DNA of 64,000 bases from Betaproteobacteria bacterium (lineage in GTDB: Bacteria; Pseudomonadota; Gammaproteobacteria; Burkholderiales; Thiobacillaceae), in NCBI GenBank assembly GCA_016234655.1, contig JACRAU010000020.1:1-64000 (forward strand), written 5' to 3'. Each line of letters starts with the position of its first letter. Position 1 is the stretch's first letter. The position numbers and the translations under genes were made by a program. Below the pieces are notes generated by a model. That model did no database searches. It was not told where the DNA came from and saw only the letters and a list, made by a program, of their open reading frames with translations. This document shows, in pieces, positions 1 to 64,000 of the stretch.

Positions 1-149
1 GGCCAAAGATACTGTCCGATTTCTCGCAAGAGGAAGGGAAGGCCGGCGCTACATCTACATGGCAAGCTTATCCGCTTAAGGAGCGGCACGGCATACGGTC
101 TTCCCGCTCGGGCAAGCCCGAGTACAGCAACAACGCTTCCATATATACA

Positions 150-204
150 AGGAGCGGCCTCCTGGCCGCGAAACAGCCTGCATCGCGGCCAGGAGGCCGC
201 TCCT
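150..204. repeat. REP/BIME-like inverted repeat pair
   Basis: Perfect 22-bp inverted arms AGGAGCGGCCTCCTGGCCGCGA (150-171) and TCGCGGCCAGGAGGCCGCTCCT (183-204). Each arm is also a mini-hairpin GCGGCC-N4-GGCCGC. Confidence 0.85.
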
Positions 205-235
205 ACAGGAATGTGGTGATTTTTAAGGCAGCTTC

Positions 236-1300
236 TTAGCTCGGCGCGGTCAGGCTGCTCAAATCCCATCTTGGTCTTACCGTGAAGCTGCCGTCGTGGC
301 CCTGGGCCTCGGTCAGGCGCATGGCGCCGGCGAAGGCGATCATGGCGCCGTTGTCGGTACAGAGCGCCAAGGGCGGGTAGAACACCTGAAAGCGTTTCTG
401 CTCGGCCTCGGCGTCGAGGCGGGCGCGTAGATTCTTATTGGCGCCGACGCCGCCGGCCACCACCAGCCGTTTCAATCCCGTTTGTTTCAAGGCGGCCAGG
501 CACTTGGCCGCGAGCACGTCCACGGCCGCCTCCTGAAAACCGGCGGCGATGTCGGCCGCCGCTGTCGGGCCTTCCTTGCGCGCCAGGGTCAGGGCGGCGG
601 TTTTCAGGCCGGCGAAGCTGAAGTCCAGGTTGTGGCTGTTGAGCATGGGCCGGGGCAGCTTGAACCGGTAGGCATCGCCCTGTTCGGCCAGCCTGGATAG
701 GGCCGGACCGCCGGGGTAGCCCAGGCCCAGCAACTGGGCGGTCTTGTCGAAGGCCTCGCCGGCGGCGTCGTCCACGGTCTCGCCCAGCATCTCATAGCGG
801 CCGACACCGTCCACCCGCATCAACTGGGTGTGGCCGCCGGAGACCAGGAGGGCGATGAAGGGAAAACGAAGTTTTAGCGGAGACTCATGCCCGTTCATGG
901 GCGTGATGCCGGAGCCAAGCTCGGGCCGAGGCTCTGCGAGCAGCGGCGAGAGCAAGTGGCCTTCCAGGTGATGGATGCCGACGGTCGGCTTGCCCAGGGC
1001 CAGGCCCAGGCCGCTTGCGATGCTGGCGCCGACCAAGAGGGCGCCGGCCAGGCCAGGCCCTTGGGTGTAGGCGATGGCGTCGATGTCCTTCAATGCCATC
1101 CCGGCCTCGGCCAGCACACGCTTGAGCAGGGGCAGGGCGCGCCGGATGTGGTCGCGCGAGGCCAGCTCCGGCACCACGCCGCCGTATTCGGCGTGCATCG
1201 CGACTTGGGAATGCAGGGCGTGGGCCAGCAGGCCGGCCTCGGTGTCGTAGAGGGCCAGGCCGGTTTCGTCGCAGGAGGATTCGATGCCTAAGACAAGCAT
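236..1300 (-). CDS. tsaD: tRNA N6-adenosine threonylcarbamoyltransferase
   Basis: [20 protein letters not shown]-terminus and HxxGH-type metal motif; divergent from rpsU. Confidence 0.95.
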
Positions 1301-1337
1301 TATTTAAGAACCGTGGCCACAAAACCCATATTTTGCC

Positions 1338-1365
1338 TTGATCGAATCGCTCAAGTGGATATAAT
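1338..1365 (+). promoter_or_regulatory. sigma70-like promoter for rpsU operon
   Basis: TTGATC - N16 - TATAAT, 36 bp upstream of the rpsU ATG. Confidence 0.6.
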
Positions 1366-1400
1366 TGCGGGTCATTTTTACCGCTTTGGGTATTTTTCAC

Positions 1401-1613
1401 ATGCCGAATGTACGTGTCAGAGAAAACGAGCCGTTCGAAGTGGCCATGCGCCGCTTCAAGCGCACCATCGAGAAAACCGGTCTCTTGACCGAGTTGCGCG
1501 CCCGTGAGTTTTACGAGAAGCCGACCCAGGAGCGCAAGCGCAAGCTGGCCGCCGCGGTCAAGCGCCATCACAAGCGGCTGCGCAGCCAGACCCTCCCGCC
1601 CAAGATGTATTGA
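1401..1613 (+). CDS. rpsU: 30S ribosomal protein S21
   Basis: [27 protein letters not shown]... Confidence 0.95.
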
Positions 1614-1632
1614 TTCCGCATCGGTGAACGGC

Positions 1633-2076
1633 ATGTCTCTCAAAGATCGGATCAATGAGGACATGAAAGCCGCCATGCGTGCCCGGCAGGCCGAGCGCCT
1701 GTCCACGGTGCGCCTGCTCTTGGCGGCCATCAAGCAAAAAGAGATCGACGAGCGCATCGCGCTCGATGATGCCGGCGTGACCGCGGTCATCGACAAGATG
1801 ATCAAGCAGCGCCGCGACTCCATCGCCCAGTACGACGGCGCCGGCCGTACCGATCTGGCCGACAAGGAACGGGCCGAGTTGGCCATCTTGGCCGACTACA
1901 TGCCGCAAGCGCTTTCCGCCGACGAGGTCGTCGCGTTGATTCGCGATGCCCTGGCCGAAACCGGCGCCACCTCTGCCCGCGACATGGGCAAGGTGATGGC
2001 CTGGCTGAAGCCCAAGATGGCCGGCCGCGCCGACATGCAGGCCGTCTCCGCTCAGGTCAAGGCCGCACTCGACTAA
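1633..2076 (+). CDS. yqeY: GatB/YqeY domain-containing protein
   Basis: MSLKDRINEDMKAAMRARQAERLSTVRLLLAAIKQKEID; position between rpsU and dnaG. Confidence 0.9.
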   Translation: MSLKDRINEDMKAAMRARQAERLSTVRLLLAAIKQKEIDERIALDDAGVTAVIDKMIKQRRDSIAQYDGAGRTDLADKERAELAILADYMPQALSADEVVALIRDALAETGATSARDMGKVMAWLKPKMAGRADMQAVSAQVKAALD

Positions 2077-2102
2077 TCCCGTCTACAATTTGGGGAGCCA
2101 CC

Positions 2103-3857
2103 ATGATTCCCCAGGACTTCATCCAGACCCTGCTCGATCGCGTCGATATCGTCGATGTCGTCGAACGCTATGTGCCGCTGAAGAAGGCCGGCACGAACTA
2201 TCAGGCGCGTTGTCCCTTCCACAACGAAAAATCCCCATCGTTCACGGTGAGTCCGACCAAGCAGTTCTATCACTGCTTCGGCTGCGGCGCCCACGGCACC
2301 GCCATTACCTTCCTGATGCAGCACACCGGCATGGGCTTCGTCGAGGCGGTGAAGGAGCTGGCCGGCCGCACCGGCATGCAGGTGCCGGACGACGGCGCCC
2401 GCAATGACCCGGAGGACGGTCGGCGCGAGCGGCTCTACGAGCTGATGGAAACGGCCGCCCGCTACTACAAGGGCGAGCTGAAGACGAATGACGCCGCAGT
2501 GGCCTATTTGAAGAACCGCGGCCTCGCCGGCGAGACCGCGGCCCGTTTCGGCCTGGGCTACGCGCCTGACGACTGGCAAGGCTTGGCCCGTGCGGTGGCC
2601 GATTATCAGGACAAGGGCTTGGAAGACGCCGGCCTGGTCATCGCCGGCGAGGGCGGCAAGCGCTATGACCGTTTCCGCCATCGGGTGATGTTTCCGATCA
2701 GGAACGAGCGCGGCAAGACCATCGCCTTCGGCGGCCGGGTGCTGGACAAGGGCGAGCCCAAATACCTCAACTCGCCGGAGACCGCACTGTTCCACAAGGG
2801 GCGCGAGCTCTATGGCCTGCACGAGGCGCGCCGCGCCATCCAGTCGGTCGGCCGGGTGATCGTGGTCGAGGGCTATATGGATGTGGTGATGCTCGCGCAG
2901 CACGGGGTCGAGAATGCGGTGGCGACCCTGGGCACGGCGGTGACCAGCGACCAGGTCGAGCGCCTGCTGCGCCTGGCCGACGAGGTGGTGTTCGCCTTCG
3001 ACGGCGACGCCGCCGGCCGCAAGGCGGCTTGGCGGGCGCTGGAGAACGGCCTGCCGCAGGTGGTCGACGGCAAGCGGCTGGGCTTCCTGTTTCTGCCCGA
3101 GGGCGAGGACCCGGATAGCTTCGTGCGCGCCCAAGGCCGTGCCGCGTTCGAGGCCTTGCTGGATAAGGCCACGCCTTTGTCGCAATTCCTGCTGGACGAG
3201 ATGGCGGCCAAGACCGATCTCGCCAGCCCCGAGGGCCGGGTGCGCCTGGTCAAGTTGACCGAGCCTTACCTCGACCAGATGCGCCGCGCGCCGCTGTTGG
3301 CGCGCAGCCTGCGCCGGCAGTTGGCGGGCTTGAGTGGCATGCCCAGTCGCGCGTCGCGCTTCACGCCGGGACCGTCGTCGGCGTCTGTGCAGAAACGCGG
3401 CGGGCAGCCCAGTCCTTATCGCGTGGTGCTGCAAGCGCTGATTCAAGACCCGGCCCGTATCGCGCGGCTGCCGCCGACCCTGCCGGCCGATGCCGACCCC
3501 GAGGCCCAGGCCCTGGCCGGGCTGATGGCGCGGCTGCGGCGGCAAGTGGACATGCGCAATGCCAGGCACGTGGTCGAGAGCTATCGCGATCAGCCGGAGC
3601 AAGCCCTGATGGAAGAGGCCGAGGCGGCGGTGTTGGTATGGGAAGACAGCGAGCACGATGTCGAGGCCGATTTTCGGGGGGCGCTGGCGACGCTGGAGGA
3701 GCGTGCCGGCCGGCTGGCGGCAAACGATTTGAGCCGCAAGCCGCTGCATGAGTTGAGCCCAGACGAGCGGACGTTTTTTTTGCAGTCGCTGAAGGCAAAA
3801 AAGCTGTCCGCGCTGGCGGCGTCCGGTGAGAGCGCCGATCGGGATGACAGTGACTAA
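2103..3857 (+). CDS. dnaG: DNA primase
   Basis: CHC2 zinc finger (CPFHNEKSPSF...CFGCG) and TOPRIM region (VVEGYMDVVML). Confidence 0.96.
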   Translation: MIPQDFIQTLLDRVDIVDVVERYVPLKKAGTNYQARCPFHNEKSPSFTVSPTKQFYHCFGCGAHGTAITFLMQHTGMGFVEAVKELAGRTGMQVPDDGARNDPEDGRRERLYELMETAARYYKGELKTNDAAVAYLKNRGLAGETAARFGLGYAPDDWQGLARAVADYQDKGLEDAGLVIAGEGGKRYDRFRHRVMFPIRNERGKTIAFGGRVLDKGEPKYLNSPETALFHKGRELYGLHEARRAIQSVGRVIVVEGYMDVVMLAQHGVENAVATLGTAVTSDQVERLLRLADEVVFAFDGDAAGRKAAWRALENGLPQVVDGKRLGFLFLPEGEDPDSFVRAQGRAAFEALLDKATPLSQFLLDEMAAKTDLASPEGRVRLVKLTEPYLDQMRRAPLLARSLRRQLAGLSGMPSRASRFTPGPSSASVQKRGGQPSPYRVVLQALIQDPARIARLPPTLPADADPEAQALAGLMARLRRQVDMRNARHVVESYRDQPEQALMEEAEAAVLVWEDSEHDVEADFRGALATLEERAGRLAANDLSRKPLHELSPDERTFFLQSLKAKKLSALAASGESADRDDSD

Positions 3858-3917
3858 GCGGTTGTTATACAATGCTTAACTTTTTATTTTGGGTTTCTAC
3901 CAGGGGGTAGCTAGACC

Positions 3918-6473
<2,556 letters not shown>

Positions 6474-6493
6474 GCCGATCGCACAAAGCTTTC

Positions 6494-6570
6494 GGGCCTG
6501 TAGCTCAGTCGGTTAGAGCAGAGGACTCATAATCCTTTGGTCCTGGGTTCGAGTCCCAGCGGGCCCACCA
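6494..6570 (+). tRNA. tRNA with CAT anticodon (probably Ile2 or elongator Met)
   Basis: GGGCCTGTAGCTCAG...GAGGA-CTCATAA-TCCTT...GGTTCGAGTCC...GGGCCCACCA; cloverleaf and encoded CCA. Confidence 0.93.
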
Positions 6571-6578
6571 AGGTAATT

Positions 6579-6608
6579 AAGGCCGCCAATTGGCGGCCTT
6601 TTTTATTT
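6579..6608 (+). terminator. Rho-independent terminator after tRNA
   Basis: AAGGCCGCCAATTGGCGGCCTT perfect palindrome followed by a T-rich tract. Confidence 0.85.
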
Positions 6609-6632
6609 TTTGATGTGCTGCCTCTGCAGGCT

Positions 6633-7523
6633 TTAGGGTGCATGGCATTCCGGCAGCAATTTTGCAGGATTGGTTGCGGTCATCTTTCTAATGTCCTCGC
6701 TTGTGATGCCCGTATCCATGAGTTTGGCCAGAAAGCGGCTAAAACCCGCTATCGGCGAGCCATTGGATTTTTGTCCGAGGTCCGATGAAAGCAGGCAATG
6801 TTCAGCGCCTACATGGGCAATTTGATCATGTATCGTTTCCACTTGGATTGGCGCATGCAGAATGTTCGTGCATGCGACAAATGAGTGCTCGATGTACGCC
6901 CCCAGTTTTACGGCTTCTTCCTGTGCGTCGAGAGGAAGCCCTATTCGGGGCATGGAGGCATGCGTAACGACGATTCGGCGAACGCCTGCCGATTTGGCTG
7001 CATCGATGACCCAAAGACATTCTTCGGGGGAGATGTGGCCTGTCGCCAAAATGGCGTCTGAGCGCGCAATTTCTTCGAGGATGGCGAGCAATTCGTTGTG
7101 GTTTTCTCGGCCCCGTAAATTCATGCCAAGTGGATGTTTCTCGCTGTAAGGGTAGTGAGGGCGACTACTGGTCAGATGGCAATGGTGTGCGGCGCCGTAG
7201 GTCGGGAGGAATACCATGGCGGCGCCGTGGCCCAGTGCCGCTTTCACCAGCGCAGAGTTTATGCCGCCTGTTGCTGGATTGAGTACCACAGACCCATAAA
7301 AGCGACAGCTGCCGTCCAGGGTTTTATTTAGGACATACGCTTGTCCGGTGGTTGGTAAGGCGTGATCCTTCAATACGAGTCCAGCCATGCCTGCTTGATT
7401 GGCGGCTAGGCCCAATTCGACGACGTCCATCGCCCGGCCAACTAAGTCTGGTCCGGCGTGCACATGCATGTCGTAGCTTCCTGATAATAATGAACATTCA
7501 CTCGAAAACTCAGCGTGAGGCAT
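6633..7523 (-). CDS. DUF6282-like, amidohydrolase/PHP-type metal-dependent hydrolase
   Basis: HxH motif (YDMHVHAGPD), further His motifs (LKDHALP, TGHIS, VTHASMP). Start assigned to MPHAEF. Confidence 0.65.
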   Translation of the reverse strand: MPHAEFSSECSLLSGSYDMHVHAGPDLVGRAMDVVELGLAANQAGMAGLVLKDHALPTTGQAYVLNKTLDGSCRFYGSVVLNPATGGINSALVKAALGHGAAMVFLPTYGAAHHCHLTSSRPHYPYSEKHPLGMNLRGRENHNELLAILEEIARSDAILATGHISPEECLWVIDAAKSAGVRRIVVTHASMPRIGLPLDAQEEAVKLGAYIEHSFVACTNILHAPIQVETIHDQIAHVGAEHCLLSSDLGQKSNGSPIAGFSRFLAKLMDTGITSEDIRKMTATNPAKLLPECHAP

Positions 7524-7588
7524 GGTGTTGTTTCCGATCTGATCACCCGTTGGAAAGGTTGAGTATTTTTCTGCGAATATGCGCGGTA

Positions 7589-7618
7589 TTGACAGCATTG
7601 AAGCCCCGGTATTAAAGT
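7589..7618 (+). promoter_or_regulatory. Putative sigma70 promoter of nitroreductase-led operon
   Basis: Perfect -35 TTGACA (7589-7594), spacer 17-18, TTAAAG/TAAAGT -10; upstream of AAGGAGG RBS. Confidence 0.45.
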
Positions 7619-7657
7619 AAATAAGTGTTCACTCGTCAACAAAGAAGGAGGTACCTT

Positions 7658-8329
7658 ATGAATGCACCGACCCAAGGCAAGCTGCTGGAACAAACCCTGA
7701 CTACCGGTATTGAAGAAGTCATTCGGCGGCGACGCGCAATCCACAGTTTTGTTCCGGGCCCGAATCTCAGCAAGGAGCAGTGGCAGAAACTATTCGATCT
7801 GACGGCCCTCACGCCTTCTTCCTACAATTTCCAGCCATGGGATTTCGTCGTCGTTGAAGATGTGAAAAAGCGCGAAGAACTGCTTCCGCTGTGCTGGAAT
7901 CAGAAGCAGGTCATGGATTCCGTTGCGGTCCTGGCCGTTCTGGGCGATAAGAATCCGCATCGTCGCGATGACCAGATACTGCAGCAATTCGTCGATGGTG
8001 GTTATTTCAATGACGAAGTTAAACAAACCCTGAAGGGTTCGATCGACGTGGTCTACCCGAATGAAGAGCGTCGTGTCGAGCATGCGGTTTGCGGCGCTTC
8101 GTTGGCGGCGATGACCATGATGTTGGTAGCCGATGGCATGGGTTTGGGTACTGCCCCGCTTATCGGCTTTGACCCCAAAGGTGTGGCCGAATACTTGAAA
8201 GTGCCGAATGACTACATGGTGGTGATGATGATGTGCATCGGCCACCCTTCGCACAAAGAATTACCGAGGCAGCCGCGTCGTGGCTATGAGGATTTCGTGC
8301 ACTGGGGCGCCTTCGGTGGTAAGGCCTAA
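7658..8329 (+). CDS. Nitroreductase-family flavoprotein
   Basis: RRRAIHSFVPGPN...LTPSSYNFQPWDFVVVED... typical nitroreductase N-terminus; GLGTAPLIGF. Confidence 0.88.
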   Translation: MNAPTQGKLLEQTLTTGIEEVIRRRRAIHSFVPGPNLSKEQWQKLFDLTALTPSSYNFQPWDFVVVEDVKKREELLPLCWNQKQVMDSVAVLAVLGDKNPHRRDDQILQQFVDGGYFNDEVKQTLKGSIDVVYPNEERRVEHAVCGASLAAMTMMLVADGMGLGTAPLIGFDPKGVAEYLKVPNDYMVVMMMCIGHPSHKELPRQPRRGYEDFVHWGAFGGKA

Positions 8330-8404
8330 GTAGAGTTCTCGCTCGGCAAGGTGCAGTCGGATCGATGCCGGGTAGATCATCTAATTCATCGAACAGGTCA
8401 AATT

Positions 8405-8449
8405 AAACCCATCACGGCATCCAGCGGTGCTTACGCCGTGATGGGTTTT
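8405..8449 (+). terminator. Intergenic hairpin, terminator or attenuator
   Basis: 14-bp perfect stem AAACCCATCACGGC (8405-8418) / GCCGTGATGGGTTT (8435-8448), ends in TTTT. Confidence 0.65.
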
Positions 8450-8479
8450 CTATTAATAAATATTAAAGGGAGAAATGAT

Positions 8480-9499
8480 ATGAAAATGGAAATGGAGGCC
8501 AGCGTCCTAGAAAAGACGGGCGAGGCGGAAGCGTCGATTCAGTCGGGCGTGAGCCTGCGCGATCATGAGGTCGTAAGGGGGTCATTTAGAGCCCGTGCAT
8601 GGCTGAAGAGCCATGGTTACCCCTATTCAGACAATGTGGAGCTGCGGGCTTCGCCTTTGCGATTTCCCGATGGCGGCAACTTTGCGGTGGAAATCCCTGT
8701 GATCAATACGCTGGATGTGCTGAAAGGCACTGTGGCGGCGCTCAAGGAAGAGGGCATTCCGTGCACCCGCTTCAACGAAACGCATGGCTCGATATTGCTC
8801 TCGGACAGTGAAATCAGGGAAATGCTTTCGCTGTGTGCAGAGAGTGGCTACGGCATTGCATTCTCGATCGGGCCGCGGCCGGAGTATGACAGGAAGGCCG
8901 CTTTTTATCGGGGTAAATTTGGTTTAGAGCAGGGGCGTCGAGTCAATAATAACGATGCGATCGCAAACTCTGTCGAAGAGGTGCTGCGGTTGGTCGATCT
9001 GGGTTGCCGGGGTGTCATTGTCTACGATATGGGGGTCATGCGCATTCTCTCTGAGATGAGAGAGAGCGGGAATCTGCCGCAAGATTTGTTTTTCAAAGCC
9101 TCATCCCATTGCATCGTAAGCAACCCGGTTACAGCGAAGATATGGGAGGAACTCGGCGTCGACAGCGTAACAGTACTGCATGATGTGGACTTGGTTGTCC
9201 TGCAAGAGATGCGTCGGATGACCAACGGCCTGATCCTCGACGTGCCGATCGATGTTTACGACGACAAGGGCGGCTTCATTCGTTACAACGAAATTCCAGA
9301 AATCGTCCAGGTTGCGGCGCCGGTGATTCTCAAGATGGGTGCCAGCGCTCAGGTAAATCCCTACGATCAGGTGAACTTGAATACGGTCAAGAAGCGGGTC
9401 CGTCGAGTGGCGTTGGGCTTGGAATATCTGGAACGCTCCGGCATACCCACGAAATTCGCCGCCAAGGCCGCACCTTTTTGGTGTCATCCATCCCTCTAA
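8480..9499 (+). CDS. Peptidase-U32-like TIM-barrel protein (divergent)
   Basis: KASSHCIVSNPVTAKIWEELGVDSVTVLHDVDLVVLQEMRR resembles the U32 core strand region. GGGAGAA RBS before ATG at 8480. Confidence 0.55.
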   Translation: MKMEMEASVLEKTGEAEASIQSGVSLRDHEVVRGSFRARAWLKSHGYPYSDNVELRASPLRFPDGGNFAVEIPVINTLDVLKGTVAALKEEGIPCTRFNETHGSILLSDSEIREMLSLCAESGYGIAFSIGPRPEYDRKAAFYRGKFGLEQGRRVNNNDAIANSVEEVLRLVDLGCRGVIVYDMGVMRILSEMRESGNLPQDLFFKASSHCIVSNPVTAKIWEELGVDSVTVLHDVDLVVLQEMRRMTNGLILDVPIDVYDDKGGFIRYNEIPEIVQVAAPVILKMGASAQVNPYDQVNLNTVKKRVRRVALGLEYLERSGIPTKFAAKAAPFWCHPSL

Positions 9500-9559
9500 C
9501 CAAGCCTTTCAGGGTGCCGCTCCTGTCGAACGGCGCCCTGGGCCTTTGGGGCGCTAAAA

Positions 9560-10822
9560 ATGCAAACATACAGCGATGCGCTGCCGCTCCATGAGGAGCT
9601 GGATATCCCAAGTGCAGGCAAGGCGCGGGCAGGGCAATTAATGGCACGCGAATTCGCGAAGGAGGTCATGCGACCGTGCGCGGCACAGCTCGATCCCTTG
9701 CCGGCAACTGAAGTATCGACGAATGCGGCATTTAAAGAGTTTTTCAATAAAGCGTATTCCCGGCGGCTACATGCCTTGGCCTGTCCAGAGGCCATGGGGG
9801 GCGAAGGGGCCTCTATTTATGAACAGAGCTTGATTTATGAGGAGCTGGGCTGGGGTAGCTCCGGGTTGGCGCTGTCGTTGGTGGTTTCGCAAATCCCATT
9901 TTTGGCATTGGCGGCCCACGCATCGGCTGATCTGCAGGACCAGTATCTGAGGCCATATCTGGAAGATCGGCAGGCCAAATTTATTGGTTGTTATCCCGTC
10001 ACCGAGCCTGCTCATGGGAGCGATCTGTTTTTTATTGGTAATCCCGTGCATGGAGGAAGGTCGGAATGGAGTTTGGCGCGTTTGAATTACGAAACGAATG
10101 CTTATCTTGATGAACGCCGCAATGAATGGGTCATCAATGGCCAGAAGGCCCAATGGATTACTAATACATCGATTGCGACGCATGCTTTTGTGCTCGCGGC
10201 CCTACAGGCAGGGGGTTCTGCGGGTTTTTTAGTGCCATTGTCGGCTGCGGGCGTTGAACGCGGAGTTGCACTGGAAAAGCTGGGTCAGCGCGAGATGAAC
10301 CAAGCAGGCATCTCATTTAAAGATGTGCGGATTCCCTATAACCACATGCTGGTCGGTCCAAGCGACTACCAGCGCTTCATCTCAAATGCATTTGGCAATG
10401 CCTACATCCTGATTGGGGCGGTATGTGTCGGGATAGCAAGGGCGGCCTTCGAGGAAGCGGTGGCCTTTTGCAAGGCCCGCGTGCAGGGGGGGGCGAGGCT
10501 GGTCGAGCATCAAGATGTCCAGCGTAGGCTGATGGAGATATTCGCCGAAGTGGAGTTGATGCGTGCTTACATCCGCTCGCTTGCTCGGTATCACTCCGAC
10601 GCGGCAAAAGCACGTCTTATGCATTACTCGGCAGTTGCGAGAGGGCATGTGTCCCAGCAGGCATTCAAGGTATGCAGCGATGCGCTCGATCTGTTCGGGC
10701 ATGTCGGGTTTTCCAAGGGTGTGCTGATTGAGAAGCTCTATCGAGATGCAAGGATGACGAGAATGATGGGAGGGGCGGGGACTGTGGCGCAACTTCGTGC
10801 GGCCCAAGAATTTTTTGCCTGA
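9560..10822 (+). CDS. Acyl-CoA dehydrogenase-family flavoprotein
   Basis: EELGWGSSGLALSL, GCYPVTEPAHGSD, NEWVINGQKAQWITN, ...RMMGGAGTVAQLRAAQEFF fold signatures. Confidence 0.85.
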   Translation: MQTYSDALPLHEELDIPSAGKARAGQLMAREFAKEVMRPCAAQLDPLPATEVSTNAAFKEFFNKAYSRRLHALACPEAMGGEGASIYEQSLIYEELGWGSSGLALSLVVSQIPFLALAAHASADLQDQYLRPYLEDRQAKFIGCYPVTEPAHGSDLFFIGNPVHGGRSEWSLARLNYETNAYLDERRNEWVINGQKAQWITNTSIATHAFVLAALQAGGSAGFLVPLSAAGVERGVALEKLGQREMNQAGISFKDVRIPYNHMLVGPSDYQRFISNAFGNAYILIGAVCVGIARAAFEEAVAFCKARVQGGARLVEHQDVQRRLMEIFAEVELMRAYIRSLARYHSDAAKARLMHYSAVARGHVSQQAFKVCSDALDLFGHVGFSKGVLIEKLYRDARMTRMMGGAGTVAQLRAAQEFFA

Positions 10823-12007
10823 ATGATCATGGGACGATCGAAATATCAAATTGCCGCCCTTCCGGGCGATGGCATTGGCCGAGAAGTCATGGATCAGGCG
10901 GTACGGGTGCTAGGTCTCGTATCCGAACGGTCGGGGTGCGTGTTCGAGATAGACACTATTCAGTGTGGGGCACAGTATTACCTGGGGCATGGCGACGATA
11001 TCGAGGCTGGCGGGCTTGCCAGGTGCAAGGCAGCCGATGTGATTCTGTTAGGGGCGGTTGGCCTGCCGAGTCCCGATGGCAGATCGCAAATCACCATGCC
11101 CGATGGAAAGATGGCCGGATGGTCTCCGCTCGTGCGAAATCGGGTGAATTTGGATCTTTACGCCAATATTCGTCCGGTGAAACTCTTCGATGGCGGTGCC
11201 GTTCGGATATCTGGCGAGGTGCGACATGTATGGGCCCCTGACAAAGTGGATATGGTGTTCTTTCGCGAAAACACCGAAGGCCTCTATGCCGGGTCGGGCG
11301 GCATACTGGCGCCTGGCGGGATACCCCAGGTTGCGACGGACACTCGGATATTGACCCGAAATGGTTCGGAGCGGATTTTACGCAGGGCCTTTGACGCAGC
11401 GAGTATTCGGAGAGGGGCACCCGCAGACGGTAAGAAACGCGTGACGTGCGTCGTGAAAAATAACGTTCTCTATGGCTGCAAATTTTTCACCGGTATTTTG
11501 GAAGAGGTTGCCGATCGGTATCCGGATGTTGAATATGAGGTGGTATTGGTCGACGCCTTTTGCCAATGGCTGCTACGGCAACCCGAGCACTACGATGTGG
11601 TGGTGACGACCAATATGTTCGGTGACATCGTGACCGAACTGGCAGCGGTACTGCAAGGAGGGGTGGGCATGGCGAGCGGTGGCAACGTGGGTGATCGGCA
11701 TGCGATGTTCGAACCGATTCATGGCTCCGCGCCAAAGCTTGCAGGGAAAAACCAGGCAAACCCCATGGCAATGATGCTGGCCACATCGGAGGCCTTGAAA
11801 TGGCTCGGTACGCAAAAAAACGATCCGCTCCTTTATGCGGAAGGAACCCATATCGAATCCGCCGTTAGGGCGCTGATCAAGTCGGGTGAATGCCTTACTT
11901 ATGACCTAAAAGGGGCATCCGGAGCGGCGTCGATGAGCGAGGTAACGGAGGCGTTATTGCAAGAGTTGGCGAGGATTCCGTTGGCTTCGTCTGTCGTTTC
12001 TGGGTGA
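10823..12007 (+). CDS. Isocitrate/isopropylmalate dehydrogenase-family protein
   Basis: ALPGDGIGREVM N-terminus, VFFRENTEGLYAG, NMFGDIVTELAAVLQGGVGMASGGN, FEPIHGSAPKLAGKNQANP. TGA/ATG junction with the preceding gene. Confidence 0.88.
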   Translation: MIMGRSKYQIAALPGDGIGREVMDQAVRVLGLVSERSGCVFEIDTIQCGAQYYLGHGDDIEAGGLARCKAADVILLGAVGLPSPDGRSQITMPDGKMAGWSPLVRNRVNLDLYANIRPVKLFDGGAVRISGEVRHVWAPDKVDMVFFRENTEGLYAGSGGILAPGGIPQVATDTRILTRNGSERILRRAFDAASIRRGAPADGKKRVTCVVKNNVLYGCKFFTGILEEVADRYPDVEYEVVLVDAFCQWLLRQPEHYDVVVTTNMFGDIVTELAAVLQGGVGMASGGNVGDRHAMFEPIHGSAPKLAGKNQANPMAMMLATSEALKWLGTQKNDPLLYAEGTHIESAVRALIKSGECLTYDLKGASGAASMSEVTEALLQELARIPLASSVVSG

Positions 12008-12033
12008 ATGTCGGCCAGTCGAAATACCCAGAG

Positions 12034-12058
12034 AGGCCGCCGAATGGCGGCTTTTTTT
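12034..12058 (+). terminator. Rho-independent terminator at end of metabolic island
   Basis: GCCGCC-GAAT-GGCGGC followed by TTTTTTT. Confidence 0.85.
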
Positions 12059-12209
12059 GGTCCAGCGTGCATCACGCGAAAATAGGCATCGATTATGGTA
12101 AATATCGCACCAACTTGAAATGGAACGTCCCTCGTCATCGGCCATGACTAGAAAAACCTAGGGGAGGTATGCCTATAATCCTGGCGTACGTAATGGTGGG
12201 AGACTAAAA

Positions 12210-12908
12210 ATGGATGCGTCCCAGGCAAGTGAGGCCCCCGATATGACGATGTTTCTGGCATCGTCTATCCACGATATGAAGAACTCGCTCAGCGTGTTGA
12301 CGGGGTTCATGGAAGACAGCCTGAGCGATGCGGCGCTGCGGGAACAACCGATTTATAAAAAAATGGCGCCCATGTTCTACGAGGTCAAACGGCTGAACGA
12401 CAACCTGCTCGAGCTGCTGACCATCTATAAGGTGGACCGGAAGTTCTACCCCTTCGATCTGGCCGAGCATGCCGTCGACGACTTGATGGCCGAGATCGAG
12501 CATCAAAGCGGAACCTTGCTGAATACGCAGAACGTGCAACTCGAATTGGACGTGCAAGAGGGGCTGTACTGGTATTTCGACCGTGATTTGGTGATGGGCG
12601 TGATCTCGCACGCATTGAACAATGCTTCCCGCTATACCCGGGGCCATCTGCGCTTGGCGGCGGCGGAGGTGGACGGTTTCCTCGAGTTGCGAGTGGAGGA
12701 CAACGGCGGTGGCTACCCCAAGGCCATGATCGAGGAGGGCATCGCGGTCAACCGCGGCGTCAGCTTCAATACCGGCAGTACCGGGCTGGGCCTGTATTTT
12801 TCCGCCATGGTGGCCAAGATGCACAAGAACCAGGGCCGGGTCGGTGAGATCGTGCTCGAGAACGGCGGCAAGCTGGGCGGCGGCTGCTTTATTCTGCGGC
12901 TGCCCTGA
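12210..12908 (+). CDS. Soluble histidine kinase without recognisable sensor domain
   Basis: H-box SSIHDMKNSLSVL; N/G boxes (NNASRYT, VEDNGGGYP, GLGLYFS). No TM or PAS visible. Confidence 0.85.
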   Translation: MDASQASEAPDMTMFLASSIHDMKNSLSVLTGFMEDSLSDAALREQPIYKKMAPMFYEVKRLNDNLLELLTIYKVDRKFYPFDLAEHAVDDLMAEIEHQSGTLLNTQNVQLELDVQEGLYWYFDRDLVMGVISHALNNASRYTRGHLRLAAAEVDGFLELRVEDNGGGYPKAMIEEGIAVNRGVSFNTGSTGLGLYFSAMVAKMHKNQGRVGEIVLENGGKLGGGCFILRLP

Positions 12909-12939
12909 TTCCCGTCAAGAACGATAGCGAGACACGGAC

Positions 12940-14565
12940 ATGGTATTCACCACCGATAGCCACAATGCCTTTGCCGAGCGGCGATTCCTGATCGTCGACG
13001 ATTTTCAGGGCATGCGTTCGATGCTGCGGGAGATGTTGAAATCCTGCGGCGCCAAGGATATCGATGCCGCTTCGAACGGCAACGAAGCCATCGGTATGCT
13101 GGAAAAGAACAAGTACGATATCGTCTTGTGCGACTACACATTGGGCGCCGGCAAGAACGGCCAGCAGGTTCTGGAGGAGGCCAAGTTCAGGAATCTGGTC
13201 GGCCTGGCCACGGGCTGGGTGGTGATCTCGGCCGAGAAGACCCAGGACATGGTGTTGGGCGCGGCGGAATACACGCCGGACGACTATATCGTCAAGCCGG
13301 TCAACGAGGCGACCGTGCGTGCGCGCTTGCTCAAGGTCATGGCCCGGAAAGAAACCATGCAGGATATCGAGCGGGCGCTCAAGTCGAACGACTACAAACG
13401 CGCCATCGCCTTGTGCGATGAACAGTTGGCCGCGCGCTCGCCCTATACCTCCGACCTGCTGCGCATGAAGACCAATCTCTTGATGAAGTCGGGCCAGAAC
13501 GACAAGGCCCAGGCCGTGTTCGAGCAAATCCTGGCGCAGCGCGACATCCCATGGGCCAAGAGCGGCCTGGCAAAGATACATTTACTGAACAAGGATTTCG
13601 AGACGGCGCGTCGTTTGCTGAGCGAGGTGGTCGAGAGCAATCGCACCTATCTCGAGGGTTACGATCTCTTGGCCAAGACCCTGGAAGAGGCGGGCGAACT
13701 GGACGAGGCGCAGCACGTTCTGGCCCGTAGCGCGGAGCTCTCGCCCAATTCGATGATGCGGCAGCGCTCCTTGGGCGAGATTGCGCAGAAGCGCGGTGAC
13801 TTGGATGTGGCGGAAAAGTCCTTCCGCAAGACGATCTCGCTGGGCGAGTTTTCGGTCTTCAAGACGCCGGGTGCCCATCTCGGCCTGGCCAAGGTCTGCG
13901 CGGAGAAGAACAACACGTCCGAGGCGATTCGCGTCCTGGGCGAGGTGCACAAGCATTTCGACGACCCCGAGGCGGCATTGCATGCGAAGGTGATCGAGGG
14001 CGCGGTGCATAGCAAGAGTGGAAATCTCGCCGAGGCGCGCAAGTTGGCGGGCGAGGTGGCTGCCATGGTGAAAGAGTCCGCCGCGCGCCTGCCGGCGCAT
14101 ATCACGCTGGAGGCGGCCGACTTGATCATGGGGACCGGGAACAAGGATGCGGCCGCCGATCTGCTCAAGATCGTCGTGCAGAACAATCACGAGAACAAGC
14201 AGCTGATCGAAGATGTCAAGAAGGTCTTCGTGAAGGGCAATATGGAAGAGGTGGGTAACGACCTGGTCGAGTCTTCTCTGCAAGAAGTGGTGCAAACCAA
14301 CAACAAGGGTGTCGCGCTGGCCAAGGAAGGCAAGCTGGACGAGGCGGTTACGTTGATGCGCAATGCCAAGTCCATGATGCCCAACAACAAGCGCATCCTG
14401 CTGAATCTGGCCTATGCCATGATCCTGGCGATGAAGAAAAGCGGCAGGGACAACAGCATGGAGCGAGAGGCTCGCGAGTGCCTCGAGCGCGTCCATAAGC
14501 TGGATCCGGGCGAGAAGCTTTATGGCGAATACCGGGCGATGCTGGAGGCGCTCGCCAGCTCGTGA
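12940..14565 (+). CDS. Response regulator receiver domain fused to TPR repeats (paralog 1)
   Basis: RFLIVDDFQGMRSMLREML...DIVLCDYTLG...VVISAEKT...IVKP REC signature followed by TPR-like helices. Confidence 0.88.
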   Translation: MVFTTDSHNAFAERRFLIVDDFQGMRSMLREMLKSCGAKDIDAASNGNEAIGMLEKNKYDIVLCDYTLGAGKNGQQVLEEAKFRNLVGLATGWVVISAEKTQDMVLGAAEYTPDDYIVKPVNEATVRARLLKVMARKETMQDIERALKSNDYKRAIALCDEQLAARSPYTSDLLRMKTNLLMKSGQNDKAQAVFEQILAQRDIPWAKSGLAKIHLLNKDFETARRLLSEVVESNRTYLEGYDLLAKTLEEAGELDEAQHVLARSAELSPNSMMRQRSLGEIAQKRGDLDVAEKSFRKTISLGEFSVFKTPGAHLGLAKVCAEKNNTSEAIRVLGEVHKHFDDPEAALHAKVIEGAVHSKSGNLAEARKLAGEVAAMVKESAARLPAHITLEAADLIMGTGNKDAAADLLKIVVQNNHENKQLIEDVKKVFVKGNMEEVGNDLVESSLQEVVQTNNKGVALAKEGKLDEAVTLMRNAKSMMPNNKRILLNLAYAMILAMKKSGRDNSMEREARECLERVHKLDPGEKLYGEYRAMLEALASS

Positions 14566-14659
14566 GCGCAATGTTCGACGGCACCCTTTCCCCACGCGGC
14601 ATGCCGCCGTCCGCCATTCAAGGCGCTCCACGGCGCTCGATCATCTTTGGCTAGTGCTG

Positions 14660-14682
14660 GACATTACGGGCAAGAATGTCCT
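14660..14682. promoter_or_regulatory. Inverted repeat upstream of crp/fnr-family gene
   Basis: GGACATT-N9-AATGTCC perfect 7-bp arms, 31 bp before the start codon. Confidence 0.4.
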
Positions 14683-14713
14683 ATTTTCCGTAACTGCATT
14701 CACATTGGCTTAG

Positions 14714-15373
14714 GTGGTGGCAATGGTCGTAGCGAAGCAGGACGAAGCCTTATTTCCCGTGGACGACCCCCTTTTCAACGAGCTGATAAGCGAAGGGGTG
14801 GTTCGGAGCTATGGCAAAAAGGCCATTCTCATCAGCGAGGGCGATGACGGGAATTCGGTCTATCTGGTGCTTTCCGGCCGCTTGAAAATCTATACCAGCG
14901 ACGAGTCCGGAAAAGAGCTGGTGCTGGCATTCTGCGGCCCCGGGGACATCGTGGGCGAAATGGCGCTCGATGGCTCCAAGCGTTGCGCGACGGTCATGAC
15001 GACCGAACCCACGCGTTGCGGGGTCATCACGCATGGCCGTTTCCGCGAGCGCATCAAGAACGATCCCGACCTGGCCATGCGGGTGATCACGCGTTTGATC
15101 CGGCGTAGCCGGACGGCGACGAAGGCGGCGAAGGATTTGGCGCTGGCGAGTGTCTACAGCCGCGTGGTCAATCTGCTGAACGATCTGGCCGTGCCCGTCG
15201 CCGGGGGTGCGCGTGTCGTGCAGGAAAGACTTTCCCAGCAAGACATCGCCCATCGCGTGGGTTCTTCGCGCGACATGGTCAACAAGGTCTTCAAGGAGCT
15301 GCTGCAGGGCGGCTATATCGAGGTCAATAATCGCGAGATCGCATTGCTGAAAACCCCGCCGGCGCATTGGTGA
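14714..15373 (+). CDS. Crp/Fnr-family transcriptional regulator
   Basis: cNMP-binding fold and C-terminal HTH (LSQQDIAHRVGSSRDMVNKVFKELLQGGYIEV). No N-terminal Fe-S Cys cluster. Confidence 0.9.
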   Translation: MVAMVVAKQDEALFPVDDPLFNELISEGVVRSYGKKAILISEGDDGNSVYLVLSGRLKIYTSDESGKELVLAFCGPGDIVGEMALDGSKRCATVMTTEPTRCGVITHGRFRERIKNDPDLAMRVITRLIRRSRTATKAAKDLALASVYSRVVNLLNDLAVPVAGGARVVQERLSQQDIAHRVGSSRDMVNKVFKELLQGGYIEVNNREIALLKTPPAHW

Positions 15374-15650
15374 GGCATCGGGGCGTCGCCCCGGAATGCC
15401 CCCTCGATATATGGCCGGGACGGCACCCAGGGCAAGTACATAAGTACCAGCAGCATCCCGAATTTTAGACTGGGCTCATGCGGAAAAGCCGATCCCATTC
15501 CCATCGGAAACGGCATAAAGTTCATTCGCTCGCCGCCGAGCCGACTCCCCGTCTCACAAGAACCAATAAGGAGAGCTCGCTGGGGCGATAGTGAATGACC
15601 GTGGTGGGAGCCACAGTCTATTCGAACAATAAATTGTTTGGGATGGTGCA

Positions 15651-17288
15651 ATGTTCATCGATGGCGATCATGCGATCTTTTCCAGCAAGCGCTTTCTGGT
15701 GGTGGATGACTTCCAGGGCATGCGCACGATGTTTCGCGAAATGCTGAAGTCCTGCGGGGCGCGGGAGATCGACGCCGCCACCAACGGCAAGGAGGCCATC
15801 GCCTTGCTCGAGGCGAACAGGTACGACGTGGTCTTGTGCGACTACAACCTGGGCGCCGGCAAAAATGGCCAACAGGTCATGGAAGAGGCCAAGGTCAGGA
15901 ACTTGATCGGCCTGGCCACGGCATGGGTCGTCGTGTCCGCCGAGAAGACCACGGAGATGGTGCTCGGGGCCATGGAGTACATGCCGGACGATTACATCAT
16001 CAAGCCGTTCACCGAGGCGATCATCCGCTCCCGCCTGCTGGCGGCGATCGCGCGCAAGGAAATGCTGCACGATGTGGAGAAAGCCCTGTACGACAAGGAC
16101 TACGCGCGCGCAATCGCGTTGTGCGACGAAAAACTCAAATCAGGCATCGGCCATGCCGGCGATCTGATCCGCATGAAGACCGGGCTTTTGATCACCGCCG
16201 GCCGGCGCATTCAGGCCAAGGAGCTGTTGGATAAGGTACTGGCTCAGCGCGACGTGCCGTGGGCCAAGGTCGAGCTGGCGAGGGTGCATTATCTGGAGGG
16301 CGAGATCGATACGGCCCGCGATCTGCTGTTGCAGGTCACCGAGGTGAACCGGACCTATATGGGCGCCTACGATCTGCTTGCCAAAATACTCGAGGAGAAA
16401 GGCGACCTCGAAGAGGCGCAGCACGTGCTCGTGTGCAGTATCGATCTGTCGCCGAATTCCGCGACGCGGCAAAAGGCGCTAGGTGAAATAGCGCAGAAGT
16501 TGGGCGATCTGGACCTGGCCGAAAAGGCCTTCCGCAAAACGATAGCGCTGACCGAGCATTCGGTACTGAAGGTGCCGGCCGCCTACATCGGCCTGGCCAA
16601 GATATGCACGGAAAAAAACAACACGGGCGAGGCGATGCGCGTGCTGGGCGAGGTGCAGAAGACCTTCGATTGCACGGAATCTACCATCCACGCCAAGGTC
16701 ATCGAAGGCGTCTTGTATCGGAAGAACCGCGATCTGAAGGCGGCTCAGCAGATAGTCAAGGAGGTGGTCGGCCTAGTGAAGGGGGCCGCGTCAGCCCTGC
16801 CGGTCGGCGTCGCGCTGGAGGCGGCAGAATTCATCATGGACAATGGCGATACCGCGACGGCCCGGGATTTGCTCAAGGCCGTGGTGCAGAACAATCATGA
16901 GAATGAGGTCGTGCTGGAGCAGGTCAAAAAGATATTCCAGCGAGCCGACATGCACGAGGACGGGGAGGAACTGGTGGCGGCCTCGCTGCGCGAGGTCGTG
17001 GATTGCAACAACGAGGCAGTGCATCTGGCCCAGGCGGGTCAATTGCAGGAAGCCGTCGCCTTGTTGCGCGATGCCAGGAAGATGATGCCGGGCAACAAGC
17101 GCATCCTGTTGAATCTGAGCTATGCCCTTATTTTGTCCATGCAGACCGCCAGGAGCAGAGATTTCGCGACGGATCGCGAGGTGCGCGACTATCTGGAGCA
17201 AGTGCGCAAGCTCGATCCGAGCGACGGGCAGTGCACCAAATATCGCAATGCGCTGGATGCCATTCCGTTCACCAGCGCGGCGGCCTGA
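15651..17288 (+). CDS. Response regulator receiver domain fused to TPR repeats (paralog 2)
   Basis: RFLVVDDFQGMRTMFREMLKSCGA...; collinear similarity to the 12940-14565 product along its length. Confidence 0.88.
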   Translation: MFIDGDHAIFSSKRFLVVDDFQGMRTMFREMLKSCGAREIDAATNGKEAIALLEANRYDVVLCDYNLGAGKNGQQVMEEAKVRNLIGLATAWVVVSAEKTTEMVLGAMEYMPDDYIIKPFTEAIIRSRLLAAIARKEMLHDVEKALYDKDYARAIALCDEKLKSGIGHAGDLIRMKTGLLITAGRRIQAKELLDKVLAQRDVPWAKVELARVHYLEGEIDTARDLLLQVTEVNRTYMGAYDLLAKILEEKGDLEEAQHVLVCSIDLSPNSATRQKALGEIAQKLGDLDLAEKAFRKTIALTEHSVLKVPAAYIGLAKICTEKNNTGEAMRVLGEVQKTFDCTESTIHAKVIEGVLYRKNRDLKAAQQIVKEVVGLVKGAASALPVGVALEAAEFIMDNGDTATARDLLKAVVQNNHENEVVLEQVKKIFQRADMHEDGEELVAASLREVVDCNNEAVHLAQAGQLQEAVALLRDARKMMPGNKRILLNLSYALILSMQTARSRDFATDREVRDYLEQVRKLDPSDGQCTKYRNALDAIPFTSAAA

Positions 17289-17365
17289 GCGCCAGGAAAA
17301 TCATCCAATAGCTCGATCCCGATGCGTCAACCGCCAGGTTGGCGCGGTTGTTGTTCCTCGCTGCG

Positions 17366-18370
17366 CTACACCCCGATGGCGGTGCGTGCCCGCAACTGGC
17401 CGCAACCGCCATCGACATCCTGGCCGGCCGAGCGGCGCAGCTTGGTCAGCACGCCGCGCCGATGCAGCGAGCGGGCCAATTCGGCGGCGCGCTCCCAGCT
17501 CGGGCGTCGGTAGCCGAGACCGCTGACGCTGTTGTATGGGATCAGGTTCATCACCGCATATTTGCCGGCCAGCAGTTTGGCGATGCCATCCATCTCCGCC
17601 TCGCCGTCGTTGATGCCTGCGAGCAAGGTCCATTGGTATTGGATCGGGTAGTCGGTCGCGCGCGCGTAGCGCTCGCCCAGCTCGACCAATTCGGCGGGGG
17701 CCATGCGCGGTGCCTTGGGCAGCAGCCTGGCGCGCAGTTCGGGGTCGGTGCTATGCAGCGAGAGGGCGAGCGCCGGCTTGACCGGGCCTTCCGGCAGGCG
17801 CTCGAACACGCGCCGGTCGCCGACGGTGGAGAAGACCAGGTTCTTGTGGCCGATGCCGCCGGCCGTGCCGAGTAGATGAATCGCCTCGATCACGTTGTCC
17901 AGGTTGTGCGCCGGTTCGCCCATACCCATGAACACCACCTTGTCCACGTTGCGGCGGCCGCGCGCAAGCGCGACCTGGGCGACGATCTCGGTGCTGCCCA
18001 ATTGGCGCAGCAGGCCGTCCTGCCCGGTCATGCAGAACACACAGCCCACCGTGCAGCCGACCTGGGTAGACACGCACAGGCCGCCGCGCGGCAGCAGCAC
18101 ACTCTCCACGGTCTGGCCATCGCTCAATTCGATCAGCAGGCGTTCCGAACCGTCCTCGCCGGGGTGTTCGGAATGCAGACGCGCGAGCGCTTGCAACTCC
18201 GCCGCGATGCCGGGCAAGGCCTCGCGTACCGGCAACGGCAGGAAGTCCTCCGCCTTCTGGTGGCGCGTATCGATCGAGCGCACCCGGCTCCAGGCGCGCA
18301 GCACCCGCTCTTCGTGGCAGGGCTTGGCACCCAATTCACGCAAGCGTTGTCGGATTTGTTCTATGCGCAT
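17366..18370 (-). CDS. RlmN-like radical SAM protein
   Basis: CxxxCxxC motif (GCTVGCVFCMTG), VFMGMGEPAHN, C-terminal Cys (DVDGGCGQL). Confidence 0.85.
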   Translation of the reverse strand: MRIEQIRQRLRELGAKPCHEERVLRAWSRVRSIDTRHQKAEDFLPLPVREALPGIAAELQALARLHSEHPGEDGSERLLIELSDGQTVESVLLPRGGLCVSTQVGCTVGCVFCMTGQDGLLRQLGSTEIVAQVALARGRRNVDKVVFMGMGEPAHNLDNVIEAIHLLGTAGGIGHKNLVFSTVGDRRVFERLPEGPVKPALALSLHSTDPELRARLLPKAPRMAPAELVELGERYARATDYPIQYQWTLLAGINDGEAEMDGIAKLLAGKYAVMNLIPYNSVSGLGYRRPSWERAAELARSLHRRGVLTKLRRSAGQDVDGGCGQLRARTAIGV

Positions 18371-18394
18371 GGTCGATGGCGGTCAGGTCAAACA

Positions 18395-18423
18395 AAAAGG
18401 GCCACCGTTCGAGTGGCCCTTTT
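18395..18423 (-). terminator. Terminator downstream of rplS
   Basis: AAAAGGGCCAC/GTGGCCCTTTT perfect 11-bp stem. Confidence 0.8.
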
Positions 18424-18443
18424 CTCCGGTATTGCCGAGGCGC

Positions 18444-18812
18444 TTAGTCCTTCTTGGCGTAGGACAGCTTTTCCTTGATGCGTGCGGACTTGCCGGAGCG
18501 CTCGCGCAGGTAGTACAGCTTGGCGCGACGCACGTCGCCACGTCGCTTCACCTCGACGGCGGCGACCAGCGGGGAGTAGGTCTGGAAGGTACGCTCGACG
18601 CCCTCGCCGGCCGAGATCTTGCGCACGGTGAAAGCGGAATTCAGGCCGCGGTTGCGCTTGGCGATGACCACGCCCTCATAGGCCTGCAGACGCTCGCGGG
18701 TGCCTTCCTTCACCTTCACTTGGACCACGACGGTATCGCCGGGAGCGAAGGCGGGCAGGGTCTTGCCCAGGCGGGCGATCTCTTCCTGTTCCAGTTGTTC
18801 GATCAGGTTCAT
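18444..18812 (-). CDS. rplS: 50S ribosomal protein L19
   Basis: [37 protein letters not shown]... Confidence 0.96.
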
Positions 18813-18874
18813 TGCAAACTTCCTTTCACGTTGTTGGCGTCAGAGGTCTCGCAAGACATTCACACCGTTTCTCA

Positions 18875-19651
18875 TCAGGTCGGACTATCCGTGCCTGCTG
18901 TCTGCGCCCGACGAAACTCGTCGAGCAAATCCTGTTCTTCCCGGCTCAGGCTACGCGCTTGCAGTAGTTCCGGCCGGCGTTGCCAAGTGCGGCCCAGCGC
19001 CTGCTTCAGGCGCCAGCGTCGAATCTCGGCGTGGTTGCCGCCCAGCAGCACCGGCGGCACCTTCAGCCCTTGGTAGTCCTCGGGCCGGGTGTAGTGCGGG
19101 CAATCGAGCAGGCCGTCGGCGAAGGAATCCTCCTTGGCCGAGTCGGCGTCGCCCAACGCGCCGGGCAGGTGCCGGATCACGCTATCGAGCAGCACCATCG
19201 CCGGCAGTTCGCCGCCGGAGAGGACGTAGTCGCCGATCGACACTTCCTCGATGGCGTGGCGCCGAAACACCCGCTCGTCGATGCCTTCGTAGCGTCCGGC
19301 CAGCAGCACCAGGCCCGGCTCGGCCGCCAGTTCCAACACTAACGCATGGTCTAGCCGCCGCCCCTGGGGCGAGAGATACACCATGCGCGGCTGGGTCACA
19401 CCCTTTGCCCGCAGCGCCGTCTTGGCCGCGGTCAGGGCCAAGTCCAAAGGCTCGGCCAGCATCACCATGCCGGGGCCGCCGCCGAAGGGCCGGTCGTCCA
19501 CCGTGCGGTAGGCGTCCTGGGTGAACTCGCGCGGGTCCCATAGCTTCAACTGGCACAGGCCGTTGCGGAAGGCCCGGCCGCTGACGCCGAACTCGCTCAG
19601 CGCCGCGAACATTTCGGGGAACAGCGTGACGACGTGGTAATGCGGTCGCAC
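18875..19651 (-). CDS. trmD: tRNA (guanine-N1)-methyltransferase
   Basis: [42 protein letters not shown]. Confidence 0.96.
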
Positions 19652-19652
19652 G

Positions 19653-20168
19653 TCAGTAATCCACGCCCCAATCGACCCGGATGCAGCCGGCCGACATATC
19701 CACTTCGACCACGATGGGCTCGGTGAAGGGGATCAACCGTTCCCGTTCGCCGCTGACCTTGAGCACGTCGTGGGCACCCGTTTCCAGAATGCCGGCGACC
19801 TTGCCCAGGTTCACGCCTTGCTGGTTGATCACATCGAGGCCGATGAGATCGTCCCAGTAATACTCGTCTTCCTCGGCCTCGGGCAGTTCGTCCCGGCTCA
19901 CCGCAATCTCCAGGCCCTGCAGGGCCTCGGCCTGGGTGCGGTCGTCGACGCCTTCAAGCTGGGCGACGATGCTGTTGCTGTGCACCTTCGCCTCGACGAC
20001 GCGGTACGCTTGCCAGCCGGTCTTCTTGCCCAGCCGCCAGACGGGATAGTCCAGCAGGCTGTCGAGATATTCGGTGAAGGGCTGGACCTTGATCCAGCCG
20101 CGTATTGCGTAGGGGGCGGCGACCCGCCCCATTACGACCAGGTCTTCAGGCGGCTTTGGCCTGTCCAC
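19653..20168 (-). CDS. rimM: Ribosome maturation factor RimM
   Basis: [34 protein letters not shown]; operon context. Confidence 0.94.
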
Positions 20169-20397
20169 TGCGCACCAGACGGGCCACGGTGTCGGAAACC
20201 TGGGCGCCGTTGCCCTGCCAGTAAGCCAGACGCTCGCCGTTTACGCGCAGCGCTTCTTCCTTGCCGGAGGCGACTGGGTTGTAGAAACCGATGCGCTCGA
20301 TGAAGCGGCCGTCACGGCGGCAGCGGGAATCGGCCACCACGATGTTGTAGAAGGGACGCCCCTTGGCGCCGCCGCGAGAAAGACGGATCACGACCAT
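20146..20397 (-). CDS. rpsP: 30S ribosomal protein S16
   Basis: [41 protein letters not shown]. Confidence 0.95.
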
Positions 20398-20527
20398 GAT
20401 TGTGTTCCTAACCTTTGTAAACACCGCCCAAGCGGGCGGCAAACGGAAACGGGAAAACCGCGAATTCTACGCGAAAGCCTGGGGTGTGGGCAAGCCGATG
20501 TTTTGTAGGCGGTTTTGGGTGGTTTTT

Positions 20528-20629
20528 CGTCATTCCCGCGAAGGCGGGAATCCAGTCGAAAACTTTATAAACCATTGAAAACAATGGATTACCGCCCTTG
20601 TGCCCTTTAGGGTATTTGCGGGAATGACG
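20528..20629. repeat. MITE-like / dRS3-like inverted-repeat element
   Basis: 12-bp perfect terminal inverted repeats CGTCATTCCCGC (20528-20539) and GCGGGAATGACG (20618-20629). Left end contains ATTCCCGCGAAGGCGGGAAT. Confidence 0.75.
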
Positions 20630-20638
20630 GTAGGGGGC

Positions 20639-21991
20639 TCAGCGCGGCATGCCCGGCAGCATGCCCTTCATGCCCCGCATCATCTTGGCCATGCCGCCCT
20701 TGGCGAAGGTCTTCATCATCTTTTGCATCTGCTCGAACTGGGTGAGCAGGCGGTTGACGTCCTGCACCTGCACCCCGGCGCCGGCGGCGATGCGGCGCTT
20801 GCGCGAGGCCTTGATGAGCTCGGGCTGCCGGCGCTCCTTCGGGGTCATGGAATTGATGATGCCCTCGATCCGGCGCATCTGCTTCTCGCCTTGGGCGAGG
20901 TCGCCGGCCTTGAGCTGGCCCATGCCCGGCAGCTTGTCGACCAGGCCGCCCAGGCCGCCCATCTTCTGCATCTGCTGGATTTGGCTCTTGAAGTCGTCGA
21001 GGTCGAAGCCCTTGCCGGTCTTTAACTTCTGCGCGACCTTCAGCGCCTCGGCCTGGTCGACGCCTTTCTGCGCCTCCTCGATCAGCGAGAGCACATCGCC
21101 CATGCCGAGGATGCGCGAGGCCATGCGCTCGGGATGGAAGACCTCGATGCCGGACAGCTTTTCGCCGACGCCGACGAACTTGATCGGCTTGCCGGTGATC
21201 TGGCGCACCGACAGCGCGGCACCGCCGCGGGCGTCGCCGTCGAGCTTGGTCAGGATGATGCCGGTCAGCGGCAGGGCGTCGCCGAAGGCCTTGGCGGTAT
21301 TGACCGCGTCCTGGCCCTGCATGGCGTCGACCACGAACAGGGTCTCGACCGGATTCAGCGCGGCATGCAGTTCGCGAATCTCCTGCATCATCGCCTCGTC
21401 CACGTGCAGGCGGCCGGCGGTGTCGACGATCAGCACGTCGAAGAAATGGCGGCGGGCATAGTCGAGCGCGGCCAGGGCGATATCGAGCGGCTTCTGAGCG
21501 GGCGTGGAGGGGAAGAACTCGGCCTCGGCCTGGGCGGCCACGGTCTTCAGCTGTTCGATGGCGGCGGGGCGGTAGACGTCGCAACTGACTAGGAGCACCT
21601 TCTTCTTGCCTTGGGCGCGGATCATGCGCACCAGCTTGCCGCTGCTGGTGGTCTTGCCGGCGCCCTGCAGGCCGGCCATCAGGTAGACCACCGGCGGCTG
21701 GGCGGAGAAGGACAGCGGCGCCGCCTGCTCGCCCATCAGCGCGGTGAGTTCCTTCTGCACGATGCCGATCAGCATCTGGCCCGGGGTCAGGCTATGCAGC
21801 ACGTCCTGGCCCAGCGCCGCATCCTTCACCTTGGCGATGAAGTCGCGCACCACGGGCAGGGCGACGTCGGCCTCGAGCAGTGCCACGCGCACCTCGCGCA
21901 GGGCGTCCTGGATATTGGCTTCGGTCAGCCGGCCCTGGCCGCGCAGATTCTTGACGACGGTGCCGAGGCGTTGGGAGAGGTTATCGAACAT
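20639..21991 (-). CDS. ffh: Signal recognition particle protein Ffh
   Basis: MFDNLSQRLGTVVKNLRGQ; GLQGAGKTT; DTAGRLHVD; M-domain with GMGQL. Confidence 0.96.
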   Translation of the reverse strand: MFDNLSQRLGTVVKNLRGQGRLTEANIQDALREVRVALLEADVALPVVRDFIAKVKDAALGQDVLHSLTPGQMLIGIVQKELTALMGEQAAPLSFSAQPPVVYLMAGLQGAGKTTSSGKLVRMIRAQGKKKVLLVSCDVYRPAAIEQLKTVAAQAEAEFFPSTPAQKPLDIALAALDYARRHFFDVLIVDTAGRLHVDEAMMQEIRELHAALNPVETLFVVDAMQGQDAVNTAKAFGDALPLTGIILTKLDGDARGGAALSVRQITGKPIKFVGVGEKLSGIEVFHPERMASRILGMGDVLSLIEEAQKGVDQAEALKVAQKLKTGKGFDLDDFKSQIQQMQKMGGLGGLVDKLPGMGQLKAGDLAQGEKQMRRIEGIINSMTPKERRQPELIKASRKRRIAAGAGVQVQDVNRLLTQFEQMQKMMKTFAKGGMAKMMRGMKGMLPGMPR

Positions 21992-22052
21992 GATTCCGGG
22001 AGATGGTGATGCGGTAAACTGGCGAAGTCTAACAAATTTCGCTGATGCCCCC

Positions 22053-22856
22053 ATGCCGGATGCCATGCTTTACCTGCTCGATGCCGTTGCCTATCTGGCC
22101 TTGGCCGCTTGGCTCTGGCCCGGCCGTCAGGCCGAGCGGAACCTGATCTTGGCCCGCCTGCTGCCGCTGGCGCCGCTGGCCCTGCACCTGGCCTTGCTGC
22201 AGCAGGATGTCCTTGCTGCCGGTGGGGTGAGTCTGGGCCTGGCCAGCTCGCTCTCCGCCATCGCGGCGTTGACGGTGCTGATCTACAGCTTGGCTTGCTG
22301 GCTCTACCCCATTTCGGGGCTCAAGGGCTTCGTCCTGGCCTTTGCCGGCATCGCCGTGTTGCTGCATGCGGTGCTGCCGGGCGCGCACATGATCCCCCAC
22401 AGCGAACAGCCGCTGTTTCGCCTGCACCTATTGATGGCGATGACCGCCTATAGCCTGTACACCATCGCCGCCCTGCACGCGGTGTTGATCGCGCTGGCCG
22501 ACCGCCACTTGCACAAGCCGGTGCCGCCGGCCCTGGTGGCGGGCCTGCCGCCCTTGTTGACCCTGGAAAAGCTGCTGTTCCGCTTGGTCGAGGCGGGCTT
22601 CGTGCTGCTGACCCTGACCCTGCTCAGCGGCGTGATGTTTTCGGAAGAGATATTCGGCAAGCCCTTGAGCTTCAGCCACAAGACGGTGTTCGGCGTGGTG
22701 TCCTGGCTGATCTTCGCCGCCCTGCTCTGGGGCCGGCGCCGCCATGGTTGGCGCGGGCGCACGGCCATCACCTGGACCCTGGCCGGCTTCGTTTGTTTGT
22801 TGCTGGCCTATGTCGGCGTGCAGTTCGTCTTGGAAGTGATCCTGCACCGGCCCTAG
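22053..22856 (+). CDS. CcsA/YpjD-like cytochrome c assembly inner-membrane protein
   Basis: Multi-TM protein with FSHKTVFGVVSWLIFAALLWGR. Confidence 0.75.
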   Translation: MPDAMLYLLDAVAYLALAAWLWPGRQAERNLILARLLPLAPLALHLALLQQDVLAAGGVSLGLASSLSAIAALTVLIYSLACWLYPISGLKGFVLAFAGIAVLLHAVLPGAHMIPHSEQPLFRLHLLMAMTAYSLYTIAALHAVLIALADRHLHKPVPPALVAGLPPLLTLEKLLFRLVEAGFVLLTLTLLSGVMFSEEIFGKPLSFSHKTVFGVVSWLIFAALLWGRRRHGWRGRTAITWTLAGFVCLLLAYVGVQFVLEVILHRP

Positions 22857-22865
22857 GTGCTACAT

Positions 22866-22912
22866 CGTAGGGTGCCCCCGCTAGGCGAGGATAAACGCCT
22901 GCGCACCCTACG
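22866..22912. terminator. Inverted repeat between convergent genes, possible bidirectional terminator or repeat element
   Basis: CGTAGGGTGC (22866-22875) / GCACCCTACG (22903-22912); right arm includes the ispH stop codon. Confidence 0.5.
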
Positions 22913-23834
22913 CCAGCCCTTTGGGCAGGGGGAAGTTCACCTTTTCCTCGACGCCCGCCAGCGCTTGCACGTTGCCGATGCCCAAGGCGTTCAAACGGGC
23001 GATCACGCCCTGCACCAGCACCTCCGGCGCCGAGGCGCCGGCGGTGATGCCGACCTTGTGCTTGCCGGCGAACCAGGCCGGATCGAGCTGCTCGGCGTTG
23101 TCCACCATATAGGCCGAGATGCCGGCATTGGCCGCGACCTCGCGCAGGCGGTTGGAGTTGGAACTGTTGGGCGAGCCGACCACGATGACCACATTGCACT
23201 GCCGGGCCAAGGTCTTCACCGCATCCTGCCGATTCTGCGTGGCATAGCAGATGTCGTCCTTCTTCGGGCCGACGATGCCGGGAAACCGGGCCTTGAGCGC
23301 ATCGACCACGCGGGCCGCGTCATCCACCGATAGCGTGGTCTGGGTGACATAGGCCAGTTTGTCGGGGTCGGCCACTGTCAGGCCGGCAACGTCGTCCGGC
23401 GTCTCCACCAAATACATGCCGCCGGCGCTCTGGCCCATGGTGCCTTCCACCTCGGGGTGGCCCTTGTGGCCGATCATGATGATCTCGTAACCCTGGTCGC
23501 GCAGCTTCTTCACCTCGACATGAACCTTGGTCACCAGCGGGCAGGTGGCGTCGAACACATTGAGGCCGCGCCGGGCCGCCTCGTCGCGCACCGACAGCGG
23601 CACGCCGTGGGCGCTGAAGATCAGGGTGGCGCCGTCGGGTACCTCGGCCAGGTTCTCGATGAACACCGCGCCCTTGGCCCGCAAGTTTTCCACCACGAAG
23701 CGGTTGTGCACGACCTCGTGCCGGACATAGACCGGCGCGCCGAATTTTTCCAGCGCGCGTTCGACGATGGTGATCGCGCGATCGACCCCGGCACAAAAAC
23801 CGCGCGGGTTGGCGAGGAAGACTTCAGTCGACAT
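22908..23834 (-). CDS. ispH: 4-hydroxy-3-methylbut-2-enyl diphosphate reductase
   Basis: [46 protein letters not shown]. Confidence 0.96.
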
Positions 23835-24285
23835 TCGAATCTCTCTTGGCAATATCCAGTATCTCCACCTCGAACTCGACCGGCAGGCCGGCCAGCGGGT
23901 GGTTGAAATCGAGCCGCACGCGGTCGGCGTCGAGTTCCAGGATGCGGCCTTGCATGATCTCGCCGCTGGGTACCTCGAACTCGACCATGTGGTCGACCGC
24001 CAGTTCCATGTCGGCCGGGAAGTCGCTACGCGGCAGGGTCTGCACCAGTTCCTCGTGGCGCTCGCCGAAGGCCTGCCACGGCTCCAGTTGAAACAGCCGA
24101 TGCTCGCCGGCCTTGAGCCCGGTCAGGCACAGCTCCAAGCGCGGGTCGATGTCGCCCTGGCCGAGGGTGAAGGTCTCCGGCCCGGCTTCGAAGGTGTTGG
24201 CGACCTCCTGCTCCAGGCAGCGGATGCGGTAGTGCAGGGTGACCCGGTCGTTCAGGCGCAGGCCGTCGCGCGTGACGGTGTTCAT
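23824..24285 (-). CDS. slpA: FKBP-type peptidyl-prolyl isomerase, SlpA-like
   Basis: VTLHYRI...[30 protein letters not shown]; between lspA and ispH. Confidence 0.85.
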
Positions 24286-24878
24286 GACGGCTTGCGCAGC
24301 GAATCCGCGATCAGCAGCACGGCGCCGACGGTGATGCCGGAGTCTGCGACGTTGAAGGCCGGCCAATGCCAAGTGCCCAGATAAAAGTCGAGGAAGTCGA
24401 CGACATGGCCGTAGGCGATGCGGTCGATCACGTTGCCCAGGGCGCCGCCCAGGATCAAGGCAAGCGAGAAACAGAACAGCGGTCGACCCTGGGTCTTGCG
24501 CAGCAAGTGGAAGATGATGCCGCTGGCAACGAGTGCGACCGCGACGAAGAATAGGCGCTGCCAGCCCGGCTGGTCGGCCAGCAGGCTGAAGGCGGCGCCG
24601 GTGTTGTGCGCCCGCATCAGGTTGAAGAAATCGGTGAGCGGAATGGCCTCGTGCAAGGTCAGGCTGTCGATCACCAGCAGCTTGGTGAGCTGGTCGAGTG
24701 CGATGATGAGGGCGGAGAGCCACAGCCATTTGAGGCCATTTTTCCCCTCTCCCGCCGGGAGAGGGGTTAGGGGTGAGGGGTGGGTGGCTCGGTCGAGGGC
24801 TATTCCCTCACCCCTACCCCGCTCCCGGGGGGAGAGGGGTGGTTGATTAGGCGTGCTCACGTGCTTCACCTTCGCCAA
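24282..24878 (-). CDS. lspA: Lipoprotein signal peptidase with repeat-encoded N-terminal extension (start uncertain)
   Basis: [20 protein letters not shown]...NTGAAFSLL...[10 protein letters not shown]...[10 protein letters not shown]...FNVADSGI. Upstream ~47 aa derive from an inverted repeat. Confidence 0.92.
24744..24840. repeat. Inverted repeat element inside lspA 5' region
   Basis: cccctctcccgccgggagaggggttaggggtgagggg and ccctcacccctaccccgctcccggggggagagggg in inverted orientation. Confidence 0.8.
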
Positions 24879-27615
24879 ACAGATTGCTCACGCAACGGCC
24901 GCACAGGCCAGGGTGGGCGGGGTTGGCATTCACGTCGGCGCGGTAGTGCCAGCAGCGCTCGCACTTCTCGTGCGTGCTGGGCACGGCCTCGACCTGCGGT
25001 TCGCCGGCACGCTGCACGACCCGAGTGCTGGAGGTGATCAGCACGAAACGCAAGTCATCGCCCAGCGAGGTAAGCAGTTCGTAGTCCTCGCCATCGGCGT
25101 GAAAGGTGAGTTCGCCTTGCAGCGAGGAGCCGAGCTGGCCCTCGGCGCGCAACGCCTCCAGACGCTTGGTGGCCAGGCCGCGCAGTTCGCGCAGCCGGCC
25201 CCAACGGGCGAGCAGGGCGGCCTCGCCGCCTCGTTCCGGCAGCACGTGCCACTGATCGAGGAACACGCTGTCGGAATGGCCGATTAGTGCCCACGTTTCT
25301 TCGGCGGTGAAAGTGAGAATCGGCGCCAGCAGCCGGGTCAAGGCCTGGGTGATGTGCCACAGCGCGGTCTGCGCCGAACGGCGCTGTCGGCTGTCGGCGC
25401 CGGTGGTGTACAGGCGGTCTTTCAGGATATCGAGGTAGAAGGCGCCCAGGTCTTCCGAGCAGAAGTGGTGCAGTCGCTGCACCGCGGTATGGAAGCTGTA
25501 GTCGCGGTATTCCCCGGTGATGCCGGCCTGTAGCTCGCGCGTCATGGCCAGGGCGTAGCGGTCGATCTCCAGCCAGTGCTCGACCGGCACGGCATCCTTC
25601 GCGCTGTCGAAATCGGCGGTGTTGGCCAAGAGGAAGCGCAGGGTATTGCGGATGCGGCGATAGGCCTCGACCACGCGCTTCAGTATCTCGTCGGAGATGG
25701 TCAGCTCGCCCGAGTAGTCGGTGCTGGCCACCCACAGGCGCAAGATCTCGGCGCCCATGCTGTCCGACACCTTCTGCGGCGCGACCACATTGCCCTTGGA
25801 CTTGGACATCTTCAGGCCCTTGCCGTCGACCACGAAGCCGTGGGTGAGCAGGGCCTTGTACGGCGCATGGCCGTCGGTGGCGCAGCCGGTGAGCAAGGAC
25901 GACTGGAACCAGCCACGATGCTGGTCCGATCCTTCGAGATAGAGGTCGGCCGGGTGGCTCAAGGCCGAGCGCTGCTTGAGCACGCAGGCGTGGGTGGCGC
26001 CGGAGTCGAACCAGACATCGAGGGTGTCCTTCACCTTGTCGTATTCGCCGGCCTCGGCGCCCAATAGCTCGGCGGGGTCGAGGCTGAACCAGGCTTCGAT
26101 GCCGGCCTGCTCGACCTTGCGGGCGATTTGTTCCACTAGCTCCATGCTGCGCGGGTGCGGCTCGCCGGTCACCTTGTGCACGAATAGCGGCATCGGCACG
26201 CCCCAGTTGCGCTGGCGCGAGATGCACCAGTCGGGCCGGTTGTTGATCATCGCCTCCAAGCGGCTCTTGCCCCAGGCCGGGTAGAAACGGGTCTGCTCCA
26301 CCGAGTGCATGGCCAGTTCGCGCAGGGCGGTGTTGCCCTTGTCGGCGACATCCATGCCGATGAACCACTGCCGCGTGGCGCGGAAGATGATCGGCGTCTT
26401 GTGCCGCCAGCAATGCGGGTAGCTGTGGTTGAGCTTGATGTGGGCGAGCAGCAGGCCGTTGGCCTCCAGCGTGGCCAGCACGGTCTTGTTGCCCTCCCAG
26501 ATCGACTGGCCGCCGACCAAGGGGGTTGTTGCATAGAACCGGCCGTCGCTGCCGACCGGGTTGTCGACCTTGAGGCCATAGCGCATGCCGACGACATAGT
26601 CCTCCAGGCCGTGGCCGGGCGCGGTGTGCACCAGGCCGGTGCCGGCATCGGCGGTGACATGGTCGCCCAGGATCACCGGCACCTGGCGTTCGTAGAACGG
26701 GTGCAGCAGTTGCAGGCCTTCGAGTACCTCGCCGGTGCATTGGCCCAGCACTTCGACGGCCTCGAAGCCGTAGCGCTTGATCGCCGCCTCGGCCAGGTCG
26801 CGCGCGACGACCAGCAGCCCCTTCGGCGTCTGGATCAGGTCGTAGATAAAATCGGGGTGTGCGCACACGGCTTGGTTGGCCGGCAGGGTCCAGGGCGTGG
26901 TGGTCCAGATCACCAGATAGGTTGGCTCGCTGAGCGCGGATAGGCTCAAGCGCTCGGCCAGGTCGCCAAGGTCGGCCACCGGGAAGGCGACGTCGATGGC
27001 CGGCGAGGTCTTGTCCTCGTATTCCACTTCCGCCTCGGCCAGGGCCGAGCCGCAATCGACGCACCAGTGCACCGGCTTGGCGCCCTGATAGAGATAGCCG
27101 CGCTCGAAGATGCGGCCGAGTTGGCGTTGGATGTCGGCCTCGAACTTGAAGTCCATGGTGCGGTAGGGCCGGTCCCAGTCGCCCAGCACGCCCAGGCGGA
27201 TGAAGTCGGCCTTCTGCCGCTCGATCTGGCTCGCCGCGTAGTCGCGGCACAGCTCGCGGAACTTCGCGGCCGGGATGTCCTTGCCGTGGGCCTTTTCCAC
27301 CACCAGCTCGATCGGCAGGCCGTGGCAGTCCCAGCCCGGCACATAGGGTGCATCGAAGCCATCCAGCGTCTTCGATTTGACGATAACGTCCTTCAAAATC
27401 TTGTTTACCGCATGGCCGATGTGGATGTCGCCGTTGGCATAGGGCGGGCCGTCGTGCAGGATGAACTTGGGCCGGCCGGCGCTCTGCGCGCGAATCTTTT
27501 CGTAGAGCTTTTTCTCCTGCCACTGCTTGATCCAGCCCGGCTCGCGCTTGGGCAGGTCGCCGCGCATAGGGAACGGCGTGTCGGGGAGGTTTAGGGTGTT
27601 TTTGTAGTCGGCCAT
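24847..27615 (-). CDS. ileS: Isoleucyl-tRNA synthetase
   Basis: [22 protein letters not shown] (HIGH), KMSKSKGN (KMSKS), C-terminal Zn site CERCWHYR...CGRCV. Confidence 0.97.
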
Positions 27616-27627
27616 TGTTTCGGTTTC

Positions 27628-28551
27628 TTAATTCACGTTAAGCAGTTCGCGGGCTTGTTGAGCATCCTTGTCGATCTGGGCGACCAGCGCCTCCAGGCCG
27701 TCGAATTTGGCTTCGTCGCGCAGCTTGTGCAGGAACTCCACCCGCAGGTGCTGGCGGTAGATGCTGCGATCGAAGTTGAACAAGTGCACTTCCAGAGTCG
27801 GTCTGCCGTTGGCATGCACCGTGGGCCGGGTGCCCAGGCTGGCCACGCCGGGCCAGTCGGGTGCATCCAGGCCTTGCACGCGTACGGCGAAGATGCCGTT
27901 GATTGGCGGTCGGTTGTGTTTGAGCTGGATATTGGCGGTGGGGTAGCCGATCTCGCGGCCGAGCTTGTCGCCGCCGACCACGCGGCCGGAGATCGAATAG
28001 GGCCGCTTCAGCAGGTGCGCGGCGTGTTCCATGTCGCCGGCGGCCAGGGTGTCGCGCACCAGGGTGGAGGAGACCCGCTCGCCCTGGTTTTCCACGGTAG
28101 TCAGCGCCTCCGCCGTAAAGCCGAGTTGTTCGCCCATGCTTCTCAGCAGCGTGAGATCGCCGGCCCGTTTGGCGCCAAAGCGGAAATCGTCGCCGACTAG
28201 CACATAACGGGCCTTGAGGCCGTCGACCAGGATGCGCCGGATGAAGTCCTCGGCGCTCAAGGCGGCGAAACCTCGGGTGAAACGGCAGATGTGCACGTGC
28301 TCGACGCCCAGGCTTTCCAGGATTTCCAGCTTCTCCCGCAGCGAGGTCAAGCGGGTGGGGGCGGAGTCCGGCGTGAATATCTCGCGCGGGTGCGGCTCGA
28401 AGGTCAGCACGGTCGGCGCGGCGGACAACGCGGCGGCCTGCGCGGTCAGGCGCGCGAGCATGGCCTGGTGCCCGAGGTGAACGCCATCGAAGTTGCCGAT
28501 GGTGATCGCGTTCGGGCGGGAGGCGTTAGGCCAGCCGTGGGTGATGCGCAT
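27628..28551 (-). CDS. ribF: Bifunctional riboflavin kinase/FAD synthetase
   Basis: TIGNFDGVHLGHQAML; GRVVGGDKLGREIGYPTAN. Confidence 0.95.
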   Translation of the reverse strand: MRITHGWPNASRPNAITIGNFDGVHLGHQAMLARLTAQAAALSAAPTVLTFEPHPREIFTPDSAPTRLTSLREKLEILESLGVEHVHICRFTRGFAALSAEDFIRRILVDGLKARYVLVGDDFRFGAKRAGDLTLLRSMGEQLGFTAEALTTVENQGERVSSTLVRDTLAAGDMEHAAHLLKRPYSISGRVVGGDKLGREIGYPTANIQLKHNRPPINGIFAVRVQGLDAPDWPGVASLGTRPTVHANGRPTLEVHLFNFDRSIYRQHLRVEFLHKLRDEAKFDGLEALVAQIDKDAQQARELLNVN

Positions 28552-28605
28552 GGGAAATATGTTTCTGAATAAACGGGGATTTTAGCTGCCGCGCGGGTTT
28601 CGCGT

Positions 28606-30144
28606 CTATTCGGCGGCCCGGCGTCGGAACTGCTTGGGCCGGAAACCGAGCAGCCAGAGCGTGGCGAAATAGCTGGCGGCGCCGGCGACGACCAGCCCGC
28701 CCAGATGCGCCACGCGCTCGCCGGCGCGATAAGCCAGCCACTGCGCCTCGCTGCCCATGCCGAACCAGAGCACACCGCCCATGACCAGCAAGGCGAGCGC
28801 GAGCTTGCCGAGGAAGGCCGCCCAGCCGGCCTGGGGCTGGTAGATCGCCTGTTTGCGCAACTGGTGCAGCAGGATGCCGGCGTTGAGGCAGGCACCGAGG
28901 CCGATGGCCAGCGCCAGGCCGGCGTGTTGCAGCGGCCAGATGAAGATCAGATTCATCGCTTGGGTGGCGAGCAGGGTGAAGATGGCGATCTTCACCGGGG
29001 TGCGGATGTTCTGCCGGGCGTAAAAGCCGGGCGCCAGCACCTTGACCAGGATCAGGCCGACCAGGCCGAGGCTGTAGGCGACCAGCGCGCTGCGGGTCAT
29101 CTCGACATCATGGGCGCTGAACTCGCCGTAGAAAAACAAGGTGGCGATCAAGGGCACGGCCAGGATGGCCAGCGCGACGGCGGCCGGCGCGGCCAGCAGA
29201 AGGGTCATGCGCAGGCCCCAGTCGAGCAACTTGGAATATTCGCCGCCGTCGTTGTCGGCATAGTGCTTGGCCAGGCTGGGCAAGAGGATGGTGCCCAGGG
29301 CGACGCCGAGCATGCCGGTGGGAAACTCCATCAGCCGGTCGGCGTAGTAGAGCCAGGACACGCTGCCGGTGACCAGGAAGGACGCGAACAGGGTGTTGAT
29401 CAACAGCGAGACCTGGGCGACCGAGACGCCGATCGCGGCCGGCCCCATCAATTTCAAAATCCGGCGCACGCCCTCGTCCTTGAGGTCGAGGTCCCAACGC
29501 GGGATCAGGCCGATGCGCTTGAGGGCCGGAATCTGGATGGACAGTTGCAGCAGCCCGCCCAGGAAGGCGCCCCAACCCAGGGCCAGCACCGGCGGGTCGA
29601 ACCAGGGCGCGGCCACGGTGGCGGCCAGGATCATCGCGACGTTGAGCAGCACCGGCGTGAACGCCGGCAGGTTGAAGCGGCTGTAGGTGTTGAGCACGCC
29701 GGCGGCGAGCGAGGTCAGCGAAATGAACAGGATGTAGGGGAAAACGATGCGCAACAGGTCGACCGTGAGGTCGAACTTGTCCGGCGTGGCCAGAAAGCCG
29801 GGTGCGCTGGCCAGCACCACCAGCGGCGCGGCCAGGATGCCGAGGCCGGCCACGACGACCAGCACCAGGAACAGCGCGGTGGCGACCTTGTTGACCAGGA
29901 TATGGGTGGCCTCGATACCGCGTTTGTTCTTGTATTCGGCCAGCACCGGAACGAAGGCCTGGGAGAAGGCGCCCTCGGCGAACAAGCGGCGCAGCAGGTT
30001 GGGCAGCTTGAAGGCGACGAAGAAGGCGTCGGTGGCGGCCCCGGCCCCGAAGGCGCGGGCGATCACGGCGTCGCGGACGAAGCCCAGGATGCGCGAGAGC
30101 AGGGTCATGGAACTGACGGCGGCGAGGGCTTTGAGCAGATTCAT
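28606..30144 (-). CDS. murJ: Lipid II flippase MurJ
   Basis: [66 protein letters not shown]. Confidence 0.96.
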
Positions 30145-30189
30145 GGGTTTATCGTTGGTTTTCGTTGGGTTGGCTGTTGTGATTTAGGC

Positions 30190-30218
30190 TTGTCTGCCCT
30201 AAACAAAGGCAATATAAT
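30190..30218 (+). promoter_or_regulatory. sigma70-like promoter for rpsT
   Basis: TTGTCT - N17 - TATAAT upstream of rpsT. Confidence 0.65.
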
Positions 30219-30260
30219 CCGCGCCTTTCAATTGCGTCCAGGCAACAGGAGTACCGAATT

Positions 30261-30524
30261 ATGGCCAACAGTGCCCAAGCGCGGAAACGTGCCCGTCAGA
30301 GCGCCAAGCAGCGCCTGCATAACATGGCTCTGCGTTCCGCTTACCGCACTGCGGTGAAGAAGGTCCAGAAGGCGATCGAGGCCGGCGACAAGAGCACCGC
30401 CCAGACCGTGTTCCAGACTTCGATGAGCGTGATCGACCGCATCGCCGACAAGAAGATCGTTCACAAGAACAAGGCTTCTCGCCACAAGAGCCGCCTGTCC
30501 GACGCCATCAAGGCCATGGCCTAA
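30261..30524 (+). CDS. rpsT: 30S ribosomal protein S20
   Basis: [35 protein letters not shown]. Confidence 0.96.
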
Positions 30525-30538
30525 TCACTGCGGCCCGT

Positions 30539-30844
30539 TCAACGGGCCGCAGTTGCTTCGTTCCTGGAGGCTTGGCGGCCGTCTACCACTTGCAGGTCGT
30601 TGTCCCGGGCGAAGTCCATCAAAAAGCGGAATGCCATCGGGTCTTCCGCTTCCAGTTTCCGGTTGACCACGACGCAGTACATGCCCTCGCGCGTGATCGG
30701 GGAGATGCAGGGCGAATAGCGGGTGCGGTTGTCGGGGCCGACGCTGCCGAACACGCCGCATAGGCGTTCGGCCCAATCGCTGGGCCTGAATTTTTTTCCG
30801 GCGTTGGTGAGGCCGCGAATGACGAGTTCTTCCTGGCTGGGCAT
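30539..30844 (-). CDS. DUF3579-like conserved protein
   Basis: MPSQEELVIRGLTNAGKKFRPSDWAERLCGVFG...RYSPCISPITREGMYCVVVNRKLE; convergent with rpsT. Confidence 0.75.
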   Translation of the reverse strand: MPSQEELVIRGLTNAGKKFRPSDWAERLCGVFGSVGPDNRTRYSPCISPITREGMYCVVVNRKLEAEDPMAFRFLMDFARDNDLQVVDGRQASRNEATAAR

Positions 30845-30946
30845 GCAAATCTCCCTGAATGGCGCGATTGTACCAGCAACCGACCGTCGGCGATCACGGT
30901 GGATGACGCGGTATTCCCTGTATAGACAATAGTTTCGAGGTGGATT

Positions 30947-31495
30947 ATGAATCTAGATCGAGTGTCTTCCGGCCGCGACGTGCCGGGCGATTTCAACGTC
31001 ATTATCGAGATACCCGCTCACGGCGAGCCGATCAAGTACGAGGTCGACAAGGAAACCGGCGCGATGTTCGTCGACCGCTTCATGTCCACCGCCATGCACT
31101 ACCCGTGCAACTACGGCTATATCCCGCACACCCTGTCCGACGACGGCGACCCGGTCGACGTGCTGGTGATCACGCCGATCCCGCTGATCACCGGCGTGGT
31201 GGTGCGCTGCCGCCCGGTCGGCATGCTGAAGATGACCGACGAGGCGGGTATCGATGCCAAGCTGATCGCGGTGCCGGTCGATAAGCTGTGCAACCTGTAC
31301 ACCCAGGTCAGGAAACCGGAAGACCTGCCCGCGTTGCTACTGAACCAGATATCCCACTTCTTCGAGCACTACAAGGACCTCGAGCCCAACAAATGGGTGA
31401 AGGTGGAAGGCTGGGTCGGCGCCGACGAGGCCAAGGCCGAGATCATGGCCGGCGTCGAGCGCTACAAGGCGGCCCCCGAAAAGCCGATGTTCTAA
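30947..31495 (+). CDS. ppa: Inorganic pyrophosphatase
   Basis: [59 protein letters not shown]. Confidence 0.96.
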
Positions 31496-31540
31496 ATTCG
31501 GTGAGGCGTGAGGGGCTAGGAGTAAGGCGAAAAACGCTTA

Positions 31541-31599
31541 CACTCCTCACTCCTCACTCCTCACTCCTCACTCCTCACTCCTCACTCCTCACTCCTCAC
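31541..31599. repeat. Heptanucleotide tandem repeat (CACTCCT), 8 copies plus partial
   Basis: Uninterrupted CACTCCT units 31541-31596 plus CAC, ending 3 bp before an ATG. Confidence 0.95.
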
Positions 31600-31602
31600 G
31601 CT

Positions 31603-32160
31603 ATGAAGGTCTGCATCCTCTCCGACAGCCACGACAACCGCCGCCTGCTCGACCATGCGGTGGAAGACGCCAAGCGTTGCGGCGCGGAGGCGGTGCTGCA
31701 TTGCGGCGACGTGGTGGCGCCGACCACGCTGCGCGTGCTCAAGAAATACGGCCTGCCGGTGCACGTGATCCACGGCAACAACACCGGCGACCTGTTCAGC
31801 ATGAGTAAGCTGGCCGCCGAGCCCGACAGCCCGGTGCGCTACCACGGCCAGGACGCCGTGCTGCATTTGGCCGAGCGCAGCATTTTCCTGGTGCATTACC
31901 CGCATTACGCCGCCGCCTTGGCGTTGACCGGCGACTACGATCTGGTCTGCTGCGGCCATGACCACCAGGTCGGCATCCAGCAAATCGACAACGTGAAGGG
32001 CGGGGTCACCCACCTGGTCAATCCCGGTACCGTGGGTGGCGTCGGCAAGCCGCCGACCTACATCCTGGCCAACCTGGCGGAGCTGAGTTTCGAGATACGG
32101 CCGGTGCCGACCGAACAGGGCGAGGCATGCAATGTGCCGCCGGTCAGCGTGCACACATAA
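31603..32160 (+). CDS. YfcE/MJ0936-family metallophosphoesterase
   Basis: MKVCILSDSHDNRRLLDHAV; LHCGDVV; VIHGNNTGD; CGHDHQ; LVNPGT. Confidence 0.88.
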   Translation: MKVCILSDSHDNRRLLDHAVEDAKRCGAEAVLHCGDVVAPTTLRVLKKYGLPVHVIHGNNTGDLFSMSKLAAEPDSPVRYHGQDAVLHLAERSIFLVHYPHYAAALALTGDYDLVCCGHDHQVGIQQIDNVKGGVTHLVNPGTVGGVGKPPTYILANLAELSFEIRPVPTEQGEACNVPPVSVHT

Positions 32161-32320
32161 CCCCTCGCGGCACTCCAATACACGCAATCTATTTACACAT
32201 AAGTACATTCGATCTTTTTCGCGGGCCATAAGCAGGGCCTTTGCGGGTAACATCGCGCCATTCCCGGCTCGCAATTCGAGCCGCATGATTTTCCAGTCTT
32301 CATCCAATCGGAGGCGATTC

Positions 32321-33598
32321 ATGACTGTGGCGACCAACCAGACCATCCTGGTCGTGGGCGGCGGCATCTCCGGCATGACTGCGGCGCTCGAAGCTGCTGA
32401 AACCGGCAAGCATGTCGTATTGGTGGAGAAGAACCCGTACCTGGGCGGCCGTACCGCCCAGCTCTACCGGTACTTCCCCAAGATGTGCCATCCCACTTGC
32501 GGCCTGGAGATCAACCTGCGCCGGCTCAAGGCCAATCCGCGCATCCAGGTGCTGACCATGGCCGAGGTGACCGGCATCTCCGGCACCAAGGGCGACTACA
32601 CCGTCAACCTCAAGACCGCGCCGCGTTTCGTCAACGAAAACTGCACGGCCTGCGGCGAATGCGCCAAGGCGGTGAGCGGCGAGATCGACGACGCCTTCAA
32701 CTACAAGCTAGGCAAGATCAAGGTGGCCTATCTGCCGCACGCGATGGCCTATCCGCAGCGCTACGTGCTCGACCCCGCTATCCTCGGCACCGCCGATGCC
32801 GACAAGGCCAAGGCCGCTTGCAAGTACAACGCCATCGACCTCGAGCAGAAGGAAGAGTCGGTCAGTCTCAAGGCCGGCGCCATCGTCTGGGCCACCGGCT
32901 GGCAGCCGTATAACGCGGAGAACATCACGCCGTATCGCTACGGCGAATTCCCCAACGTGATCACCAACGTCGAGTTCGAGCGTCTGGCCGACCCGCACGG
33001 CCCGACCGGCGGCAAAATTCTGCGCCCGTCCGACGGCAAGGAGGCGAAGAACATCGCCTTCATCCAGTGCGCCGGCTCGCGCGACGAGAACCACCTGCGC
33101 CACTGCTCGCGCTTTTGCTGCATGGGCTCGCTCAAGCAGACTCACTACGTGCAGGAGAAGTACGGCGACGAGGGCAAGTCGACCATCTACTACATCGACA
33201 TCCGCGCCATCGACCGCTTCGAGGACTTCTACGCCAAGGTCAAGGCCAATCCCAACGTCAGCTTCGTCAAATCCAAGGTCGCCCGCATCAGCGAGGACAA
33301 GGACGGCAACCCGGTGTGCTGGGGCGTGAATACCGAGGGTTATGTCCGCTACTCCAACCCGCATGACATGGTCGTGCTGGCGGTCGGCATGGAGCCGTCG
33401 GTCAAGGGCGTCGACATCCCCGCCGAGGTGATGGCCGATTCCTCCGGCTTCATCATGGCCGACCCGGCCAATGCCGGTATCTTCGGTGCCGGTTGCGCCA
33501 CCAATGCCCTGGATGTGAACCGCGCGGTGCAGAGCGCCACCGCCGCCGCCTTGCGCGCCATCCAAGTCGTCAACAAAGTCGCCCGTGCGGAGGCCTAA
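32321..33598 (+). CDS. qmoA: QmoA / HdrA-like FAD-binding subunit
   Basis: ILVVGGGISGMTAALEAAETGKHVVLVEKNPYLGGRTAQLYRYFPKMCHPTCGLEINLRRL; tandem with QmoB. Confidence 0.88.
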   Translation: MTVATNQTILVVGGGISGMTAALEAAETGKHVVLVEKNPYLGGRTAQLYRYFPKMCHPTCGLEINLRRLKANPRIQVLTMAEVTGISGTKGDYTVNLKTAPRFVNENCTACGECAKAVSGEIDDAFNYKLGKIKVAYLPHAMAYPQRYVLDPAILGTADADKAKAACKYNAIDLEQKEESVSLKAGAIVWATGWQPYNAENITPYRYGEFPNVITNVEFERLADPHGPTGGKILRPSDGKEAKNIAFIQCAGSRDENHLRHCSRFCCMGSLKQTHYVQEKYGDEGKSTIYYIDIRAIDRFEDFYAKVKANPNVSFVKSKVARISEDKDGNPVCWGVNTEGYVRYSNPHDMVVLAVGMEPSVKGVDIPAEVMADSSGFIMADPANAGIFGAGCATNALDVNRAVQSATAAALRAIQVVNKVARAEA

Positions 33599-33601
33599 GC
33601 C

Positions 33602-35845
33602 ATGGCTGAGATGAAAACCGCTGCATACATCTGCAAGGGCTGCGAACTGGGCAGCCGCCTGGATGCCGCATCCCTCGTGAAGATCGCCACCAAGGAAGGC
33701 AAGATGAACCTCGTGCGCGAGCACGACTTCCTCTGCTCCGCCGACGGCGTGGCGCTGATCAAGAACGACATCGACAACGAAGGCGTCACCCACGTCGCGA
33801 TCTGCGCCTGCTCGCGCCGGGCCAAGACCGAGGCCTTCAACTTCCCGGCCAACGCCGTGTCGCGCGGCAACCTGCGCGAGGGCGTGATCTGGATTCGCCC
33901 GGACACCGACGCCGCGCGCGAGACCACGCAGGAAATGGCCGAGGACTACGTGCGCATGGCCTGCGCCGAGGTGAAAGCGATGAAGGTGCCGGAAGGCAAC
34001 CAGAACACCGGCGGCGTGAAGACCCTGCTGGTGGTCGGCGGCGGCATCTCCGGCATGACCGCGGCGCTGGAGGCGTCCAAGGCCGGCTACAAGGTGGTGC
34101 TGGTCGAGAAGACCGGCGCCCTGGGCGGCATGACCGCCAAGCTGTACAAGCGCATCCCGACCCGCGAGCCATTCAAGGCGCCCGAGGACAACGGCATTGC
34201 CGACCTGGTGGCCCAGATCGAGGCCGATGCCAACATCAAGGTCTATCTCAACGCGACCCTTGCCAAGACCTCCGGCGCACCCGGCCGGTTCAAGGTCGAG
34301 ATCGCGGTCGAGAGCGGCTCGGTCGCGACCGAGGATGTCGGCGCCATCGTCCAAGCCACCGGCTTTACGCCTTACGACATGAACAAGCTGCCGCATCTGG
34401 GCGGCGGCCAGGCCAATGTGGTCGATCAGGCCGGCCTCGAAGCGCTGGCCAAGGCCGCCAACGGCGGCCCGATCAAGCGCGCCGACGGCAAGGAAGTCAA
34501 ATCCGTGGTGTTCGTGCAGTGCGCCGGCCAGCGCGACACCAGCGGCGAGCACTTGCAGTACTGCTCGGGCCATTGCTGCAACACCAGCATCAAGCAGGCC
34601 ATGTACTTCAAGGACAGCAATCCGGATATCGACACCGTGGTGCTGTTCACCGACCTGCGCACGCCCGGCAACGGCGAGGACTTCTACCGTAGCGCCCAGA
34701 ACAAGGGCGTGATCTTCTCCAAGGGCGTGGTGTCTAATGTCAGCGCCAACGGCGGTGGCTGCAAGGTCAAGTTCAAGGACTTGATCCTGAACGAAGAGAC
34801 CGAGACCGATGCCGACCTGGTAGTGCTGGCCACCGGCATGGTGCCGACCTCCGGCCCCGATCTCGATGCCCTGTCCGAGGCCACCCGCGCGGCCGAGGGC
34901 GGCGACGAGGCGGCCAAGGAACAGGTCGTCCAAATGAAATCGAAGTCCGTGCTCAACCTGGACTATCGCCAGGGCCCGGATATCCCCCAGTTCAAACACG
35001 GCTTCAACGACAGCCACTTCATCTGCTTCCCGTACGAGACCCGGCGTACCGCGATGTATGCCGCCGGCCCCGTGCGCCGGCCAATGGATACCGTGCAGGC
35101 GGTCGAGGACGCCACCGGCGCCGCGATGAAGGCGATCCAGGCCATGGAGAACGCCGGCCTGGGCAAGGCCGCGCATCCACGCGCCGGCGACCTCAGCTTC
35201 CCGACCGCGCGCCTGGAAGGCTGTACCCAGTGCAAGCGCTGCACGGTGGAGTGCCCGTTCGGCGCCATCGACGAAGACGAGAAACGCTTCCCGCTGTTCA
35301 ACGAGTCGCGCTGCCGTCGTTGCGGCACCTGCATGGGCGCTTGCCCGGTGCGGGTGATCTCGTTCGAGAACTATTCGGTCAACACCGTCGGCGCCCAGAT
35401 CAAGGCCGTGGACATCCCGGACGAGTTCTCCGAGAAACCGCGCGTGCTGATCCTGGCCTGCGAGAACGACGCCTACCCGGCGCTCGACATGGCCGGCATG
35501 AACCGCTACGAATACGACGCCTTCGTCCGGGTCATCCCGGTGCGCTGCCTCGGTTCGGTCAACACCATTTGGATCACCGACGCGCTGAACTCCGGCTACG
35601 ACGGCGTGATGCTGATGGGTTGCAAGCACGGCGAGGAATACCAGTGCCACTTCGTCAAGGGTTCCGAGCTCGGCCGCTACCGCATGTCCAAGGTGTACGA
35701 CACCCTCAAGGGCATGAACTTGGAGGAGGAGCGCCTGATGGACTTGGAAGTGGCGATCACCGACATCGAGACCCTGCCGAAGAAGATCAACGACTACGCG
35801 GCCAAGATCGTCGCGATGGGCGCATCGCCCTTCAAGGGTCTGTGA
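33602..35845 (+). CDS. qmoB: QmoB / HdrA-like with ferredoxin and MvhD-like C-terminal domain
   Basis: VVGGGISGMTAALEASKAGYKVVLVEKTGALGGMTAKLYKRIP; CTQCKRCTVECPFGAID and CRRCGTCMGACPV clusters; C-terminal MLMGCKHGEEYQCHFVKG. Confidence 0.88.
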   Translation: MAEMKTAAYICKGCELGSRLDAASLVKIATKEGKMNLVREHDFLCSADGVALIKNDIDNEGVTHVAICACSRRAKTEAFNFPANAVSRGNLREGVIWIRPDTDAARETTQEMAEDYVRMACAEVKAMKVPEGNQNTGGVKTLLVVGGGISGMTAALEASKAGYKVVLVEKTGALGGMTAKLYKRIPTREPFKAPEDNGIADLVAQIEADANIKVYLNATLAKTSGAPGRFKVEIAVESGSVATEDVGAIVQATGFTPYDMNKLPHLGGGQANVVDQAGLEALAKAANGGPIKRADGKEVKSVVFVQCAGQRDTSGEHLQYCSGHCCNTSIKQAMYFKDSNPDIDTVVLFTDLRTPGNGEDFYRSAQNKGVIFSKGVVSNVSANGGGCKVKFKDLILNEETETDADLVVLATGMVPTSGPDLDALSEATRAAEGGDEAAKEQVVQMKSKSVLNLDYRQGPDIPQFKHGFNDSHFICFPYETRRTAMYAAGPVRRPMDTVQAVEDATGAAMKAIQAMENAGLGKAAHPRAGDLSFPTARLEGCTQCKRCTVECPFGAIDEDEKRFPLFNESRCRRCGTCMGACPVRVISFENYSVNTVGAQIKAVDIPDEFSEKPRVLILACENDAYPALDMAGMNRYEYDAFVRVIPVRCLGSVNTIWITDALNSGYDGVMLMGCKHGEEYQCHFVKGSELGRYRMSKVYDTLKGMNLEEERLMDLEVAITDIETLPKKINDYAAKIVAMGASPFKGL

Positions 35846-35858
35846 GAGGAGGCTGGCA

Positions 35859-36494
35859 ATGAGCGATATGAATCAACAGATGACGGCCCGCTACAAGAAC
35901 AACTTCCTCAAGGAGATCGAGGAACAGGCCGAGATGGGCGACTGGGTGAAGATGTGCATGCAGTGCGGCGTCTGCTCCGGTTCCTGCCCGACCAACTTCC
36001 ACGGCGGTTGGGACCATCCGCCGCAGGAACTGTTCATGATGATCCGCGCCGGCAAGCGCGACGAGGTGCTTTCCAGCAACTCCATGTGGCAGTGCGTGTC
36101 CTGCTACAACTGCTACGTGCGCTGCCCGCGCAAGGTGCCGATCACCCACGTCATGCACGGCCTGGCCGAGTACGCCTACCGCCTGGGCAAGGCGCCCAAG
36201 GGTCAGCCGACCCAGCACCTGTCCAAGACCTTCTGGGACAACGCCACCAAGTACGGCCGCGTCAACGAAGTGAAGCTGACCCAGTCGCTCTACTTCAAGG
36301 ACGGCATCGGCTCCGGCATCAAGAAGGCGCTGGAGATGCAGAGCATGGCCCTGGGCCTGGTCAAGGCCAAGCGCCTGAACCCGATGGAGGCCGTCGGCGG
36401 CGGCCACAAGTGCAAGGACCTCAAAGGCATTCACGCCATGCTGGCCAAGGCGCGCGAGCTGGAAGCGAAGCGCAAGGGCCGCCAGCCGGCATAA
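35859..36494 (+). CDS. hdrC: HdrC-like 4Fe-4S protein
   Basis: CMQCGVCSGSCPTNF and CVSCYNCYVRCPRKVPITHVMHGL; no TM helices evident. Confidence 0.87.
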   Translation: MSDMNQQMTARYKNNFLKEIEEQAEMGDWVKMCMQCGVCSGSCPTNFHGGWDHPPQELFMMIRAGKRDEVLSSNSMWQCVSCYNCYVRCPRKVPITHVMHGLAEYAYRLGKAPKGQPTQHLSKTFWDNATKYGRVNEVKLTQSLYFKDGIGSGIKKALEMQSMALGLVKAKRLNPMEAVGGGHKCKDLKGIHAMLAKARELEAKRKGRQPA

Positions 36495-36507
36495 GGAGAC
36501 AAGACAG

Positions 36508-37404
36508 ATGGCACGTAAGGAATACGCGTTCTACCCGGGCTGCTCCTCGCAGAAGGGCGCCTCGGCCTCCAACTACCTGAGCTCGGTCGAGTCCATGTGC
36601 AAGACCCTGGACATCAAGATGACCGAGATCCCCGACTGGAACTGCTGCGGCGCCTCGGTCAGCTATGCCGAGGCCGGCGAGCTGCCGCGCCACGTGATGA
36701 ACGCGCGCAACTTTGCGCTGGCCGAGCAGAATCTGCCGGGCCAGGACATCGTCGCCACCTGCGCCGCCTGCTGGCTGGGCGCGCGCGAGTCGAAGGAGCG
36801 CCTGGAGCACTCCAACGTGCTGATGGCCGACACCCAGGAAGCCCTGAAAGAGGCCGGCCTCAACATCAAGGTCATCCCCGAGGTGCGCCACATGGTCGAG
36901 GTGTTGATCGAAGACCTGGGCTACGACGAACTGAAGAAGCCGGTGAAGAAACCGCTCGACGGCATGAAGTTCGCCGGCTACGTCGGCTGCCAGACCAACC
37001 GGCCGTTCGGCATCCACGGCGAGTCGTTCGAGAACCCGATGTACCTCGACAAGCTGGTCGAGAGCGTCGGCGCCGAGCCGACCCAATTCGACCAGAAGGT
37101 CACCTGCTGCGGCGGCGCCCTGGCCTTCTCCGAGCCGGACAAGGCCCAGGCCCAGATCAAGGACATCATCGAGGCCGCCTACGATTCCGGCGCCGAGATG
37201 CTGGTCACGCCGTGCCCGCTGTGCCAAGCCAACACCGAGGTCTACCAGGGCCAGATCAACAAGAAGTACGGCACCAAGTTCAACATGCCGGTGCTCTACT
37301 ACAGCCAGTTGATGACCCTGGCCTACGGCGGCTCGGCCAAAGAGGCCGGCCTCGACGGCAACGTCATCCGCGCGCGCAAGCTGGAGGAGTTCGCCGCCAA
37401 GTAG
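36508..37404 (+). CDS. hdrB: HdrB-like CCG-domain protein
   Basis: Two CCG-type motifs: YPGCSSQKG...NCCGA...TCAACW and YVGCQTN...VTCCGG...TPCPLCQ. Confidence 0.9.
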   Translation: MARKEYAFYPGCSSQKGASASNYLSSVESMCKTLDIKMTEIPDWNCCGASVSYAEAGELPRHVMNARNFALAEQNLPGQDIVATCAACWLGARESKERLEHSNVLMADTQEALKEAGLNIKVIPEVRHMVEVLIEDLGYDELKKPVKKPLDGMKFAGYVGCQTNRPFGIHGESFENPMYLDKLVESVGAEPTQFDQKVTCCGGALAFSEPDKAQAQIKDIIEAAYDSGAEMLVTPCPLCQANTEVYQGQINKKYGTKFNMPVLYYSQLMTLAYGGSAKEAGLDGNVIRARKLEEFAAK

Positions 37405-37479
37405 GAGGCCCCTCCCGGGGCCGAACAACGGCGTGGCGATCGGGCAGGCGGATTGTTCGCGGCCGGGAGGCCGCTCCTA
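37402..37479. repeat. REP-like pair of hairpin arms
   Basis: TAGGAGGCCCCTCCCGGGGCCGAACAA and TTGTTCGCGGCCGGGAGGCCGCTCCTA in inverted orientation. Confidence 0.75.
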
Positions 37480-37489
37480 CAGCGGTGCA

Positions 37490-37507
37490 GCAGGGGCTTC
37501 GGCCCCT
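37490..37507 (+). terminator. UUCG-tetraloop hairpin after hdrB
   Basis: CAGGGGC-TTCG-GCCCCTG (approximate coordinates). Confidence 0.55.
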
Positions 37508-37573
37508 GTTGTGCTTTCTGGCGGGGCGATCCCGGATTAGAATGTGCCGAATCACAACTCTGACAGAGCGAAG

Positions 37574-37882
37574 ATGAAACGACCCAAGACCGTCGACGAG
37601 TATGTCGACCTCGTGCACCAAGCCGTTTATGAAATCGACGAGTTTCGCACCGGCATGGAGTACGAGCCGGAGAACGCCGAGATGTTCGGCCCTTTCATCG
37701 AGCAGCTCGATGCGATGGTGCGCAAGGTTTACGACGACATGATCGGCGGCAAGTACGAATGGGGCATGGGCGAAGACCTGCCCTATATGCCGCTGGTGGT
37801 GAGGTTCGGCCGCTTCATTCCCTTCCAGCGCCTGTTGGTCACCATCAACGACACGCACAAGAGCGGACTCGACGTTGCTTAA
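37574..37882 (+). CDS. Conserved hypothetical protein
   Basis: 103-aa ORF MKRPKTVDEYVDLVHQAVYEIDEFRTGMEYEPENAEMF...; overlaps the following ORF by a few nt. Confidence 0.65.
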   Translation: MKRPKTVDEYVDLVHQAVYEIDEFRTGMEYEPENAEMFGPFIEQLDAMVRKVYDDMIGGKYEWGMGEDLPYMPLVVRFGRFIPFQRLLVTINDTHKSGLDVA

Positions 37883-38099
37883 GCTGCTGATCTGGCTGGC
37901 GATCGCGCTGGCGGCCGTGTTTTGGTTCCGGGCGGCGCGGCGGAAAAACTCGAATCCGCCGCCGGCCAAGGGTGAGCCGGAGATCGAGAGCATGGTGCGC
38001 TGCCAGGTCTGCGGCGTGAATCTGCCGCGATCCGAGGCTGTCATGAGCCAGGGCCGCTTCTACTGCTGCCCGGAGCACCGCGAGCAAGACCGCGGCTAG
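37875..38099 (+). CDS. PP0621-like small protein with Cys pairs
   Basis: N-terminal TM then MVRCQVCGVNLPRSEAV...YCCPEHRE; precedes the pilS-like gene. Start codon TTG. Confidence 0.7.
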   Translation: MLKLLIWLAIALAAVFWFRAARRKNSNPPPAKGEPEIESMVRCQVCGVNLPRSEAVMSQGRFYCCPEHREQDRG

Positions 38100-38100
38100 C

Positions 38101-39663
38101 GTGGCCACCGCCGTCAGCTTGCCGGAGAGTTTTTGGCGCTCGCTGCGCCATCTCAATCTGTACCGTTTGTTCCTCGCCTTCAGCGTCACCATCGCGGCCT
38201 GGGCCTTTCCGCAATACGCGCCCATCGACGAGGCCGATCTTCAGTTGTTTCTCGCCAGCGGCGTGTTGTACGGCACGGCGGCCATTTTGCTGGCGGGCAT
38301 GGAGCGCGCCCGGCACTTCGATTTCGAGCGCCAGCTCGTCGCGCAGGTCGGCGTGGATATCGTCGCCATCAGTTGGTTGATGCATTTGAGCGGCGGCATC
38401 CTCGGTGGCCTGGGCTTGTTGCTGATCGTGCCGGTGGCGGCCTCCGGCATGCTGCCGACGATGCGCGCGGTCTTGCTGGCGGCCTCGGTGGCGACGCTGT
38501 TGCTGCTGTTCGAGCAGGCATGGCGGGCGCTGGGGGTGGGCTCGGTCTTGGGCAGCTTCGTGCGCGCGGGCTTGTTGTCCATCGCCCTGTTCGCGGTGGC
38601 GGTGTTTTCCCATGTCCTGGCGCGGGGTGCGCGCTCGGAGGCCGCGTTGGCCGGCGAGAAGGGGCGCCAGGTCGAGCATTTGGCGCGCATCAACGCCCGC
38701 GTGATCCAGGAGCTGCCCTTCGGCGTGCTGGTGGTCGATAGCGACGGCCGGGTGTTGCTGGCCAATTCGCGGGCCGAGGAACAACTGCGGGGCAATTTCC
38801 ATATGGATTGCACCTTGGATCGCTGCTCGCCCCATCTGGCCGACTTGTGGTCGGCCTGGCGCCACGCGGGCGAGGTTAGGGCTTATCCCTTCCAGACGGC
38901 GCAGGCCCGTCTGCGCGCCCGCTTCATCGAGTTGGAGCCGGAGCGGCAGGCCGGCGCGATCGTGCTGATCGAGGACGTGACCGAATTGGAGGCCGAGGCC
39001 CAGCGCATGAAGCTCGCGGCCCTGGGCCGGTTGACCGCGAACCTGGCGCACGAGATTCGCAATCCCTTGTCGGCGGTGAATCATGCCGCCCAGCTCTTGA
39101 AGGAAGGGCAGGGACCGGAGGTACAGGCGCGGCTGTGCAAGATCATCGAGGACAACGCCCAGCGTTTGAGCTGGCTGGTCGACGATGTGCTGAGCCTGAA
39201 CCGGCGCGACCGTCTCGACCGGGAGGATTTGGACTTGGCGGAGATTCTCGCCGCCTTTGTCGGGGAGTTCCAACGCAACGAGCAGGTGTCCGAGGGGGCG
39301 ATCCGGGTCGAGGCCGAACCCGGCGCGAAGGTCGGTTTCGATCGCATGCATTTGCAGCAGATTTTGTGGAATCTGTGCCGCAACGCCTGGCACTATTGCG
39401 GCAAGGGGCCGGCCAGCATTCGCATCGCCGCGCGGCGCGAGGAGATGCGGGTGGATATCGACATCTTCAACGACGGGCCGCCGGTCGACGCCGAATTGCG
39501 CGAGCACTTGTTCGAGCCGTTTTACACCACCAACCAGCAAGGCAGCGGCCTGGGCCTGTATATCTCGCGCGAGCTGGCCGAGGCCAACGGGGCGCGCCTG
39601 CGATATGTCGAGCACCCCGACGGCGCCCTGTTTCGTCTAAGCTGCCATCTGACGCCCCGTTGA
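38101..39663 (+). CDS. pilS: PilS-like membrane histidine kinase
   Basis: Multi-TM N-terminus, PAS-like region, H-box LAHEIRNPLSAVNHAAQLL, HATPase (GSGLGLYISRELAEANGA). Confidence 0.75.
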   Translation: MATAVSLPESFWRSLRHLNLYRLFLAFSVTIAAWAFPQYAPIDEADLQLFLASGVLYGTAAILLAGMERARHFDFERQLVAQVGVDIVAISWLMHLSGGILGGLGLLLIVPVAASGMLPTMRAVLLAASVATLLLLFEQAWRALGVGSVLGSFVRAGLLSIALFAVAVFSHVLARGARSEAALAGEKGRQVEHLARINARVIQELPFGVLVVDSDGRVLLANSRAEEQLRGNFHMDCTLDRCSPHLADLWSAWRHAGEVRAYPFQTAQARLRARFIELEPERQAGAIVLIEDVTELEAEAQRMKLAALGRLTANLAHEIRNPLSAVNHAAQLLKEGQGPEVQARLCKIIEDNAQRLSWLVDDVLSLNRRDRLDREDLDLAEILAAFVGEFQRNEQVSEGAIRVEAEPGAKVGFDRMHLQQILWNLCRNAWHYCGKGPASIRIAARREEMRVDIDIFNDGPPVDAELREHLFEPFYTTNQQGSGLGLYISRELAEANGARLRYVEHPDGALFRLSCHLTPR

Positions 39664-39673
39664 GAATGGTCCT

Positions 39674-40989
<1,316 letters not shown>

Positions 40990-40993
<4 letters not shown>

Positions 40994-42522
40994 AACAGCT
41001 CGATCGAGGCGCTGTTTTCGATCTTGATCTCTTTTTGGCCACCCGTCTTGGGGCCGGCATCGGCTTGGCCGAGCGCCATGCCGTGCTTCTCCGCCACCAT
41101 GCGGTCGATGATGTCCATGACATCGTGGCTGGCCTTTTCCACGCCCACCATCAAATCGAAGATGCGCTGTTGCAGCGCGAGGTTCTGCTGCCAGCCCTGG
41201 CTGAGCAGTTCGAGCATGACGTGGATGTCGTCGTGCACTGCGCAATGGGCGTCTTCCAGGGCCTTATAGGTGGATAGGTGGCCGAATTCGCTCAGGCCTT
41301 CGTCGCCGTACCACTGGCCCAGGCGGCACTCGTCGTGGCCGGTCCGCGCCGCCTCCATGTATTCCGACTCGCCGCCGGTGCTGAAGGCCATATAGGCCTG
41401 CTGCTTGTAGACCACGTGATCCATCTTCACCAGCGAGGCGAAGCTCATATCCTGGGCGCGGCCGGTGCGGGCCAGCGTGCTTCGCGCCGAGCCGGCGAAC
41501 TGCTCGAAACGGCTGGACAGGCCGCGCACGGTGTCTTGCGAGGAGGCGGCGAGTTCGAGCATCGCGCGCGAATCTTCCATCATCGTGTTGGCCTCGGCTT
41601 GCAGGGTCTGCATGATCTGGCCGATGGAGACCGACGCGGTCTTGGTGTTCTCGGCCAGTTTGCGCACCTCGTCGGCCACCACGGCGAAGCCGCGGCCGGC
41701 CTCGCCGGCGCGGGCGGCCTCGATGGCGGCATTCAGCGCCAGCAGATTGGTCTGGTCCGCGATGGTGTTGATCAGATCGACCGCTTTGCTGATCTCCACG
41801 CTGCGTTCGTTCAGCTTGCCGACGGTCATGTTGGCGTGATCGATACGCTCCGCGATGCCATCCAAACTGCCGACGATCTGGCCGACCGAGTCCTTGCTCT
41901 GCTGGGCGGCGTCGTTGGTTTGACTGGCCAGGCTGGCGACCTCGCGCAGGTCTTCGGTGATGACCTTCAGGTCTTGCTGGTTGGTGGAGAGATTGCGCAA
42001 CAGGTTGCTGGTGTTGAGGTGATGCATCATCGAGATCAGGTAATTGCGCATCTGCTGCTGGGTATGCTCGGCCATGGCGTCGAGCGAAACGCCCAGCTGC
42101 CCCAGGCTGGCGGCGAACTCGCCGTGCATGCCGACGGCCTGCGGTTTGCGGAAGAACTTGCCGTCCTGCTGGTAGCGGGACGAGGTCTTGACCTCGCGAA
42201 AATAAGTCTCCAGCTGGTCCAGCATGTCGTTCACGTGCCAGATGATGCCGCTCAGCGGGCTGCCCTCGTCGATGCCGGTGATGCGGTGGTCGAAGCGGCC
42301 CTGGCCGATCTCCTCGGTGAGTTTGCTAAGGTCGCCGATGGGCGCCAGCGCGCGCTTGACGAAGCGGTGGAGCTTGACCACCAGGAACAGGCCGACGAGC
42401 AGGAGCGCGAACTCGATCCATTCGGGCAGGTGCAGTTGCTCGATGGCGACTAGGGCGACGAGGATAAAGATCAGCGAGCCGGAGTAGGCCATGAGCTTTC
42501 GGCGCAGGGGGTGGTCGGTCAT
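40990..42522 (-). CDS. Methyl-accepting chemotaxis protein with HAMP and C-terminal CZB-like domain
   Basis: MCP hairpin signature ([40 protein letters not shown]); C-terminal [14 protein letters not shown]...H...H CZB pattern. Confidence 0.9.
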
Positions 42523-42559
42523 GGGCGGCTCCTTTGTTCGTTTCCCGGCGCGCGGTGGC

Positions 42560-43081
42560 TCAGAGGCTAAGGACGAATTGCTCGTAGCTCACCTGCTTTT
42601 CCTCGAGCAGGCGAGTGAGAATCTTGGACGAGGCGGCGATGGCGTTTTGCGGACCGGCCTGCCGCTCGGCGTCGAGCATCTGTCTGTAGAGTTCGCCGAC
42701 GGCCCTGACCGCTTCCGGCTTGGGTTTGCGCCGCACCGACAGGTAGCCGATGGCATTGCCCGCTTCGTCGTAGGACGGCGTGACGTTGGCGAAGACCCAA
42801 TAGAAGCTGCCATCCTTGGCCATGTTCTTCACATAGGCGAAGCACTCTTGGCCGCCCTGGATGGTGTCCCACAGCAGCTTGAACACGGCACGCGGCATGT
42901 CCGGGTGGCGGACGATGTTGTGCTGGGCGCCAAGCAGTTCCTTTTCCGAATAACCGGAGAATTCGATGAAGATGCGGTTGCCGTAGGTGATGCGGCCCTT
43001 GAGGTCGGTCTTGGAGACGATGAAATCGTTCTCACGCATGACCTTTTCGGTCGAGGTCGGTTGGATGGCGGTGTTTTTCAT
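42560..43081 (-). CDS. PAS-domain protein (Aer-like sensor module, stand-alone)
   Basis: [59 protein letters not shown] Aer-PAS pattern. Alternative TTG start at 43123. Confidence 0.85.
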
Positions 43082-43192
43082 CGAAAGCGCACTGTTAATT
43101 GGTGGCTGCGTGGATGTCAACAATATTAGGACATTAATAACTTAAATGTTAAGGCGATCCATGACCTATTCAAGCCCTAACGGCGAAAAAAG

Positions 43193-44194
43193 CTAGCTCA
43201 GCGCGATGCCGAGGTAGAGGGCGTAGAGGCCGCCGTTCACGGCCAGATGCCAAATGCGCAGTTGTCCGCGCATCAGCATGAAGCGCAGCCACAAGGCGGC
43301 GACGAGCGTGATGACCACGCCGGCCAGCACCTCTTTTTGCGGCGCCCAGGGCGTGAGCAAGATGCCGATGGCGGGCAGTAGGGTGCCCTGGAACACCATG
43401 GCGCCGGTGATGTTGCCGAAGGCCAGGGTGTCCTTGTGCTTGCGAATCCACAGGATGGAATTCACCTTCTCCGGCAATTCGGTCGCGATCGGCACGATCA
43501 TCAAACTGAGCAGCAGGGCGGAGATGCCGAGCAGGGGCGCCGCCTGTTCGACGCCGTGGATGAAGCCCTTGGCGCCGCCGACCAGCAAGACGAGGCCGAG
43601 GCCGAGTTGCAAGAGGATCACCTGCATGTTGTTGGGCAGGCCGAGCCGGTTGAGCAGCATGGGTTCTTCCGCCTCGGTGGCGTGGCCATCCTTGACCAGC
43701 GAGGCCGAGGCCCGGATGGTCAGCATGAGGTAGAAGAAATAGACCGAAACCATCACAAAGGCGATCACGGCGCGGATGCCGCCGGTCTCGTGCGGCACGA
43801 ACAGGGCGACGCAAGACAGCGCGAAGGCGGCGAGGAAGAAATTCAAATCGCGGGTCAGGCCGGTGCGTTCCGGCGTGAAATGGCCTTGGCTGCCGCGATG
43901 CTTCCACACGGCCAAGGCCATCAGGCACAGGGACAGGGTGGACAGCATCAGCGGCGCGCCGAGGATGGCACCGACGCCGATCTCCTCGTTGATCTGCTGG
44001 TTCTGCGTGCCGCCGAAGATGGCCAGTAGCGGCACCAGAGTCTCGGGCATCGCGGTGCCGACGGCGGCGAAGATCGAACCGGTCACGCCTTCCGATATCT
44101 TCAGGCGCTCGCCCAGGTGCTCCAAGGCATTTACGAAAACCTCGGCGGCGACGAGAATGACCACCAGGAAAAACAGGAGTTCGAGCAACAGCAT
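43193..44194 (-). CDS. Sodium/calcium exchanger (CaCA)-family membrane protein
   Basis: Multi-TM, GSIFAAVGTAMPETLVPLLAI and a second PIATELPEKVNSILW alpha-repeat. Confidence 0.82.
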   Translation of the reverse strand: MLLLELLFFLVVILVAAEVFVNALEHLGERLKISEGVTGSIFAAVGTAMPETLVPLLAIFGGTQNQQINEEIGVGAILGAPLMLSTLSLCLMALAVWKHRGSQGHFTPERTGLTRDLNFFLAAFALSCVALFVPHETGGIRAVIAFVMVSVYFFYLMLTIRASASLVKDGHATEAEEPMLLNRLGLPNNMQVILLQLGLGLVLLVGGAKGFIHGVEQAAPLLGISALLLSLMIVPIATELPEKVNSILWIRKHKDTLAFGNITGAMVFQGTLLPAIGILLTPWAPQKEVLAGVVITLVAALWLRFMLMRGQLRIWHLAVNGGLYALYLGIALS

Positions 44195-44266
44195 GGCGGG
44201 GTCCCTTATCGCGAATGCCGCATTCTACCAGTGGACGGCCGATGCATCGGGCCGGCGAGGCAGGGC

Positions 44267-44818
44267 ATGGCCCGGCTAGGAAGCGTCGATGCCGAAGGCT
44301 GGCTGGCCGGCGCAAGGCGCATCGTTTCGCCCAATTGCGATGCGCGGCCGGCGGCCGAGGTGCCGACGCTGCTGGTGATCCACAACATCAGCCTGCCGCC
44401 GGGCGAATTCGGCGGGCCGGGCGTGATCGAGCTGTTCACCAATCGCCTCGACCCGGCGCGGCATCCTTATTACGCGGCGATCCAGGGCCTCGAGGTCTCG
44501 GCCCATTTCTTTATTCGCCGCGATGGCGAGCCGATCCAGTTCGTGCCTTGCGGCAAGCGGGCCTGGCATGCCGGCGCGTCATGCTGGCAGGGGCGCGAGC
44601 GCTGCAACGATTTTTCGATCGGGGTGGAGCTGGAAGGCACCGATGACTTGCCGTTCACCGACGCGCAGTACGCCACCCTGGCGGAATTGGCGCGGGCCTT
44701 GCGCGCGGCCTATCCGGGCTTGATGGACGTTGCCGGCCATTCGGACATCGCGCCGGGGCGCAAGACCGACCCGGGGCCGCATTTCGATTGGGACGGATTC
44801 AGGCTGGCGTTGGGCTAG
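44267..44818 (+). CDS. ampD: N-acetylmuramyl-L-alanine amidase AmpD
   Basis: LLVIHNISLPPGEFGG...HFFIRRDGEPIQFVPCGKRAWHAG...GVELEGTDD...GHSDIAPGRKTDPGPHFDW. Confidence 0.94.
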   Translation: MARLGSVDAEGWLAGARRIVSPNCDARPAAEVPTLLVIHNISLPPGEFGGPGVIELFTNRLDPARHPYYAAIQGLEVSAHFFIRRDGEPIQFVPCGKRAWHAGASCWQGRERCNDFSIGVELEGTDDLPFTDAQYATLAELARALRAAYPGLMDVAGHSDIAPGRKTDPGPHFDWDGFRLALG

Positions 44819-44837
44819 GGCCGCCCGCCCTGGCTGC

Positions 44838-45644
44838 TCAAGCCTTGATGTCGATGAATGCCCCAAGCGTCGGATCGGGGCCACCCGCTGCGCCGCAGCC
44901 GGCCGGCGCGGTGCTTGCCGGATATTGCCCCTGCAAATGCCTGAGCCGGTTTTTTAGCAGGGCGGCGACGGTTTTCAGCAGCTGCCTCAGTTCTTCCAGC
45001 TTTCTCCTGAATTCGTTCTCGTCGTCGATTTTCCCTGCGCGCTGCGGCTGGGGCTCGGGGTCCGCGACGGGCACGGGGGCAGCCTCGGCCGTGGCGCTCT
45101 CGCCCGATGCCTTCGGGTCTTGCCCGGCGCGCTCTGCCTGCGCATTGGCTGCATCGGCGCCGGGGTTCGCGCCGGCCGTGCTTGGCAAGGGTGGCGCTGT
45201 TTCGCCGCCGGCGCTTGCGCCGAGGTTTTCCGCATGGGCCACCGCAGTGTTCGGCTCGCCGGTCGTGCTGTCGGCGGCAAGTTGGCGCAATTCGGCGGCG
45301 AGGCGTTTGAGTTCGGCCAGCGCGGCCTTCGCCGCGCGGGCGTCCATCAGGGGGATTTGCTTGAGCAGCATTTCGAGGCGCTGTTTTATCCGCCCGGCCT
45401 TTTCGCCCCGATTCTCCCGTTTGAGCTCGGCTGGGCTGCGCACCAGCTGGCGCAACTGCTTTTCGCTTTCGCTAAGGTCGTCGAGGCGTTTCTTTTGCGC
45501 TTCGTCCAGCTTGAACTGGTCGGCGGCATCGGCCAAGCTGAGCTTGCCCCTGTCCGCCGCCCGAGGGGCGGGACCATTTCGGGGCGCGAAATGAAAAACC
45601 GCCGCCAGATAAGCGCCAGAAACGACCTTCATAAATCCTCCCAT
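44838..45644 (-). CDS. Hypothetical coiled-coil/low-complexity protein
   Basis: Charged heptad-rich N-half (ESEKQLRQLVRSPAELKRENRGEKAGRIKQRLEMLLKQI), Ala/Pro-rich middle. Confidence 0.55.
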   Translation of the reverse strand: MGGFMKVVSGAYLAAVFHFAPRNGPAPRAADRGKLSLADAADQFKLDEAQKKRLDDLSESEKQLRQLVRSPAELKRENRGEKAGRIKQRLEMLLKQIPLMDARAAKAALAELKRLAAELRQLAADSTTGEPNTAVAHAENLGASAGGETAPPLPSTAGANPGADAANAQAERAGQDPKASGESATAEAAPVPVADPEPQPQRAGKIDDENEFRRKLEELRQLLKTVAALLKNRLRHLQGQYPASTAPAGCGAAGGPDPTLGAFIDIKA

Positions 45645-45715
45645 GCCTTCTTATAAGTTTGTTCTCGGCATGGTTCGGGAAAAGCTGAGCAGCCGGCCGG
45701 GTGCCGGCGTGGGGT

Positions 45716-46096
45716 TCAGGCCGCTTGCGCGGGGATGTCGCTGCCGATGCGCTGGATGCGGTTGTCGGCGTCCACGTACACCAGCTTTGGCTGGTAGCGG
45801 GTCAGTTCGATCTCGTTGTATACGGCATAGGTGGCGATGATCAGCACGTCGCCGACGGCGGCCTTGTGCGCCGCCGCGCCGTTCACCGAGATCATGCCGC
45901 TGCCGCGCTCGCCGCGAATAGCATAGGTGGTGAAGCGCTCGCCGTTGCTGACGTTGTAGACCTGGATTTGCTCGTATTCGCGGATATCCGCCGCATCGAG
46001 CAGGTTTTCGTCGATGGCGCAGGAACCTTCGTATTCCAGTTCCACGGCGGTCGTGCGCACGCGGTGCAGCTTGGATTTGAGCAGGGTCCGTTGCAT
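45716..46096 (-). CDS. panD: Aspartate 1-decarboxylase
   Basis: [33 protein letters not shown] (G-S cleavage site). Confidence 0.96.
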
Positions 46097-46129
46097 TGGC
46101 GGCAGGCTAATCCGTTGAAAGGGCAGTGA

Positions 46130-46960
46130 TTATACCCTATTCGACACGGCCTCGATGTTGTCGATCAGGCGGGTGGCGCCCAGCCGGGCGGCGGCCAGCA
46201 CGACCAGGTTAGTTTCCTCGCCCTGCGGGGGCAATAGCGTGGCCCGGCTGCGCACCGCGACGTAGTCCACGGCCCAACCATGGACTTGCAAAGTGGCGGT
46301 GGCCTGGGCCTCGATCTGGGCAAAATCGGTGCTACCCAGTTGCGCGGCGGCGGCCCGCAAGACGGCATGGAGACGCGGCGCCTCGGCCCGTTCGGCGGGC
46401 GACAGATAAGCGTTGCGCGAGGACAGGGCCAGTCCGTCCTCGGCCCGCACCGTCTCGCCTTCGACGATCTGGATCGGCAGGTTGAACTGGCGCGCCAGGC
46501 CCTTGAGGATGAACAGTTGCTGGTAGTCCTTCTTGCCGAACACGGCATATCTGGGCTGCACGATGTTGAACAGCTTCAGCACCACGGTGGCGACGCCTTG
46601 GAAGTGGCCGGGCCGCTGCGCGCCGCATAGCTCGCCGGCCAGGGGCGGCAGGACTTGGAAGGTCTGCGGCTCCGGGTACATTTCGGCGGCGCTAGGCGCG
46701 AACACGATGTCGGTGCCGACGGCCGCGAGTTGCGCGCAATCGGCGTCGAGCGTGCGCGGGTAGTGTTCGAAATCCTCGCTGGCGCCGAATTGCAGCGGGT
46801 TGACGAAGATGCTGGCCACCACCGGGCGGCCGGCCTGCTTCGCCTGTTCGGCCAGGGCGATATGGCCGGCATGCAGGTTGCCCATGGTCGGCACGAAGGC
46901 GGTTTCGGTCTCGCCGCGCAGTGCCGCGCGCAGCTCGGCCACGCTATGGATGAGGCGCAT
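46130..46960 (-). CDS. panC: Pantothenate synthetase
   Basis: FVPTMGNLHAGHIAL; FGKKDYQQLFILKGL; SSRNAYLSP. Confidence 0.96.
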   Translation of the reverse strand: MRLIHSVAELRAALRGETETAFVPTMGNLHAGHIALAEQAKQAGRPVVASIFVNPLQFGASEDFEHYPRTLDADCAQLAAVGTDIVFAPSAAEMYPEPQTFQVLPPLAGELCGAQRPGHFQGVATVVLKLFNIVQPRYAVFGKKDYQQLFILKGLARQFNLPIQIVEGETVRAEDGLALSSRNAYLSPAERAEAPRLHAVLRAAAAQLGSTDFAQIEAQATATLQVHGWAVDYVAVRSRATLLPPQGEETNLVVLAAARLGATRLIDNIEAVSNRV

Positions 46961-47730
46961 CAGGCGACGGGGAATTCGCCGGCCTTCACCGCCTCGACAT
47001 AGGCGCGCACGGCGGCCTCGATGCCGGCGGCGCCGAGCATGAAGTTCTTGGCGAAGCTGGGCGGCTGTTCGGTGAGACCGAGGATGTCGTGCAGAACCAG
47101 AACCTGTGCCGAACAATCCGGCCCGGCGCCGATGCCGATGGTGGGGATGCTCAGCTGCTCGCTCGCCTTGCGCGCCAGCGCGGCGGGGATGGCCTCGAGC
47201 AGTAGCATCTGCGCGCCGGCGGCCTGCAAGGCGAGGGCGTCGTCGAGCAATTGCCGTGCGCCGGCCTCGTCCTTGGCCTGCATCCGATAGCCGCTGGCGT
47301 TGACCGATTGCGGCAGCAGGCCGAGATGGGCGCAGACCGGCACGCCGCGCGCGACCAGAAAGGCGACGGTATCGCACATCACCGCGCCGCCTTCGAGCTT
47401 GACCATATTGGCTCCGGCGCTCAGCAAGCGGACGGCGCTGGCGAAGGCCTGTTGCGGGCTCTCCTGATAGCTGCCGAAGGGCAGGTCGGCCATGATGAAG
47501 GCCTTATCCGCGCCGCGGGCGACGGCCTCGGTGTGGTAGACCATTTGATCGAGGGAAACGGCCAGGGTGGTGTCGTGGCCCTGCACGGTCATGCCGAGCG
47601 AGTCGCCGACCAAGAGGATGTCGACGCCGGCGCGCGCGAGGATGCGCGCGAAGCTCGCGTCGTAGCAGGTCAATACCGCGAGTTTTTCGCCTTGGGCCGT
47701 TTTTGCCAGCAACTGAGGTAGAAACATCAT
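46960..47730 (-). CDS. panB: 3-methyl-2-oxobutanoate hydroxymethyltransferase
   Basis: LTCYDASFARILARAGVDILLVGDSLGMTVQGHDTTL. Confidence 0.96.
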   Translation of the reverse strand: MMFLPQLLAKTAQGEKLAVLTCYDASFARILARAGVDILLVGDSLGMTVQGHDTTLAVSLDQMVYHTEAVARGADKAFIMADLPFGSYQESPQQAFASAVRLLSAGANMVKLEGGAVMCDTVAFLVARGVPVCAHLGLLPQSVNASGYRMQAKDEAGARQLLDDALALQAAGAQMLLLEAIPAALARKASEQLSIPTIGIGAGPDCSAQVLVLHDILGLTEQPPSFAKNFMLGAAGIEAAVRAYVEAVKAGEFPVA

Positions 47731-48368
47731 GCCCCCCGGTTGAAGAATTCCCGCGTGCCGCGCATCTCGCCGATCCGTTGGAACAGCAATTCGAAGTCCT
47801 CGTCGCTGTCGGCGAAGTTGAGCCGTTCGCTGTTGACGATGAGCAGCGGCGCCGCGTCGTAATGATAAAAGAATTCGGTATAGAGCCGGGCCAGTTCGGC
47901 CAGATAGCCCTCGTTCATGCCCTGCTCGTATTGTATGCCGCGCCGGCGCACGCGCTGGCTCAGCGTGGCGGGCGAGGCCTGGAGGTAGATCACCAGGTCG
48001 GGGCTGGGGGCTTGCGGCCGCAGGTCGGCGTAGAGCTTTTGATATAGCCGGAACTCGGCGTCGTCCAGATTGAGCCGGGCGAACAGCATGTCCTTGTCGA
48101 TCAAGTAGTCGGCCACCTTCGGCCCGGCGAACAGATCGTCCTGCGAGACATGGCGAATCTGCTCCGCGCGCGACAGCAGGAAGAATAACTGCGCGGCCAG
48201 GGCATAGCGCCGCTTGTCTTCGTAGAAGCGGGCGAGGAAGGGATTGTCCTCGGCCTGCTCCAGGATCAGCTCGGCTTGCAGGCGTTGGCCCAGGCGGCGG
48301 GCCAGGCTGGTCTTGCCCGCGCCGATGGGGCCTTCGACGACGACATAGCGCGGGGCTTTCAAGGGCAT
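47727..48368 (-). CDS. Deoxynucleoside kinase-family protein
   Basis: YVVVEGPIGAGKTSLARRLG P-loop; PDLVIYLQASPATLSQRVRRRG. Confidence 0.88.
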   Translation of the reverse strand: MPLKAPRYVVVEGPIGAGKTSLARRLGQRLQAELILEQAEDNPFLARFYEDKRRYALAAQLFFLLSRAEQIRHVSQDDLFAGPKVADYLIDKDMLFARLNLDDAEFRLYQKLYADLRPQAPSPDLVIYLQASPATLSQRVRRRGIQYEQGMNEGYLAELARLYTEFFYHYDAAPLLIVNSERLNFADSDEDFELLFQRIGEMRGTREFFNRGA

Positions 48369-48877
48369 GCGGACAGGATGGCGTGGGCCGGCGCCAGCTT
48401 GCGCAGGTCGCTGGTATCGGTGTTGTGCAGGGCCGCGGCGGCGGGGCCGACGCCGGGGATGAGGCAATCGGGCGCGATCTCGACCAGCGGCGCCAGCACG
48501 AAGGCGCGTTCGTGCATGCGCGGATGCGGCAGGGTCAGCCCCGGCTCGTGCATGACCAGGCCGTCGTATAACAGCAGGTCGAGGTCCAACGTGCGCGGCG
48601 CGTTGCGGAACTCGCGCCGGCGGCCGTGGCGCTGCTCGATCGCCAGCAGTTCGTCGAGCAGTTGTCGCGGCGACAGCGCGGTTTCGATCAGCGTGACGGC
48701 GTTGATGAAATCGGGCTGCTCGGTATAGCCCACCGGCTTGGTCAGATACAGCGCGGAACGTGCGACCAGCCGCGTCTGCGCCAGCCGCGCCAGTTCCGGA
48801 AAGGCGCGCTCGACCTGATCGGCCGGGTCGTCGAGGTTGGCGCCGAGGGCGACGAAGGCCTGCACCGGCTTAAGCAA
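48359..48877 (-). CDS. folK: HPPK, 2-amino-4-hydroxy-6-hydroxymethyldihydropteridine diphosphokinase
   Basis: FVALGANLDDP...FINAVTLIET...RTLDLDLLLYD...LPHPRMHERAFVL. Start codon (TTG) uncertain. Confidence 0.9.
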   Translation of the reverse strand: MLKPVQAFVALGANLDDPADQVERAFPELARLAQTRLVARSALYLTKPVGYTEQPDFINAVTLIETALSPRQLLDELLAIEQRHGRRREFRNAPRTLDLDLLLYDGLVMHEPGLTLPHPRMHERAFVLAPLVEIAPDCLIPGVGPAAAALHNTDTSDLRKLAPAHAILSACP

Positions 48878-50219
48878 GATTCGGCGTCCCTTCGTCGGCC
48901 CGCTTCTTCGGGCCGCGCCGGCGACGGCGCTTGGCCTCGCCGGTCTTGGCCGGTTGCAGCATCGCGGCGCGTTCGGCTTCATTGGCATCCTGGAAGCGGG
49001 TCCACCAGTCGGCCAGCTCTTGCGGCGCATCGCCGCCCTTGGAGCGGATCAGCAGGAAGTCGTAGCCGGCGCGGAAACGCGGATGCGTGAGCAGACGGTA
49101 AGGCCGCGCGCCGCTACGCTGCTCGAAGCGCGGTTGCAGCGACCATATCTCCTTGATCGTGCCGTCGAAGCGGCGGGGGAAGGCGAGGGTGTCGCGCTGC
49201 TGTTCCAGCGCCTGGTCCATGGCGGCGAACAAGGCGGCCTGGGCCGGCTCGCCCCGGTCTTGCAGCTTGTGCCAGGCGGCGTTCATGTCGAACCAGAGCA
49301 GGCAGGCGATCAGGAAGGCGGGCGAGGCGGATTGCTCGTTGCGCACGCGCTCGTCGGTATCGTGCAGAGCGGCATGCAGGAAGGCCTTGCGCGCCGGGTC
49401 GTCGAGCAGCGCGTCGAGCATCGGGAAGATGCCGTGATGCAGGCCCTCGGCGCGCAATTGGTGGATGCCGCGCTCGGCGTGGCCGGACAGCAAGAGCTTG
49501 ATCATCTCGTCGAACAGGCGCGCGGCCGGGATGCGTTCGAGCAGCGGCGCCAGCTTGGCGATGGGCGCGCGCGTGGCCGGGTCGATACGGAATTCGAGCT
49601 TGGCGGCGAAGCGGGCCGCGCGCAGCATGCGCACCGGGTCTTCGCGGTAGCGCGCCTCGGGGTCGCCGATCATGCGCAGCACGCGTTTCTTGGCGTCGGC
49701 CACGCCGCCGTGGCTATCCCAGATTTCCTCGTTTTCCGGGTCGTAGTACAGGGCGTTGACCGTGAAGTCGCGCCGGGCGGCGTCCTCGGTCTGGCTGCCG
49801 AACACGTTGTCGCGCAGGATCAGGCCGTCCTCGGCCGTCACCCGGTCCTCGTCCGCCTCGGGTTCGCCTTGGCTGGCGCGGAAGGTGGTGACCTCGATGG
49901 TGTCGGCGCCGCAGTAGACATGCACGATCTGGAAGCGGCGGCCGATGATGCGCGAACGGCGGAAGCACTGGCGCACTTCTTCCGGCGTCGCATCGGTGGC
50001 GATGTCGAAGTCCTTGGGCTCGCGCTCGATCAAGAGGTCGCGCACGGCGCCGCCGACGACGAAGGCGGCATAGCCGTGGTCATTGAGCGTGCGAGTGACC
50101 TTGAGCGCGCAAGGATGGATATGTTCGCGCCGGATGCCGTGGCGGGCAAGGGGCAGGATGGTCGGTTTGCCGCCGCCGGAACTGCCGCCGAAGACTTTAC
50201 TGATCAGGCGGCGAATCAT
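48870..50219 (-). CDS. pcnB: Poly(A) polymerase I
   Basis: AFVVGGAVRDLLIEREPKDFDIATDATPEEVR; RDFTVNALYYDP; RRRRGPKKR tail. Confidence 0.92.
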   Translation of the reverse strand: MIRRLISKVFGGSSGGGKPTILPLARHGIRREHIHPCALKVTRTLNDHGYAAFVVGGAVRDLLIEREPKDFDIATDATPEEVRQCFRRSRIIGRRFQIVHVYCGADTIEVTTFRASQGEPEADEDRVTAEDGLILRDNVFGSQTEDAARRDFTVNALYYDPENEEIWDSHGGVADAKKRVLRMIGDPEARYREDPVRMLRAARFAAKLEFRIDPATRAPIAKLAPLLERIPAARLFDEMIKLLLSGHAERGIHQLRAEGLHHGIFPMLDALLDDPARKAFLHAALHDTDERVRNEQSASPAFLIACLLWFDMNAAWHKLQDRGEPAQAALFAAMDQALEQQRDTLAFPRRFDGTIKEIWSLQPRFEQRSGARPYRLLTHPRFRAGYDFLLIRSKGGDAPQELADWWTRFQDANEAERAAMLQPAKTGEAKRRRRRGPKKRADEGTPNLA

Positions 50220-50384
50220 GGATGAGCGATGCCGGCCGGGCCGGGGTTGTCGAGGAATAGGCGCATGCTGCTGCCACGTTGGCTTGGAATCGCGCATTAT
50301 ACACGCGGCCGAATGTCGCACGGCTTGCCCTGGCGGTGGCTGGGCCAGTACAGTAGCGCCATTCGCCACAACGAGGAATTGCCA

Positions 50385-50990
50385 GTGTTAGCCCTAATCG
50401 AAGCCGCCGGCTGGCCGATCTGGCCATTGATTTTCGCGTCGATCATCGCCTTGGCCATCATCTTCGAGCGCTTCTATAGCCTGCGCCAGAATCAAATCGT
50501 GCCGCCGCGCCTGCTCGATCAGACCTTGGAAACCTTGCGCCGGCAAGGGGTGACGTCGGAGGTGCTGCGCATCCTGGCCGAGAGCTCGCCCTTGGGCCGC
50601 ATCTTCGCCGCCGGGCTGAAGAACCTGAACAGCAGCCGCGAGGTGATGAAGGAGTCGCTGGAGGAGGCGGGTCGCGCGGTGGCGCATCACCTCGAACGCT
50701 ACTTGACCACGCTCGGCACCATCGCCGCGGTCGCGCCCCTGCTCGGCTTGCTCGGCACCGTGGTCGGCATGGTCGAGATATTCGGTTCGCAGTCGCCCAC
50801 CGGCAGCAATCCGGCGGTCTTGGCGCACGGCATCTCGGTGGCGCTCTACAATACGGCCTTCGGCCTGATCGTCGCCATTCCCAGTCTGATCTTCCATCGC
50901 TTCTTTCGCGGCAAGGTCGAGGCGCTCTTGGTCGAAATGGAGCAGGAAGCGATCAAGCTGGTCGAGATCGTGCACGGCGAGCGCAAATGA
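50385..50990 (+). CDS. exbB: ExbB/TolQ/MotA-family proton channel protein
   Basis: LTTLGTIAAVAPLLGLLGTVVGMVEIF; followed by exbD. Start (GTG) uncertain. Confidence 0.87.
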   Translation: MLALIEAAGWPIWPLIFASIIALAIIFERFYSLRQNQIVPPRLLDQTLETLRRQGVTSEVLRILAESSPLGRIFAAGLKNLNSSREVMKESLEEAGRAVAHHLERYLTTLGTIAAVAPLLGLLGTVVGMVEIFGSQSPTGSNPAVLAHGISVALYNTAFGLIVAIPSLIFHRFFRGKVEALLVEMEQEAIKLVEIVHGERK

Positions 50991-51409
50991 ATTTTCAACG
51001 CGGGCACCACCGGGAGAACCCCGAGATCAACCTGATCCCCTTGATCGATGTGTTGCTGGTCATCCTGATCTTCTTGATGGTGACCACGACCTACGCCCGC
51101 TTTTCCGAGTTGCAGATCAATCTGCCGCAAGCCGAGGGCGAGACCGCCAAGGAGCAACCGGCGAAGATCGAGGTCGATATCGATACGGCGGGCAACTATA
51201 CGGTCAATAACGTCAAGCTTTCCGCCGCTGGCGTCGAGCAATTGGCCGAGGCCCTGACCCGTGCCGCGAATGGCGCCAAGGAACCGGTCGTGGTGATCAG
51301 CGCCGACGGCGGGGCCAGCCATCAATCGGTGATCCGCGTGATGGATGCCGCCCGGCGCGTGGGGTATGGCCGGGTCACCTTCGTCACCCAAGTCTCGGCC
51401 AACGAGTAG
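50987..51409 (+). CDS. exbD: ExbD/TolR-family protein
   Basis: PEINLIPLIDVLLVILIFLMVTTTYA. Confidence 0.92.
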   Translation: MNFQRGHHRENPEINLIPLIDVLLVILIFLMVTTTYARFSELQINLPQAEGETAKEQPAKIEVDIDTAGNYTVNNVKLSAAGVEQLAEALTRAANGAKEPVVVISADGGASHQSVIRVMDAARRVGYGRVTFVTQVSANE

Positions 51410-51410
51410 T

Positions 51411-52406
51411 ATGGAGCGGCTGGCGCGCTGCTGGTATCGCGCTTGTCCCTGGCGGTTTCTGCTGGCCCCGCTTTCCCTGATTTTTCTTGCCTTGGTGACG
51501 CTGCGTCGTTGGGCCTATCGCTTGGGTTGGCTGCGCGTCACGCGTTTGCATGTGCCGGTCGTGGTCGTCGGCAACATCACGGCCGGTGGCACCGGCAAGA
51601 CGCCGTTGGTGATCTGGCTCGTCGAGCGCTTGCGCCAGGCGGGTTACCGCCCCGGCATCGTGAGCCGGGGTTACGGCGGCAGGGCGAAGGCCGCCGCGCC
51701 GGTGCGGCCGGATAGCGATCCCGCCGCCGTCGGCGACGAACCGGTATTGTTGGCGCAACGTTGCGCCTGCCCGGTGTGGGTGGGCCGGCGCCGGGCCGAA
51801 GCGGCGCAGCGCTTGTTGGCCTTCCATCCCGAGGTCGACGTGATCTTGTCGGACGATGGTTTGCAGCACCATGCCCTGGGCCGCGACCTTGAGCTGGTCG
51901 TGGTCGACGGCGAGCGCGGCTTCGGCAATGGTTGGCTGCTGCCGGCCGGCCCCTTGCGCGAGCCGCGCGCGCGTTTGCGCTCGGTAGACGCCGTCGTGGT
52001 CAACGGCGGGCAGAACCTGGCGCGGATGCCGGCGCCGCAATTCGGCATGGTCTTGGCCGCGAGGCGGTTTTGGAAGCTGGGGCAGCCCGAACAGGCGGTC
52101 GAGCCGGCGCGATTCGCCGGCCGTGCCGTGCAGGCCGTGGCCGGCATCGGCAACCCGGAGCGTTTCTTTCATACGCTACGACAGTTCGGTATCCGGGCCG
52201 AGCCGCATGCCCTATCGGATCACCACCGTTATCGTGCCGCGGACATTCCCGCCGGCACGGTCTTGATGACCGAGAAGGATGCCGTCAAATGCGCGAGGTT
52301 TGGTTTGCCCGATGCCTGGGCGCTGGCGGTTGACGCCGAGGTCGCAATGGGTCTAGAAAAAATGATTCTCGAAAGGATAAATCGACATGGACACAAAGCT
52401 CATTGA
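51411..52406 (+). CDS. lpxK: Tetraacyldisaccharide 4'-kinase
   Basis: [57 protein letters not shown]. Confidence 0.95.
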
Positions 52407-52569
52407 TTTGCTGGTCTGCCCCTTGTGCAAGGGTCCGCTGGTCTATCTGAAAGAGGCGCAGGAACTGGTCTGCAAGGCGGACCGTCTGGCCTTCCCGATT
52501 CGCGACGGCATCCCGGTCATGCTGGAAGACGAGGCCCGCCGCTTGGCCGAGACCGAAGAGATCGCTTGA
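52387..52569 (+). CDS. Trm112/YcaR-family protein
   Basis: [23 protein letters not shown]...[20 protein letters not shown]. Confidence 0.93.
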
Positions 52570-52573
52570 TGCC

Positions 52574-53035
52574 ATGGCGCGTTTCGGCCTGCAACCGCTG
52601 CTAGAGCATTCGCAGCACCGCTTGGAGGCCGCCGAGCGGCTGTTGCGCATGCTCAGGCGCAAGCAGGACGAGGCGAAACAACAATTGGATCGGCTCTACC
52701 AGTTCCAGGGCGAGTATCAGGCGCGCCTGCGCCAGTCGACCGCCTCCGGCATGGGCATCCAGCAATTGCGCGAATACCAGAGCTTTCTGGTCAAGGTACA
52801 GGGCGCGATCGATCACCAGAGCCGCGAACTGCACCTCGCCGGTCAGCGCTGGGAGATGGCGCATAAGCAGTGGCTGGAGCAGCGCCAGAAGGTCAAGGCC
52901 TATGAAACCTTGGCCGAGCGCCATCGGACGGCGGAGACCCGCCGTGTGGAGCGGCACGAACAAAAACTCACCGATGAGCGCGCCAATGCCCGGCGGACAG
53001 AGCCGGCCGAGGAGGAGGACGGCGGGCTGGCATAA
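52574..53035 (+). CDS. fliJ: Flagellar export chaperone FliJ
   Basis: Coiled coil; LQPLLEHSQHRLEAAERLLRMLRRKQDEAKQQLDRLYQFQGEYQARL; upstream of fliK. Confidence 0.82.
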   Translation: MARFGLQPLLEHSQHRLEAAERLLRMLRRKQDEAKQQLDRLYQFQGEYQARLRQSTASGMGIQQLREYQSFLVKVQGAIDHQSRELHLAGQRWEMAHKQWLEQRQKVKAYETLAERHRTAETRRVERHEQKLTDERANARRTEPAEEEDGGLA

Positions 53036-53078
53036 GGCTTGCTTTATTTCTGCCATCGCAACCCAAGCGGATACAGTC

Positions 53079-54527
53079 ATGGTGGAGATACAAGTCAATA
53101 CGGCCGCGCTCGCGGCCGTGGCCGGCCAAGGGGCCGGCACTCCGGGTGCCGAGCCGAACGCCGCTGGTTTCTTCGCGCAAGCCCTGGCGGCGGCCTCGGG
53201 CGCTGCCGCGCCCGCCGGCGCGCAGGCCGACGTGGCAGGTCAAGCCGGGCAGCCCCTGTTGCCGACGCTTCCGCCGGGTTTTCTTGCGGCCCAGATTTCC
53301 GGGGCGCGGCTGGGGGTGGCGGCTCAGGCGATCAAGTCGGCCCAGGCGGCCCAAGCAGCCCAGGCAGCCCAGGCAGCTGACTCGTTGCGGGCTGGGCGTG
53401 CCCAGAACGATCAGGCCGCGTCTGCCTTGTTCGATAAGCTGGCTGCGCAGTTGGCCGCGCTTGGCGCGGGCAATGGCGACCCCAAGCAGGTGGCGGCGCA
53501 ATTGACCGCCCAGGGCCTGAGCCGTGGCGATTTCAAACAGATGGTGACCCAAGCGGTCCAAGAGAACGGCGCCGAGCTGGACGCCAAGTCGCTCGAATCG
53601 GCATTGCAGCAACTGGCGCAAGACTTGATCGCCGGGCGCGCAGCCGATCCCGCCGCGCTGGGCAACGTCGCGGCGCAGTTGGCGGCGGCCTTGGGTGCCG
53701 GCGCGCCCCCCGGCAAGCCGGGAAAGTCGGCAGATATTGCCGCCGACCGGAAGGGTTTGCCGGCCGTTGGCGCCAAGCAGGCGGTCGAGCTGGGCGTCGG
53801 GAAGCCCTCCGGCGATGTGGCGGCGTCCAAGGTCGAGGCCGGTTCGGCTGCCGAGCCGGGCTTGTCGTTCGCCGAACAGATGGCGGCCGAATTCGGGGCC
53901 GGAGACGATGGCGCGGTGCCGCTGCAATTGCTCGAAGGGCGTGGCGCCATGGCCCAGGCCATGACCGAGGTGGCCGGCCTGCCTGTGGCCGGGGCGTCGA
54001 GTCAGGTGGATGCCGGTGCGGTGCGGGTCGATGGGCTCGGGGTCGTGGCGACGCCGAAGGGCGCGCCGGATGCCGTGGCGCAAGAGACGCTGCTGGTCCG
54101 CACGCCCGTGCGCGCGCCGGGCTGGGAGGGGGATTTCGCGCAAAAAGTGGTCTGGATGGCCGGGCGCGATTCCCAGTCGGCGCAACTGATTTTGAACCCG
54201 CCTCAGTTGGGCACGGTCGAGGTGCGCTTGACCTTGTCCGGCAGCGAGGCCGGGGCGCAGTTCTTCTCCCCGCATCCGGGGGTGCGCGAGGCGATCGAAT
54301 CCGCCATGCCGCGCTTGCGCGAGATGATGGCCGAGTCGGGCTTGTCGCTCGGCCAGACCTCGGTAAGCTCGGAGTCGTTCCGCGATTCGCGCGCTAACGC
54401 GGACGGTTCGGGAAAATTCGTCGCCGGCGGCGAAAATGCCGAAGCCCAGGAAGCGCAGGGCACCCTGTTGGCCGCCCAGTCTCACCCCGCCGCGCATGGG
54501 CGTGGCCTCGTCGATCTGTACGCCTAA
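53079..54527 (+). CDS. fliK: Flagellar hook-length control protein FliK
   Basis: C-terminal domain QSAQLILNPPQLGTVEVRLTLSGSEAGAQFFSPHPGVREAIESAMPRLREMMAESGLSL; low-complexity N-half. Confidence 0.88.
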   Translation: MVEIQVNTAALAAVAGQGAGTPGAEPNAAGFFAQALAAASGAAAPAGAQADVAGQAGQPLLPTLPPGFLAAQISGARLGVAAQAIKSAQAAQAAQAAQAADSLRAGRAQNDQAASALFDKLAAQLAALGAGNGDPKQVAAQLTAQGLSRGDFKQMVTQAVQENGAELDAKSLESALQQLAQDLIAGRAADPAALGNVAAQLAAALGAGAPPGKPGKSADIAADRKGLPAVGAKQAVELGVGKPSGDVAASKVEAGSAAEPGLSFAEQMAAEFGAGDDGAVPLQLLEGRGAMAQAMTEVAGLPVAGASSQVDAGAVRVDGLGVVATPKGAPDAVAQETLLVRTPVRAPGWEGDFAQKVVWMAGRDSQSAQLILNPPQLGTVEVRLTLSGSEAGAQFFSPHPGVREAIESAMPRLREMMAESGLSLGQTSVSSESFRDSRANADGSGKFVAGGENAEAQEAQGTLLAAQSHPAAHGRGLVDLYA

Positions 54528-54549
54528 ACACTCCCAATCTGTTGCTAAC

Positions 54550-54589
54550 AAGCAAATCCTTGATCTTATTGGATTAGGGGTTTGCTTTT
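54550..54589 (+). terminator. Hairpin between fliK and fliL
   Basis: AAGCAAA (54550-54556) / TTTGCTT (54581-54587) followed by TT. Confidence 0.5.
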
Positions 54590-54694
54590 CGTCTTGCCCT
54601 GTGGTGATAAAGAACTTAAGCTTGTGCGCCAAAGGTGCTGTTTTTGTGAATTTTTTCCTAGAATGCACCATGCCAAGCAATATGTGAGGGATTT

Positions 54695-55207
54695 ATGGCC
54701 AAGGGAAAAGAAGCGGACGAACAGTTGAAGGATGAGGCGCTGGAGCAGGGGCCGCCGCCTGGGAAAAAGAAAAAGCTGTTGTTCATGATCATCGGCCTTG
54801 TCGCCCTGGTGGTCGTGGCGGGCGGCGGCGCGGCGGTTTGGTTGTTGATGACGCCTGCCGACCAAAAAGAGCAAAAAGAGGCGGTGAAGGAAGAGGGCGC
54901 GCCGATCTATGAAAAGCTCGAGACCTTCACGGTCAACCTGTCGGACAAGGAAAGCTATCTTCAGGTCGAACTCGCGCTCAAGCTGTCCGACGCCGAGGTG
55001 CAGACCAAGGTAAAAACCTATATGCCCGAGGTGCGCGATGCCATGCTGCGCTTGCTGTCGAGCAAGTCGGCGGAAGAGTTGACGACGCAAGAAGGCAAGG
55101 ACAAGCTCGCAAGCGAGATTCAGGCGCAACTCAACGATATCCTCCATATCAAGGAAGCCGGCAAGGGCGTGAAGGGCGTGTTGTTCAACTCCTTCATCAT
55201 TCAGTGA
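54695..55207 (+). CDS. fliL: Flagellar basal-body protein FliL
   Basis: Single TM then YEKLETFTVNLSDKESYLQVELALKLSD...YMPEVRDAMLRLLSSKSAEEL. Confidence 0.93.
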   Translation: MAKGKEADEQLKDEALEQGPPPGKKKKLLFMIIGLVALVVVAGGGAAVWLLMTPADQKEQKEAVKEEGAPIYEKLETFTVNLSDKESYLQVELALKLSDAEVQTKVKTYMPEVRDAMLRLLSSKSAEELTTQEGKDKLASEIQAQLNDILHIKEAGKGVKGVLFNSFIIQ

Positions 55208-55214
55208 GCGAGGC

Positions 55215-56213
55215 GTGGCCGACGATATCCTCTCCCAAGAAGAAGTTGATGCGCTTCTACGCGGCGTAACCGGCGAGCCTGAAGAGGTCGCCGCCGAGGA
55301 GTCGGGGGAGGGTGTTCGTTCCTACGATATCGGCCGCCAAGAACGGATCGTGCGTGGGCGCATGCCCACGCTGGAAATCATCAACGAACGCTTCGCCCGG
55401 AATTTTCGTATCGGGTTGTTCAACCTGATCCGCCGCACGGCGGAGATATCCGTGTCGCCGGTGACGGTGATCAAGTACAGTGAATTCGTGCGCAACCTGG
55501 TGGTGCCGACCAACCTGAACCTGGTCCACATGAACCCCTTGCGCGGCACCGGCTTGTTCGTGTTCGATCCGAATCTGGTGTTCCTGGTGATCGACAATAT
55601 GTTCGGCGGCGACGGCCGTTTCCACATGCGGGTGGAAGGCCGCGACTTCACCCTGGCCGAGCAGCGCATCATCAAGAAAATGCTGGAGGTGACCTTCGAG
55701 GCCTATAGCAAGGCCTGGGAATCGATCTATCCGATCCAGTTCGAATACGTGCGCTCCGAAATGAACACCCAGTTCGCCAACATCGCGACGCCGACCGAGG
55801 TGGTGGTGGTCTGTACCTTCAACATCGAGCTTGGCGCCGGCGGCGGAGATTTCCACGTCTGCATGCCATACAGTATGATTGAGCCCATCCGGGATCTGCT
55901 GACGAGCACGATGCAGGCGGATCGGGCCGAGGCGGACGAGCGCTGGGTGTCGCAGTTGACCCTGCAAGTGCAAGATGCCTTGGTCGAGTTGGTGGCCGAC
56001 CTTGGCCGCGCCCCGGTGACGCTGGGGCAGATTCTGGACTTGAAGGTGGGCGATGTGATTTCCTTGGACATGCCCGATGCCGTGGTGGCGCAGGTCGATG
56101 GTGTGCCCTTGTTCGAGTGCGAGTATGGGCAAAAGAATGGGCAATACGCCCTGAAGGTGGGGCGTGTGCTGGAAGGATATGAGCGCGTATCCCGTGCCGG
56201 AGGCAGGCGATGA
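55215..56213 (+). CDS. fliM: Flagellar motor switch protein FliM
   Basis: ADDILSQEEVDALLRGV; GTGLFVFDPNLVFLVIDNMFGGDGR. GTG start. Confidence 0.97.
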   Translation: MADDILSQEEVDALLRGVTGEPEEVAAEESGEGVRSYDIGRQERIVRGRMPTLEIINERFARNFRIGLFNLIRRTAEISVSPVTVIKYSEFVRNLVVPTNLNLVHMNPLRGTGLFVFDPNLVFLVIDNMFGGDGRFHMRVEGRDFTLAEQRIIKKMLEVTFEAYSKAWESIYPIQFEYVRSEMNTQFANIATPTEVVVVCTFNIELGAGGGDFHVCMPYSMIEPIRDLLTSTMQADRAEADERWVSQLTLQVQDALVELVADLGRAPVTLGQILDLKVGDVISLDMPDAVVAQVDGVPLFECEYGQKNGQYALKVGRVLEGYERVSRAGGRR

Positions 56214-56689
56214 GCGAAGAAGCAGATCAGGAAATCAGCGCCGACGATTGGGCGACGGCCATGGCCGAGCAGGCGACGACGGAAGGCGCTGCCGCAGATT
56301 CCGGTGCCGATGATTGGGCCGCCGCGATGGCCGAGCAGGCTGTCGCCGACGAGGCAGCCGCCATGGCGCAACCGGCCCCCCAGGTCTTCCAACCGTTGAG
56401 CTCGGATGCGCCGCAGCCTGCCGCAGCCAACAATCTCGATCTCATCCTCGATATCCCCGTTGCGCTGAACGTCGAGCTGGGGCGGACCAAGCTGGCTATC
56501 CGCAATCTGCTCCAACTGGCGCAAGGCTCCGTGGTGGAACTCGACGGCCTAGCCGGCGAACCCATGGATGTCCTGGTGAACGGTACCTTGATCGCGCAGG
56601 GCGAGGTGGTCGTGGTCAACGATAAATTCGGTATCCGCTTGACCGACATCATCAGCCCCGCCGAGCGCCTGCGCCGCTTGAACCGCTGA
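56210..56689 (+). CDS. fliN: Flagellar motor switch protein FliN
   Basis: LILDIPVALNVELGRTKLAIRNLLQLAQGSVVELDGLAGEPMDVLVNGTLIAQGEVVVVNDKFGIRLTDI. Confidence 0.97.
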   Translation: MSEEADQEISADDWATAMAEQATTEGAAADSGADDWAAAMAEQAVADEAAAMAQPAPQVFQPLSSDAPQPAAANNLDLILDIPVALNVELGRTKLAIRNLLQLAQGSVVELDGLAGEPMDVLVNGTLIAQGEVVVVNDKFGIRLTDIISPAERLRRLNR

Positions 56690-56691
56690 TC

Positions 56692-57117
56692 ATGCGACGC
56701 GCACCAACGGGCCTGATCGGCATTGCCGCCGCGCTTTCGGCGCTGCCGATATTCGCGGCCGAATCCGCCGTGCATACCTCGACCGGCGCCGCCTTGTTTC
56801 AAACTTTCCTCGCCTTGGTCGTGGTCTTGGGCATCCTGTACGCCTTCCTCTGGGTGCTCAGGCGCTACGCCCCGGCCCAGACCGGCGCCCAGGGCGTGGT
56901 CAAGGTGGTCGGCGGGGTCATGCTCGGGCCGCGCGAGAAGGTCGTCGTGGTCGAGGTGGGCAAGACCTGGTTGCTGCTCGGCGTGACATCCAGCCAGGTC
57001 AACACCCTGCATACCCTGGAAAAGCCCGAGGGCTATACCGAGGCGGCGGCCATGCCGCCGCCGTTGTCGAGTTTCGCCGGCAAACTCGGCGAACTTCTGG
57101 CGCGTCGCAAGCCCTGA
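56692..57117 (+). CDS. fliO: Flagellar biosynthetic protein FliO
   Basis: VVKVVGGVMLGPREKVVVVEVGKTWLLLGVTSSQVNTLHTLEKPE; between fliN and fliP. Confidence 0.92.
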   Translation: MRRAPTGLIGIAAALSALPIFAAESAVHTSTGAALFQTFLALVVVLGILYAFLWVLRRYAPAQTGAQGVVKVVGGVMLGPREKVVVVEVGKTWLLLGVTSSQVNTLHTLEKPEGYTEAAAMPPPLSSFAGKLGELLARRKP

Positions 57118-57119
57118 TC

Positions 57120-57851
57120 ATGCGTTGGCTCGTCTTGGCGCTGCTTCTGCTGCCCGCGCTTGCCATGGCGGCGCCCGGTATTCCCGCGTTTACCAGCACG
57201 CCCGGCCCGGGCGGCAGCCAGAGCTATACTTTCAGCATCGAAGCGCTGTTGTTGTTAACGGCGCTGACCTTCCTGCCGGCGGCTCTGCTGATGATGACCG
57301 CGTTCACCCGCATCGTGATCGTGCTGGCCTTGTTGCGCCAGGCCTTGGGCGTAATGCAGGCGCCGCCGAACCAGGTGCTGGTCGGACTGTCGCTGTTCCT
57401 GACCTTTTTCGTGATGGCGCCGGTATTCGACAAGATTTACGACGAGGCCTGGAAACCCTACTCGGAAAACCGATTGAGCTTCATCGAGGCGGTCGATCGC
57501 GGTGCGCAGCCGCTCAAGGGCTTCATGCTCAAGCAGACGCGGCAGGAAGACCTGGCCCTGTTCGTGAAGCTGGCCAATCACCCGCCCTTGCAAGGCCCCG
57601 AGGCGACGCCGATGAGCATCCTGGTGCCGGCCTACGTCATCAGCGAATTGAAGACCGCCTTCCAGATCGGTTTCCTGGTGTTCATTCCCTTCCTGATCAT
57701 CGACATGGTCGTGGCCAGCGTGTTGATGTCCATGGGCATGGTGATGCTGTCGCCGGTGCTGGTGTCGCTGCCGTTCAAGTTGATGTTGTTCGTGTTGGCC
57801 GACGGCTGGAACCTGCTGATCGCCTCCTTGGTGCAGACCTTCGCGCTATGA
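57120..57851 (+). CDS. fliP: Flagellar biosynthetic protein FliP
   Basis: LTFLPAALLMMTAFTRIVIVLALLRQALGVMQAPPNQVLVGLSLFLTFFVMAP. Confidence 0.97.
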   Translation: MRWLVLALLLLPALAMAAPGIPAFTSTPGPGGSQSYTFSIEALLLLTALTFLPAALLMMTAFTRIVIVLALLRQALGVMQAPPNQVLVGLSLFLTFFVMAPVFDKIYDEAWKPYSENRLSFIEAVDRGAQPLKGFMLKQTRQEDLALFVKLANHPPLQGPEATPMSILVPAYVISELKTAFQIGFLVFIPFLIIDMVVASVLMSMGMVMLSPVLVSLPFKLMLFVLADGWNLLIASLVQTFAL

Positions 57852-58120
57852 CCGCCGACACCGTCATCTCGCTGATGCGCCAAGCCCTGGAAGTGGCCAT
57901 GCTGGCCGGGGCGCCGCTGTTGATCGCATCGTTGGCCACGGGCCTGCTGATCAGCATCTTCCAGGCCGCGACCCAGATCAACGAGATGACCCTCACCTTC
58001 ATCCCGAAGCTGGTGGTGATGTTCGTCGTGCTGGTGCTGACCGGACCGTGGAGCATCGAATTGCTGGTCGACTACACCCAGCGCCTGATCAATAACATCC
58101 CCGGCATCATCGGTCGATGA
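57848..58120 (+). CDS. fliQ: Flagellar biosynthetic protein FliQ
   Basis: MTADTVISLMRQALEVAMLAGAPLLIASLATGLLISIFQAATQINEMTLTFIPKL. Confidence 0.96.
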   Translation: MTADTVISLMRQALEVAMLAGAPLLIASLATGLLISIFQAATQINEMTLTFIPKLVVMFVVLVLTGPWSIELLVDYTQRLINNIPGIIGR

Positions 58121-58902
58121 TCAGCGTCACGTCAGACCAGTTGAGCACCTGGCTGGCGATGTTCTTCTGGCCACTGGCGCGCATCCTGGCCTGGCTTTCC
58201 ATCGACCCGATGCTGGGCAACCGATCGGCCCCGGTCAGCGTGCGCGTGGCCCTCGGCGTCGCGCTGACCCTGGCGATCGCGCCGGTCCTGCCCGAGATGC
58301 CCAAGGTGCCGATCGTTTCGGGCGAGGGTCTCTTGCTGCTCGGCCAGCAAATCGTGATCGGCATGAGCCTGGGTTTCGCCTTGCGTCTGGTGTTCGCGGC
58401 CATCGAGTTCTCCGGACAGTTCATGGGCCTGCAGATGGGCCTTTCCTTCGCCACCTTGTTCGACCCGGTCAACGGCGCCCAGACCCCGGTGCTGGCGCAG
58501 TTCATGGTGCTGCTGACCATCCTGATCCTGTTCGCCAGCAACGGCCATCATCTGGTGATCGCCGCCGTGGCCGATAGCTTTCGCCACGCGCCGATCAGCG
58601 CGGAGCCGATGTCCTCGCGCGGGCTGTATTCGATACTGCATTGGTCGGCCAGCATGTTCTCGGTCGGCCTGCAAATCGCCTTGCCGGTCACGGCGGCGGT
58701 GTTGGCGAGCAATTTGGCCATCGGCATGATGTCGCGCGCGGCGCCGCAGCTCAACATCTTCGCCGTCGGCTTTCCGCTCACGCTGGGGGCGGGCTTCTTC
58801 GTGCTGTACATGGCGATCGGCTATTTCCCGGCATTGATCGAGCGGGTCTGGGGCGAGGCCCTGGCCGCGATGGCGGCGGCCTCGCGCGGATTCGTGCCGT
58901 GA
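58117..58902 (+). CDS. fliR: Flagellar biosynthetic protein FliR
   Basis: Multi-TM; MGLQMGLSFATLFDPVNGAQTPVLAQF. Confidence 0.95.
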   Translation: MISVTSDQLSTWLAMFFWPLARILAWLSIDPMLGNRSAPVSVRVALGVALTLAIAPVLPEMPKVPIVSGEGLLLLGQQIVIGMSLGFALRLVFAAIEFSGQFMGLQMGLSFATLFDPVNGAQTPVLAQFMVLLTILILFASNGHHLVIAAVADSFRHAPISAEPMSSRGLYSILHWSASMFSVGLQIALPVTAAVLASNLAIGMMSRAAPQLNIFAVGFPLTLGAGFFVLYMAIGYFPALIERVWGEALAAMAAASRGFVP

Positions 58903-58910
58903 GCGCGCCC

Positions 58911-59417
58911 ATGGCCCTCGCGCCGTCCGCCTGGGTGCGGCGCTGGGCGCCGCTCATCCCGGCCGCCGGTGCCGTGCTCGATTTGGCCACCGGGTCGGGC
59001 CGCCATGCGGTCTATCTCGCCGGCCTGGGGTATCGGGTGGCGGCGGTCGACATCGATCTGGCGGCCAGCGCGGGGGTGCGCGACACCGCCGGTATCGATT
59101 GGCGCCGCTATGATCTGGAGCAGGGCGACTGGCCCTTCGCCCCAGGCGGCCATGCCGGCGTGGTGGTGACCTGCTACCTGCATCGCCCGCTGTTTCCTCA
59201 TCTGCTGGATGCCTTGGCGCCAAGCGGCGTGTTGATCTACGAGACCTTTGCCTTGGGCCAGGAACGCTACGGTCGGCCGCGCAACCCGGCGCACCTGCTG
59301 CTGCCGGGGGAGTTGCTGGAACTCGCGCGGGGCCGCCTGCGCGTGGTGGCCTATGAGGACGTGACGGAAGCGGAGCCCCCTCGGCGCATGCAGCGCCTGT
59401 GCGCCATAAAACCCTAA
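58911..59417 (+). CDS. SAM-dependent methyltransferase
   Basis: [30 protein letters not shown] motif [13 protein letters not shown]. Confidence 0.82.
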
Positions 59418-59467
59418 GCCGGGCGCTTTTGAGTACAATTCCCCCATTTTTCACGGATTTCACGAAT

Positions 59468-60343
59468 ATGTTCACCGGCAGCTTGGTTGCGCTTGTCACC
59501 CCGATGCATCCCGATGGCGCGCTCGATCTCGATGGCCTCAAGCGCTTGATCGACTGGCATGTCGAACAAGGCACGGACGGCCTGGTCGTCGTCGGCACCA
59601 CCGGCGAGTCGCCGACGGTGAGCCAGGACGAGCATTGCCTGCTGATTCGTAGCGCGGTCGAGCATGCGGCCGGCCGCATCCCGGTCATCGCCGGTACCGG
59701 CGCGAACTCCACGGCCGAGGCCATCGAGCTGAGCCATTGCGCCAAGCAGGCCGGCGCGGCGGCCGGCCTGTCGGTGGCGCCCTATTACAACAAGCCGACG
59801 CAAGAGGGCCTGTACCGCCACTTCAAGACCATCGCCGAGGCGGTCGATCTGCCGATGATCCTGTACAACGTGCCGGGCCGCACCGTGGCCGACATCGGCA
59901 ACGACACCGTGCTCAAGCTGGCGCCGGTGCCGGGCGTGATCGGCATCAAGGACGCCACCGGCAATATCGAGCGCGGCAGCGAGCTGATCAAGCGCGCGCC
60001 CAAGGGCTTCGCGATCTACAGCGGCGACGATGCCAGCGGCCTGGCCCTGATGCTGCTCGGCAGCCAGGGCGTGATCTCGGTCACCTCCAACGTGGCGCCC
60101 AAGTCGATGCACGAGATGTGCGTCGCTGCCTTTGCCGGCGATGTCGCGCGGGCGCGGGAGATCAATTTCAAGCTGCTCGGACTGCACCAGAAGCTGTTCG
60201 TCGAGGCCAACCCGATCCCGGTGAAGTGGGCCATGGCCGAGATGGGCCGGATCGGGCGCGGCATTCGCCTGCCGCTGACCGAGCTTTCCGCCACGCACCA
60301 CGAAACCCTGCGCGCCGCCATGCGCGAAGCCGGCGCCCTGTGA
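59468..60343 (+). CDS. dapA: 4-hydroxy-tetrahydrodipicolinate synthase
   Basis: [71 protein letters not shown]. Confidence 0.97.
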
Positions 60344-60345
60344 GG

Positions 60346-61482
60346 ATGAACCCCATGCGCATGACCGTTCTAGCCGTTCTGCTCGCCACCGTGGTTTTCG
60401 GCGGCTGTTCCTTCGTCGAATCGAAAAAGATCGAATACAAATCCGCGGGCAGCCTGCCGACGTTGGAGGTGCCGCCCGACTTGATCCTGCCCGGTTCCGA
60501 CAAGCGCTATGTCGTGCCCGATACCACGCCCAAGGGCAGCGCCACCTATTCCGCCTACAGCGCCGAGCGTGGCGTGCAGAAGCCCAGCGCCGATAGCGCC
60601 GTGTTGCCGAGCGTCGACAAGGTCGGCGTCGAACGCGCCGGCAGCCAGCGTTGGCTGGTGGTGCGCATGCCGGCGCAAGAGGTCTGGCCCGTGGTCAAGG
60701 AGTTCTGGCAGGAGATGGGCTTCGTGATCGGCCTGGAATTGCCGGATGCGGGCGTGCTGGAGACCGATTGGGCGGAAAACCGCGCCCGGATTCCGCAAGA
60801 CCCGATCCGCAACCTGCTCGGCAAGGTGCTCGATTCGGTCTACTCCACCGCCGAGCGCGACAAATTCAGGACGCGGCTGGAGCCCGGCGAGAAGGGCACC
60901 GAGATATATATCAGCCATCGCGGCATGTACGAGGTCTACGAAGGCACGGTGGCCGGCGGCGACCAAGGCGGCGGTCGTACCGTCTGGCAGCCGCGCCCGG
61001 CCGACCCCGAGCTCGAGGCCGAGATGCTGCGCCGCTTGATGGCGCGCTTTGGCGTCGAGGACGCGCGCGCCCGGACGCTGCTGGCCGATAAACCGGCCGA
61101 GCCGCGCGCCGGTAAGGCGCAAGGCCAGGACGGCTCGCCGGTATTGAACACCCCGGACGGCTTCGACCGCGCCTGGCGCCGGGTCGGCCTGGCGCTCGAC
61201 CGCATCGGCTTCGCGGTGGAAGACCGCAACCGCGCGGGCGGCGTCTATTACGTGCGCTATGCCGACGCCGATGCCGCCGGCACGGCCAAGGAGAAGGGTT
61301 TCCTGTCCAAGCTCGCGTTCTGGAGCAGCGACGACGCCAAGGTGTTGAGCCAGCGCTATCGCATCCGCGTGGCGGAAAAGGCGGGCCAGAGCGAGGTGTC
61401 GGTATTGCAAGACGACGGCAAGCCGCTCAAGACCGAGACGGCGCAGCGCATCATCAACCTGCTGTACGAGCAGTTGAAGTGA
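60346..61482 (+). CDS. bamC: Outer membrane assembly lipoprotein BamC
   Basis: Lipobox VVFGGCSF; YKSAGSLPTLEVPPDLILP; two C-terminal BamC-like domains; downstream of dapA. Confidence 0.88.
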   Translation: MNPMRMTVLAVLLATVVFGGCSFVESKKIEYKSAGSLPTLEVPPDLILPGSDKRYVVPDTTPKGSATYSAYSAERGVQKPSADSAVLPSVDKVGVERAGSQRWLVVRMPAQEVWPVVKEFWQEMGFVIGLELPDAGVLETDWAENRARIPQDPIRNLLGKVLDSVYSTAERDKFRTRLEPGEKGTEIYISHRGMYEVYEGTVAGGDQGGGRTVWQPRPADPELEAEMLRRLMARFGVEDARARTLLADKPAEPRAGKAQGQDGSPVLNTPDGFDRAWRRVGLALDRIGFAVEDRNRAGGVYYVRYADADAAGTAKEKGFLSKLAFWSSDDAKVLSQRYRIRVAEKAGQSEVSVLQDDGKPLKTETAQRIINLLYEQLK

Positions 61483-61504
61483 GCCCGGCCCGGGCGGAAG
61501 CCTA

Positions 61505-62272
61505 GTGCGTTTTGCCTGCCTGGGTAGCGGCAGCCGGGGCAATGCCTGGCTGGTCGAGGCCGGCGCCACGCGGGTCTTGGTCGATTGCGGTTTCAGCGCG
61601 CGCGAAACGGCGCGGCGCCTGGAACGGTTGGGCATTGCGGCCGACACGGTCGACGCGGTGCTGCTGACCCACGAGCATGCCGACCATGCGCGCGGCGTCG
61701 CCGGCTTCTCGTCCCGCTTCGCTTGCGAGGTGCTGCTGACCCATGGCGCCCGGCTGATGCTGGAGGCCACGGACAGCGTGCCGAAACAAGCGCGCGAGAT
61801 CGATTCGCATACGCCGTTCGCGCTGGGCGATCTCGAAATCGTCCCGGTCGCCGTGCCGCACGACGCGCGCGAGCCGGTGCAATTCGTGTTCGGCGACGGC
61901 CGCGCCCGCTTGGGTATCCTGACCGATGCCGGCCATGTGACGGCGCACATGGAGGCCATGTTCGCCGATTGCGACGCCCTGGCCGTCGAGTGCAACCACG
62001 ATGTCGATCTGTTGCGCCGGGGGACTTATCCGCCGGCCCTGAAGGCGCGTATCCTAGGGCGCTACGGCCACCTCGATAACACGATGGCGCGTGCATTCCT
62101 GTCCAAGGTGGCCACCGGCCGCCTGCGGCACGTGGTGGCCGCGCACTTGAGCGAAGAGAACAACCGGCCCGAGTTGGCGCGCCAGGCCCTGGCGACGGCC
62201 TTGGGCTGCGAGGAAGATTGGATCGGCGTGGCCGACCAGGAAATGGGCTGCGATTGGCGGCGGATTGTATGA
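61505..62272 (+). CDS. Metallo-beta-lactamase-fold hydrolase (YycJ-like)
   Basis: RFACLGSGSRGNAWLVEAG; LLTHEHADHARG; VECNHDVDLL. Confidence 0.88.
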   Translation: MRFACLGSGSRGNAWLVEAGATRVLVDCGFSARETARRLERLGIAADTVDAVLLTHEHADHARGVAGFSSRFACEVLLTHGARLMLEATDSVPKQAREIDSHTPFALGDLEIVPVAVPHDAREPVQFVFGDGRARLGILTDAGHVTAHMEAMFADCDALAVECNHDVDLLRRGTYPPALKARILGRYGHLDNTMARAFLSKVATGRLRHVVAAHLSEENNRPELARQALATALGCEEDWIGVADQEMGCDWRRIV

Positions 62273-62299
62273 AATGTTTGGAATTGAGATTGGGAACGG

Positions 62300-63606
<1,307 letters not shown>

Positions 63607-63610
<4 letters not shown>

Positions 63611-63912
63611 GCGGCGAATGGCTGGTCGTCGCGCTGCTCGGCGTGGCCGGCTGGCTGTGGTGGGACGCATTACAAAAAAGGGAGTTGGCCATGCACGCGG
63701 TGCGCGCGGCATGTGCCCGCGCGGGCGTGCAATTGCTGGATGAGACCGTCGCGCTGCGCCGCTGGCTGCCGCGTCGCGACGAGAACCAACAACTGCGGCT
63801 CTATCGCGAGTTTGCCTTCGAATATACCCTCAGCGGCGACGACCGCCTGCCCGGCCGCGCCAGGCTATTGGGTGCGCGGGTGCTGGGTATAGAGCTCATC
63901 GAGCCGGCCTGA
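63607..63912 (+). CDS. DUF3301-like small membrane-anchored protein
   Basis: N-terminal TM LLGVAGWLWWDALQKRELAMHAVRAACARAGVQLLDETVALRR; ATGA overlap with the rhlE stop. Confidence 0.7.
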
Positions 63913-64000
63913 TCCGCGTGGCAGGCCGCCACATAAGAGCCTATTTCAGTAGGAAACAGGTGGTTTCTAATCCCAACCGCACCACTGCTTAATAAATGAG

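Follow-up and report, generated by a model that had tools for sequence, protein, structure and literature searches.

The acyl-CoA dehydrogenase (ACAD) superfamily includes members with other chemistry, such as 3-sulfinopropionyl-CoA desulfinase and nitroalkane oxidase. Peptidase U32 proteins are known in most of their families by a 4Fe-4S cysteine motif, and two U32 subfamilies are without it (PMC6747719). Here, we describe a five-gene cassette that encodes a protein at the edge of each of these families. It lies in the window, i.e. the whole 64,000-nucleotide stretch of DNA that was analysed.

Location, borders and composition

The cassette spans about 5.5 kb (6.6–12.1 kb of the window) and consists of five intact genes between the terminator of an rpoD-linked tRNA-Met and a histidine-kinase-like gene. 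These are, in order, a divergent DUF6282 gene and the nitroreductase, U32-like, ACAD-like and IDH-like genes, the last four directed rightward. All five families had been named in an earlier note on this DNA, and each is matched in Pfam, with U32 barely over its cut-off. The tRNA-Met(CAT) (6494..6570, + strand; ARAGORN) adjoins the insertion site, and the left border falls just after a scanner-predicted terminator behind it (6579..6606, + strand), whose hairpin occupies 6579–6600. The right border region holds a terminator-like hairpin with a T run (12034..12058, + strand), which is plain in the sequence and mostly conserved in sister species; the consensus scanner does not list it. The block is thus bounded as the earlier note had described, by the tRNA with its terminator and by a second terminator. 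A few details are corrected here; one is that the ACAD-like and IDH-like genes, read as joined by a TGA/ATG overlap, have a stop and a start that are adjacent (TGA-ATG).

The block had also been called lower in GC than its flanks, and three measures agree. GC is 53–56% in the cassette versus 60–68% in most flanking kilobases, GC3 is 0.55–0.65 in its genes versus 0.77–0.86 in flank genes, and a codon-adaptation-like index (to flank genes) is 0.36–0.48 versus 0.58–0.77. No regulator, transporter, integrase or CoA ligase was found among the open reading frames and Pfam matches of the block, as first noted. Insertion at a tRNA 3' end was part of the same early reading. The site does lie beside the tRNA, but there is no tRNA-Met copy at the opposite border, no shared word of at least 10 bp was found between the borders, and an integrase is missing. 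A tRNA-integrase element was therefore rejected.

Distribution and genealogy

All five genes occur in the same order and at the same site in two sister species of the genus (L008 and L009). Two relatives, G004 and G001, have an empty site that likewise adjoins the tRNA-Met(CAT), and the tRNA-side terminator is kept at the empty-site locus L015. Comparing relatives at the rpoD-tRNA locus, as the earlier note had proposed, thus gives three carriers and two empty sites. Of 149 related genomes, three have the U32-like gene, and all three belong to this genus; a sample of 399 genomes from the phylum has no further carrier. Matches to the gene are absent from phage records and viral contigs, and a phage origin was set aside. 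There are no orthologues in the rest of the family outside the genus. The concern that the genes might never co-occur elsewhere proved half right: two other species of the genus have the intact set, which was found nowhere else. We found no paper that mentions DUF6282 and none that describes the five-gene combination.

Purifying selection acts on all five genes, with dN/dS values among the three sister species of 0.01–0.17 (DUF6282 gene, 0.10–0.17; nitroreductase, 0.01–0.03; U32-like, 0.04–0.06; ACAD-like, 0.08–0.10; IDH-like, 0.10–0.11). What is new beyond the earlier observation is the discordance between the genealogies of cassette and flanks (chi-square p about 1e-58). Changes private to the window number 8.5 and 12.3 per 100 sites in the flanks and 3.2 in the cassette, and the pattern switches at about 6600 and 12150, that is, at the cassette borders. 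Since the cassette has a genealogy unlike that of its flanks and the switch falls at its borders, it has been transferred from species to species at this one locus. Horizontal acquisition, proposed at the outset, is well supported by the foreign composition, the empty sites, the rarity of the U32-like gene and the discordant genealogy. The cassette would have entered between the tRNA-Met terminator and the histidine-kinase-like gene, and species of the genus have since exchanged it, probably through homologous recombination in the flanks that they share.

We consider it highly improbable that the genus inherited the cassette from its common ancestor, that G001 and G004 lost it, and that weak expression is all that sets its composition apart. 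All three carriers do have it at one site, and presence/absence alone cannot separate gain from loss. However, the rest of the family has no orthologue, GC3 is far from that of the host, and a difference in rate cannot shrink the distance between the window and L008 while enlarging that between L008 and L009. Discordant cassette and species trees are already indicated by these data.

The five proteins

The metal-hydrolase-like DUF6282 gene (6633..7523, − strand; Pfam PF19799, 3.1e-57) matches its family at 193.9 bits against a cut-off of 26.8. Its start is most likely at 7523, giving 296 aa, because both sister species share this start; a longer reading frame reaching 7598 overlaps a TTGACA promoter box and is an unlikely start. 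Residues H45, H47, K77, H188, H213 and D273 are conserved with three plasmid relatives, and this set (HxH, Lys, His, His, Asp) is, by analogy, a putative metal-binding site. The predicted structure is poor (pLDDT 38), and a PDB sequence search returned nothing meaningful. Relatives of the protein lie mostly in catabolic operons, which favours a catabolic role. From its position in the cassette, we infer that the divergent gene belongs to the same pathway as the other four.

The nitroreductase-family flavoenzyme (7658..8329, + strand, 223 aa; Pfam Nitroreductase, 7e-24; 85.3 bits, cut-off 23.5) has B. subtilis YdfN (3bem) as its closest solved relative. Upstream lies a predicted sigma70-like promoter, TTGACA-18-TAAAGT (7589..7618, + strand), which scored 10/12 with a scanner whose count of such sites is not above that in shuffles; its -35 box, -10 region and leader are conserved in the three species. 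The gap between this gene and the U32-like gene contains a 14-bp perfect inverted repeat (8405..8448, + strand), possibly a terminator or attenuator, so that the four rightward genes may not be one simple operon. No Rfam family matches the gap, the tRNA being the only Rfam match.

The inverted repeat, which parts the nitroreductase gene from the U32-like, ACAD-like and IDH-like genes, raises the question of whether the cassette is a single unit. It could instead be a collection of foreign, selected genes of at least two unrelated functions (e.g. DUF6282 and nitroreductase versus the other three), gathered at a permissive site. The divergent DUF6282 gene fits such a collection, as does the finding that no two of the five genes stand together in the inspected loci of organisms from other genera. 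Yet the genes have composition, borders and discordant genealogy in common, and each of the three carriers has the complete set, which makes this explanation unlikely.

The U32-like TIM barrel (8480..9499, + strand, 339 aa; Pfam Peptidase_U32, 5e-5) starts at 8480, and not at the open reading frame start at 8351. Its match of 23.0 bits exceeds the cut-off of 22.4 by only 0.6 bits, and relatives fall on either side of the cut-off. The four-cysteine 4Fe-4S motif (CX6CX15CX3/4C) is absent from the protein and from eight relatives. The best fold matches of its structural model are class II aldolases, with the U32 protein 5d88 also among the matches, at TM-scores of about 0.4–0.6 that are typical for any TIM barrel; a PDB sequence search with its profile gave nothing meaningful. 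Relatives adjoin sugar-acid genes, a DHDPS-family gene and PrpD/fumarase/citrate synthase genes. The closest of them (50–60% identity) lie in biosynthetic-looking clusters and distant ones in sugar-acid catabolic loci. In genome G558, the U32-like gene is interrupted by stops and is uninformative.

The acyl-CoA-dehydrogenase-fold flavoprotein (9560..10822, + strand, 420 aa; Pfam PF02771, PF02770 and PF00441) exceeds the Pfam cut-off in its N-terminal, middle and C-terminal domains, and its best solved matches are MCAD. Gly occupies the JK-loop position of MCAD Glu376, and Ala the alternative helix-G position (255), identically in three species; in the same comparison the nearest relatives have Asp and the FadE control has Glu. 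This gene is the only ACAD-family member of the genome. ETF alpha (PF00766) was found in none of six genus genomes, one of them complete, and in 10 of 14 controls. Desulfinase and acryloyl-CoA reductase models are among the best NCBIfam matches, far below cut-off. With no catalytic acid, no second ACAD and no ETF found, an ordinary acyl-CoA dehydrogenase activity is very unlikely for this protein, and ordinary beta-oxidation was rejected. The unusual flavoenzyme first noted here is thus borne out in a sharper form.

The isocitrate/isopropylmalate-type decarboxylating dehydrogenase (10823..12007, + strand, 392–394 aa; Pfam Iso_dh, 8e-82) starts at 10829 or 10823; the ATG at 10823 is missing in one sister species and that at 10829, 6 nt downstream, is conserved in all three. 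The substrate Arg, catalytic Tyr and Lys, and metal Asp residues are kept, except for one metal-ligand Asp replaced by Glu (GDIVTE for GDILSD). The protein carries HGSAPKLAG where HGSAPDIAG is expected, which suggests NADP+ as the cofactor. It falls below every NCBIfam equivalog cut-off, including those for LeuB, ICDH, TDH and homoisocitrate dehydrogenase.

A candidate pathway and its known counterparts

For the function of the cassette, our best guess is a short, more likely biosynthetic pathway whose substrate would be a small carboxylic acid, and a small-molecule pathway with an oxidative decarboxylation is plausible. The five genes would together act on a small carboxylic acid with a hydroxy or oxo group, and would more likely make a small metabolite than consume one. 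The DUF6282 enzyme would hydrolyse an amide, lactone or similar bond, the nitroreductase may reduce an enone, imine or nitro group, and the U32-like barrel would form or break a C–C bond. Instead of ETF-linked acyl-CoA dehydrogenation, the ACAD-like protein may catalyse a different flavin reaction, for instance one that uses O2 or a reduced-flavin donor (e.g. the nitroreductase), or a redox-neutral elimination. The IDH-like protein would oxidatively decarboxylate a malate-type acid. We give about even chances to the reading as a whole, i.e. a foreign cassette, inserted and since exchanged between species, that encodes one short and more likely biosynthetic pathway. More tentatively, this could be an undescribed biosynthetic pathway in which a base-less, ETF-independent ACAD-fold enzyme and a cluster-free U32-like C–C lyase perform chemistry new to both families. 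Against a biosynthetic role, the cassette has no self-resistance or export gene, unlike many biosynthetic clusters.

A catabolic or detoxifying cassette is possible, if not the reading we would favour. The DUF6282 protein, nitroreductase and U32-like lyase would then degrade a cyclic or nitro compound of the habitat, and the IDH-like enzyme would pass the last hydroxy-acid to central metabolism. DUF6282 relatives adjoin genes for catechol dioxygenase, HpcH-type and HMG-type aldolases, nitrilase and semialdehyde dehydrogenase, and IDH-like relatives lie in catabolic loci that also encode TRAP or ABC transporters; the distant U32-like relatives point the same way. On the other hand, the closest U32-like relatives do not, the cassette lacks a transporter, regulator, CoA ligase and ring-opening oxygenase, and neither an ETF in the genus nor a second ACAD in the genome was found. 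The host has a RuBisCO gene, which also weighs against catabolism, and the carrier bacteria probably fix CO2.

The cassette offers two testable enzymes at family edges: an acid-less ACAD-fold flavoprotein without its usual ETF acceptor and a cluster-free U32-like barrel. It is also a compact five-protein unit that changes hands between species at a single place in the chromosome; as it does so without a mobility gene of its own, it shows cleanly how recombination can spread a metabolic cassette. If a small molecule is made, a RuBisCO-bearing, small-genome genus would have a short pathway, all of which a laboratory strain could express.

Compared with known systems, the locus resembles metabolic islands at tRNA genes in being a foreign block beside a tRNA that varies between relatives, and differs in having neither an integrase nor repeats at its borders, and no second copy of the tRNA end. 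DUF6282 proteins of ring-cleavage operons (e.g. on a Thermus oshimai plasmid) share the full-length family match and the conserved His/Asp set, at 32–36% identity, whereas their dioxygenase and aldolase genes are absent near the cassette gene. The U32-like protein shares a TIM barrel with the U32 hydroxylases (UbiU/UbiV, RlhA, TrhP), its Pfam match being borderline, but not the CX6C/CX15C motif, and its relatives have different neighbours (sugar-acid and biosynthetic-looking loci). The IDH-like enzyme has the Iso_dh domain and active-site residues of isocitrate, isopropylmalate and tartrate dehydrogenases, from which its Glu metal ligand, HGSAPKLAG motif and sub-equivalog scores set it apart. 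Finally, the flavoprotein is like the acyl-CoA dehydrogenase superfamily over its full length and in all three domains, and departs from it in having neither an acid at MCAD-376 or 255 nor an ETF partner.

Composition and layout of the cassette

Five intact genes lie between the rpoD-linked tRNA-Met(CAT) (6494-6570) and a histidine-kinase-like gene at 12210, in a host genome assembly of 2.67 Mb, and this cassette is foreign DNA. The lower GC content described in the earlier note is confirmed (53-56% versus 60-68% for most kilobases of the flanks). The cassette genes have a GC3 of 0.55-0.65, compared with 0.77-0.86 for eleven genes of the flanks. On a codon-usage index trained with flank genes, the five score 0.36-0.48 and flank genes 0.58-0.77. 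Pfam assigns DUF6282, Nitroreductase, Peptidase_U32 (just above cut-off), three acyl-CoA dehydrogenase (ACAD) domains and Iso_dh to the five genes, none of which reaches an NCBIfam equivalog cut-off. The ORF list contains no additional convincing gene in the block and bears out the reported lack of a regulator, transporter, integrase and CoA ligase. Comparison with sister species corrected the gene starts to 7523 (DUF6282), 7658 (nitroreductase), 8480 (U32-like) and 10829 or 10823 (isocitrate/isopropylmalate dehydrogenase-like, IDH-like); the ACAD stop and IDH start, previously read as a TGA/ATG overlap, are adjacent and do not overlap.

A TTGACA-18-TAAAGT pair upstream of the nitroreductase gene is kept in three species, as is the leader to the ribosome-binding site; a consensus promoter scan by itself was not above chance. 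A 14-bp inverted repeat (8405-8448) lies 3' of the same gene. Its outer stem of 9-11 bp is fully conserved in the three species and its inner part varies, with a 6-nt indel. It has no Rfam match and could be a terminator, an attenuator or an unknown leader element. Because this conserved repeat follows the nitroreductase gene, expression of U32-ACAD-IDH may differ in level from that of the nitroreductase.

The neighbouring loci have features of their own. RpoD carries a histone-H1-like N-terminal tail (3918-4490; about 190 residues, 26% Lys, 26% Ala, 14% Pro), and a comparable tail occurs in one sister species (locus L008). On the other side (12210-17288), the histidine-kinase-like gene is followed by regulator genes, in which two paralogous response-regulator/TPR proteins (12940-14565 and 15651-17288) flank a Crp/Fnr-type regulator (14714-15373). 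The kinase-like gene is present in the compared genome G004 and absent behind rpoD in another, G001.

Distribution, selection and exchange

All five genes occur in identical order and at the same site in sister species G002 and G003 (loci L008 and L009). At this site, G004 (a complete genome) has the histidine-kinase-like gene directly after the tRNA terminator and G001 has other genes; these two genomes could be compared, whereas in G005 the rpoD 3' end did not turn up. The U32-like gene is present in 3 of 149 related genomes, all of the host's genus, and turned up in no further genome among 399 from the phylum. In the samples searched, which are partial, the IDH-like gene (E <= 1e-80; 299 phylum genomes) and the ACAD-like and DUF6282 genes (1e-48 and 1e-45; 374 order genomes each) were found only here; plasmids carry weaker relatives (32-45% identity). 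At least two of the carrier genomes were assembled from metagenomes of a single sampling project.

Across all five genes and all pairs of the three species, dN/dS is 0.01-0.17, the nitroreductase gene being the most constrained, and no stops interrupt the genes; the cassette has thus been kept by selection. Flank dS is 0.58-1.04 between the window and L008/L009 and 0.16-0.29 between L008 and L009, whereas cassette dS is 0.20-0.36 in all pairs. Private changes per 100 sites number 8.5 and 12.3 in the two cassette flanks of the window versus 3.2 in the cassette itself, and for L008/L009 1.6-2.8 in the flanks versus 3.8-4.8 in the cassette (chi-square p about 1e-58 for the contrast). The genealogy pattern changes at about 6600 and 12150. 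Since a difference in rate cannot shorten one distance while lengthening another, we conclude, from these three sequences, that the cassette was exchanged between species. No word of 10 bp is common to both borders and no integrase is among the ORFs; recombination through the homologous flanks would be the simplest route. Altogether, the block is almost certainly a foreign, selected and exchanged metabolic cassette.

Departures from the parent enzyme families

In medium-chain acyl-CoA dehydrogenase (MCAD), Glu376 is the catalytic base, and some families place the base at residue 255 instead. In the ACAD-like protein, aligned to MCAD, these columns hold Gly and Ala, respectively; the Glu376 column is Asp in the nearest relatives found (32-34%) and Glu in a FadE control. 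The JK-loop Glu is conserved in most ACAD family members, the exceptions being long-chain, isovaleryl- and benzylmalonyl-CoA dehydrogenases (PMC11659651). The protein is the only one of its kind in the genome (E <= 1e-20), and the alpha subunit of ETF, the usual electron acceptor, was not found in six genus genomes (10 of 14 controls positive). The ACAD fold is therefore kept, while two features that define acyl-CoA dehydrogenases are lacking. Other chemistry on this fold has precedents, namely desulfination and nitroalkane oxidation.

A 4Fe-4S motif of four cysteines is present in most U32 families (PMC6747719), and TrhP requires one Glu and two Cys (PMC6599085). The four-cysteine spacing is found in none of the eight U32-like relatives examined. 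Invariant residues are E71, R97, D183, K206, S208, D254, R268 and K285, most of them placed by the predicted model (pLDDT 75) at or just past the carboxy ends of barrel strands. Its fold matches are headed by class II aldolases, followed by U32 protein 5d88 and PrpB, and with TM of 0.35-0.63 across the list the modelled likeness to aldolases is suggestive only.

Relatives in Thermomicrobium and Streptomyces adjoin mandelate-racemase-type, lactonase and sugar-transport genes; others adjoin a DHDPS-family gene (L040) or MmgE/PrpD, fumarase and citrate synthase genes (L011). The closest relatives sit in clusters of biosynthetic look. In a Lewinella MAG (L010, 1-11143), the U32-like gene (56-60% identity, at the contig end) accompanies an NRPS, an ABC exporter, a TauD-type dioxygenase, glutamate mutase subunits and an Asp/Glu racemase. 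On an Enterobacter chuandaensis plasmid (L004, 9270-23174), it lies with an enolase, an APH-type kinase, a 2-hydroxyacid dehydrogenase, an aminotransferase, two haem-oxygenase-like enzymes, an M14 peptidase, an MFS protein, a nucleotidyltransferase and a phosphatase, in what looks like an undescribed biosynthetic cluster. A more distant relative in a genome of the same class (G817; L039, 5723-15750) is found with Asp/Asn hydroxylase, Asn synthase, two ATP-grasp, MFS, 2OG-Fe dioxygenase, SHMT-like and xylose-isomerase-like barrel genes, likely a small-peptide pathway. Most of these neighbourhoods would suit a C-C lyase or an aldolase with hydroxy- or oxo-acid substrates.

The IDH-like protein retains the Arg, Tyr, Lys and Asp residues of the active site, with one metal Asp changed to Glu. 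Its coenzyme loop reads HGSAPKLAG, not HGSAPDIAG. In isocitrate dehydrogenases, Lys in this loop points to NADP+, which suggests the same coenzyme here. A ligand set resembling that of amidohydrolases is present in the DUF6282 protein, whose relatives are found in ring-cleavage and other catabolic operons. The nitroreductase is similar to B. subtilis YdfN.

Pathway and host

The five genes probably serve one joint pathway. Its role is perhaps somewhat likelier to be biosynthetic, with a catabolic role a possible second; this preference comes from the presence of RuBisCO in the host, the gene neighbourhoods of the closest U32-like relatives, and the lack of a transporter, a CoA ligase and ETF. 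In the host genome, contig C24 carries two complete genes for the RuBisCO large subunit, separated by about 16 kb, and a fragment lies at the end of contig C1; these genes suggest an autotrophic host. The literature searched contained no description of the five-gene arrangement, and the cassette enzymes are new variants within known families.
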